Below are positions 1 to 64,000 of a stretch of DNA of 64,000 nt, piece by piece (the stretch's first letter is position 1; every line of letters starts with the position of its first letter). The translations under genes were made by a program, and so were the position numbers. The DNA is from Crossaster papposus (Eukaryota; Echinodermata; Asteroidea; Velatida; Solasteridae): the NCBI GenBank assembly GCA_037893245.1, contig JBAIAA010000396.1, forward strand, positions 1,178,001-1,242,000. The letters are read 5' to 3'. The notes under the pieces were generated by a model. It made no database searches, was not told where the DNA came from, and worked only from the letters and a program-made list of their open reading frames with translations.

Positions 1-430
1 AGGCCTATGTGGCAATACACGTGTACATACATACACATCAGAAAACATGGCTTCAAATGAGGATAATGTTCTCGACATATATCTGAGCTGCGAACCTCAA
101 CGTTGTTCGAGAATGAAGAGACACTCGCCAGCTCGACATCTGAGCCAAAATATTGCCAAATTTCGCACTGGAACAAACCTAAACTGAGAGACTCATGCGT
201 CAGGACACTGGTGGCACATGCCTATGTGGCAATACACGTGTACATACAAACACATCAGAAAACATGGCTGCGAATGAGGATATTTTTCTCGACATATATC
301 TGAGCTGCGAACCTCAACGTTGTTGGAGAATGAAGAGACATTCACCACCTCCACATCTGAGCTAACATATCGCCAAAATTCTCATCGGAAGAGACCAAAA
401 CTTTGAGACTCATTCGTCAGGACACTGGCG

Positions 431-459
431 GCATAGGCCTATGCGGCAATACACGTGTA
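431..459. other. Representative double dyad of the monomer (palindrome plus E-box palindrome)
   Basis: GCATAGGCCTATGC (431-444) is a perfect 14-bp palindrome. Five bases later TACACGTGTA (450-459) is a perfect 10-bp palindrome containing the canonical E-box CACGTG. Forms of this pair recur in most of the monomers. Common variants change the right flank of the first dyad (CTATGTGG, CTATGAGG), its core (CATATG), or the E-box (CACGGG, CACATG). The position given is one clean example. Function, if any, is unknown; sites of this shape could bind a dimeric protein or extrude as small cruciforms. Confidence 0.85.
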
Positions 460-3392
460 CACGCATAAACATAAGAAAACATGGCTACGAATGAGGATAA
501 TTTTGTCGACATATATCTGAGCTGCGAGCCTCAACGTTGTTCGAGAATGAAGAGACACTCACCAGCTCGACATCCGAGCCAAAATATTGCCAAATTTCTC
601 ACTGGGAAAAAACAAACTGAGAGACTCATGCGTCAGGATACTGGCAACATAGGCCTATGAGGCAATACACGTGTACATACATACACATCAGAAAGCATGG
701 CTGCGAATGAGGATAATGTTCTCGACATATATCTGAGCTGCGAACCTCAACGTTGTTCGAGAATGAAAAGACATTCACCACCTCCACATCTGAGCTAACA
801 CATCGCCAAAATTCTCACCGGAAGAGACCAAAACTTTGAGACTCATGCGTCAGGATACTGGCGGCATAGGCCTATGAGGCAATACACGTGTACATACATA
901 CACATCAGAAAACATGGCTGCGAATGAGGATAATGTTCTCGACATATATCTGAGCTGCGAACCTCAACGCTGTTCGAGAATGAAGAGACACTCACCAGTC
1001 CGAAATCTGAGCAAAATATTGCAAAATTTCTCACTGAAAAAAACAAAAAAACTGAGAGACTCATGCGTCAGGATACTGGTGGCATAGGCCTATGCGGCAA
1101 TACACGGGTATATACATTCACATAAGAAAACATGGCTGCGAATGAGGATAATTTTCTCGACATATATCTGAGCTGCGAGCCTCAACGTTGTTCGAAAATG
1201 AAGATACACTCACCAGCTCGACATCGGAGCCAAAATATTGCCCAATTTCTCACTGGAAAACAAAACAAATGAGAGACTCATGCGTCAGGATACTGGCGGC
1301 ATAGGCCTTTGTGGCAATACACGTGTACATAAATACACATCAGAAAACATGGCTGCAAATGAGGATAATTTTCTCGACATATATCTTAGCTGATAACCTC
1401 AACGTTGTTCGAGAATGAAGAGACATTCACCACCTCAACATCTGAGCTAACATATCGCCAAAATTCTCACCGGAAGAGACCAAAACTTTAAGATTTATGC
1501 GTCAGGACACTGGCGACATATGCCTATGTGGCGATACACATGTACATACATACACATCAGAAAACATGGCTGCGAATGAGGATAATGTTCTCGACATATA
1601 TCTGAGCTGCGAACCTCAACGTTGTTCGAGAATGAAGAGACACTCACCAGCTCGACATCCGAGCCAAAATATTGCCAAATTTCTCACTGGGAAAAAACAA
1701 ACTGAGAGACTCATGCGTCAGGATACTGGCGACATAGGCCTATGAGGCAATACACGTGTACATACATATACATCAGAAAACATGGCTGCGAATGAGAATA
1801 ATGTTCTCGACATATATCTGAGCTGCGAACCTCAACGTTGTTCGAGAATAAAGAGACATTCACAACCTCCACAACTGAGCTAACACATCGCCAACATTAT
1901 CACCGGAAGAGATCAAAACTTTAAGATTTATGCGTCAGGACACTGGCGACATATGCCTATGTGGCGATACACATGTACATACATACACATCAGAAAACAT
2001 GGCTGCGAATGAGGATAATGTTCTCGACATATATCTGAGCTGCGAACCTCAACGTTGTTCGAGAATGAAGAGACACTCACCAGCTCGACATCCGAGCCAA
2101 AATATTGCCAAATTTCTAACTGGAAAAACAAACAAACTGAGAGACTCATGCGTCAGGATACTGGCGGCATAGGCCTATGAGGCAATACACGTGTACATAC
2201 ATACACATCAGAAAACATGGCTGCAAATGAGGACAATGTTCTCGACATATATCTGAGCTGCGAACCTCAACGTTGTTCGAGAATGAAGAGACACTCACCA
2301 GCTCGACATCCGAGCCAAAATATTGCCAAATTTCTCACTGGGAAAAAACAAACTGAGAAACTCATGCGTCAGGATACTGGCGACATAGGCCTATGAGGCA
2401 ATACACGCGTACACGCATAGACATAAGAAAACATGGCTGCGAATGAGGATAATGTTATGAACTTATATCTGAGATGTGAACCTCAACGTTGTTCGAGAAT
2501 GAAGAGACACTCGCCAGCTCGACATCTGAGCCAAAATATTGCCAAATTTCTCACTGAAACAAAACAAAACTGAGAGACTCATGCGTCAGGATACTGGCGG
2601 CATAGGCCTATGTGGCAATACACGTGTACATACATACACATCAAAAAACATGGCTGCAAATGAGGATAATGTTCTCGACATATATCTGAGTTGCGAACCT
2701 CAACGTTGTTCGAGAATGAAGAGACACTCGCCAGCTCGACATCTGAGCCAAAATATTTCAAAATTTCTCAATGGAAAAAAACCAAACTGTGAGATTCATG
2801 CGTCAGGATACTGGCGGCATGAGCCTATGAGGCAATACACGTGTACATACATACACATCAGAAAACATGGCTGCGAATGAGGATAATGTTCTCGACATAT
2901 ATCTGAGCTGCGAACCTCAACGCTGTTCGAGAATGAAGAGACACTCACCAGTCCGACATCTGAGCAAAATATTGCAAAATTTCTCACTGAAAAAAACTAA
3001 AAAACTGAGAGACTCATGCGTCAGGATACTGGTGGCATAGGCCTATGCGGCAATACACGGGTACATACATTCACATAAGAAAACATGGCTGCGAATGAGG
3101 ATAATTTTCTCGACATATATCTGAGCTGCGAGCCTCAACGTTGTTCGAAAATGAAGATACACTCACCAGCTCGACATCGGAGCCAAAATATTGCCAAATT
3201 TCTCACTGGAAAACAAAACAAATGAGAGACTCATGCGTCAGGATACTGGCGGCATAGGCCTTTGTGGCAATACACGTGTACATAAATACACATCAGAAAA
3301 CATGGCTGCGAATGAGGATAATTTTCTCGACATATATCTTAGCTGATAACCTCAACGTTGTTCGAAAATGAAGAGACATTCACCACCTCAAC

Positions 3393-5562
3393 ATCTGAGC
3401 TAACATATCGCCAAAATTCTCACCGGAAGAGACCAAAACTTTGAGACTCATGCGTCAGGACACTGGCCTCAAAGGCCTATGAGACAATACACGTGTACAT
3501 ACATACACATAAGAAAACATGGCTACGAATGAGGATAATTTTGTCGACATATATCTGAGCTACGAGCCTCAACGTTGTTTGAGAATGAAGAGACACACAC
3601 CAGCTCGACATCCGAGCCAAAATATTGCCAAATTTCTCACTGGAAAAAACCCAAACTGAGAGACTCATGCGTCAGGATACTGGCGGCATAGGCCTATGTG
3701 GCAATACACGTGTACATACATACACATCAGAAAACATGGCTTCAAATGAGGATAATGTTCTCGACATATATCTGAGCTGCGAACCTCAACGTTGTTCAAG
3801 AATGAAGAGACACTCACCAGCTCGACATCCGAGCCAAAATATTGCCAAATTTCTCACTGGAAAAACAAACAAACTGAGAGACTCATGCGTCAGGATACTG
3901 GCGGAATAGGCCTATGTGGCAATACACGTGTACATACAAACACATCAGAAAACCAGGCTGCGAATGAGGATATTGTTCTCGACATATATCTGAGCTGCGA
4001 ACCTCAACGTTGTTCGAGAATGAAGAGACACTCGCCAGCTCGACATCTGAGCCAAAATATTTCAAAATTTCTCACTGAAAAACAAACAAACTGTGAGACT
4101 CATGCGTCAGGATACTGGCGGCATAGGCCTATGAGGCAATACACGTGTACATACATACACATCAGAAAACATGGCTGCGAATGAGGACAATGTTCTCAAC
4201 ATATATCTGAGCTGCGAACCTCAACGTTGTTCGAGAATGAAGAGACACTCACCAGCTCGACATCCGAGACAAAATATTGCCAAATTTCTCACTGGGAAAA
4301 AACAAACTGAGAGACTCATGCGTCAGGATACTGGCAACATAGGCCTATGAGGCAATACACGTGTACATACATACACATCAGAAAGCATGGCTGCGAATGA
4401 GGATAATGTTCTCGACATATATCTGAGCTGCGAACCTCAACGTTGTTCGAGAATGAAAAGACATTCACCACCTCCACATCTGAGCTAACATATCGCCAAA
4501 ATTCTCACCGGAAGAGACCAAAACTTTGAGACTCATGCGTCAGGACACTGGCCTCAAAGGCCTATGAGACAATACACGTGTACATACATACACATAAGAA
4601 AACATGGCTACGAATGAGGATAATTTTGTCGACATATATCTGAGCTACGAGCCTCAACGTTGTTTGAGAATGAAGAGACACACACCAGCTCGACATCCGA
4701 GCCAAAATATTGCCAAATTTCTCACTGGAAAAAACCCAAACTGAGAGACTCATGCGTCAGGATACTGGCGGCATAGGCCTATGTGGCAATACACGTGTAC
4801 ATACATACACATCAGAAAACATGGCTTCAAATGAGGATAATGTTCTCGACATATATCTGAGCTGCGAACCTCAACGTTGTTCAAGAATGAAGAGACACTC
4901 ACCAGCTCGACATCCGAGCCAAAATATTGCCAAATTTCTCACTGGAAAAACAAACAAACTGAGAGACTCATGCGTCAGGATACTGGCGGAATAGGCCTAT
5001 GTGGCAATACACGTGTACATACAAACACATCAGAAAACCAGGCTGCGAATGAGGATATTGTTCTCGACATATATCTGAGCTGCGAACCTCAACGTTGTTC
5101 GAGAATGAAGAGACACTCGCCAGCTCGACATCTGAGCCAAAATATTTCAAAATTTCTCACTGAAAAACAAACAAACTGTGAGACTCATGCGTCAGGATAC
5201 TGGCGGCATAGGCCTATGAGGCAATACACGTGTACATACATACACATCAGAAAACATGGCTGCGAATGAGGACAATGTTCTCAACATATATCTGAGCTGC
5301 GAACCTCAACGTTGTTCGAGAATGAAGAGACACTCACCAGCTCGACATCCGAGACAAAATATTGCCAAATTTCTCACTGGGAAAAAACAAACTGAGAGAC
5401 TCATGCGTCAGGATACTGGCAACATAGGCCTATGAGGCAATACACGTGTACATACATACACATCAGAAAGCATGGCTGCGAATGAGGATAATGTTCTCGA
5501 CATATATCTGAGCTGCGAACCTCAACGTTGTTCGAGAATGAACAGACATTCACCACCTCCAC
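3393..5562 (+). repeat. Higher-order duplication, offset 1085 bp (5 monomers)
   Basis: The segment from about 3,393 is repeated 1085 bp further on with private variants shared at the same place. Examples are the unusual GGCCTCAAAGGCCTATGAGAC at about 3,466 and 4,551, the AACCAGGCTGCG variant (3,952 and 5,037), and the GATATTGTTCTC variant. 1085 is exactly five times 217. The block therefore arose by duplication of five monomers, most simply by unequal exchange. Confidence 0.85.
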
Positions 5563-5835
5563 ATCTGAGCTAACACATCGCCAAAATTCTCACCGGAAGA
5601 GACCAAAACTTTGAGACTCATGCGTCAGGACACTGGCGGCAAAGGCCTATGAGACAATACACGTGTACATACATACACATTAGAAAACATGGCTACGAAT
5701 GAGGATAATTTTGTCGACATATATCTGAGCTGCGAGCTTCAACGTTGTTCGAGAATAAAGAGACACACACCAGCTCGACATCCGAGCCAAAATATTGCCA
5801 AATTTCTCACTGGAAAAAAACCCAAACTGAGAGAC

Positions 5836-8800
5836 TCATGCGTCAGGATACTGGCGGCATAGGCCTATGTGGCAATACACGTGTACATACATACACATAA
5901 GAAAACATGGCTTCAAATGAGGATAATGTTCTCGACATATATCTGAGCTGCGAACCTCAACGTTGTTCGAGAATGAAGAGACACTCGCCAGCTCGACATC
6001 TAAGCCAAAATATTTCATAATTTCTCACTGGAAAAAAACCAAACTGTGAGACTCATGCGTCAGGATACTGGCGGCATAGGCCTATGAGGCAATACACGTG
6101 TACATACATACACATCAGAAAACATGGCTGCGAATGAGGATAATGTTCTCGACATATATCTGAGCTGCGAACCTCAACGTTGTTCGAGAATGAAGAGACA
6201 CTCACCAGCTCGACATCCGAGCCAAAATATTGCCAAAATTTCTCAATGGGAAAAAACAAACTGAGAGACTCATGCGTCAGGATACTGGCGACATAGGCCT
6301 ATGAGGCAATACACGTGTACATACATACACATCACAAAACATGGCTGCGAATGAGGATAATGTTCTCGACATATATCTGAGCTGCGATCCGCAACGTTGT
6401 TCGAGAATGAAGAGACATTCACCACCTCCACAACAGAGCTAACACATCGCCAACATTTTCACCGGAAGAGATCAAAACTTTGAGACTCATGCGTCAGGAC
6501 ACTGGCGGCATAGGCCTATGAGGCAATACACGTGTACATCCATACACATAAGAAAACATGGCTGCGAATGAGGACAATTTTCTCGACATATATCTGAGCT
6601 GCGAGCCTCAACGTTGTTCAAGAATGAAGAGACACTCACCAGCTCGACATCCGAGCCAAAATATTGCCAAATTTCTCACTGGAAAAACAAACAAACTGAG
6701 AGACTCATGCGTCAGGATACTGGCGGAATAGGCCTATGTGGCAATACACGTGTACATACAAACACATAAGAAAACATGGCTGCGAATGAGGATAATGTTC
6801 TCGACATATATCTGAGCTGCGAACCTCAACGTTGTTCGAGAATGAAGAGACATTCACCACCTCCACATCTGAGCTAACATATCGCCAAAATTCTCACCGG
6901 AAGAGACCAAAACTTTGAGACTCATGCGTCAGGACACTGGCGGCATAGGCCTATGCGGCAATACACGTGTACATGCATAAACATAAGAAAACATGGTTGC
7001 TAATGAGGATAATGTTATGAACTTATATCTGAGCTGCGAACCTCAACGTTGTTCGAGAATAAAGAAACACTCGCCAGCTCGACATCTGAGCCAAAATATT
7101 GGCGGCATAGGCCTATGAGGCAATACACGTGTACATACATACACATCAGAAAACACGGCTGCAAATGAGGATAATTTTGTCTACTTATATTTGAGCTGCG
7201 AGCCTCAACGTTGTTCGAGAATGAAGAGACACTCACCAGTCCGACATCTGAGCAAAATATTGCAAAATTTCTCACTGAAAAAAACCCAAAACCTTTGAGA
7301 CTCATGCGTCAGGATACTGGTGGCATAGGCCTATGCGGCAATACACGGGTACATACATACACATAAGAAAACATGGCTACGAATGAGGATAATTTTGTCG
7401 ACATATATCTGAGCTGCGAGCCTCAACGTTGTTCGAGAATGAAGAGACACACACCAGCTCGACATCCGAGCAAAAATATTGCCAAATTTCTCACTGGAAA
7501 AAAACCCAAAAGGAAAAACTCATGCGTCAGGATACTGGCGGCATAGGCCTATGTGGCAATACACGTGTACATACATACACATCAGAAAACATGGCTTCAA
7601 ATGAGGATAATGTTCTCGACATATATCTGAGCTGCGAACCTCAACGTTGTTCGAGAATGAAGAGACACTCGCCAGCTCGACATCTGAGCCAAAATATTGC
7701 CAAATTTCGCACTGGAACAAACCTAAACTGAGAGACTCATGCGTCAGGACACTGGTGGCACATGCCTATGTGGCAATACACGTGTACATACAAACACATC
7801 AGAAAACATGGCTGCGAATGAGGATATTTTTCTCGACATATATCTGAGCTGCGAACCTCAACGTTGTTGGAGAATGAAGAGACATTCACCACCTCCACAT
7901 CTGAGCTAACATATCGCCAAAATTCTCATCGGAAGAGACCAAAACTTTGAGACTCATTCGTCAGGACACTGGCGGCATAGGCCTATGCGGCAATACACGT
8001 GTACACGCATAAACATAAGAAAACATGGCTACGAATGAGGATAATTTTGTCGACATATATCTGAGCTGCGAGCCTCAACGTTGTTCGAGAATGAAGAGAC
8101 ACTCACCAGCTCGACATCCGAGCCAAAATATTGCCAAATTTCTCACTGGGAAAAAACAAACTGAGAGACTCATGCGTCAGGATACTGGCAACATAGGCCT
8201 ATGAGGCAATACACGTGTACATACATACACATCAGAAAGCATGGCTGCGAATGAGGATAATGTTCTCGACATATATCTGAGCTGCGAACCTCAACGTTGT
8301 TCGAGAATGAAAAGACATTCACCACCTCCACATCTGAGCTAACACATCGCCAAAATTCTCACCGGAAGAGACCAAAACTTTGAGACTCATGCGTCAGGAC
8401 ACTGGCGGCAAAGGCCTATGAGACAATACACGTGTACATACATACACATTAGAAAACATGGCTACGAATGAGGATAATTTTGTCGACATATATCTGAGCT
8501 GCGAGCTTCAACGTTGTTCGAGAATAAAGAGACACACACCAGCTCGACATCCGAGCCAAAATATTGCCAAATTTCTCACTGTAAAAAAACCCAAACTGAG
8601 AGACTCATGCGTCAGGATACTGGCGGCATAGGCCTATGTGGCAATACACGTGTACATACATACACATCAGAAAACATGGCTTCAAATGAGGATAATGTTC
8701 TCGACATATATCTGAGCTGCGAACCTCAACGTTGTTCGAGAATGAAGAGACACTCGCCAGCTCGACATCTAAGCCAAAATATTTCATAATTTCTCACTGG

Positions 8801-10900
8801 AAAAAAACCAAACTGTGAGACTCATGCGTCAGGATACTGGCGGCATAGGCCTATGAGGCAATACACGTGTACATACATACACATCAGAAAACATGGCTGC
8901 GAATGAGGATAATGTTCTCGACATATATCTGAGATGCGAACCTCAACGTTGTTCGAGAATGAAGAGACACTCACCAGCTCGACATCCGAGCCAAAATATT
9001 GCCAAAATTTCTCAATGGGAAAAAACAAACTGAGAGACTCATGCGTCAGGATACTGGCGACATAGGCCTATGAGGCAATACACGTGTACATACATACACA
9101 TCACAAAACATGGCTGCGAATGAGGATAATGTTCTCGACATATATCTGAGCTGCGATCCGCAACGTTGTTCGAGAATGAAGAGACATTCACCACCTCCAC
9201 AACAGAGCTAACACATCGCCAACATTTTCACCGGAAGAGATCAAAACTTTGAGACTCATGCGTCAGGACACTGGCGGCATAGGCCTATGAGGCAATACAC
9301 GTGTACATCCATACACATAAGAAAACATGGCTGCGAATGAGGACAATTTTCTCGACATATATCTGAGCTGCGAGCCTCAACGTTGTTCAAGAATGAAGAG
9401 ACACTCACCAGCTCGACATCCGAGCCAAAATATTGCCAAATTTCTCACTGGAAAAACAAACAAACTGAGAGACTCATGCGTCAGGATACTGGCGGAATAG
9501 GCCTATGTGGCAATACACGTGTACATACAAACACATAAGAAAACATGGCTGCGAATGAGGATAATGTTCTCGACATATATCTGAGCTGCGAACCTCAACG
9601 TTGTTCGAGAATGAAGAGACATTCACCACCTCCACATCTGAGCTAACATATCGCCAAAATTCTCACCGGAAGAGACCAAAACTTTGAGACTCATGCGTCA
9701 GGATACTGGTGGCATAGGCCTATGCGGCAATACACGGGTACATACATACACATAAGAAAACATGGCTACGAATGAGGATAATTTTGTCGACATATATCTG
9801 AGCTGCGAGCCTCAACGTTGTTCGAGAATGAAGAGACACACACCAGCTCGACATCCGAGCAAAAATATTGCCAAATTTCTCACTGGAAAAAAACCCAAAC
9901 TGAAAAACTCATGCGTCAGGATACTGGCGGAATAGGCCTATGTGGCAATACACGTGTACATACAAACACATAAGAAAACACGGCTGCAAATGAGGATATT
10001 TTTGTCTACTTATATTTGAGCTGCGAGCCTCAACGTTGTTCGAGAATGAAGAGACACTCACCAGTCCGACATCTGAGCAAAATATTGCAAAATTTCTCAC
10101 TGAAAAAAACCCAAAACCTTTGAGACTCATGCGTCAGGATACTGGTGGCATAGGCCTATGCGGCAATACACGGGTACATACATACACATAAGAAAACATG
10201 GCTACGAATGAGGATAATTTTGTCGACATATATCTGAGCTGCGAGCCTCAACGTTGTTCGAGAATGAAGAGACACACACCAGCTCGACATCCGAGCAAAA
10301 ATATTGCCAAATTTCTCACTGGAAAAAAACCCAAACTGAAAAACTCATGCGTCAGGATACTGGCGGCATAGGCCTATGTGGCAATACACGTGTACATACA
10401 TACACATCAGAAAACATGGCTTCAAATGAGGATAATGTTCTCGACATATATCTGAGCTGCGAACCTCAACGTTGTTCGAGAATGAAGAGACACTCGCCAG
10501 CTCGACATCTGAGCCAAAATATTGCCAAATTTCGCACTGGAACAAACCTAAACTGAGAGACTCATGCGTCAGGACACTGGTGGCACATGCCTATGTGGCA
10601 ATACACGTGTACATACAAACACATCAGAAAACATGGCTGCGAATGAGGATATTTTTCTCGACATATATCTGAGCTGCGAACCTCAACGTTGTTGGAGAAT
10701 GAAGAGACATTCACCACCTCCACATCTGAGCTAACATATCGCCAAAATTCTCATCGGAAGAGACCAAAACTTTGAGACTCATTCGTCAGGACACTGGCGG
10801 CATAGGCCTATGCGGCAATACACGTGTACACGCATAAACATAAGAAAACATGGCTACGAATGAGGATAATTTTGTCGACATATATCTGAGCTGCGAGCCT
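5836..10900 (+). repeat. Long higher-order duplication, offset about 2769-2825 bp (13 monomers)
   Basis: Private variants at 5,836-6,980 recur at 8,605-9,700 (offset 2769), and those at 7,305-8,060 recur at 10,130-10,880 (offset 2825, about 13 monomers). The 56-bp difference between the two offsets equals the size of an internal monomer deletion at 7,100, where AAAATATT is joined directly to GGCGGCAT. That deletion is absent from the second copy. The opening of the window (1 to about 840) also matches about 7,545-8,385 at offset 7544, so this segment has been propagated several times. Confidence 0.75.
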
Positions 10901-13059
10901 CAACGTTGTTCGAGAATGAAGAGACACACACCAGCTCGACATCTGAGCCAAAATATTTCAAAATTTCTCACTGGAAAAAAACCAAACTGTGTGACTCATG
11001 CGTCAGGATACTGGCGGCATAGGCCTATGAGGCAATACACGTGTACATACATACACATCAGAAAACATGGCTGCGAATGAGGATAATGTTCTCGACATAT
11101 ATCTGAGCTGCGAACCTCAACGTTGTTCGAGAATGAAGAGACACTCACCAGCTCGACATCCGAGCCAAAATATTGCCAAATTTCTCAATGGGAAAAAACA
11201 AACTGAGAGACTCATGCGTCAGGATACTGGCGACATAGGCCTATGAGGCAATACACGTGTACATACATACACATCAGAAAACATGGCTGCGAATGAGGAT
11301 AATGTTCTCGACATATATCTCAGCTGCGATCCGCAACGTTGTTCGAGAATGAAGAGACATTCACCACCTCCACAACAGAGCTAACACATCGCCAACATTC
11401 TCACCGGAAGAGATCAAAACTTTGAGACTCATGCGTCAGGACACTGGCGGCATAGGCCTATGAGGCAATACACGTGTACATCCATATACATAAGAAAACA
11501 TGGCTGCGAATGAGGACAATTTTCTCGACATATATCTGAGCTGCGAGCCTCAACGTTGTTCAAGAATGAAGAGACACTCACCAGCTCGACATCCGAGCCA
11601 AAATATTGCCAAATTTCTCACTGGAAAAACAAACAAACTGAGAGACTCATGCGTCAGGATACTGGCGGAATAGGCCTATGTGGCAATACACGTGTACATA
11701 CAAACACATAAGAAAACATGGCTCCGAATGAGGATAATGTTCTCGACATATATCTGAGCTGCGAACCTCAACGTTATTCGAGAATGAAGAGACACTCACC
11801 AGCTCGACATCCGAGCCAAAATATTGCCAAATTTCGCACTGGAACAAACCTAAACTGAGAGACTCATGCGTCAGGATACTGGCGGCATAGGCCTATGTGG
11901 CAATACACGTGTACATACATACACATCAGAAAACATGGCTTCAAATGAGGATAATGTTCTCGACATATATCTGAGCTGCGAACCTCAACGTTGTTCGAGA
12001 ATGAAGAGACACTCGCCAGCTCGACATCTGAGCCAAAATATTGCCAAATTTCGCACTGGAACAAACCTAAACTGAGAGACTCATGCGTCAGGACACTGGT
12101 GGCACATGCCTATGTGGCAATACACGTGTACATACAAACACATCAGAAAACATGGCTGCGAATGAGGATATTTTTCTCGACATATATCTGAGCTGCGAAC
12201 CTCAACGTTGTTGGAGAATGAAGAGACATTCACCACCTCCACAACTGAGCTAACATATCGCCAAAATTCTCATCGGAAGAGACCAAAACTTTGAGACTCA
12301 TTCGTCAGGACACTGGCGGCATAGGCCTATGCGGCAATACACGTGTACACGCATAAACATAAGAAAACATGGCTACGAATGAGGATAATTTTGTCGACAT
12401 ATATCTGAGCTGCGAGCCTCAACGTTGTTCGAGAATGAAGAGACACACACCAGCTCGACATCTGAGCCAAAATATTTCAAAATTTCTCACTGGAAAAAAA
12501 CCAAACTGTGAGACTCATGCGTCAGGATACTGGCGGCATAGGCCTATGAGGCAATACACGTGTACATACATACACATCAGAAAACATGGCTGCGAATGAG
12601 GATAATGTTCTCGACATATATCTGAGCTGCGAACCTCAACGTTGTTCGAGAATGAAGAGACACTCACCAGCTCGACATCCGAGCCAAAATATTGCCAAAT
12701 TTCTCAATGGGAAAAAACAAACTGAGAGACTCATGCGTCAGGATACTGGCGACATAGGCCTATGAGGCAATACACGTGTACATACATACACATCAGAAAA
12801 CATGGCTGCGAATGAGGATAATGTTCTCGACATATATCTCAGCTGCGATCCGCAACGTTGTTCGAGAATGAAGAGACATTCACCACCTCCACAACAGAGC
12901 TAACACATCGCCAACATTCTCACCGGAAGAGATCAAAACTTTGAGACTCATGCGTCAGAACACTGGCGGCATAGGCCTATGAGGCAATACACGTGTACAT
13001 CCATATACATAAGAAAACATGGCTGCGAATGAGGACAATTTTCTCGACATATATCTGAG
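10340..13059 (+). repeat. Higher-order duplication, offset 1519 bp (7 monomers)
   Basis: Sequence from about 10,340 to 11,540 matches about 11,860 to 13,059 almost base for base. Shared rare variants include CTGCGATCCGCAACG (11,327 and 12,846) and CATCCATATACATAAG (11,480 and 12,999). The match ends where one copy reads TTGTTCAAG and the other TTGTTGGAG. 1519 is exactly 7 times 217. Confidence 0.8.
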
Positions 13060-16000
13060 CTGCGAACCTCAACGTTGTTGGAGAATGAAGAGACATTCAC
13101 CACCTCCACATCTGAGCTAACATATCGCCAAAATTCTCACCGGAAGAGACCAACACTTTGAGACTCATGCGTCAGGACACTGGCGGCATAGGCCTATGCG
13201 GCAATACACGTGTACACGCATAAACATAAGAAAACATGGTTGCTAATGAGGATAATTTTATGAACTTATATCTGAGCTGCGAACCTCAACGTTGTTCGAG
13301 AATAAAGAGACACTCGCCAGCTCGACATCTGAGCCAAAATATTGGCGGCATAGGCCTATGAGGCAATACACGTGTACATACATACACATCAGAAAACACG
13401 GCTGCAAATGAGGATAATTGTGTCTACTCATATTTGAGCTGCGAGCCTCAACGTTGTTCGAGAATGAAGAGACACTCACCAGTCCGACATCTGAGCAAAA
13501 TATTGCAAAATTTCTCACTGAAAAAAACCCAAAAACTTTGAGACTCATGCGTCAGGATACTGGTGGCATAGGCCTATGCGGAAATACACGGGTACATACA
13601 TACACATAAGAAAACATGGCTACGAATGAGGATAATTTTGTCGACATATATCTGAGCTGCGAGCCTCAACGTTGTTCGAGAATGAAGAGACACACACCAG
13701 CTCGACATCCGAGCAAAAATATTGCCAAATTTCTCACTGGAAAAAAACCCAAACTGAAAAACTCATGCGTCAGGATACTGGCGGCATAGGCCTATGTGGC
13801 AATACACGTGTACATACATACACATCAGAAAACATGGCTTCAAATGAGGATAATGTTCTCGACATATATCTGAGCTGCGAACCTCAACGTTGTTCGAGAA
13901 TGAAGAGACACTCGCCAGCTCGACATCTGAGCCAAAATATTGCCAAATTTTGCACTGGAACAAACCTAAACTGAGAGACTCATGCGTCAGGACACTGGTG
14001 GCACATGCCTATGTGGCAATACACGTGTACATACAAACACATCAGAAAACATGGCTGCGAATGAGGATATTTTTCTCGACATATATCTGAGCTGCGAACC
14101 TCAACGTTGTTGGAGAATGAAGAGACATTCATCACCTCCACATCTGAGCTAACATATCGCCAAAATTCTCACCGGAAGAGACCAAAACTTTGAGACTCAT
14201 GCGTCAGGACACTAGCGGCATAGGCCTATGCGGCAATACACGTGTACACGCATAAACATAAGAAAACATGGCTGCGAATGAGGATATTTTTTTAGACATA
14301 TATCTGAGCTGCGAACCTCAACGTTGTTCGAGAATGAAGAGACATTCACCACCTCCACATCTGAGCTAACATATCGCCAAAATTCTCACCGGAAGAGACC
14401 AAAACTGTGAGACTCATGCGTCAGGATACTGGCGACATAGGCCTATGAGGCAATACACGTGTACATACATACACATCAGAAAGCATGGCTGCGAATGAGG
14501 ATAATGTTCTCGACATATATTTGAGCTGCGAACCTTAACGTTGTTCGAGAATGAAAAGACATTCACCACCTCCACATCTGAGCTAACACATCGCCAAAAT
14601 TCTCACCGGAAGAGACCAAAACTTTGAGACTCATGCGTCAGGACACTGGCGGCAAAGGCCTATGAGACAATACACGTGTGCATACATACACATAAGAAAA
14701 CATGGCTACGAATGAGGATAATTTTGTCGACATATATCCGAGCTGCGAGCCTCAACGTTGTTCGAGAATGAAGAGACACACACCAGCTCGGCATCCGAGC
14801 CAAAATATTGCCAAATTTCTCACTGGAAAAAATCCCAAACTGAGAGACTCATGCGTCAGGATACTGGCGGCATAGGCCTATGTGGCAATACACGTGTACA
14901 TACATACACATCAGAAAACATGGCTTCAAATGAGGATAATGTTCTCGACATATATCTGAGCTGCGAACCTCAACGTTGTTCGAGAATGAAGAGACACTCG
15001 CCAGCTCGACATCTGAGCCAAAATATTTCAAAATTTCTCACTGGAAAAAAACCAAACTGTGAGACTCATGCGTCAGGATACTGGCGGCATAGGCCTATGA
15101 GGCAATACACGTGTACATACATACACATCAGAAAACATGGCTGCGAATGAGGATAATGTTCTCGACATATATCTGAGCTGCGAACCTCAACGTTGTTCGA
15201 GAATGAAGAGACACTCACCAGCTCGACATCCGAGCCAAAATATTGCCAAATTTCTCAATGGGAAAAAACAAACTGAGAGACTCATGCGTCAGGATACTGG
15301 CGACATAGGCCTATGAGGCAATACACGTGTACATACATACACATCAGAAAACATGGCTGCGAATGAGGATAATGTTCTCGACATATATCTGAGCTGCGAT
15401 CCGCAACGTTGTTCGAGAATGAAGAGACATTCACCACCTCCACAACAGAGCTAACACATCGCCAAAATTCTCACCGGAAGAGATCAAAACTTTGAGACTC
15501 ATGCGTCAGGACACTGGCGGCATAGGCCTATAAGGCAATACACGTGTACATCCATACACATAAGAAAACATGGCTGCGAATGAGGACAATTTTCTCGACA
15601 TATATCTGAGCTGCGAGCCTCAACGTTGTTCAAGAATGAAGAGACACTCACCAGCTCGACATCCGAGCCAAAATATTGCCAAATTTCTCACTGGAAAAAC
15701 AAACAAACTGAGAGACTCATGCGTCAGGATACTGGCGGAATAGGCCTATGTGGCAATACACGTGTACATACAAACATATAAGAAAACATGGCTGCGAATG
15801 AGGATAATGTTCTCGACATATATCTGAGCTGCGAACCTCAACGTTGTTCGAGAATGAAGAGACACTCACCAGCTCGACATCCGAGCCAAAATATTGCCAA
15901 ATTTCGCACTGGAACAAACCTAAACTGAGAGACTCATGCGTCAGGACACTGGTGGCACATGCCTATGTGGCAATACACGTATACATACAAACACATCAGA

Positions 16001-19000
16001 AAACATGGCTGCGAATGAGGATATTTTTCTCGACATATATCTGAGCTGCGAACCTCAACGTTGTTGGAGAATGAAGAGACATTCACCACCTCCACATCTG
16101 AGCTAACATATCGCCAAAATTCTCACCGGAAGAGACCAAAACTTTGAGACTCATGCGTCAGGACACTGGCGGAATAGGCCTATGCGGCAATACACGTGTA
16201 CACGCATAAACATAAGAAAACATGGTTGCTAATGAGAATAATTTTATGAACTTATATCTGAGCTGCGAACCTCAACGTTGTTCGAGAATAAAGAGACACT
16301 CGCAAGTTCGACATCTGAGCCAAAATATTTCCAAATTTATCACTTGAAAAAAACCAAACTGTGAGACTCATGCGTCAGGATACTGGCGGCATAGGCCTAT
16401 GAGGCAATACACGTGTACATACATACACATCAGAAAACACGGCTGCGAATGAGGATAATTTTGTCTACTTATATTTGAGCTGCGAGCCTCAACGTTGTTC
16501 GAGAATGAAGAGACACTCACCAGTCCGACATCTGAGCAAAATATTGCAAAATTTCTCACTGAAAAAACCCCAAAAACTTTGAGACTCATGCGTCAGGATA
16601 CTGGTGGCATAGGCCTATGCGGCAATACACGGGTACATACATACACATAAGAAAACATGGCTACGAATGAGGATAATTTTGTCGACATATATCTGAGCTG
16701 CGAGCCTCAACGTTGTTCGAGAATGAAGAGACACACACCAGCTCGACATCCGAGCAAAAATATTGCCAAATTTCTCACTGGAAAAAAACCCAAACTGAGA
16801 AACTCATGCGTCAGGATACTGGCGGCATAGGCCTATGTGGCAATACCCGTGTACATACATACACATCAGAAAACATGGCTTCAAATGAGGATAATGTTCT
16901 CGACATATATCTGAGCTGCGAACCTCAACGTTGTTCGAGAATGAAGAGACACTCGCCAGCTCGACATCTGAGCCAAAATATTTCAAAATTTCTCACTGGA
17001 AAAAAACCAAACTGTGAGACTCATGCGTCAGGATACTGGCGGCATAGGCCTATGAGGCAATACACGTGTACATACATACACATCAGAAAACATGGCTGCA
17101 AATGAGGATAATGTTCTCGACATATATCTGAGCTGCGAACCTCAACGTTGTTCGAGAATGAAGAGACACTCACCAGCTCGACATCCGAGCCAAAATATTG
17201 CCAAATTTCTCAATGGGAAAAAACAAACTGAGAGACTCATGCGTCAGGATACTGGCGACATAGGCCTATGAGGCAATACACGTGTACATACATACACATC
17301 AGAAAACCTGGTTGCGAATGAGGATAATGTTCTCGACATATATCTGAGCTGCGAACCTCAACGTTGTTCGAGAATGAAGAGACATTCACCACCTCCACAA
17401 CAGAGCTAACACATCGCCAAAATTCTCACCGGAAGAGATCGAAACTTTGAGACTCATGCGTCAGGACACTGGCGGCATAGGCCTATGAGGCAATACACGT
17501 GTACATCCATACACATAAGAAAACATGGCTGCGAATGAGGACAATTTTCTCGACATATATCTGAGCTGCGAGCCTCAACGTTGTTCAAGAATGAAGAGAC
17601 ACTCACCAGCTCGACATCCGAGCCAAAATATTGCCAAATTTCTCACTGGAAAAACAAACAAACTGAGATACTCATGCGTCAGGATACTGGCGGAATAGGC
17701 CTATGTGGCAATACACGTGTACATACAAACACATCAGAAAACATGGCTGCGAATGAGGATAATGTTCTCGACATATATCTGAGCTGCGAACCTCAACGTT
17801 GTTCGAGAATGAAGAGACACTCACCAGCTCGACATCCGAGCCAAACTATTGCCAAATTTCGCACTGGAACAAACCTAAACTGAGAGACTCATGCGTCAGG
17901 ACACTGGTGGCACATGCCTATGTGGCAATACACGTGTACATACAAACACATCAGAAAACATGGCTGCGAATGAGGATATTTTTCTCGACATATATCTGAG
18001 CTGCGAACCTTAACGTTGTTGGAGAATGAAGAGACATTCACCACCTCCACATCTGAGCTAACATATCGCCAAAATTATTACCGGAAGAGACCAAAACGTT
18101 GAGACTCATGAGTCAGGACACTGGCGGCATAGGCCTATGCGGCAATACACGTGTACACGCATAAACATAAGAAAACATGGTTGCTAATGAGGATAATTTT
18201 ATGAACTTAAATCTGAGCTGCGAACCTCAACGTTGTTCGAGAATAAATAGACACTCGCCAGCTCGACAACTGAGCCAAAATATTTCCAAATTTCTCACTT
18301 GAAAAAAACCAAACTGTCAGACTCATGCGTCAGGATACTGGCGGCATAGGCCTATGAGGCAATACACGTGTACATACATACACATCAGAAAACACGGCTG
18401 CGAATGAGGATAATTTTGTCTACTTATATTTGAGCTGCGAGCCTCAACGTTGTTCGAGAATGAAGAGACACTCACCAGTCCGACATCTGAGAAAAATATT
18501 GCAAAATTTCTCACTGAAAAAACCCAAAAAACTGAGAGACTCATGCGTCAGGATACTGGTGGCATAGGCCTATGCGGCAATACACGGGTACATACATTCA
18601 CATAAGAAAACATGGCTGCGAATGAGGATAATTTTCTCGACATATATCTGAGCTGCGAGCCTCAACGTTGTTCGAGAATGAAGATACACTCACCAGCTCG
18701 ACATCGGAGCCAAAATATTGCCAAATTTCTCACTGGAAAACAAAACAAATGAGAGACTCATGCGTCAGGATACTGGCGGCATAGGCCTTTGTGGCAATAC
18801 ACGTGTACATAAATACACATCAGAAAACATGGCTGCGAATGAGGATAATTATCTCGACATATATCTGAGCTGCTAACCTCAACGTTGTTCGAGAATGAAG
18901 AGACATTCACCACCTCCACATCTGAGCTAACATATCGCCAAAATTCTCACCGGAAGAGACCAAAACTTTGAGACTCATGCGTCAGGACACTGGCGACATA

Positions 19001-22000
19001 TGCCTATGTGGCGATACACATGTACATACATACACATCAGAAAACATGGCTGCGAATGAGGATAATTCTTTCGACTTATATTTGAGCTGCGAGCCTCAAC
19101 GCTGTTCGAGAATGAAGAGACACTCACCAGCCCGACATCTGAGCAAAAATATTGCCGAATTTCTCACTGGAACTAACCTAAACTGAGAGACTCATGCGTC
19201 AGAACACTGGCGGCATATGCCTATATGACAATACACGTGTACATACAAACACATCAGAAAACATGGCTGCGAATGAGGATAATGTTCTCGACATATATCT
19301 GTGCTGCGAACCTCAACGTTGTTCGAGAATGAAGAGACACTCACCAGCTTGACATACGAGCCAAAATATTGCAAAATTTATCACTAAAAAAAAAAAAAAT
19401 GAGAGACTCATGCGTCAGGATACTGGCGGCATAGGCCTTTGTGGCAATACACGTGTACATAAATACACATCAGAAAACATGGCTGCGAATGAGGATAATT
19501 TTCTCGACATATATCTGAGCTGCTAACCTCAACGTTGTTCGAGAATGAAGAGACATTCACCACATCCACATCTGAGCTAACATATCGCCAAAATTCTCAC
19601 CGGAAGAGACCAAAACTTTGAGACTCATTCGTCAGGACACTGGCGGAATAGGCCTATGTGGCAATACACGTGTACATACAAACACATAAGAAAACATGGC
19701 TGCGAATGAGGATAATGTTCTCGACATATATCTGAGCTGCGAACCTCAACGTTGTTCGAGAATGAAGAGACACTCACCAGCTCGACATCCGAGCCAAAAT
19801 ATTGCCAAATTTCGCACTGGAACAAACCTACACTGAGAGACTCATGCGTCAGGACACTGGTGGCACATGCCTATGTGGCAATACACGTGTACATACAAAC
19901 ACATCAGAAAACATGGCTGCGAATGAGGATATTTTTCTAGACATATATCTGAGCTGCGAACCTTAACGTTGTTGGAGAATGAAGAGACATTCACCACCTC
20001 CACATCTGAGCTAACATATCGCCAAAATTCTCACCGGAAGAGACCAAAACTTTGAGACTCGTGCGTCAGGACACTGGCGGCATAGGCCTATGCGGCAATA
20101 CACGTGTACACGCATACACATAAGAAAACATGGCTGCGAATGAGGACAATTTTCTCGACATATATCTGAGCTGCGAGCCTCAACGTTGTTCAAGAATGAA
20201 GAGACACTCACCAGCTCGACATCCGAGCCAAAATATTGCCAAATTTATCACTGGAAAAACAAACAAACTGAGAGACTCATGCGTCAGGATACTGGCGGAA
20301 TAGGCCTATGTGGCAATACATGTGTACATACAAACACATCAGAAAACATGGCTGCGAATGAGGATAATGTTCTCGACATATATCTGAGCTGCGAACCTCA
20401 ACGTTGTTCGAGAATAAAGAGACACTCACCAGCTCGACATCCGAGCCAAACTATTGCCAAATTTCTCACTGGAACAAACCTAAACTGAGAGACTCATGCG
20501 TCAGGACACTGGTGGCACATGCCTATGTGGCAATACACGTGTACATACAAACACATCAGAAAACATGGCTGCGAATGAGGATATTTTTCTCGACATATAT
20601 CTGAGCTGCGAACCTCAACGTTGTTGGAGAATGAAGAGACATTCACCACCTCCACATCTGAGCTAACATATCGCCAACATTCTCACCGGAAGAGACCAAA
20701 ACTTTGAGACTCATGCGTCAGGACACTGGCGGCATAGGCCTATGCGGCAATACACGTGTACACGCATAAACATAAGAAAACATGGTTGCTAATGAGGATA
20801 ATTTTATGAACTTAAATCTGAGCTGCGAACCTCAACGTTGTTCGAGAATAAATAGACACTCGCCAGCTCGACATCTGAGCCAAAATATTTCCAAATTTCT
20901 CACTTGAAAAAAACCAAACTGTCAGACTCATGCGTCAGGATACTGGCGGCATAGGCCTATGAGGCAATACACGTGTACATACATACACATCAGAAAACAC
21001 GGCTGCGAATGAGGATAATTTTGTCTACTTATATTTGAGCTGCGAGCCTCAACGTTGTTCGAGAATGAAGAGACACTCACCAGTCCGACATCTGAGCAAA
21101 ATATTGCAAAATTTCTCACTGAAAAAAACCAAAAAACTGAGAGACTCATGCGTCAGGATACTGGTGGCATAGGCCTATGCGGCAATACACGGGTACATAC
21201 ATTCACATAAGAAAACATGGCTGCGAATGAGGATAATTTTCTCGACATATATCTGAGCTGCGAGCCTCAACGTTGTTCGAGAATGAAGAGACATTCACCA
21301 CATCCACATCTGAGCTAACATATCGCCAAAATTCTCACCGGAAGAGACCAAAACTTTGAGACTCATTCGTCAGGACACTGGCGGAATAGGCCTATGTGGC
21401 AATACACGTGTACATACAAACACATAAGAAAACATGGCTGCGAATGAGGATAATGTTCTCGACATATATCTGAGCTGCGAACCTCAACGTTGTTCGAGAA
21501 TGAAGAGACATTCACCACATCCACATCTGAGCTAACATATCGCCAAAATTCTCACCGGAAGAGACCAAAACTTTGAGACTCGTGCGTCAGGACACTGGCG
21601 GCATAGGCCTATGCGGCAATACACGTGTACACGCATAAACATAAGAAAACATGGTTGCTAATGAGGATAATTTTATGAACTTATATCTGAGCTGCGAACC
21701 TCAACGTTGTTCGAGAATAAAGAGACAATCACCAGTCCGACATCTGAGCAAAATATTGCAAAATTTCTCACTGAAAAAAACAAAAAAACTGAGAGACTCA
21801 TGCGTCAGGATACTGGTGGCATAGGCCTATGCGGCAATACACGGGTACATACATTCACATAAGAAAACATGGCTGCGAATGAGGATAATTTTCTCGACAT
21901 ATATCTGAGCTGCGAGCCTCAACGTTGTTCGAGAATGAAGATACACTCACCAGCTCGACATCGGAGCCAAAATATTGCCAAATTTCTCACTGGAAAACAA

Positions 22001-24364
22001 AACAAATGAGAGACTCAGGCGTCAGGATACTGGCGGCATAGGCCTTTGTGGCAATACACGTGTACATAAATACACATCAGAAAACATGGCTGCGAATGAG
22101 GATATTTTTCTCGACATATATCTGAGCTGCTAACCTCAACGTTGTTCGAGAATGAAGAGACATTCACCACCTCCACATCTGAGCTAACATATCGCCAAAA
22201 TTCTCACCGGAAGAGACCAAAACTTTGAGACTCATGCGTCAGGACACTGGCGACATATGCCTATGTGGCGATACACATGTACATACATACACATCAGAAA
22301 ACATGGCTGCGAATGAGGATAATTCTTTCGACTTATATTTGAGCTGCGAGCCTCAACGTTGTTCGAGAATGAAGATACACTCATTAGCTCGACATCCGAA
22401 CCAAAATATTGCCAAATTTCGCACTGGAACAAACCTAAACTGAGAAACTCATGCGTCATGACACTGGCGGCATATTCCTATGTGGCAATACACGTGTACA
22501 CGCATAAACATAAGAAAACATGGCTGCGAATGAGGATAATTGTATGAACTTATATCTGAGCTGCGAACCTCAACGTAGTTCGAGAATGAAGAGACACTCG
22601 CCAGCTCAACATCTGAGCCAAAATATTGCCAACTTTCTCATTGAAAAAAAAACAAACTCTGAGACCCATGAGTCAGGACACTGGCGGCATAGGCCTATGC
22701 GGTAATACACGTGTACATACATACACATACGAAAACATGGATGCGAATGAGGATAATATTCTCGACTTATATTTGAGCTGCGAACCTCAACGTTGTTTGA
22801 GAATGGAGAGACACTCACCAGCTCCACATCCGAGCCAAAATATTGCTAAATTTCGCACTGGAACAAACCTAAACTGAGAGACTCATGCGTCAGGACACTG
22901 GCGGCATATGCCTATCTGGCAATACACGTGTACATACAAACACATCAGAAACATGGCTGCGAATGAGGATATTTTTCTCGACATATATCTGAGCTGCGAA
23001 CCTCAACGTTGTTCGAGAATGAAGAGGCACTCGCCAGCTCGACATCTGAGCCAAAAAAATTCCTAATTTCTTACTAGAAAAGAACCAAACTGTGAGACTC
23101 ATACGTCAGGACACGGGCGGAATAGGCCTATGAGGCAATACACGTGTACATACATACACATAAGAAAACATGGCTGCGAATGAGGACAATTTCCTCGACA
23201 TATATCTAAGCTGCGAGCCTCAACGTTGTTCGAGAATGAAGAGACACTCACCAGCTCGACATCCGAGCCAAAATATTGCCAAATTTCTCACTCGAAAAAC
23301 AAACAAACTATGAGACTCATGCTTCTGGACACTGGCGACATAAGCCTATGCGGCAATACACGTGTACACGCATAAACATAAGAAAACATGGCTGCGAATG
23401 AGGATAATTTTGTGAACTTATATCTGAGATGCGAACCTCAACGTTGTTCGAGAATGAAGAGACACTCGCAAGCTCGACATCTGAGCCAAAATATTGCCAA
23501 ATTTCTCACTGGAACAAACCTAAACTGAGAGACTCATGCGTCAGGACACTGGCGGCATATGCCTATGTGGCAATACACGTTTACGTACAAACACATCAGA
23601 AAACATGGCTGCGAATGAGGATAATGTTCTCGACATATATCTGAGCTGCGAACCTCAACGTTGTTGGAGAATGAAGAGACATTCAACACCTCCACATCTG
23701 AGCTAACATATTGCCAAAATTCTCACCGGAAGAGACCAAAACTTTGAGACTCATACGTCAGGACACGGGCGGCATAGGCCTATGAGGCAATACACGTGTA
23801 CACGCATAAACATAAGAAAACATGGCTGCGAATGAGGATAATTTTATGAACTTATATCTGAGTTGCGAACCCCAACGTTGTTCGAGAATGAAGAGACACT
23901 GGCCAGCTCGACATCTGGGCCAAAATATTTCCAAATTTCTCACTGGAAAAAAACACCAAACTGTGAGACTCATACGTCAGGACACGGACGGCATAGGCCT
24001 ATACACGTGTACATACATACACATAAGAAAACATGGCTGCGAATGAGGACAATTTTCGCGACATATATCTGAGCTGCGAGCCTCAACGTTGTTGGAGAAT
24101 GAAGAGACACTCACCAGCTCAACATCTGAGCCAAAATATTGCCAAATTTCTCACTGGGAAAAAACAAACTGAGAGACGCATGCGTCAGGATACTGGCGGC
24201 ATAGGCCTATGCGGCAATACACGTGTACATACACACACATAAGAAAACATGGCTGCGAATGAGGATATTTTTCTCGACATATATCTGAGCTGCAAACCTC
24301 AACGTTGTTTGAGAATGAAGAGACACTCGCCAGCTCGACATCTGAGCCAAAAAAAATCCTAATT

Positions 24365-26215
24365 TCTTACTAGAAAAAAACCAAACTGTGAGACTCATAC
24401 GTCAGGACACGGGCGGAATAGGCCTATGAGGCAATACACGTGTACATACATACACATAAGAAAACATGGCTGCGAATGAGGACAATTTCCTAGACATATA
24501 TCTGAGCTGCGAGCCTCAACGTTGTTCGAGAATGAAGAGACACTCACCAGCTCGACATCCGAGCCAAAATATTGCCAAATTTCTCACTGGAAAAACAAAC
24601 AAACTGTGAGACTCATGCTTCTGGACACTGGCGACATAAGCCTATGCGGCAATACACGTGTACACGCATAAACATAAGAAAACATGGCTGCAAATGAGGA
24701 TAATTTTGTGAACTTATATCTGAGATGCGAACCTCAACGTTGTTCGAGAATGAAGAGACACTCGCAAGCTCGACATCTGAGCCAAAATATTGCCAAATTT
24801 CTCACTGAAAAAAAAAAAAAATGTGAGACTCATGCGTCAGGACACTGGCGGCATAGGCCTATGAGCCAATACACGTGTACATCCATACACATAAGAAAAC
24901 ATGGCTGCGAATGAGGACAATTTTCTCGACATATATCTGAGCTGCGAGCCTCAACGTTGTTCGATAATGAAGAGACACTCACCAGCTCGACATCCGAGCC
25001 AAAATATTGCAAAATTTCTCACTGGAAAACAAACAAACTGAGAGACTCATGCATCAGGATACTGGCAGCATAGGCCTATGTGGCAATACACGTGTACATA
25101 AATACACATCAGAAAACATGGCTGCGAATGAGGATAATGTTGTCAACATATATCTGAGCTGCGAACCTCAACGTTGTTCGAGAATGAAGAGACATTCACC
25201 ACCTCAACATCTGAGCTAACACATCGGCAAAATTCTCACCGGAAGAGACCAAAACTTTGAGACTCATGCGTCAGGACACTGGCGGCATAGGCCTATGCGG
25301 CAATACACGTGTACATACATACACATAAGAAAACATGGCTGTGAATGAGGATATTTTTCTCGACATATATCTGAGCTGCGGACTCAACGTTGTTCGAGAA
25401 GGAAGAGACACTCGCCAGCTCGACATCTGAGCCAAAATATTTCCAAATTTCTCACTAGAAAAAAACCAAACTGTGAGACTCATACGTCAGGACACGGGCG
25501 GAATAGGCCTATGAGGCAATACACGTGTACATACATACACATAAGAAAACATGGCTGCGAATGAGGACAATTTCCTCGACATATATCTGAGATGCGAGCC
25601 TCAACGTTGTTCGAGAATGAAGAGACACTCACCAGCTCGACATCCGAGCCAAAATATTGCCAAATTTCTCACTGGAAAAACAAACAAACTGTGAGACTCA
25701 TGCTTCTGGACACTGGCGACATAAGCCTATGCGGCAATACACGTGTACACGCATAAACATAATAAAACATGGCTGCAAATGAGGATAATTTTGTGAACTT
25801 ATATCTGAGATGCGAACCTCAACGTTGTTCGAGAATGAAGAGACACTCGCAAGCTCGACATCTGAGCCAAAATATTGCCAAATTTCTCACTGAAAAAAAA
25901 CAAAACTGTGAGACTCATGCGTCAGAACACTGGCGGCATAGGCCTATGAGCCAATACACGTGTACATCCATACACATAAGAAAACATGGCTGCGAATGAG
26001 GACAATTTTCTCGACATATATCTGAGCTGCGAGCCTCAACGTTGTTCGATAATGAAGAGACACTCACCAGCTCGACATCCGAGCCAAAATATTGCAAAAT
26101 TTCTCACTGGAAAACAAACAAACTGAGAGACTCATGCATCAGGATACTGGCAGCATAGGCCTATGTGGCAATACACGTGTACATAAATACACATCAGAAA
26201 ACATGGCTGCGAATG
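24365..26215 (+). repeat. Higher-order duplication, offset 1085 bp
   Basis: About 770 bp from 24,365 recur at 25,450 with the same diagnostic variants: GCTTCTGGACACTGGCGAC, CTATGAGCCAATACACG, CAGGATACTGGCAGCATAG and the reading TTGTTCGATAATG. The copies diverge at about 25,130 and 26,215. The duplication again equals five monomers, and nearby later copies of the GCTTCTGGACAC variant (43,0xx, 46,0xx, 47,3xx, 48,9xx, 51,7xx, 52,1xx) show that this subtype spread widely. Confidence 0.75.
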
Positions 26216-26407
26216 AGGATAATGTTCTCGACATATATCTGAGCTGCGAACCTCAACGTTGTTTGAGAATGAAGAGACACTCACCGGCTCGACATCCGAG
26301 CCAAAATATTGCCAAATTTCGCACTGGAACAAACCTAAACTGAGAAACTCATGCGTCAGGACACTGGCGGCATATGCCTATGAGGCAATACACGTGTACA
26401 TACAAAC

Positions 26408-29400
26408 ACATCAGAAAACATGGCTGCGAATGAGGATATTTTTCTCGACATATATCTGAGCTGCGAACCTCAACGTTGTTCGAGAATGAAGAGACACTCG
26501 CCAGCTCGACATCTGAGCTAAAATATTTCCAAATTTCTCACTAGAAAAAAACCAAACTGTGAGACTCATGCGTCAGGATACTGGAGGCATAGGATTATGC
26601 GGCAATACACGGGTACATACATTCACATAAGAAAACATGGCTGCGAATGAGGATAATTTTCTCGACATATATCTGAGCTGCGAGCCTCAACGTTGTTCGA
26701 GAATGAAGATACACTCACCAGCTCGACATCCGAGCCAAAATATTGCCAAATTTCTCACTGGAAAAACAAACAAATGAGAGACTCATGCGTCAGGATACTG
26801 GCGGCATAGGCCTTTGTGGTAATACACGTGTACATAAATACACATCAGAAAACATGGCTGCGAATGAGGACAATTTCCTCGACATATATCTGAGCTGCGA
26901 GCCTCAACGTTGTTCGAGAATGAAGAGACACTCACCAGCTCGACATCCGAGCCAAAATATTGCCAAATTTCTCACTGGAAAAAAAGCTAAACTGAGAGAC
27001 TCATGCGTCAGGACACTGGCGGCATATGCCTATGTGGCAATACACGAATAAATACAAACACATCAGAAAACATGGCTGCGAATGAGGATAATGTTCTCGA
27101 CATATATCTGAGCTGCGAACCTCAACGTTGTTTGAGAATGAAGAGACACTCACCAGCTCGACATCCGAGCCAAAATATTGCCAAATTTTGCACTGGAACA
27201 AACCTAAACTGAAAAACTCATGCGTCAGGACACTGGCGGCATATGCCTATGTGGCAATACACGTGTACATACAAACACATCAGAAAACATGGCTGCGAAT
27301 GAGGATATTTTTCTCGACATATATCTGAGCTGCGAGCCTCAACGTTGTTCGAGAATGAAGAGACACTCACCAGCTCGACATCTGAGCCAAAATATTGCCA
27401 AATTTCTCACTGGAACAAACATAAACTGAGAGACTCATGCGTCAGGACACTGGCGGCATATGCCTATGTGGCAATACACGTTTACGTACAAACACATCAG
27501 AAAACATGGCTGCGAATGAGGATAATGTTCTCGACATATATATGAGCTGCGAACCTCAACGTTGTTGGAGAATGAAGAGACATTTAACACCTCCACATCT
27601 GAGCTAACATATTGCCAACATTCTCACCGGAAAAGACCAAAACTTTGAGACTCATACGTCAGGACAAGGGCGGCATAGGCCTATGAGGCAATACACGTGT
27701 ACACGCATAAACATAAGAAAACATGGCTGCAAATGAGGATAATTTTATGAACTTATATCTGAGCTGCGAACCCCAACGTTGTTCGAGAATGAAGAGACAC
27801 TCGCCAGCTCGACATCTGGGACAAAATATTTCCAAATTTCTCACTGGAAAAAAAACAAACTGTGAGACTCATACGTCAGGACACTGGCGGCATAGGCCTA
27901 TACACGTGTACATACATACACATAAGAAAACATGGCTGCGAATGAGGACAATTTTCTCGACATATATCTGAGCTGCGAGCCTCAACGTTGTTGGAGAATG
28001 AAGAGACACTCACCAGCTCAACATCCGAGCCAAAATATTGCCAAATTTCTCACTGGGAAAAAACAAACTGAGAGACGCATGCGTCAGGATACTGGCGGCA
28101 TAGGCCTATGAGGCAATACACGTGTACATACATACTCATCAGAAAACATGGCTGCGAATGAGGATAATTTTGTCTACTTATATTTGAGCTGCGAGCCTCA
28201 ACGTTGTTCGAGAATGAAGAGACACTCACCACCTCCACATCTGAGCTAACATATCGCCAACATTCTCACCGGAAGAGACCAAAACTTTGTGAGTCATGCG
28301 TCAGGACACTGGCGGCATATGCCTATATACATACACATCAGAAAACATGGCTGCGAATGAGGATATTTTTCTCGACATATATCTGAGCTGCGAACCTCAA
28401 CGTTGTTCGAGAATGAAGAGACACTCGCCAGCTCGACATCTGAGCTAAAATATTTCCAAATTTCTCACTAGAAAAAAACCAAACTGTGAGACTCATGCGT
28501 CAGGATACTGGTGGCATAGGATTATGCGGCAATACACGGGTACATACATTCACATAAGAAAACATGGCTGCGAATGAGGATAATTTTCTCGACATATATC
28601 TGAGCTGCGAGCCTCAACGTTGTTCGAGAATGAAGATACACTCACCAGCTCGACATCCGAGCCAAAATATTGCCAAATTTCTCACTGGAAAAACAAACAA
28701 ATGAGAGACTCATGCGTCAGGATACTGGCGGCATAGGCCTTTGTGGTAATACACGTGTACATAAATACACATCAGAAAACATGGCTGCGAATGAGGACAA
28801 TTTCCTCGACATATATCTGAGCTGCGAGCCTCAACGTTGTTCGAGAATGAAGAGACACTCACCAGCTCGACATCCGAGCCAAAATATTGCCAAATTTCTC
28901 ACTGGAAAAAAAGCTAAACTGAGAGACTCATGCGTCAGGACACTGGCGGCATATGCCTATGTGGCAATACACGAATAAATACAAACACATCAGAAAACAT
29001 GGCTGCGAATGAGGATAATGTTCTCGACATATATCTGAGCTGCGAACCTCAACGTTGTTTGAGAATGAAGAGACACTCACCAGCTCGACATCCGAGCCAA
29101 AATATTGCCAAATTTCGCACTGGAACAAACCTAAACTGAGAAACTCATGCGTCAGGACACTGGCGGCATATGCCTATGTGGCAATACACGTGTACATACA
29201 AACACATCAGAAAACATGGCTGCGAATGAGGATATTTTTCTCGACATATATCTGAGCTGCGAGCCTCAACGTTGTTCGAGAATGAAGAGACACTCACCAG
29301 CTCGACATCTGAGCCAAAATATTGCCAAATTTCTCACTGGAACAAACATAAACTGAGAGACTCATGCGTCAGGACACTGGCGGCATATGCCTATGTGGCA

Positions 29401-30287
29401 ATACACGTTTACGTACAAACACATCAGAAAACATGGCTGCGAATGAGGATAATGTTCTCGACATATATATGAGCTGCGAACCTCAACGTTGTTGGAGAAT
29501 GAAGAGACATTTAACACCTCCACATCTGAGCTAACATATTGCCAACATTCTCACCGGAAAAGACCAAAACTTTGAGACTCATACGTCAGGACAAGGGCGG
29601 CATAGGCCTATGAGGCAATACACGTGTACACGCATAAACATAAGAAAACATGGCTGCAAATGAGGATAATTTTATGAACTTATATCTGAGCTGCGAACCC
29701 CAACGTTGTTCGAGAATGAAGAGACACTCGCCAGCTCGACATCTGGGACAAAATATTTCCAAATTTCTCACTGGAAAAAAAACAAACTGTGAGACTCATA
29801 CGTCAGGACACTGGCGGCATAGGCCTATACACGTGTACATACATACACATAAGAAAACATGGCTGCGAATGAGGACAATTTTCTCGACATATATCTGAGC
29901 TGCGAGCCTCAACGTTGTTGGAGAATGAAGAGACACTCACCAGCTCAACATCCGAGCCAAAATATTGCCAAATTTCTCACTGGGAAAAAACAAACTGAGA
30001 GACGCATGCGTCAGGATACTGGCGGCATAGGCCTATGAGGCAATACACGTGTACATACATACTCATCAGAAAACATGGCTGCGAATGAGGATAATTTTGT
30101 CTACTTATATTTGAGCTGCGAGCCTCAACGTTGTTCGAGAATGAAGAGACACTCACCACCTCCACATCTGAGCTAACATATCGCCAACATTCTCACCGGA
30201 AGAGACCAAAACTTTGTGAGTCATGCGTCAGGACACTGGCGGCATATGCCTATATACATACACATCAGAAAACATGGCTGCGAATGA
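26408..30287 (+). repeat. Near-perfect tandem duplication, unit 1927 bp
   Basis: The unit 26,408-28,334 is followed directly by a second copy, 28,335 to about 30,287. Reading the two together I noticed only a handful of differences: GGAGGCAT versus GGTGGCAT, TTTTGCAC versus TTTCGCAC, and GAAAAACT versus GAGAAACT. The unit is nine monomers, two of which are shortened (CCTATACACGTG, and CCTATATACATACAC, the latter lacking the E-box). It looks like one of the youngest duplications in the window. Confidence 0.88.
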
Positions 30288-33200
30288 GGATAATGTTCTC
30301 GACATATATCTGAGCTGCGAGCCTCAACGTTGTTCGAGAATGAAGAGACACTCACCAGCTTGACATCCGAGCCAATATATTGCCAAATATCGCACTGGAA
30401 CAAACCTAAACTGAGAAACTCATGCGTCAGGACACGGGCGGAATATGCCTATGAGGCAATACACGTGTACATACATACACATAAGAAAACATGGCTGCGA
30501 ATGAGGACAATTTCCTCGACATATTTCTGAGCTGCGAGCCTCAACGTTGTTTAAGAATGAAGGGACACTCACCAGCCCGACATCTGAGCAAAAATATTGC
30601 CAAATTTCTCACTGGAAAACAAACAAACTTAGAGACCCATGCGTCAGGATACTGGCGGCATAGGCCTATGCAGCAATACACGTGTACATACATACACATA
30701 AGAAAACATGGCTGCGAATGAGGATAATTTTCGCGACATATATTTGAGCTGCGAGCCTCAACGTTGTTCGAGAATGAAGAGACACTCACCAGTCCGACAT
30801 CTGAGCAAAATATTGCCAAATTTCTCACTGAAAAAAACCAACAAACTGAAAGACTCATGCGTCAGGATACTGGTGGCATAGGCCTATGCGGCAATACACG
30901 GGTACATACATTCACATAAGAAAACATGGCTGCGAATGAGGATAATTTTCTCGACATATATCTGAGCTGCGAGCCTCAACGTTGTTCGAGAATGAAGATA
31001 CACTCACCAGCTCGACATCCGAGCCAAAATATTGCCAAATTTTTCACTGGAAAAACAAACAAATGAGAGACTCATGCGTCAGGATACTGGCGGCATAGGC
31101 CTTTGTGGCAATACACGTGTACATAAATACACATCAGAAAACATGGCTGCGAATGAGGATAATTTTCTCGACATATATCTGAGCTGCTAACCTCAACGTT
31201 GTTCCAGAATGTAGAGACACTCACCACCTCCACATCTGAGCTAACATATCGCCAACATTCTCATCGGAAGAGACCAAAACTTTGTGAGTCATGCGTCAGG
31301 ACACTGGCGGCATATGCCTATATACATACACATCAGAAAACATGGCTGCGAATGAGGATAATGTTCTCGACATATATCTGAGCTGCGAACCTCAACGTTG
31401 TTCGAGAATGAAGAGACACTCACCAGCTCGACTTCTGAGCCAAAATATTGCCAAATTTCTCACTGGAACAAACCTAAACTGAGAGACTCATGCGTCAGGG
31501 CACTGGCGGCATATGCCTATGTGGCAATACACGTGTAAATACAAACACATCAGAAAACATGGCTGCGAATGAGGATAATGTTCTCGACATATATCTGAGC
31601 TGCGAACCTCAACGTTGTTCGAGAATGAAGAGACACTCACCAGCTCGACATCCGAGCCAAAATATTGCCAAATTTCGCACTGGAACAAACCTAAACTGAG
31701 AAACTCATGCGTCAGGACACTGGCGGCATATGCCTATGTGGCAATACACGTGTACACGCATAAACATAAGAAAACATGGCTGCGAATGAGGATAATTTTA
31801 TGAACTTATATCTGAGCTGCGAACCTCAACGTTGTTCGAGAATGAAGAGACACCCGCCAGCTCAACATCTGAGCCAAAATATTGCCAACTTTCTCACTGA
31901 AAAAAAACCAAACTCTGAGACCCATGAGTCAGGACACTGGCGGCATAGGCCTATGCGGTAATACACGTGTACATACATACACGTAAGAAAACATGGATGC
32001 GAATGAGGATAATATTCTCGACTTATATTTGAGCTGCGAACCTCAACGTTGTTCGAGAATGAAGAGACACTCACCAGCTCGACATCCGAGCCAAAATATT
32101 GCCAATTTTTTCACTGGAAAAACAAACAAATGAGAGACTCATGCGTCAGGATACTGGCGGCATAGGCCTTTGTGGCAATACACGTGTACATAAATACACA
32201 TCAGAAAACATGGCTGCGAATGAGGATGATTTTCTCGACATATATCTGAGCTGCTAACCTCAACGTTGTTCGAGAATGAAGAGACACTCACCACCTCCAC
32301 ATCTGAGCTAACATATCGCCAACATTCTCACCGAAAGAGACCAAAACTTTGAGAGTCATGCGTCAGGACACTGGCGGCATATGCCTATATACATACACAT
32401 CAGAAAACATGGCTGCGAATGAGGATAATGTTCTCGACATATATCTGAGCTGCGAACCTCAACGTTGTTCGAGAATGAAGAGACACTCACCAGCTCGACA
32501 TCTGAGCCAAAATATTGCCAAATTTCTCACTGGAACAAACCTAAACTGAGAGACTCATGCGTCAGGACACTGGCGGCATATGCCTATGTGGCAATACACG
32601 TTTACGTACAAACACATCAGAAAACATGGCTGCGAATGAAGATAATGTTCTCGACATATATATGAGCTGCGAACCTCAACGTTGTTCGAGAATGAAGAGA
32701 CACTCACCAGCTCGACATCCGAGCAAAAATATTGCAAAATTTCTCACTGGAACAAACCTAAACTGAGAAACTCATGCGTCAGGACACTGGCGGCATATGC
32801 CTATGTGGCAATACACGTGTACACGCATAAACATAAGAAAACATGGCTGCGAATGAGGATAATTTTATGAACTTATATCTGAGCTGCGAACCTCAACGTA
32901 GTTTGAGATTGAAGAGACACTCGCCAGCTCAACATCTGAGCCAAAATATTGCCAACTTTCTCACTGAAAAAAACCAAACTCTGAGACCCATGAGTCAGGA
33001 CACTGGCGGCATAGGCCTATGCGGTAATACACGTGTACATACATACACATAAGAAAACATGGATGCGAATGAGGATAATATTCTCGACTTATATTTGAGC
33101 TGCGAACCTCAACGTTGTTCGAGAATGAAGAGACACTCACCAGCTCGAGATCCGAGCCAAAATATTGCCAAATTTCTCACTGGAAAAAAACCTAAACTGA

Positions 33201-36200
33201 GAGACTCATGCGTCAGGACACTGGCGGCATATGCCTATGTGGCAATACACGTGTAAATACAAACACATCAGAAAACATGGCTGCGAATGAGGACAATTTT
33301 CTCGACATATATCTGAGCTGCGAGCCTCAACGTTGTTCAAGAATGAAGAGACACTCACCAGCTCGACATCCGAGCCAAAATATTGCCAAATTTCTCACTG
33401 GAAAAACAAACAAACTGAGAGACTCATTTGCAGGATACTGGCGGAAAAGGCCTATGTGGCAATACACGTGTACATACAAACACATCAGAAAACATGGCTG
33501 CGAATGAGGATATTGTTTTTGACATATATCTGAGCTGCGAACCTCAACGTTGTTCGAGAATGAAGAGACACTTGCCAGCTCGACATCTGAGCCAAAATAT
33601 TGCCAAATTTCGCACTGGAACAAACCTAAACTGAGAAACTCATGCGTCAGGACACTGGCGGCATATGCCTATGTGGCAATACACGTGTACACGCATAAAC
33701 ATAAGAAAACCTGGCTGCGAATGAGGATAATTTTATGAACTTATATCTGAGCTGCGAACCTCAACGTTGTTCGAAAATGAAGAGACACTCACCAGCTCGA
33801 CATCCGAGCCAAAATATTGCCAAATTTCTCACTGGAAAAAAAACTAAACTGAGAGACTCATGCGTCAGGACACTGGCGGCATATGCCTATGTGGCAATAC
33901 ACGTGTACATACAAACACATCAGAAAACATGGCTGCGAATGAGGATATTTTTGTCGACATATATCTGAGCTGCGAACCTCAACGTTGTTCGAGAATGAAG
34001 AGACACTCGCCAGCTCGACATCTGAGCCAAAATATTTCCAAATTTCTCACTAGAAAAAAACCAAACTGTGAGACTCATACGTCAGGACACGGGCGGAATA
34101 GGCCTATGAGGCAATACACGTGTACATACATACACATAAGAAAACATGGCTGCGAATGAGGACAATTTCCTCGACATATATCTGAGCTGCGAGCCTCAAC
34201 GTTGTTCGAGAATGAAGAGACACTCACCAGCTCGACATCCGAGCCAAAATATTGCCAAATTTCTCACTGGAAAAAACCTAAACTGAGAGACTCATGCGTC
34301 AGGACACTGGCGGCATATGCCTATGTGGCAATACACGTGTAAATACAAACACATCAGAAAACATGGCTGCGAATGAGGATATTTTTCACGACATATATCT
34401 GAGCTGCGAACCTCAACGTTGTTCGAGAATGAAGAGACACTCACCAGCTCGACATCTGAGCCAAAATATTTCCAAATTTCTCACTAGAAAAAAACCAAAC
34501 TGTGAGACTCATACGTCAGGACACGGGCGGAATAGGCCTATGAGGCAATACACGTGTACATAAATACACATAAGAAAACATGGCTGCGAATGAGGACAAT
34601 TTCCTCGACATATATCTGAGCTGCGAGCCTCAACGTTGTTCGAGAATGAAGAGACACTCACCAGCTCGACATCCGAGCCAAAATATTGCCAAATTTCTCA
34701 CTGGAAAAAAACCTAAACTGAGAGACTCATGAGTCAGGACACTGGCGGCATATGCCTATGTGGCAATACACGTGTAAATACAAACACATCAGAAAACATG
34801 GCTGCGAATGAGGATATTTTTCTCGACATATATCTGAGCTGCGAACCTCAACGTTGTTCGAGAATGAAGAGACACTCGCCAGCTCGACATCTGAGCCAAA
34901 ATATTTCCAAATTTCTCACTAGAAAAAAACCAAACTGTGAGACTCATACGTCAGGACACGGGCGGAATAGGCCTATGAGGCAATACACGTGTACATACAT
35001 ACACATAAGAAAACATGGCTGCGAATGAGGACAATTTCCTCGACATATATCTGAGCTGCGAGCCTCAACGTTGTTCGAGAATGAAGAGACACTCACCAGC
35101 TCGACATCCGAGCCAAAATATTGCCAAATTTCTCACTGGGAAAAAACAAACTGAGAGACTCATGCGTCAGGATACTGGCGGCATAGGCCTATGAGGCAAT
35201 ACACATGTACATACATACACATCAGAAAACATGGCTGCGAATGAGGATAATGTTCTCGACATAGATCTGAGCTGCGAACCTCAACGTTGTTCGAGAATGA
35301 AGAGACACTCACCAGCTCGACATCCGAGCCAAAATATTGCCAAATTTCGCACTGGAACAAACCTAAACTGAGAGACTTATGCGTCAGGACACTGGCGGCA
35401 TATGCCTATGTTGCAATACACGTGTACATACAAACACATCAGAAAACATGGCTGCGAATGAGGATATTTTTCTCGACATATATCTGAGCTGCGAACCTCA
35501 ACGTTGTTGGAGAATAAAGAGACATTCAACACCTCCACATCTGAGCTAACATATTGCCAAAATTCTCACCGGAAGAGACCGAAACTTTGAGACTCATACG
35601 TCATGACACGGGCGGCATATGCCTATGTGGCAATACACGTGTACACGCATAAACATAAGAAAACATGGCTGCGAATGAGAATAATTTTATGAACTTATAT
35701 CTGAGCTGCGAACCTCAACGTAGTTCGAGAATGAAGAGACACTCGCCAGCTCAACATCTAAGCCAAAATATTGCCAACTTTCTCACTGAAAAAAACCCAA
35801 ACTCTAAGACCCATGAGTCAGGACACTGGCGGCATAGGCCTATGCGGTAATACACGTGTACATACATACACATAAGAAAACATGGATGCGAATGAGGATA
35901 ATATTCTCGACTTATATTTGAGCTGCGAACCTCAACGTTGTTCGAGAATGAAGAGACACTCACCAGCTCGAGATCCGAGCCAAAATATTGCCAAATTTCT
36001 CACTGAAAAAAAACCTAAACTGAGAGAATCATGCGTCAGGACACTGGCGGCATACGCCTATGTGGCAATACACGTGTAAATACAAACACATCAGAAAACA
36101 TGGCTGCGAATGAGGATAATGTTCTCGACATATATCTAAGCTGCGAACCTCAACGTTGTTTGAGAATAAAGAGACACTCACCAGCTCGACATCCGAGCCA

Positions 36201-36249
36201 AAATATTGCCAAATTTCGCACTGGAACAAACCTAAACTGAGAAACTCAT

Positions 36250-39200
36250 GCGTCAGGACACTGGCGGCATATGCCTATGTGGCAATACACGTGTACATAC
36301 AAACACATCAGAAAACATGGCTGCGAATGAGGATATTTGTCTCGACATATATCTGAGCTGCGAACCTCAACGTTGTTCGAGAATGAAGAGACACTCGCCA
36401 GCTCGACATCTGAGCCAAAATATTTCCAAATTTCTCACTAGAAAAAAACCAAACTGTGAGACTCATACGTCAGGACACGGGCGGAATAGGCCTATGAGGC
36501 AATACACGTGTACATACATACACATAAGAAAACATGGCTGCGAATGAGGACAATTTCCTCGACATATATCTGAGCTGCGAGCCTCAACGTTGTTCGAGAA
36601 TGAAGAGACACTCACCAGCTCGACATCCGAGCCAAAATATTGCCAAATTTCTCACTGGGAAAAAACAAACTGAGAAAATCATGCGTCAGGATACTGGCGG
36701 CATAGGCCTATGAGGCAATACACATGTACATACATACACATCAGAAAACATGGCTGCGAATGTGGATAATGTTCTCGACATATATCTGAGCTGCGAACCT
36801 CAACGTTGTTCGAGAATGAAGAGACACTCACCAGCTCGACATCCGAGCCAAAATATTGCCAAATTTAGCACTGGAACAAACCTAAACTGAGAAACTCATG
36901 CGTCAGGACACTGGCGGCATATGCCTATGTGGCAATACACGTGTACACGCATAAACATAAGAAAACATGGCTGCGAATGAGGATAATTTTATGAACTTAT
37001 ATCTGAGCTGCGAACCTCAACGTAGTTCGAGAATGAAGAGACACTCGCCAGCTCAACATCTGAGCCAAAATATTGCCAACTTTCTCACTGAAAAAAAACC
37101 AAACTCTGAGACCCATGAGTCAGGACACTGGCGGCATAGGCCTATGCGGTAATACACGTGTAAATACAAACACATCAGAAAACATGGCTGCGAATGAGGA
37201 TAATGTTCTCGACGTATATCTGAGCTGCGAACCTCAACGTTGTTTGAGAATGAAGAGACACTCACCAGCTCGACATCCGAGCCAAAATATTGCCAAATTT
37301 CGCACTGGAACAAACCTAAACTGAGAAACTCATGCGTCAAGACACTGGCGGCATATGCCTATGTGGCAATACACGTGTACATACAAACACATCAGAAAAC
37401 ATGGCTGCGAATGAGGATATTTTTGTCGACATATATCTGAGCTGCGAACCTCAACGTTGTTCGAGAATGAAGAGACACTCGCCAGCTCGACATCTGAGCC
37501 AAAATATTTCCAAATTTCTCACTAGAAAAAAACCAAACTGTGAGACTCATACGTCAGGACACGGGCGGAATAGGCCTATGAGGCAATACACGTGTACATA
37601 CATACACATAAGAAAACATGGCTGCGAATGAGGACAATTTCCTCGACATATATCTGAGCTGCGAGCCTCAACGTTGTTCGAGAATGAAGAGACACTCACC
37701 AGCTCGAGATCCGAGCCAAAATATTGCCAAATTTCTCACTGGAAAAAAACCTAAACTGAGAGACTCATGCGTCAGGACACTGGCGGCATACGCCTATGTG
37801 GCAATACACGTGTAAATACAAACACATCAGAAAACATGGCTGCGAATGAGGATAATGTTCTCGACATATATCTGAGCTGCGAACCTCAACGTTGTTTGAT
37901 AATAAAGAGACACTCACCAGCTCGACATCCGAGCCAAAATATTGCCAAATTTCTCACTGGAAAAAAACCTAAACTGAGAGACTCATGCGTCAGGACACTG
38001 GCGGCATACGCCTATGTGGCAATACACGTGTAAATACAAACACATCAGAAAACATGGCTGCGAATGAGGATAATGTTCTCGACATATATCTGAGCTGCGA
38101 ACCTCAACGTTGTTTGAGAATAAAGAGACACTCACCAGCTCGACATCCGAGCCAAAATATTGCAAAATTTCGAACTGGAACAAACCTAAACTGAGAAACT
38201 CATGCGTCAGAACACTGGCGGCATATGCCTATGTGGCAATACACGTGTACATACAAACACATCAGAAAACATGGCTGCGAATGAGGATATTTTTGTCGAC
38301 ATATATCTGAGCTGCGAACCTCAACGTTGTTCGAGAATGAAGAGACACTCGCCAGCTCGACATCTGAGCCAAAATATTTCCAAATTTCTCACTAGAAAAA
38401 AACCAAACTGTGAGACTCATACGTCAGGACACGGGCGGAATAGGCCTATGAGGCAATACACGTGTACATACATACACATAAGAAAACATGGCTGCGAATG
38501 AGGACAATTTCCTCGACATATATCTGAGCTGCGAGCCTCAACGTTGTTCGAGAATGAAGAGACACTCACCAGCTCGACATCCGAGCCAAAATATTGCCAA
38601 ATTTCTCACTGGGAAAAAACAAACTGAGAAAATCATGCGTCAGGATACTGGCGGCATAGGCCTATGAGGCAATACACATGTACATACATACACATCAGAA
38701 AACATGGCTGCGAATGTGGATAATGTTCTCGACATATATCTGAGCTGCGAACCTCAACGTTGTTCGAGAATGAAGAGACACTCACCAGCTCGACATCCGA
38801 GCCAAAATATTGCCAAATTTCGCACTGGAACAAACCTAAACTGAGAAACTCATGCGTCAGGACACTGGCGGCATATGCCTATGTGGCAATACACGTGTAC
38901 ACGCATAAACATAAGAAAACATGGCTGCGAATGAGGATAATTTTATGAACTTATATCTGAGCTGCGAACCTCAACGTAGTTCGAGAATGAAGAGACACTC
39001 GCCAGCTCAACATCTGAGCCAAAATATTGCCAACTTTCTCACTGAAAAAAAACCAAACTCTGAGACCCATGAGTCAGGACACTGGCGGCATAGGCCTATG
39101 CGGTAATACACGTGTAAATACAAACACATCAGAAAACATGGCTGCGAATGAGGATAATGTTCTCGACGTATATCTGAGCTGCGAACCTCAACGTTGTTTG

Positions 39201-39640
39201 AGAATGAAGAGACACTCACCAGCTCGACATCCGAGCCAAAATATTGCCAAATTTCGCACTGGAACAAACCTAAACTGAGATACTCATGCGTCAAGACACT
39301 GGCGGCATATGCCTATGTGGCAATACACGTGTACATACAAACACATCAGAAAACATGGCTGCGAATGAGGATATTTTTGTCGACATATATCTGAGCTGCG
39401 AACCTCAACGTTGTTCGAGAATGAAGAGACACTCGCCAGCTCGACATCTGAGCCAAAATATTTCCAAATTTCTCACTAGAAAAAAACCAAACGGTGAGAC
39501 TCATACGTCAGGACACGGGCGGAATAGGCCTATGAGGCAATACACGTGTACATACATACACATAAGAAAACATGGCTGCGAATGAGGACAATTTCCTCGA
39601 CATATATCTGAGCTGCGAGCCTCAACGTTGTTCGAGAATG
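36250..39640 (+). repeat. Higher-order duplication, offset 1954 bp (9 monomers)
   Basis: The segment starting near 36,250 recurs 1954 bp later. It carries shared rare variants such as GCGAATGTGGATAATG (36,756 and 38,710), CACATGTACATAC in place of the E-box, CAACGTAGTTCGAG, and TCGACGTATATC. The match ends at about 37,690 and 39,640, where ATCCGAGCC contexts differ (GAGATCC versus GACATCC). Confidence 0.78.
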
Positions 39641-42600
39641 AAGAGACACTCACCAGCTCGACATCCGAGCCAAAATATTGCCAAATTTCTCACTGGAAAA
39701 AAACTAAACTGAGAGACTCATGCGTCAGGACACTGGCGGCATATGCCTATGTGGCAATACACGTGTAAATACAAACACATCAGAAAACATGGCTGCGAAT
39801 GAGGATATTTTTCACGACATATATCTGAGCTGCGAACCTCAACGTTGTTCGAGAATGAAGAGACACTCGCCAGCTCGACATCTGAGCCAAAATACAGCCA
39901 AATTTCTCACTAGAAAAAAACCAAACTGTGAGACTCATACGTCAGGACACGGGCGGAATAGGCCTATGAGGCAATACACGTGTACATAAATACACATAAG
40001 AAAACATGGCTGCGAATGAGGACAATTTCCTCGACATATATCTGAGCTGCGAGCCTCAACGTTGTTCGAGAATGAAGAGACACTCACCAGCTCGACATCC
40101 GAGCCAAAATATTGCCAAATTTCTCACTGGAAAAAAACCTAAACTGAGAGACTCATGCGTCAGGACACTGGCGGCATATGCCTATGTGGCAATACACGTG
40201 TAAATACAAACACATCAGAAAACATGGCTGCGAATGAGGATATTTTTCTCGACATATATCTGAGCTGCGAACCTCAACGTTGTTCGAGAATGAAGAGACA
40301 CTCGCCAGCTCGACATCTGAGCCAAAATATTTCCAAATTTCTCACTAGAAAAAAACCAAACTGTGAGACTCATACGTCAGGACACGGGCGGAATAGGCCT
40401 ATGAGGCAATACACGTGTACATACATACACATAAGAAAACATGGCTGCGAATGAGGACAATTTCCTCGACATATATCTGAGCTGCGAGCCTCAACGTTGT
40501 TCGAGAATGAAGAGACACTCACCAGCTCGAGATCCGAGCCAAAATATTGCCAAATTTCTCACTGGAAAAAAAACCTAAACTGAGAGACTCATGCGTCAGG
40601 ACACTGGCGGCATACGCCTATGTGGCAATACACGTGTAAATACAAACACATCAGAAAACATGGCTGCGAATGAGGATAATGTTCTCGACATATATCTGAG
40701 CTGCGAACCTCAACGTTGTTTGAGAATAAAGAGACACTTACCAGCTCGACATCCGAGCCAAAATATTGCCAAATTTCTCACTGGAAAAAAACCTAAACTG
40801 AGAGACTCATGCGTCAGGACACTGGCGGCATACGCCTATGTGGCAATACACGTGTAAATACAAACACATCAGAAAACATGGCTGCGAATGAGGATAATGT
40901 TCTCGACATATATCTGAGCTGCGAACCTCAACGTTGTTTGAGAATAAAGAGACACTCACCAGCTCGACATCCGAGCCAAAATATTGCCAAATTTCGCACT
41001 GGAACAAACCTAAACTGAGAAACTCAAGCGTCAGGACACTGGCGGCATATGCCTATGTGGCAATACACGTGTACATACAAACACATCAGAAAACATGGCT
41101 GCGAATGAGGATATTTGTCTCGACATATATCTGAGCTGCGAACCTCAACGTTGTTCGAGAATGAAGAGACACTCGCCAGCTCGACATCTGAGCCAAAATA
41201 TTTCCAAATTTCTCACTAGAAAAAAAACCAAACTGTGAGACTCATACGTCAGGACACGGGCGGAATAGGCCTATGAGGCAATACACGTGTACATACATAC
41301 ACATAGGAAAACATGGCTGCGAATGAGGACAATTTCCTCGACATATATCTGAGCTGCGAGCCTCAGCGTTGTTCGAGAATGAAGAGACACTCACCAGCTC
41401 GACATCCGAGCCAAAATATTGCCAAATTTCTCACTGGGAAAAAAACAAACTGAGAGACTCATGCGTCAGGATACTGGCGACATAGGCCTATGAGGCAATA
41501 CACGTGTAAATACAAACACATCAGAAAACATGGCTGCGAATGAGGATAATGTTCTCGACATATATCTGAGCTGCGAACCTCAACGTTGTTTGAGAATGAA
41601 GAGATACTCACCAGCTCGACATCCGAGCCAAAATATTGCAAAATTTCGAACTGGAAAAAAACTAAACTGAGAGACTCATGCGTCAGGACACTGGCGGCAT
41701 ATGCCTATGTGGCAATACACGTGTACATACAAACACATCAGAAAACATGGCTGCGAATGAGGATATTTTTCTCGACATATATCTGAGCTGCGAACCTCAA
41801 CGTTGTTCGAGAATGAAGAGACACTCGCCAGCTCGACATCTGAGCCAAAATATTTCCAAATTTCTCACTAGAAAAAAACCAAACTGTGAGACTCATACGT
41901 CAGGACACGGGCGGAATAGGCCTATGAGGCAATACACGTGTACATACATACACATAAGAAAACATGGCTGCGAATGAGGACAATTTCCTCGACATATATC
42001 TGAGCTGCGAGCCTCAACGTTGTTCGAGAATGAAGAGACACTCACCAGCTCGACATCCGAGCCAAAATATTGCCAAATTTCGCACTGGAACAAACCTAAA
42101 CTGAGAAACTCATGCGTCAGGACACTGGCGGCATATGCCTATGTGGCAATACACGTGTACACGCATAAACATAAGAAAACATGGCTGCGAATGAGGATAA
42201 TTTTATGAACTTATATCTGAGCTGCGAACCTCAACGTAGTTCGAGAATGAAGAGACACTCGCCAGCTCAACATCTGAGCCAAAATATTGCCAACTTTCTC
42301 ACTGAAAAAAAACCAAACTCTGAGACCCATGAGTCAGGACACTGGCGGCATAGGCCTATGCGGTAATACACGTGTACATACATACACATAAGAAAACATG
42401 GATGCGAATGAGGATAATATTCTCTACTTATATTTGAGCTGCGAACCTCAACGTTGTTCGAGAATGAAGAGACACTCAACAGCTCCACATCCGAGCCAAA
42501 ATATTGCCAAATTTCGCACTGGAACAAACCTAAACTGAGAAACTCATGCGTCAGGACACTGGCGGCATATGCCTATGTGGCAATACACGTGTACATACAA

Positions 42601-45244
42601 ACACATCAGAAAACATGGCTGCGAATGAGGATATTTTTCTCGACATATATCTGAGCTGCGAACCTCAACGTTGTTCGAGAATGAAGAGACACTCGCCAGC
42701 TCGACATCTGAGCCAAAATATTTCCAAATTTCTTACTAGAAAAAAACCAAACTGTGAGACTCATACGTCAGGACACGGGCGGAATAGGCCTATGAGGCAA
42801 TACACGTGTACATACATACACATAAGAAAACATGGCTGCGAATGAGGACAATTTCCTCGACATATATCTGAGCTGCGAGCCTCAACGTTGTTCGAGCATG
42901 AAGAGACACTCACCAGCTCGACATCCGAGCCAAAATATTGCAAAATTTCTCACTGGAAAAACAAACAAACTGTGAGACTCATGCTTCTGGACACTGGCGA
43001 CATAAGCCTATGCGGCAATACACGTGTACACGCATAAACATAAGAAAACATGGCTGCGAATGAGGATAATTTTGTGAACTTATATCTGAGATGCGAACCT
43101 CAACGTTGTTCGAGAATGAAGAGACACTCGCAAGCTCGACATCTGAGCCAAAATATTGCCAAATTTCTCACTGAAAAAAACAAAACTGTGAGACTCATGC
43201 GTCAGGACACTGGCGGCATAGGCCTATGCGGCAATACACGTGTACATACATACATACACATAAGAAAACATGGCTGCGAATGAGGATAATTGTCTCGACT
43301 TATATCTGAGCTGCGAGCCTCAACGTTGTTTGAGAATGAAGGGACACTCACCAGCCCGACATCTGAGCCAAAATATTGCCAAATTTCTCACTGGAAAACA
43401 AACAAACTTAGAGACTCATGCGTCAGGATACTGGCGGCATAGGCCTATGCGGCAATACACGTGTACATACATACACATAAGAAAACATGGCTGCGAATGA
43501 GGATAATTTTCGCGACATATATCTGAGCTGCGAGCCTCAACGTTGTTCGAGAATGAAGAGACACTCACCGGCTCGACATCTGAGCCAAAATATTGCCAAA
43601 TTTGTCACTGGAACAAACCTAAACTGAGGGACTCATGCGTCAGGACACTGGCAACATAAGCCTATGTGGCACTACACGTGTACACGCATAAACATAAGAA
43701 AACATGGCTGCGAATGAGGATAATTTTATGAACTTATATCTGAGATGTGAACCTCAACGTTGTTCGAGAATGAAGAGACACTCGCCAGCTCGACATCTGA
43801 GCCAAAATATTGCCAAATTTCTCACTAGAAAAAACACCAAAAACTGAGAGACTCATGTGTCAGGACACTGGCGGCATATGTTTATGTGGCAATACACGTG
43901 TACATACATACATATCATTAAACATGGCTGCGAATGAGGATACATTTCTCGACTTATATTTGAGCTGCGAACCTCAACGTTGTTGGAGAATGAAGAGACA
44001 CTCACCAGCTCGACATCTGAGCCCAAATATTGCAAAGTTTCTCACTGGAAAAAACCAAACTGAGAGACTCATGCGTCAGGACACTGGCGGTATATGCCTA
44101 TGTGACAATACACGTGTACATACATACACATAAGAAAACATGGCTGCGAATGAGCATAATTTTCTCGACATATATCTGAGCTGCGAGCCTCAACGTTGTT
44201 TGAGAATGAAGGGACACTGACAAGCCCGACATCTGAGCAAATATATTGCCAAATTTCTCACTGGAAAACAAACAAACTTAGAGACTCATGCGTCAGGATA
44301 CTGGCGGCATAGGCCTATGCGGCAATACACGTGTACATACATACACATACGAAAACATGGCTGCGAATGAGGATAACTTTCTCGACATATATCTGAGCTG
44401 CGAGCCTCAACGTTGTTCGAGAATGAAGATACACTCACCAGCTCGACATCCGAGCCAAAATATTGCCAAATTTCTCACTAGAAAAAAAACAAAAAACTGA
44501 GAGACTCATGTATCAGGACACTGGCGGCATATGTTTATGTGGCAATACACGTGTACATACATACATATCAGAAAACATGGCTGCAAATGAGGATAATTTT
44601 CTCGACTTATATCTGAGCTGCGAACCTCAACGTTGTTGGAGAATGAAGAGACACTCACCAGCTCGACATCTGAGCCAAAATATTGCAAAATTTCTCACTG
44701 GAAACAAACCAAACTGAGAGACTCATGCGTGAGGACACTGGCGGCATAGGCCTATGTGGCAATACACGTGTACATAAATACATACACATAAGAAAACATG
44801 GCTGCGAATGACGATAATTTTCTGAACTAATATCTGAGCTGCGAAACTCAACGTTGTTCGAAAATGAAGAGACACTGACCAGCTCGACATCTGAGCCAAA
44901 ATATTGCCAAATATCTCACTGGAAAAAAAAATAAACTGTGAGACTCATGCGTCAGGACACTGGCGGCATAGGCCTACGCGGTAATACATGTGTACATACA
45001 TAAACATAAGAAAACATGGCTGCGAATGAGGATACATTTCTCGACATATATCTGAGCTGCGAGCCTCAACGTTGTTCGAGAATGAAGAGACACTTACCAG
45101 CTCGACATCCGAGCCAAAATATTGCCAAATTTTTCACTGGAAAAAACCCAAACTGAGAGACTCATGCGTCAGGATACTGGCGGCATAGGCCTATGTGGCA
45201 ATACACGTGTACATACATACATACATACATACACATCAGAAAAC

Positions 45245-47874
45245 ATGGCTGCGAATGAGGATAATTTTCTCGACATATATCTGAACTGCGTACCTCAACG
45301 TTGTTCGATAATGAAGAGACACTCACCAGCTCGACATCTGAGCCAAAATATTGCCAAATTTCTCCCTGGAAAAAACCCAAACTGAGAGACTCATGCGTGA
45401 GGACACTGGCGGCATAGGCCTATGAGGCAATACACGTGTACATACATAAACAGAAGTAAACATGTCTGCGAATGAGGATAATTTTCTCGACTTATATCTG
45501 AGCTGCGAGCCTCAACGTTGTTCGAGAATAAAGAGACACTCCCCAGCTCGACATCTGAGCCAAAATATTGCCAAATATCTCACTGGAAAAAAAATAAAAA
45601 CTGAGAGACTCATGCGTCAGGATACTGGCGGCATAGGCCTATGTGGCAATACACGTGTACATACATACATACACATAAGAAAACATGGCTGCGAATGAGG
45701 ATAATTTTCTGAACTTATATCTGAGCTGCGAACCTCAACGTTGTTCGAGAATGAAGAGACAATAACCAGCTCGACATCTGAGCCAAAATATTGCAAACAT
45801 TTATCAATGGAAAAAAAAACCAAACTGTGAGACTCATGCGTCAGGACACTGGCGGCATAGGCCTATGTGGCACTACACGTATACATACAAACACATCAGA
45901 ACACATGGCTGCGAATGAGGATATTTTTCTCGACATATATCTGAGCTGCGAGCCTCAACGTTGTTCGAGAATGAAGAGACACTTACCAGCTCGACATCCG
46001 AGCCAAAATATTGCCAAATTTCTCACTGGAAAAACAAACAAACTGTGAGACTCATGCTTCTGGACACTGGCGACATAAGCCTATGCGGCAATACACGTGT
46101 ACACGCATAAACATAAGAAAACATGGCTGCGAATGAGGATAATTTTCTGAACTTATATCTGAGATGCGAACCTCAACGTTGTTCGAGAATGAAGAGACAA
46201 TAACCAGCTCGACATCTGTGCCAAAATATTGCCAAATTTCTCACTGGAAAAAAAACCCAAACTGTGAGACTCATGCGTCAGGACACTGGCGACATAGGCC
46301 TACGCGGTAATACATGTGTACATACATAAACATAAGAAAACATGGCTGCGAATGAGGATAAATTTATCGACATATATCTGAGCTGCGAGCCTCAACGTTG
46401 TTCGACAATGAAGAGACACTCACCAGCTCGACATCTGAGCCAAAATATTGCCAAATTTCTCACTGGAAAAACAAACAAACTGAGAGACTCATGCGTCAGT
46501 ATACTGGCGGCATAGGCCTATGTGGCAATACACGTGTACATACATACACATCAGAAAACATGGCTGCGAATGAGGATAATTTTCTCGACATATATCTGAA
46601 CTGCGTACCTCAACGTTGTTCGATAATGAAGAGACACTCACCAGCTCGACATCTGAGCCAAAATATTGCCAAATTTCTCCCTGGAAAAAACCCAAACTGA
46701 GAGACTCATGCGTGAGGACACTGGCGGCATAGGCCTATGAGGCAATACACGTGTACATACATAAACAGAAGTAAACATGTCTGCGAATGAGGATAATTTT
46801 CTCGACTTATATCTGAGCTGCGAGCCTCAACGTTGTTCGAGAATAAAGAGACACTCCCCAGCTCGACATCTGAGCCAAAATATTGCCAAATATCTCACTG
46901 GAAAAAAAATAAAAACTGAGAGACTCATGCGTCAGGATACTGGCGGCATAGGCCTATGTGGCAATACACGTGTACATACATACATACACATAAGAAAACA
47001 TGGCTGCGAATGAGGATAATTTTCTGAACTTATATCTGAGCTGCGAACCTCAACGTTGTTCGAGAATGAAGAGACAATAACCAGCTCGACATCTGAGCCA
47101 AAATATTGCAAACATTTATCAATGGAAAAAAAAACCAAACTGTGAGACTCATGCGTCAGGACACTGGCGGCATAGGCCTATGTGGCACTACACGTATACA
47201 TACAAACACATCAGAACACATGGCTGCGAATGAGGATATTTTTCTCGACATATATCTGAGCTGCGAGCCTCAACGTTGTTCGAGAATGAAGAGACACTTA
47301 CCAGCTCGACATCCGAGCCAAAATATTGCCAAATTTCTCACTGGAAAAACAAACAAACTGTGAGACTCATGCTTCTGGACACTGGCGACATAAGCCTATG
47401 CGGCAATACACGTGTACACGCATAAACATAAGAAAACATGGCTGCGAATGAGGATAATTTTCTGAACTTATATCTGAGATGCGAACCTCAACGTTGTTCG
47501 AGAATGAAGAGACAATAACCAGCTCGACATCTGTGCCAAAATATTGCCAAATTTCTCACTGGAAAAAAAACCCAAACTGTGAGACTCATGCGTCAGGACA
47601 CTGGCGACATAGGCCTACGCGGTAATACATGTGTACATACATAAACATAAGAAAACATGGCTGCGAATGAGGATAAATTTATCGACATATATCTGAGCTG
47701 CGAGCCTCAACGTTGTTCGACAATGAAGAGACACTCACCAGCTCGACATCTGAGCCAAAATATTGCCAAATTTCTCACTGGAAAAACAAACAAACTGAGA
47801 GACTCATGCGTCAGTATACTGGCGGCATAGGCCTATGTGGCAATACACGTGTACATACATACACATCAGAAAAC
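45245..47874 (+). repeat. Near-identical tandem duplication, unit 1315 bp (6 monomers)
   Basis: Sequence from about 45,245 recurs from about 46,560 with the same unusual monomers: CAGAAGTAAACATGTCTGCG, GACAATAACCAGC, AACATTTATCAATGG, and CACTACACGTATACATAC, where the E-box is CACGTATA. The period averages slightly over 217 bp because of extra CATA units and longer A-runs. The first copy carries a longer (TACA)n stretch at about 45,210 just outside the matched part. The copies diverge after about 47,874. Confidence 0.82.
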
Positions 47875-50800
47875 ATGGCTGCGAATGAGGATAATTTTCT
47901 CGACTTATATCTGAGCTACGAACCACAACATTGTTGGAGAATGAAGAGACACTCACCAGCTCGACATCTGAGCCAAAATATTGCAAAATTTCTCACTGGA
48001 AAAAAACCAAACTGAGAGACTCATGCGTGAGAACACTGGCGGCATAGGCCTATGAGGCAATACACGTGAACATACATAAACAGAAGTAAACATGTCTGCG
48101 AATGATAATAATTTTCTCGACGTATATCTGAGCTGCGAGCCTCAACGTTGTTCGAGAATGAAGAGACACTCCCCAGCTCGACATCTGAGCCAAAATATTG
48201 CCAAATTTATCAATGGAACAAACCTAAACTGAGAGACTCATGCGTCAGGACACTGGCGGCATATGCCTATGTGGCACTACACGTATACATACAAACACAT
48301 CAGAAAACATGGCTGCGAATGAGGATAATTTTCTCGACTTTTATCTGAGCTACGAACCACAACGTTGTTGGAGAATGAAGAGACACTCACCAGCTCGACA
48401 TCTGAACCAAAATTTTGCAAAATTTCTCACTGAAAAAAAAACAAACTGAGAGACTCATGCGTGATGACACTGGCGGCATAGGCCTATGAGGCAATACACG
48501 TGTACATACATAAACAGAATTAAACATGTCTGCAAATGAGGATAATTTTCTCGACTTATATCTGAGCTGCGATCCTCAACGTTGTTCGAGAATGAAGAGA
48601 CACTCCCCAGCTCAACATCTGAGCCAAAATATTGCAAAATTTCTCACTGGAACAAACCTAAACTGAGAGACTCATGCGTTAGGACACTGGCGGCATATGC
48701 CTATGTGGCACTACACGTATACATACAAACACATCAGAAAACATGGCTGCGAATGAGGATATTTTTCTCGACATATATCTGAGCTGCGAGCCTCAACGTT
48801 GTTCGAGAATGAAGAGACACTTACCAGCTCGACATCCGAGCCAAAATATTGCCAAATTTCTCACTGGAAAAACAAACAAACTGTGAGACTCATGCTTCTG
48901 GACACTGGCGACATAAGCCTATGCGGCAATACACGTGTACACGCATCAACATAAGAAAACATGGCTGCGAATGAGGATAACTTCATGAACTTATATCTGA
49001 GATGCGAACCTCAACGTTGTTCGAGAATGAAGAGACAATAACCAGCTCGACATCTGAGCCAAAATATTGCCAAATTTCTCTCTGGAAAAAAAAACTAAAC
49101 TGTGAGACTTATGCGTCAGGACACTGGCGGCATAGGCCTACGCGGTAATACATGTGTACATACATAAACATAAGAAAACATGGCTGCGAATGAGGATAAA
49201 TTTCTCGACATATATCTGAGCTGCGAGCCTCAACGTTGTTCGAGAAAGAAAAGACACTCACCAGCCCGACATCTGAGCCAAAATATTGCCAAATTTTTCC
49301 CTGGAAAGAACCCAAACTGAGAGACTCATGCGTGAGGACACTGGCGGCATAGGCCTATGTGGCAATACACGTGTACATACATACACATCAGAAAACATGG
49401 CTGCGAATGAGGAACATTTTCTCGACTTATATCTGAGCTACGAACCACAACGTTGTTGGAGAATGAAGAGACACTCACCAGCTCGACATCTGAGACAAAA
49501 TATTGCAAAATTTATCACTGGAAAAAAACCAAACTGAGAGACTCATGCGTGAGGACACTGGCGGCATAGGCCTATGAGGCAATACACGTGTACATACATA
49601 AACAGAAGTAAACATGTCTGCAAATGAGGATAATTTTCTCGACTTATATCTGAGCTGCGATCCTCAACGTTGTTCGAGAATGAAGAGACACTCCCCAGCT
49701 CGACATCTGAGCCAAAATATTGCAAAATTTCTCACTGGAACAAACCTAAACTGAGAGACTCATGCGTTAGGACACTGGCGGCATATGCCTATGTGGCACT
49801 ACACGTGTACATACAAACACATCAGAAAACATGGCTGCGAATGAGGATATTTTTCTCGACATATATCTGAGCTGCGAACCTCAACGTTGTTGGAGAATGA
49901 AGAGACATTCACCACCTCCACATCTGAGCTAACATATCGCCAAAATTCTCACCGGAAGAAACCAAAACTTTAATACACATGCGTCAGGACACTGGCGGCA
50001 TAGGCCTATGCGGCAATACACGTGTACACGCATAAACATAAGAAAACATGGCTGCGAATGAGGATAATTTTATGAACTTATATCTGAGCTGCGAACCTCA
50101 ACGTTGTTCGAGAATGAAGAGACACTCACCAGCTCGACATCCGAGCCAAAATATTACCAAATTTCTCACTGGAAAAAAACCAAACTGAGAGACTTATGCG
50201 TCAGGATACTGGCGGCATAGGCCTATGTGGCAATACACGTGTACATACATACACATCAGAAAACATGGCTGCAAATGAGGATAATGTTTTCGACATATAT
50301 CTGAGCTGCGAACCTCAACGTTGTTCGAGAATGAGGAGACACTCACCAGCTCGACATCTGAGCCAAAATATTGCCAAATTTCTCACTGGAACAAACCTAA
50401 ACTGAGAGACTCATGCGTCAGGACACTGGCGGCATATGCCTATGTGGCAATACACGTGTACATACATACACATCAGAAAACATGGCTGCGAATGAGGATA
50501 ATGTTTTCGACATATATCTGAGCTGCAAACCTCAACGTTGTTCGAGAATGAAGAGACACTCACCAGCTCGACATCTGAGCAAAAATATTGCCAAATTTCT
50601 CACTGGAACAAACCTAAACTGAGGGACTCATGCGTCAGGACACTGGCGGCATATGCCTATGTGGCACTACACGTGTACATGAAAACATGGCTGCGAATGA
50701 GGATATTTTTCTCGACAAATATCTGAGCTGCGAGCCTCAACGTTGTTCGAGAATGAAGAGACACTCACAAGCTCGACATCCGAGCCAAAATATTGCCAAA

Positions 50801-52402
50801 TTTCTCACTGGAAAAAAAATAAAACTGTGAGACTCATGCTTCTGGACACTGGCGACATAAGCCTATGCGGCAATACACGTGTACACGCAAAAACATAAGA
50901 AAACATGGCTGCGAATGAGGATAATTTTATGAACTTATATCTGAGATGCGAACCTCAACGTTGTTCGAGAATGAAGAGACACTCTCCAGCTCGACATCTG
51001 AGCCAAAATATTGCAAAATTTCTCACTGGAACAAACCTAAACTGAGAGACTCATGCGTTAGGACACTGGCGGCATATGCCTATGTGGCACTACACGTGTA
51101 CATACAAACACATCAGAAAACATGGCTGCGAATGAGGATAGTTTTCTCGACATATATCTGAGCTGCGAGCCTCAACGTTGTTCGAGAATGAAGAGACACT
51201 TACCAGCTCGACATCTGAGCCAAAATATTGCAAAAATTTATCAATGGAAAAAAAAAACCAAACTGTGAGACTCATGCGTCAGGACACTGGCGGCATAGGC
51301 CTACGCGGTAATACATGTGTACATACATAAACAGAAGTAAACATGTCTGCGAATGAGAATAATTTTCTCGACTTATATCTGAGCTGCGAGCCTCAACGTT
51401 GTTCGAGAATGAAGAGACACTCCCAAGCTCGACATCTGAGCCAAAATATTGCCAAATTTCTCACTGGAACAAACATAATCTGAGAGACTCATGCGTTAGG
51501 ACACTGGCGGCATATGCCTATGTGGCACTACACGTATACATACAAACACATCAGAAAACATGGCTGCGAATGAGGATATTTTTCTCGACATATATCTGAG
51601 CTGCGAGCCTCAACGTTGTTCGAGAATGAAGAGACACTTACCAGCTCGACATCCGAGCCAAAATATTGCCAAATTTCTCACTGGAAAAACAAACAAACTG
51701 TGAGACTCATGCTTCTGGACACTGGCGACATAAGCCTATGCGGCAATACATGTGTACACGCATAAACATAAGAAAACATGGCTGCGAATGAGGATAATTT
51801 TCTGAACTTATATCTGAGATGCGAACCTCAACGTTGTTCGAGAATGAAGAGACAATAACCAGCTCGACATCTGAGCCAAAATATTGCCAAATTTCTCACT
51901 GGAAAAAAAACCAAACTGTGAGACTCATGCGTCAGGACACTGGCGACATAGGCCTACGCGGTAATACATGTGTACATACATAAACATAAGAAAACATGGC
52001 TGCGAATGAGGATAAATTTCTCGACATATATCTGAGCTGCGAGCCTCAACGTTGTTCGAGAAAGAAAAGACACTCACCAGCCCGACATCTGAGCCAAAAT
52101 ATTGCCAAATTTTTCACTGGAAAAACAAACAAACTGTGAGACTCATGCTTCTGGACACTGGCGACATAAGCCTATGCGGCAATACACGTGTACACGCATA
52201 AACATAAGAAAACATGGCTGCGAATGAGGATAATTTTCTGAACTTATATCTGAGATGCGAACCTCAACGTTGTTCGAGAATGAAGAGACAATAACCAGCC
52301 AGACATCTGAGCCAAAATATTGCCAAATTTCTCACTGGAAAAAACCCCAAACTGTGAGACTCATGCGTCAGGACATTGGCGACATAGGCCTACGCACGCA
52401 TA

Positions 52403-52630
52403 CATGTAGACACTACCACACTGAGGGCATACTTGTCATTCTATCCAATGGAGGACACTTGAGTTTGTGTGAATTACACCTATCAAAGTGAGGACACTAC
52501 ACTAAATTGCTGGTTGTCCATTGGTTTCATATTGATGTGCATTCTAAAGTCATCATTGCGATTGCAAATTCTAAATAGTCAAGTACTCTGACGCATCCGT
52601 ACATGTATGTGAACTGACGAAACACCCTGC
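52403..52630. other. Island margin downstream of the recombinase gene, with three short GAGGACAC-type repeats
   Basis: This is non-satellite sequence 3' of the gene on the minus strand. Three short related motifs occur at 52,423 (GAGGGCAT), 52,451 (GAGGACAC) and 52,490 (GAGGACAC), each preceded by a similar A/C-rich octamer. I see no canonical AATAAA or ATTAAA on the minus strand between the stop codon and the satellite, so the 3' end and polyadenylation site of the gene are undefined. The first bases (ACGCATA) may still be a remnant of the monomer, which would put the array edge at about 52,402 rather than 52,395. Confidence 0.5.
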
Positions 52631-52884
52631 TTAGCTTTGATGAAGCTTCATTTTGTTCCGACAAAAGTCTTTGATGTTCCTCCAGCTTCGTGTCTGCAGT
52701 GCCACAAGACAGGATGTTTCGATGTCTCGTTTGCCAGGAAGCTTCTTCAGCAGAAAGAATTTCTGCAAACCCTTCGTAACGTCTCCCTTCTCCTCGGCAG
52801 TCCAGGGACGACGTTTCACTCGTCTCGAGTTGTTCAGAGATGCCAGACTTCCAGATGGAACACTGATAGGAGCCTGTCGAGTAC
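52631..52884 (-). other. Last coding exon: Myb/SANT-like C-terminal module
   Basis: It starts at acceptor GACATTAG|GTACTC and runs 83 codons to TAA (52633-52631). After a Ser/Pro-rich lead it reads KRRPWTAEEKGDV, a long helical stretch, then TRSWRNIKDFCRNKM. This is the two-tryptophan pattern (W-T-x-E-E near the start, then R-S-W-x-x-I-K) of Myb/SANT-like DNA- or histone-binding helices, preceded by a basic patch. The module is short for a full SANT domain plus flanks, so I call it SANT-like. Confidence 0.72.
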
Positions 52885-55800
52885 CTAATGTCAAATAGGA
52901 AACAAGTCGATATAAAACACAGATATTTAGGCACTTTTAATTCAGACAGCCCGATAGCCAGATGAACAAACAAATGGACAGACAGACAATTGTTTTTTTA
53001 AAGACAGTCCGACTTAACCAGTTTGCGCCAGGATTATTTTAACATCGCCGAGCCCACAGGCGGGATTATTTTTTACGAAACTCGATCTGAAGCGGGTTCA
53101 GGCTGATAGTGCCGGGAAGCACACCCACGCATTTCCGGCCTTGCGCGCTGCTGACATACATTTCCGAACTTGAACTTGGCAGGTTTATGCGTCATTCGTT
53201 TTGAATTTTGGAAAATGTTTGCGTTTATATACGTCATCCGGCGCGAACTGGTTAAAATACAGACACATAAAAGCCTAAACTTACTGTTTTCACTGGGCAC
53301 ATCACAGGAATTGTCACTGCTGTTATCGCTGTCCTCGTCACTAGTGAAGCCTTCTGCAAGTCACAAAGAGCAGTTTTTGTTAGATTAATGCACACATACC
53401 CGACAGTTGGTTGTTGTCCTGCATGTAAATTCAGAAAAGTGGACTCAACTCTTGTCAAATTTCTGTGGTCTGTTTCTTTCTATTTTTCTCTATTTCTCTT
53501 TCTTGTTCTGTAATGCAGAAGCAATAGCAAAAGAAATGCACACAAACACGTATACCATTTGTTATCATATATTGTGAACTGATAACAAAATGTTATTTCT
53601 TGCATTTCTTTCGCTGTTGAAGATGTATTAGTGAATAGTAATTACTGATCAAATATTTTTCAACAAAAGCAATAATTAATGTCTTTCTTTTGCTGTTGAG
53701 TAAATAATTTAAAACAACTGTGTCCTTACCACCAGTGACATGCAGTTCATCCAGGGATTTGCCCTGCTGGGATGGCAAGTTTCCCCTCTCCAAGCTGAGA
53801 AAAAGTATAGAAAGTTTGGTGACCCTCTGCACAGTATCTGGCAACTGGTAGTATTCACGATGGACACGCAAATCATGACCCATGAAGTTTGCAAGTGTTT
53901 CAAGTTGATGTTCCTTCAAGGCAAGAATTTGCGATGCGGTTGCCAGGTGCTTACGAAGTTTTGTAGACCGGATGCTGGCAGCATTGTCAAGGCCGGCCAT
54001 GTCTGCGTACACTCTTATACAGTCACATCCTCTTATATGACCTGTACCTCCATAAGAACATCGTGCAAACAAGTAGGTGTTGTCGTGGGCGACTCCAGCT
54101 TCATTTCTCTTCGCAATCAGAGCACTCAACCACGCCACCACCTCATTGCTGAGAAGCACAGGAACAGTTCGACCCCTCTTGCCAACTATTTCGACAACTC
54201 TGAACATCTTGCACAGATGCCGTTCAAGATCAGTCAGCAGGCATTCCCCGTTGACACTAGCTGTTGTGTGCTTCTGAAAGTCTTCTAGTTTCATTTTTGA
54301 TACCTCCCCTTGCCTTCTGCGGTTGAACATAATAAGGTGGCACAGTGCGACTTCATTCAATCTCTTCCAAGCTGGTCCAATTTGTTCGCCCCGAGCATCC
54401 TGGACAAGTTCCACTTCTCTGTTGCCAGCTTCATAGAGGAACGCCGACATTTTCACAACATCAGCATTTGTCGGCAGAATTTTAGGTTGGTTGCGCTTTC
54501 CTTGGTACAGTGTTCTGTGTGCATGGGTGGATACACGGTCTCGCCAGGTCAGTTCGCACAACTGCAGAAATTCTTCAGCGTGTTGGGCTTTTTGCTTTTG
54601 GCCAGACTCTAGAGCATTTCCTTTAAGTATGAGTGCACACTTCTTGATGGAATGTCCAATCTTTAAAGCTAGAGACGGAACATCATACAACTGCTTGTCT
54701 TCATTAAAGCCAGCAATACCGTGAATAGCCTTGATGATATCATTCAGGTAGTGGGGGTGGACAAATAATTCAAGTGATGCATTTGGCTGGTGTGTATTCT
54801 TGCGGAGTTGTATGACAAGACGACCCAATTCCCGTATCTTGTTTCGGATGTAGCCATGTTGATCTACATCGTGCCCGAGTTTCGCGTATTCCCGCTTGGC
54901 TACTTCCACAATCAAAGTGTCATTCTTGGCCAGCAGAGTCACCTCATCTCTCTTCATCGGAATAAGAACCTGGTTCAACTGGAAAGACACACCGACAGGT
55001 GGAGGCTTTAACAAATCACTCTTGTGAGCAACACATCTACGCAGAGGAGTTGTGGTAGTGCTACCATGCGAGTGTGCAGGGAGTGCAGGTTTCAGTGGGC
55101 ACTGGTGACGCCAGAGATCACTTCGCACATAATAGCCATAACAATATATGCACGGTCCGTATGCATGTGGAGATACCTTATGATTAGGCCTATATCCTAC
55201 AATAAGTGCACCCCGGCCTTTCCGAAGGACTTGGCAATTGTGCCTATGATTACCAACATTGCGGATTTTCCACAGAAGTATCTTACGGGCACTTGGGTTG
55301 GTCTCAGACGCAATCTCTACAACTTCGCTCTCTTCTTTGTGACATGACTGGAGATGACGGGGCAACTTAGATTGAGGTACTTCACAGAAAAAGCAAAAGT
55401 GTTTCTTGTCCCATTTCCTGTGCCCACTTTCATTGCTGGTCTCCATGACCGTTATGTGACCGGTCTCAGTAGCCTCGGTTGATGATCTCTGTGACTCGGC
55501 ACTTGAGGCTTCATATGGAGCAGGACAAACGGCAGGTCCTGTACCAGAATCAGCCTGTGGGCCATCATCCCAACTGGAACTGCTTTGTAGACTGTCTGAA
55601 CCATTTAAGTGCGAACTCGAGAAAAGCGTATGGGCCACCTGGCATAGAAATCAAATCAAAATCACATTTAATTTTAAACAAATAACAATTTCTTTGGGGA
55701 GGGGTGGGAGGGCGAAGGGAGGGGTGGGTGTGTGGGGGAGGGGTGGGTGTGTGGGGGGGGGGGGGGGGGGGGGGGTGAAGGGGGGGGGGGATGGTGCTTG

Positions 55801-58234
55801 CCAAAAACACTTTATTTACAAATTTGTTTCTGGCTTCTGGGCACCCACAGTGAATATTTGATAGGGTTCAGAAAACAAGTTCACTAATGAATCAAAATCT
55901 TACTACTTTCTATGTTGCCGAATGCAGAAAACGTTTATGATTTAGAACGAGTGGAAAAAAAAAAAAACACCACTGTTATTTTCTTTAGGGGTAGACGCAT
56001 ATGCCTAATTGCCTCGGACTAGTTGCCCCTCTGAAGGAGAGGGAGTTGGGAGGAGGGGTGGGAGGGGTGGGGTGTGGGGTGGGGGGGGGGGGGTGAAGGG
56101 GGGGGGGGGGGGGTGAAGGGGGGGGGGGGTGCTTGCAAAAAAAACCACTTGATTTATAAATTTGTTTCTGGCTTCTGGGCACCCAGAGTGAATATTTGGG
56201 TTCTGAAAACAAGTTGAGTGTGTGTGAATTACCTCATATGGATCAGGACAAACGGCAGGTCCTGTACCAGAATCAGCCTGTGGGCCATCATCCAAACTGG
56301 AACTGCTTTGTAGACTGTCTGAACCATTTAAGTGCGGACTCAAGAAACTCGGATGGGCCACCTGGCATAGAAATCAAATCAAAATCACATTTAATTTTAA
56401 ACAAATAACAATTTCTTTGGGGAGGGGTGGGAGGGCGAGGGGAGGGGTGGGTGTGTGGGGGAGGGGTGAGTTTGTATTGACCGGCAATCGTGGTCGTCGG
56501 ACAAAAGAATTGGGAGTCAAACAATGGGTCCACGATTGACAAAACGTCCACGATCTTTTCCCGTGTACAAATCCTATGGCGATCATCAAAAAACGTTAGA
56601 GTATAAACAAAAGAGGGAAGACGGTCGGACAATACCCCGTCCACGATCGAAGGCCTCTACACACTTGTGTGGGTGTGTGTGGGGGGGGGGGGGGGGGGGG
56701 GTGGTGAAGGGGGGGGGGGGGGGATGGTGCTTGCCAAAAACACTTTATTTACAAATTTGTTTCTGGCTTCTGGGCACCCACAGTGAATATTTGATAGGGT
56801 TCAGAAAACAAGTTCACTAATGAATCAAAATCTTACTACTTTCTATGTTGCCGAATGCAGAAAACGTTTATGATTTAGAACGAGTGGAAAAAACCAAAAC
56901 ACCACTGTTATTTTCTTTAGGGGTAGACGCATATGCCTAATTGCCTCGGACTAGTTGCCCCTCTGAAGGAGAGGGAGTTGGGAGGAGGGGTGGGAGGGGT
57001 GGGGTGTGGGGTGGGGGGGGGGGGGGGGGGTGAAGGGGGGGGGGGTGCTTGGAAAAAAAACACTTGATTTATAAATTTGTTTCTGGCTTCTGGGCACCCA
57101 GAGTGAATATTTGGGTTCTGAAAACAAGTTGAGTGTGTGTGAATTACCTCATATGGATCAGGACAAACGGCAGGTCCTGTACCAGAATCAGCCTGTGGGC
57201 CAGCATCCCAACTGGAACTGCTTTGTAGACTGTCTGAACCATTTAAGTGCGGACTCAAGAAACTCGGATGGGCCACCTGGCATAGAAATCAAATCAAAAT
57301 CACATTTAATTTTAAACAAATAACAATTCCTTTGGGTTATCTCTAAAATATACTATCCATTTTGACACCATCAAAAGCAAAAACATTCGCCCTTGATGTG
57401 CAACTTAACTGACGACATACCGGTATTTATCCTCTTCATAAAAAGATATGTAATTCAAATGAGAATTTGTGTCATGTGCATTGATTATATGACTTCTAAG
57501 ACTTCTAAGGCACTTAGGGAGACACTAAAATGTCTCCTTAAGTGCCACTGTCTCCTTATTACCTAAAAAATTACGCTAGTTTGTCTCCCCAAGTGCCTAT
57601 TTGGAAGAATTACGCATTTCATTTGTATTCTTCCTAACCTGTCTGTTTTTAATTAATGCATTCTATGGTAATTTTCTCACCTGGTGCTCAAATAGGCAGC
57701 GTGTCACACCATCAGTGTATCGGACGCAGTACTTTCCTGATAAGAAAGCCACAAATTCAACTAATTAAACTTTAAAGGGATTACATGCAATTGGGAGTGA
57801 AATGTTGAAAAGTATTTGTTGTTTACAGATCATATACATTTTTGGTTCTGAAAGGGGGGGGGGGGAGGAATCAAGTTTAGAAAAAATGGCATTGTTTATT
57901 TACATGTGGTACATGTCATGGGGGGATGTAAGAGGGTATACAGCTGTCTTAATTTATGTGTGACAAATGGGATTCTACATTATGGATTACATTTCTTACA
58001 TACGGAACCCACAACCCTAATGTGGGTTCACGTTAACGTGAACCCACAAATTACGAGGGCATTCCATTTGTTTTCGTCATATGTCCTTTTAGAGGCTCCG
58101 CACTTACCTTTGGTGAAGGAGATTATTACGGCAGGATACCATGATGAATCTGGAGGCCACAGTGCGATTACGTTCTCCCCTTCATGATGCTGGTGATTTG
58201 TCAAGGTTCCATCAAGACGACTACTTCGTTTCAT
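52631..58234 (-). CDS. Spliced gene: Tudor-like, zinc-finger-like, tyrosine recombinase and SANT-like domain protein
   Basis: I reconstructed this gene from GT-AG junctions on the minus strand. Coding exons are 58234-58108, 57736-57681, 57276-57148, 56361-56233, 55638-53730, 53353-53285 and 52884-52631. The frame is unbroken at every junction (phases 1,0,0,0,1,1), giving 890 residues with all exons, or 804 if the two extra copies of the repeated exon are skipped. Order: Tudor-like module, low-complexity Ser-rich repeats, two Cys/His clusters, a tyrosine recombinase domain, an acidic Ser/Asp linker, and a Myb/SANT-like module ending in TAA. The product is likely nuclear. The recombinase fold suggests DNA binding and possibly strand exchange, while the Tudor and SANT parts suggest chromatin contact. 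It may be a host gene domesticated from a tyrosine-recombinase element, or the coding part of such an element. No stop or frameshift breaks it, but expression is not shown, and an upstream non-coding exon is possible. Confidence 0.8.
53018..53251. mobile_element. 234-bp piggyBac-like MITE with TTAA target duplication
   Basis: TTAA (53014-53017) and TTAA (53252-53255) bracket a 234-bp segment. Its ends are inverted repeats: CCAGTTTGCGCCAGGAT on the left, and the complement of ATCCGGCGCGAACTGG on the right. These agree in all but one substitution and one extra base. TTAA duplication with short terminal inverted repeats is the hallmark of the piggyBac superfamily. It has no coding capacity, so it is non-autonomous. 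It lies in the last intron of the recombinase gene. Confidence 0.8.
53285..53353 (-). other. Coding exon for an acidic Ser/Asp linker
   Basis: This 69-nt exon sits between acceptor CTTGCAG|AAGGC and donor AAAACA|GTAAGT. With split codons at each end it adds an acidic stretch containing TSDEDSDNSSDNSCD, a composition typical of flexible linkers and casein kinase 2 sites. The phase fits both neighbours exactly (1 and 1). Confidence 0.72.
53522..53619. repeat. ~98-bp imperfect palindrome in an intron
   Basis: The outer arms CAATAGCAAAAGAAATGCA (53522-53540) and TGCATTTCTTTCGCTGTTG (53601-53619) pair at 17 of 19 positions. The inner arms CATTTGTTATC (53556-53566) and GATAACAAAATG (53581-53592) pair with one bulge. 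The nested arrangement predicts a long hairpin in the pre-mRNA of the intron between the large exon and the acidic exon. It is either a small MITE remnant or a structured intronic element. A third half-copy (CTTTCTTTTGCTGTTG) lies at about 53,683-53,698. Confidence 0.6.
53730..55638 (-). other. Large coding exon: repeat copy C, zinc-finger-like clusters and tyrosine recombinase domain
   Basis: This exon supplies 636 codons plus one base. It begins at acceptor CTATGCCAG|GTGGCC. The first codon is GTG (Val), not a start, and an in-frame TGA lies only 13-15 bases upstream, so it must be spliced to an upstream exon. Residues 1-43 are a third copy of the repeated exon, fused to what follows. Cys/His clusters lie at C82-x2-C85-x9-H95-x3-C99 and C163-x2-C166-x11-H178-x-C180. 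The recombinase domain spans about 390-620, with box I Arg442 (RQGEVSKMKLEDF), beta-hairpin Lys487 (VGKRGRTVPV), box II Arg562 (LRKHLATAS, with Thr559 where His is usual), His588 (FMGH) and Tyr597. The His588 to Tyr597 spacing of nine equals that in Cre and XerD. The donor is GGTG|GTAAGG. Reading through this donor would add about 45 meaningless residues before a stop. Confidence 0.85.
56233..56361 (-). other. Repeated exon, copy B (129 nt, phase 0-0)
   Basis: Nearly identical to copy A (Leu for Trp and Asp for Ala in the middle), with the same acceptor and donor context. It lies 915 bp from copy A. The surrounding intron sequence is duplicated too. The exon has intact splice sites and an open frame, so it may be a used cassette or alternative exon. 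The sequence alone does not tell whether A, B, or both are spliced in. Confidence 0.6.
56469..56668. other. ~200-bp unrecognised insertion unique to one duplication unit
   Basis: The two G-rich units match up to GGGGAGGGGTGAG, and again from ACACTTGTGTGGGTGTGTG. Between them only this unit carries about 200 bp of ordinary-complexity sequence. It contains a near-repeat of GTCCACGAT (three times, about 56,529, 56,547 and 56,639). The minus-strand frame is open through it, but I recognise no family. It has no clear terminal repeats. Confidence 0.5.
57148..57276 (-). other. Repeated exon, copy A (129 nt, phase 0-0)
   Basis: 43 codons between acceptor CTATGCCAG|GTGGCC and donor ATATGAG|GTAATTC. 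The peptide is Ser/Gly/Pro-rich with a central SDSLQSSSSW stretch and no recognised fold. Its upstream (higher-coordinate) flank passes directly into unique intron sequence, whereas copies B and C are bounded there by a G-rich tract, so copy A is probably the ancestral one. Because the exon is symmetric (129 = 3 x 43), it can be included or skipped without changing frame. Confidence 0.68.
57509..57546. repeat. Near-perfect hairpin (16-bp stem, 6-nt loop) in the second intron
   Basis: GGCACTTAGGGAGACA (57509-57524) and TGTCTCCTTAAGTGCC (57531-57546) pair at 15 of 16 positions around the loop CTAAAA. A further copy of one arm, TGTCTCCCCAAGTGCC, follows at about 57,582-57,597, with a shorter fragment at 57,549-57,557. 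The compact arm-loop-arm plus extra arm looks like a MITE relic or a structured RNA element in the gene's intron. Confidence 0.6.
57681..57736 (-). other. Coding exon 2: second half of the Tudor-like module
   Basis: This 56-nt exon lies between acceptor TTATCAG|GAAAG and donor CACCAG|GTGAGAA. Joined to exon 1 it reads GKYCVRYTDGVTRCLFEHQ. This is the expected continuation of a Tudor fold (K-Y-x-V-x-Y-x-D-G). The seamless join of a half-domain on each side of a 371-bp intron is the best evidence that the gene model is right here. It ends in phase 0, as the next exon requires. Confidence 0.75.
58108..58234 (-). other. Coding exon 1: start codon and first half of the Tudor-like module
   Basis: The start ATG (58234-58232) has A at -3 (AACATGA). 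It is the first ATG in a frame that is closed upstream by TAA at about 58,298-58,300. The exon gives 42 codons plus one base. Residues 19-42 include E-x-E-NVIALW, then SSWYPAVIISF, the usual beginning of a Tudor barrel (small residue, V-x-A-x-W, then W-Y-x-A). The donor AAAG|GTAAGTG is close to consensus. A possible acceptor-like TAG just upstream (about 58,265-58,275) means the exon could extend as 5' UTR or be spliced to a leader exon. Confidence 0.72.
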
Positions 58235-58311
58235 GTTTGTTATGGTAGTTCTGTCAGCCACACCTAGACTACACAACAATACAACAACAATATACCATTA
58301 AACTGATAATA

Positions 58312-58694
58312 AGCCACTTTGGAGTTCCGACTGCGCATGTGCACAACAAGATTCAACAATTTTTCTCAAGGAGGTCAAGTGATACAAACACGGCAGACAA
58401 ATGCACACAAGGCTATGGGGGACGTGGTAACCAAATCCGCATTTTTTACATTTTCTTGTGAAATCGAAAAAAAATTATAATATTTGTTCGAACAAAAGTT
58501 TGGCCACACAAAGCGGCTGAAAACACCAAAACGTAAACAAAAATATGTTACTTAGTAACTTTAAAACACGACGATCTCTTGAAATTTGCTGGTACCCCGC
58601 TATGCTTTTGCACGCAATCGATGAAATGTTTATATCGAAAGAAAAATCGTCAAGGGAAAATGTGCGCATGTGCAGTTGGAATACCAAATTGGCT
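58312..58694. mobile_element. 383-bp MITE with TA duplication, just upstream of the start codon
   Basis: The left end AGCCACTTTGGAGTTCCGAC continues into TGCGCATGTGCACA. The right end is its inverted counterpart (complement of TGTGCGCATGTGCAG and GTTGGAATACCAAATTGGCT). They agree at about 29 of 35 positions, and similarity seems to continue weakly into ACAATTTTTCT. TA dinucleotides flank both sides (58310-58311 and 58695-58696). That fits a Tc1/mariner-type non-autonomous element. There is no transposase frame inside. The element ends 77 bp upstream of the gene's ATG and may contribute promoter or 5' UTR sequence. Confidence 0.75.
58332..58343. promoter_or_regulatory. NRF1-like motif in the MITE terminal repeat
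   Basis: TGCGCATGTGCA differs by one base from the NRF1 consensus YGCGCAYGCGCR. The same 12 bases recur at 58,663-58,674 in the other terminal repeat. NRF1-type sites are frequent in TATA-less animal promoters. The position about 100 bp upstream of the ATG is suitable, but no initiation site is shown. Confidence 0.3.
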
Positions 58695-59403
58695 TATACA
58701 ATTAAATATTAATAATTGTGGCTACTTATTTGTTTTATTATTTATACAATAACTACAATTAACTATTTCTTGTTCGCACGGTGCTCAACAACTCATGCTT
58801 GCGTTGGCAAAATAAAGCAGTTAAATTTGGTTATAACTTCTATATTATTCTGAAATTAGGCATATTCACTTCCCATATCATCCTATAGACTAGAGTAAGA
58901 GATCGAGGCCATTTAACTAAAAATTACATTACAACGTAAATGAGCACGTCATATATGTCATACTCTGCTACATTCATACTCAGTCATACTCATAGCGAGT
59001 AACATGCAAGCTTCCAAATACAATATCTCTACTTACCATTTATTCCAGCTCCATGGTACACCTAGCTAGCTGCAAATGACCACGTCTTCGCATAAACTAC
59101 AATATGCACTTAGGCCAAAACAACGTTATAATAGTTAAGACATGTCTGAACGAGTATGTTGTCATGTAATGTACACATGTAATTGTACATACATGTTTAC
59201 ATTTACGTCATTTTCACACGCGCAACCAACGGAGGGCGCTATGCCATTCAGAGTAATCCCGTTTGCGGTTTTTTTGACGGGGAAAAAATGTGCATACTGC
59301 CTCACGTCAGGTCTTATGCGTCAACCGAGGACTCCTCCCAAACGCTTTGATATTTAACCAACAGTCAAAAACGGCCACGAAAGTGCCATTTTTCACAATA
59401 TTT

Positions 59404-59445
59404 CATACCGAGGACGCGCTCGGTTTGCAAGGTGTCCTCAGTATG
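59404..59445. repeat. Inverted repeat, 12-bp arms
   Basis: CATACCGAGGAC (59404-59415) pairs with GTCCTCAGTATG (59434-59445) at 11 of 12 positions around an 18-nt loop that itself contains GCGCTCGG. The arms share the GAGGAC core seen in the short repeats at the opposite end of the island. Confidence 0.5.
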
Positions 59446-59589
59446 TGAGTGTGTACTTACATTAAAGCCCTCCATTTGCGGTATTGACATGTACACGCAC
59501 CTATGGAGTACGCTTGCCCGGGCATCAATAATTGGTATATACTGTACACGTACATGTACCTAGTGTACCAACATAGTATGCGTACGGTG

Positions 59590-59644
59590 TGGTTTAGCGG
59601 TTCACACTCGCTATAAACGTAAAGGGCCGGTTTGGGTCGAATGC
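59590..59644 (+). other. tRNA-like A-box and B-box pair (SINE head or tRNA relic)
   Basis: TGGTTTAGCGG (59590-59600) fits the A-box consensus TRGYNNARNGG at every position. GGGTCGAATGC (59634-59644) resembles the B-box GGTTCGANTCC with mismatches. The spacing of about 33 bp between boxes is in the tRNA range. A full cloverleaf is not evident, so I read this as a decayed tRNA-derived element, not a functional tRNA gene. Confidence 0.35.
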
Positions 59645-60344
59645 ATGTGGGGTAAGGTAATTCGAATCAGTACGGAAAAAGACAAAAGTTCACAACTCGC
59701 TGTGATAGATCACACAGTATATAGCGCTGCATGGATATGCTGCACGCCTGTGTCAGTACTGTATGGCCTGTACTATGAAGTCACTGTGTAATTTATAAAC
59801 GAGTGATACAACTTAGCGTTGTGCGCACAAATCTTACACCACTTTAGCACTGTATGCGGACTGAAGGCGGCTTTACGAAGAAAACAAAAACATTAACATT
59901 ATACAAAACAAGATATTTGGTGTTTCTAAAACAAACACAAGGTGATTTAGAGAGTGGCAGGGGAAACTCACACTATTAACAAGACACTATCCTGTTTGAA
60001 TGTACATGTGTTTGTAATGATACTTTTATTTGAGTAGACCCGGTCAGTTTATCAACATGCGGGTTATTTTGTTCTGTACATTATAACGAGATGTATTTGC
60101 AGATTGTACATGTTCATACGTATACATACATGTACACTGTACGTATGAAAGCCGATGTACACAGTACTAATTGGTTCACTTTGATGTTTCGCACTAACTA
60201 TATAAAACCTGTAAAATCAAATTATTTGAGAAAACTTGATAGGAACGAAATGATAAACAAAATCTTAGTACACTGACGAGTCGTGTTGCGTAAACATGTC
60301 ATTTTTATATACACATTTAAGAGAGGTAAACTACCGAACCAGGA

Positions 60345-60494
60345 AAATAATAAGAATGTTATTGATTGTTTGCGTGAAAACGATTTAAGGAAAATACTTT
60401 CAGTTTTGCATGCACATATTCTAAAACAGAATCGGCCATATTGTGTGAGCATATTATTTTAGCGGCAATATGGCCGTTCAACATTCTTATTATG
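60345..60494. repeat. ~150-bp segment bounded and filled by inverted repeats
   Basis: AATAATAAGAATGTT (60345-60359) and AACATTCTTATTATG (60480-60494) are inverted copies. Inside the right half, CGGCCATATTG (about 60,434) and CAATATGGCCG (about 60,465) are perfect inverted 11-mers. The nested dyads suggest a small foldback or MITE-like element. No clear target duplication is visible. Confidence 0.45.
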
Positions 60495-60683
60495 ACTAAC
60501 CAATAGCAAACTGAATCCTATGTAATGAATACACCCGGTTTCGGCTTGATTCCATGTGCATAGAATTATGTAAACTAGTGCACGAAACATTTCCAATTAA
60601 CGTGTTCTGCTCGTCGTAAAGCGTGCAACTTGGCGTTACATTTTCATAACCCCGCACTCTGTTGGTAAACTGTTAGCCGAAAC

Positions 60684-60709
60684 GGGGGGGGGGGGGGGGG
60701 GGGGGGGGG
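60684..60709 (+). repeat. 26-nt poly-G run near the array edge
   Basis: An uninterrupted run of 26 G lies 65 bp before satellite array 2 resumes. Such runs are replication- and sequencing-sensitive. It may mark a fragile or mis-assembled junction. Confidence 0.85.
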
Positions 60710-62028
60710 TGCACCTCCATCGTTCGTTTCATGCGTCGTTAAATTTTCGTAAACCCATCCCTTTCGCAAAGTGATATGCCTATGTGGCAATACACGTGTA
60801 CATACAAACACATCAGAAAACATGGCTGCGAATGAGGATATTTTTCTCGACATATATCTGAGCTGCAAACCTCAACGTTGTTGGAGAATAAAGAGACATT
60901 CACCACCTCCACATTTGAGCTAACATATCGCCAAAATTCTCAACGGAAGAGACCAAAACTTTGAGACTCATGCGTCAGGACACTGGCGGCATAAGCCTAT
61001 GCGGCAATACACGTGTACACGCATAAACATAAGAAAACATAGTTCGAGAATGAAGAGACACTCGCCAGCTCAACATCTGAGCCACAATATTGCCAAATGT
61101 CTCACTGAAAAAAAAAAAAAAACGGTGAGACCCATGCGTCAGGACACTGGCGGCATAGGCCTATGCGGTAATACACGTGTACATCCATACACATAAGAAA
61201 ACATGGCTGCGAATCAGGATAATTTTGTCGACTTGTATTTGAGCTGCGAGCCTCAACGTTGTTCGAGAATGAAGAGACACTCACCAGTCCGACATCTGAG
61301 CAAAAATATTGCCAAATTTCTCACTAAAAAAAACCCCAACAACTGAGAGACTCATGCCTCAGGATACTGGCGGCGTAGGCCTATGCGGCAATACACGGGT
61401 ACATACATTCACATAAGAAAACATGGCGGCGGATGAGGATAATTTTCTCGACATATATCTGAGCTGCGAGCCTCAACGTTGTTCGAGAATGAAGATACAC
61501 TCACCAGCTCGACATCCGAGCCAAAATATTGCCAAATTTCTCACTGGAAAAATAAACAAACTGAGAGACTCATGCGTCAGGATACTGGCGGCTTAGGCCT
61601 ATGTGGCAGTACACGTGTACATAAATACACATCCAAAAACATGGCTGCGAATGAGGATAATTTTCTCGACATATATCTGAGCTGCTAACATCAACGTTGT
61701 TCGAGAATGAAGAGACATTCACCACCTCCACATCTGAGCTAACATATCGCCCAAATTCTCATCGTTGTTCGAGAATGAAGAGACACTCACCAGCCCGACA
61801 TCTGAGCAAAAATATTGCCAACTTTCTCACTGGAAAAAAACCCAAACGGTGAGACCCATGCGTCAGGACACTGGCGGCATAGGCCTATGCGGTAATACAC
61901 GTGTACATCCATACACATAAGAAAACATGGCTGCGAATCAGGATAATTTTGTCGACTTGTATTTGAGCTGCGAGCCTCAACGTTGTTCGAGAATGAAGAG
62001 ACACTCACCAGTCCAACATCAGTGTGAA

Positions 62029-62261
62029 ATTTGGCAATATTTTGGCTCGGATGTCAAGCTGGTGAGTGTATCTTCATTCTCGAACAACGTTGAGGCTCGC
62101 AGCTCAGATATATGTCGAGAAAATTATCCTCATTCGCAGCCATGTTTTCTGATGTGTATTTATGTACACGTGTATTGCCACAAAGGCCTATGCCGCCAGT
62201 ATCCTACGCAATATTTTGGCTCGGATGTCAAGCTGGTGAGTGTATCTTCATTCTCGAACAA
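62029..62261 (-). repeat. Inverted satellite block
   Basis: From GTGAAATTTGGCAATATTTT the sequence is the reverse complement of the monomer. It runs through one full unit (GAACAACGTTGAGGCTCGC, then the E-box palindrome, then AGGCCTATGCCGCCAGTATCC) and part of another. It then returns to the plus orientation after TCATTCTCGAACAA|AATATTCTC. It is the only inversion I found in about 55 kb of satellite. It creates a long inverted repeat with the neighbouring monomers on each side. Confidence 0.9.
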
Positions 62262-63810
62262 AATATTCTCTGAGCTAAAATATATCTGAGCTGCGAGCCT
62301 CAACGTTGTTCGAGAATGAAGATACACTCACCAGCTCGACATCCGAGCAAACATATTGCCAAATTTCTCACTAAAAAACAAACAAATGAGAGAGTAGGAT
62401 ACTGGCGGCATAGGCCTTTGTGGCAATACACGTGTACATAAATACACATCAGAAAACATGGCTGCGAATGAGGATAATTTTCTCGACATATATCTCAGCT
62501 GCTAACCTCAACGTTGTTCGAGAATAAAGAGACATTCACCACCTCCACATCTGATCTAACATATCGCCAAATGTATCACTGTGAAAAACCCAAGCTGAGA
62601 GACTTATGCGTCAGGATACTGGCGGCATAGGCCTATGTGGCAATACACGTGTACATACATACACATCAGAAAACATGGCTGCGAATGAGGATAATGTTCT
62701 CGACATATATCTGAGCTGCGAACCTCAACGTTGTTCGAGAATGAAGAGACACTCACCAGCTCGACATCCGAGCCACAATATTGCCAAATTTCTCACTAAA
62801 AAACAAACAAATGAGAGACTCATGCGTCAGGATACTGGCGGCATAGGCCTTTGTGGCAATACACGTGTACATAAATACACATCAGAAAACATGGCTGCGA
62901 ATGAGGATAATTTTCTCGACATATATCTGAGCTGCGAACCTCAACGTTGTTCGAGAATGAAGAGACACTCACCAGCTCGACATCCGAGCCACAATATTGC
63001 CAAATTTCTCACTAAAAAACAAACAAATGAGAGACTCATGCGTCAGGATACTGGCGGCATAGGCCTTTGTGGCAATACACGTGTACATACAAACACATCA
63101 GAAAACATGGCTGCGAATGAGGATATTTTTCTCGACATATATCTGAGCTGCGAACCTCAACGTTGTTGGAGAATGAAGAGACATTCACCACCTCCACATC
63201 TGAGCTAACATATCGCCAAAATTCTCACCGGAAGAGACCAAAACTTTGAGACTCATGCGTCAGGACACTGGCGGCATAGGCCTATGTGCCAATACACGTG
63301 TACATACAAACACATCAGAAAACATGGCTGCGAATGAGGATAATGTTCTCGACATATATCTGAGCTGCGAACCTCAACGTTGTTCGAGAATGAAGAGACA
63401 CTCACCAGCTCGACATCCGAGCCAAAATATTGCCAAATTTCTCACTGGAACAAACCTAAACTGAGAGACTCATGCGTCAGGATACTGGCGGCATATGCCT
63501 ATGTGGCAATAGAAGTGTACATACAAACACATCAGAAAACATGGCGGCGAATGAGGATATTTTTCTCGACATATATCTGAGCTGCGAGCCTCAACGTTGT
63601 TCGAGAATGAAGATACACTTACCAGCTCGACATCCGAGCCAAAATATTGCCAAATTTCTCACTGGAACAAACCTAAACTGAGAGACTCATGCGTCATGAT
63701 ACTGGCGGCATAAGCCTATGTGGCAATACACGTGTATATACATACAGATCAGAAAACATGGCGGCGAATGAGGATAATGTTCTCGACATATATCTGAGCT
63801 GCAAACCTCA

Positions 63811-63946
63811 CTCAAAATATTCTCGTTTAGTTAAATTTAATTGTTTTGTTACATCTGATTTGATATAATTTTTGTTTGCGCCATGAGCGTCATTTATGGC
63901 GGATAAGGGCGCGGTATAAATTTCCGTTATTATTATTATTATTATT
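63811..63946 (+). mobile_element. Truncated retroelement 3' tail (CR1/L2-like or SINE) inserted in a monomer
   Basis: The monomer breaks after CTGCAAACCTCA and resumes at GTTCGAGAATGAAG, with about 5 bp of it missing. The 136-bp insert ends in TATAAATTTCCG followed by (TTA)6-7. Its last part forms a GCGCC...GGCGC stem next to the TATAAA. A GC-rich stem, GCGC-TATAAA-type sequence and a short ATT-type microsatellite tail are typical of CR1/L2 clade LINEs and the SINEs that borrow their ends. No target duplication is visible, which is common in that clade. Only the 3' end is present. Confidence 0.65.
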
Positions 63947-64000
63947 GTTCGAGAATGAAGAGACACTCACCAGCTCGACATCCGAGCCAAAATATTGCTA

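What the first reader, a model, noticed from the sequence alone, without database searches (positions are those of the whole stretch)
52631..58234. Tudor-like + zinc-finger-like + tyrosine recombinase + SANT-like fusion gene
Seen: seven exons joined by consensus GT-AG junctions keep one frame from ATG to TAA and produce a four-module protein. Known: Tudor and SANT modules are chromatin readers or binders. Tyrosine recombinases in animals come from Crypton, DIRS or Ngaro elements, and Crypton-derived domesticated proteins (such as the ZMYM2 group and QRICH1) usually keep a decayed recombinase fold. Inferred: this is a chromatin-targeted recombinase-like protein that I cannot match to a named family. 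It is the strongest candidate in the window for an undescribed system.
Basis: partly seen in the sequence, partly recalled or inferred. Interest (0 to 1): 0.88.

Follow-up and report, generated by a model that had tools for sequence, protein, structure and literature searches.

The report
Starfish recombinase gene with chromatin-reading domain
A probably mobile gene, most likely from a starfish and lying in repetitive DNA, encodes a DNA-cutting-and-joining enzyme of the Xer/Cre type fused to a chromatin-reading domain; it belongs to a widespread animal family that I could not match to any named family.

Summary
On the minus strand seven exons (58234 to 52631) join by GT-AG into an 890-residue frame. 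Exon 5 is a genuine tyrosine recombinase (YR): its model matches XerH, XerA and Cre, and R589, K634, R709, H735 and Y744 are each kept in 119-120 of 121 sequences; the usual HxxR histidine is threonine in 117 of 121. So it is not a decayed ZMYM/QRICH1-type relic. Two zinc fingers precede it. The 'SANT' exon recurs in relatives and models as a Myb/homeodomain-like helical domain, more likely DNA-binding. Exons 1-2 form a PHF20L1-like Tudor spanning their junction.

The gene belongs to a large family in echinoderms, molluscs, a hemichordate, fish and a frog without a Pfam or NCBIfam family of its own. Some relatives carry a KMT5A-type SET (4 of 47) or BRCA1-type BRCT (1 of 47) in the Tudor's place. 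I read it as the recombinase of a Crypton-like DNA transposon with interchangeable chromatin modules, probably inserted in the surrounding 217-bp satellite. Copy number in its own genome could not be tested: the genome search did not complete (19 attempts). Membership of Repbase CryptonV was not testable.

The parts
58108..58234 (-). exon 1: ATG and first half of the PHF20L1-like Tudor
57681..57736 (-). exon 2: second half of the Tudor
   Evidence: Tudor alignment spans the exon 1/2 junction
57148..57276 (-). exon 3: 43-aa linker, near-copy of exon 4 and of the exon-5 start
56233..56361 (-). exon 4: 43-aa linker, near-copy of exon 3 and of the exon-5 start
53730..55638 (-). exon 5: linker, two zinc fingers, core-binding and catalytic domains of the tyrosine recombinase
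55339..55395 (-). zinc finger 1 (C229 C232 H242 H247)
   Evidence: C229 and C232 in 110, H242 in 111, H247 in 116 of 121; the misses are gaps except one Y at C232
55099..55152 (-). zinc finger 2 (C310 C313 H325 C327)
   Evidence: 116-117 of 121, misses are gaps
53794..55035 (-). tyrosine recombinase fold (core-binding plus catalytic domain)
54313..54315 (-). catalytic Arg I, R589
   Evidence: 120 of 121
54178..54180 (-). catalytic Lys, K634
   Evidence: 119 of 121
53953..53964 (-). TxxR: T706 in place of His of HxxR, and Arg II R709
   Evidence: T 117, R 119 of 121
53848..53877 (-). H735 to nucleophile Y744
   Evidence: H 120, Y 119 of 121; nine residues apart
53285..53353 (-). exon 6: acidic linker
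52631..52884 (-). exon 7: Myb/SANT/homeodomain-like helical domain and TAA
52395..60773 (.). unique island inside the 217-bp satellite; candidate extent of the element (left border uncertain, up to 52412)
58021..58048 (.). perfect 28-bp palindrome in intron 1 (can be read as two 11-bp arms and a 6-bp centre); possible recombinase binding site, untested

Best explanation
The gene encodes the recombinase of a YR-only, Crypton-like DNA transposon (or a recent copy of one). Proposed working: the two zinc fingers and the C-terminal Myb/homeodomain-like domain recognise the element's own DNA (inferred); the Xer/Cre-type core cleaves through Y744, aided by R589, K634, R709 and H735, and strand exchange excises or integrates a circular form (inferred from the conserved residues and fold; the Thr for His change leaves the acid/base step open). 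The N-terminal slot holds an interchangeable chromatin module, here a PHF20L1-like Tudor that would read methyl-lysine and tether the complex to certain chromatin, such as the satellite array where this copy lies (inferred). Shown: the open spliced frame, domains, fold, residue conservation, the family and the varying N-terminal modules in predicted proteins. Not shown: mobility, copy number, expression, DNA sites, activity.
For: YR fold with both domains. All six catalytic positions as in the family consensus in 111 of 121, RKRHY in 114 of 121, unlike domesticated DUF3504 proteins, which lost the Tyr and second Arg (PMC3212892, passages). A family of 415 hits over several phyla. A Dissostichus gene model joins parts of two different copies (P0030, my reading). 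Diverged lineages coexist in one species: the three Holothuria rows fall in three starred clades and the three Apostichopus rows in two. The island sits in a satellite with both flanks in the same orientation and nearly the same phase. Eight of the longer ORFs (69-80 aa) of the upstream part gave no Pfam match at E<=0.1, so no reverse transcriptase was seen. N-terminal modules differ: SET 4 of 47, BRCT 1 of 47, Tudor here.
Against: No copy count in the own genome (genome search did not complete). No terminal repeats at the borders and no clean target-site duplication: the flanks overlap by 11-30 nt of satellite, and same orientation with such a phase has roughly a 0.14 chance (my estimate). 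The paralogues could be an old host gene family, and short predicted proteins can be prediction errors. The HxxR His is replaced in the family. Window-specific residues hint that this copy may be decaying: I758 where 92% have K, and C349, I452, I758 occur in 0 of 115, 0 of 119 and 0 of 117 other rows. The SET and BRCT fusions are gene predictions of others.
Confidence: 0.6

Rival explanations
1. A domesticated host gene family: an old YR transposase kept by animals as a catalytically competent chromatin protein, working in programmed rearrangement, satellite maintenance or regulation, with Tudor/SET/BRCT as host modules.
For: Spliced multi-exon gene with a recurring intron position; near-invariant catalytic residues over several phyla; host chromatin domains of specific types.
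Against: Apparently decaying close paralogues in Acanthaster; location inside a satellite array; coexisting diverged lineages fit a mobile element better.
Confidence: 0.25
2. A dead or dying copy of such an element: frames still open by recent age, no function now (this overlaps with the best explanation).
For: Unusual substitutions at 349, 452, 758 not seen in P0001 or the other rows; tandem duplication with poly-G tracts inside the gene.
Against: All seven exons open, splice sites intact, the five standard catalytic residues and the zinc ligands present; the window deviates at 3 of 89 conserved columns, the same number as P0001.
Confidence: 0.3
3. A fragment of a YR retrotransposon (DIRS, PAT or Ngaro) that lost its reverse transcriptase.
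For: Those elements carry YRs, and PAT elements are known from a sea urchin (PMC4157794, passages).
Against: No RT match in the gene or in eight of the longer upstream ORFs; no RT among the families matched by the 47 relatives scanned.
Confidence: 0.04

Closest known systems
Animal Cryptons (CryptonA/CryptonI, Kojima and Jurka 2011)
   Same: YR as the only recombination enzyme, animal hosts including echinoderms and molluscs, no terminal repeats found
   Different: Animal Cryptons have no C-terminal domain and YRs have a R-H-R-Y tetrad (PMC3212892, sections 5 and 8 and passages); here Thr for His, two zinc fingers, a C-terminal Myb-like domain and an N-terminal chromatin module
CryptonV (Repbase Reports 2012, cnidarians)
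   Same: YR DNA transposon in animals; some families insert specifically in microsatellites (PMC8869645, passage)
   Different: Not comparable here: sequences not held. This may be the same lineage already catalogued
DUF3504 genes (ZMYM2/3/4, QRICH1, KCTD1, KIAA1958, WOC)
   Same: YR-derived, several of them in zinc-finger or regulatory proteins
   Different: They lost the catalytic Tyr and second Arg (PMC3212892, passages); here kept. No DUF3504 match at E<=5
XerH / Cre-type recombinases
   Same: Fold of core-binding and catalytic domains; order of catalytic residues (motif knowledge recalled)
   Different: Bacterial or phage, HxxR histidine (recalled), none of the extra modules
PHF20L1/PHF20 Tudor
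   Same: Sequence match E=1.8e-4 over residues 18-58
   Different: Single Tudor in a recombinase, below Pfam gathering cut-offs

Membership tests
Tyrosine recombinase superfamily | core-binding plus catalytic fold | tested here: met
Tyrosine recombinase superfamily | Arg I, Lys, Arg II, His/Trp, Tyr | tested here: met
   119-120 of 121 each
Tyrosine recombinase superfamily | His (or Lys in topoisomerase IB, recalled) of HxxR | tested here: not met
   Thr in 117 of 121, L 2, V 1, M 1
Crypton (CryptonA/I) | YR without reverse transcriptase | tested here: met
   (upstream part: eight of the longer ORFs only)
Crypton (CryptonA/I) | R-H-R-Y tetrad | tested here: not met
   definition from PMC3212892
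Crypton (CryptonA/I) | no C-terminal domain | tested here: not met
   definition from PMC3212892 section 8
Crypton (CryptonA/I) | clusters with Crypton YRs in a tree | not tested
   no Crypton sequence was held
CryptonV | sequence relationship and target-site specificity | not testable with these tools
   Repbase not held; only a passage seen
DUF3504 (ZMYM/QRICH1) | Pfam DUF3504 match and lost catalytic Tyr/Arg II | tested here: not met
DIRS/PAT/Ngaro retrotransposons | reverse transcriptase on the same element | tested here: not met
   (upstream part scanned in eight ORFs of 69-80 aa)
Tudor (royal family) | sequence match to Tudor domains | tested here: met
   the seven best of 19 hits (E 1.8e-4 to 0.041) are PHF20L1 (2), LBR (2) and PHF20 (1) by label and 2ldm, 3p8d, PHF20 as I recall; non-Tudor chains begin at E 0.18. 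Agenet, Tudor_3, LBR_tudor, SGF29_Tudor at E 3e-5 to 3e-4, all below gathering
SANT/Myb domain | three-helix fold with conserved Trp residues | tested here: inconclusive
Mobile element | several dispersed copies with defined ends in the host genome | not testable with these tools
   The genome search unanswered 19 times; indirect signs

The most novel reading that the evidence does not exclude
An undescribed superfamily of animal tyrosine-recombinase transposons with a Thr-for-His active site, whose recombinase carries interchangeable modules of one chromatin pathway: KMT5A-type SET (H4K20 methyl writer), PHF20L1-type Tudor (methyl-lysine reader) and BRCA1-type BRCT. Cutting or insertion would be licensed by H4K20-methyl or damage-marked chromatin, letting the element read, or write, its own target state, for example in satellite heterochromatin. 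I recall no known YR element in which a chromatin writer and a reader take turns at one slot.
Probability: 0.2. Interest if true: 0.85.

Novelty: new variant of a known kind. Interest (0 to 1): 0.6.

Why it matters
The domesticated Crypton YRs of animals described in PMC3212892 are catalytically dead. A large animal family with an intact Xer/Cre-like catalytic set (but for one family-wide change), DNA-binding modules on both sides and a swappable chromatin reader or writer would be a natural model of chromatin-directed recombination and could be useful as a tool. It would also fill in the poorly known diversity of YR elements in animals.

Tried and rejected
Rejected: decayed DUF3504-type relic (catalytic set kept, no DUF3504 match). 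Rejected as likely: YR retrotransposon remnant (no RT seen). Not decided: domesticated gene against mobile element.

Led nowhere: viral contigs and genome-contig scans for relatives (21 and 48 pattern matches, none confirmed), palindrome pattern in viral contigs (none), protein searches restricted to the Tudor (6 candidates, none scored) and to the exon-7 domain (4 candidates, none scored, although local phmmer finds the domain in 18 of 120; so an empty answer there means little). PHROGs, NCBIfam (a library for bacteria and archaea) and Rfam: nothing. A scan of both borders for shared words of 10 or more and for YR-like sites found no pair of sites at the two ends.

Literature for a description of this family: ten searches. 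Among the titles and abstract starts listed (2 to 20 per search, often a capped part of the matches) none described a YR with zinc fingers, Myb-like C-terminus and Tudor/SET/BRCT. The library lacks Repbase Reports and most subscription journals, so this is no proof of novelty.

Full report
Check of the observation. The window is mostly a 217-bp satellite: from 1 to 52,392 and again from about 60,773, with a unique island of about 8.4 kb between. The gene is on the minus strand of that island. With exact splice sites the seven exons total 2673 nt and 890 aa, all introns GT-AG, frame kept. The longest open stretch in the island is 685 codons; the largest in 200 simulated islands was 224.

The family. 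Named relatives in the listing come from starfish, sea cucumbers, a sea urchin, a crinoid, an acorn worm, bivalves, gastropods, fish and a frog. The nearest hit, P0001, is 93% identical over all of exon 5 but unnamed; the closest named ones are crown-of-thorns starfish (75-77%), which is why I take the host to be a starfish (inference). Of 47 relatives scanned (43 with at least 150 residues before the fingers, plus four), 4 have a SET domain and 1 has BRCT. The SET domains of P0117 and P0024 are closest to KMT5A/SET8 among solved structures (E 4e-25 and 4e-17), and all four are related to each other; three of the four have Asn-Asp where the fourth and, as I recall, KMT5A have Asn-His, so activity is uncertain. 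The oyster BRCT pair is closest to BRCA1 (8.6e-22). SET bearers do not form one clade (AU test p 1.9e-48 on 28 chosen rows; the group is defined by its domain, but a first tree had been seen). Thus the slot has changed hands, or an old SET was lost, replaced or missed by gene prediction. No Tudor was found in the 120, many of which look like single-exon predictions that cannot show upstream exons. Internal repeats in the N-terminal linker are common in the family: 20 of 58 with at least 120 residues there, against none of 58 in equally long core pieces; the window's triplicated 43-aa linker fits.

Element or host gene. For an element: near-copies in Acanthaster that look decayed, a gene model fused from two copies in Dissostichus, coexisting diverged lineages, and the position in a satellite whose flanks run in the same direction with nearly matching phase (left ends at model position 129-147, right starts at 118). 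Against: no defined ends, no copy count. Substitutions between the window and P0001 fall mostly outside conserved columns, 1 of 24, hypergeometric P 0.08, not significant.

Possible site. Intron 1 holds a perfect 28-bp palindrome (58021-58048), the longest in the window; 400 simulated islands reached at most 10-bp arms against 14. Arms of 11 and a centre of 6 resemble the general YR site described in PMC3212892 (11-13-bp arms, 6-8-bp centre; passage). It lies inside the gene, not at an island end, so its role is open.

Known and new. Of PMC3212892 I saw the abstract, sections 5 and 8 and passages; of PMC8869645, PMC5753468, PMC3537659, PMC4157794 and PMC3961655 passages only. Animal Cryptons lack a C-terminal domain and YRs have R-H-R-Y; this family differs in both, so I do not file it as CryptonA/I, but it probably works like one. 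CryptonV could not be compared. That Tudor and PHD domains of PHF20L1 read lysine methylation on H4 and H3 respectively is stated in PMC3961655 (passage); the H4K20 link is recalled.

Noticed in passing
window 1-52392 and about 60773-63810: Long 217-bp satellite array; the repeat finder also reports it with a 434-bp period.
   Followed up: partly
window 53014-53255: About 242-bp element with 12-bp inverted ends (11 of 12) and TTAA on both sides in intron 6: looks like a piggyBac-type MITE.
   Followed up: partly
window 57508-57598: About 91-bp stretch with 17-nt inverted ends (94%) in intron 2, MITE-like, with a further partial copy of the end inside.
   Followed up: no
window 58021-58048: Perfect 28-bp palindrome, longest in the window, in intron 1 of the gene.
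   Followed up: partly
window 55511-57390: Tandem duplication of a 0.7-0.9-kb unit carrying the linker exon and poly-G tracts; an assembly error there cannot be excluded.
   Followed up: partly
window 52459-52477, 56214-56232, 57129-57147: A 19-nt sequence after the exon 3/4 donors recurs (95%) downstream of the gene near the island's left border; unexplained.
   Followed up: no
relatives P0024, P0040, P0089, P0117, P0057: KMT5A-type SET (P0117 and P0024 tested, P0040 and P0089 related to them) and BRCA1-type BRCT (P0057) fused to the same recombinase core.
   Followed up: yes
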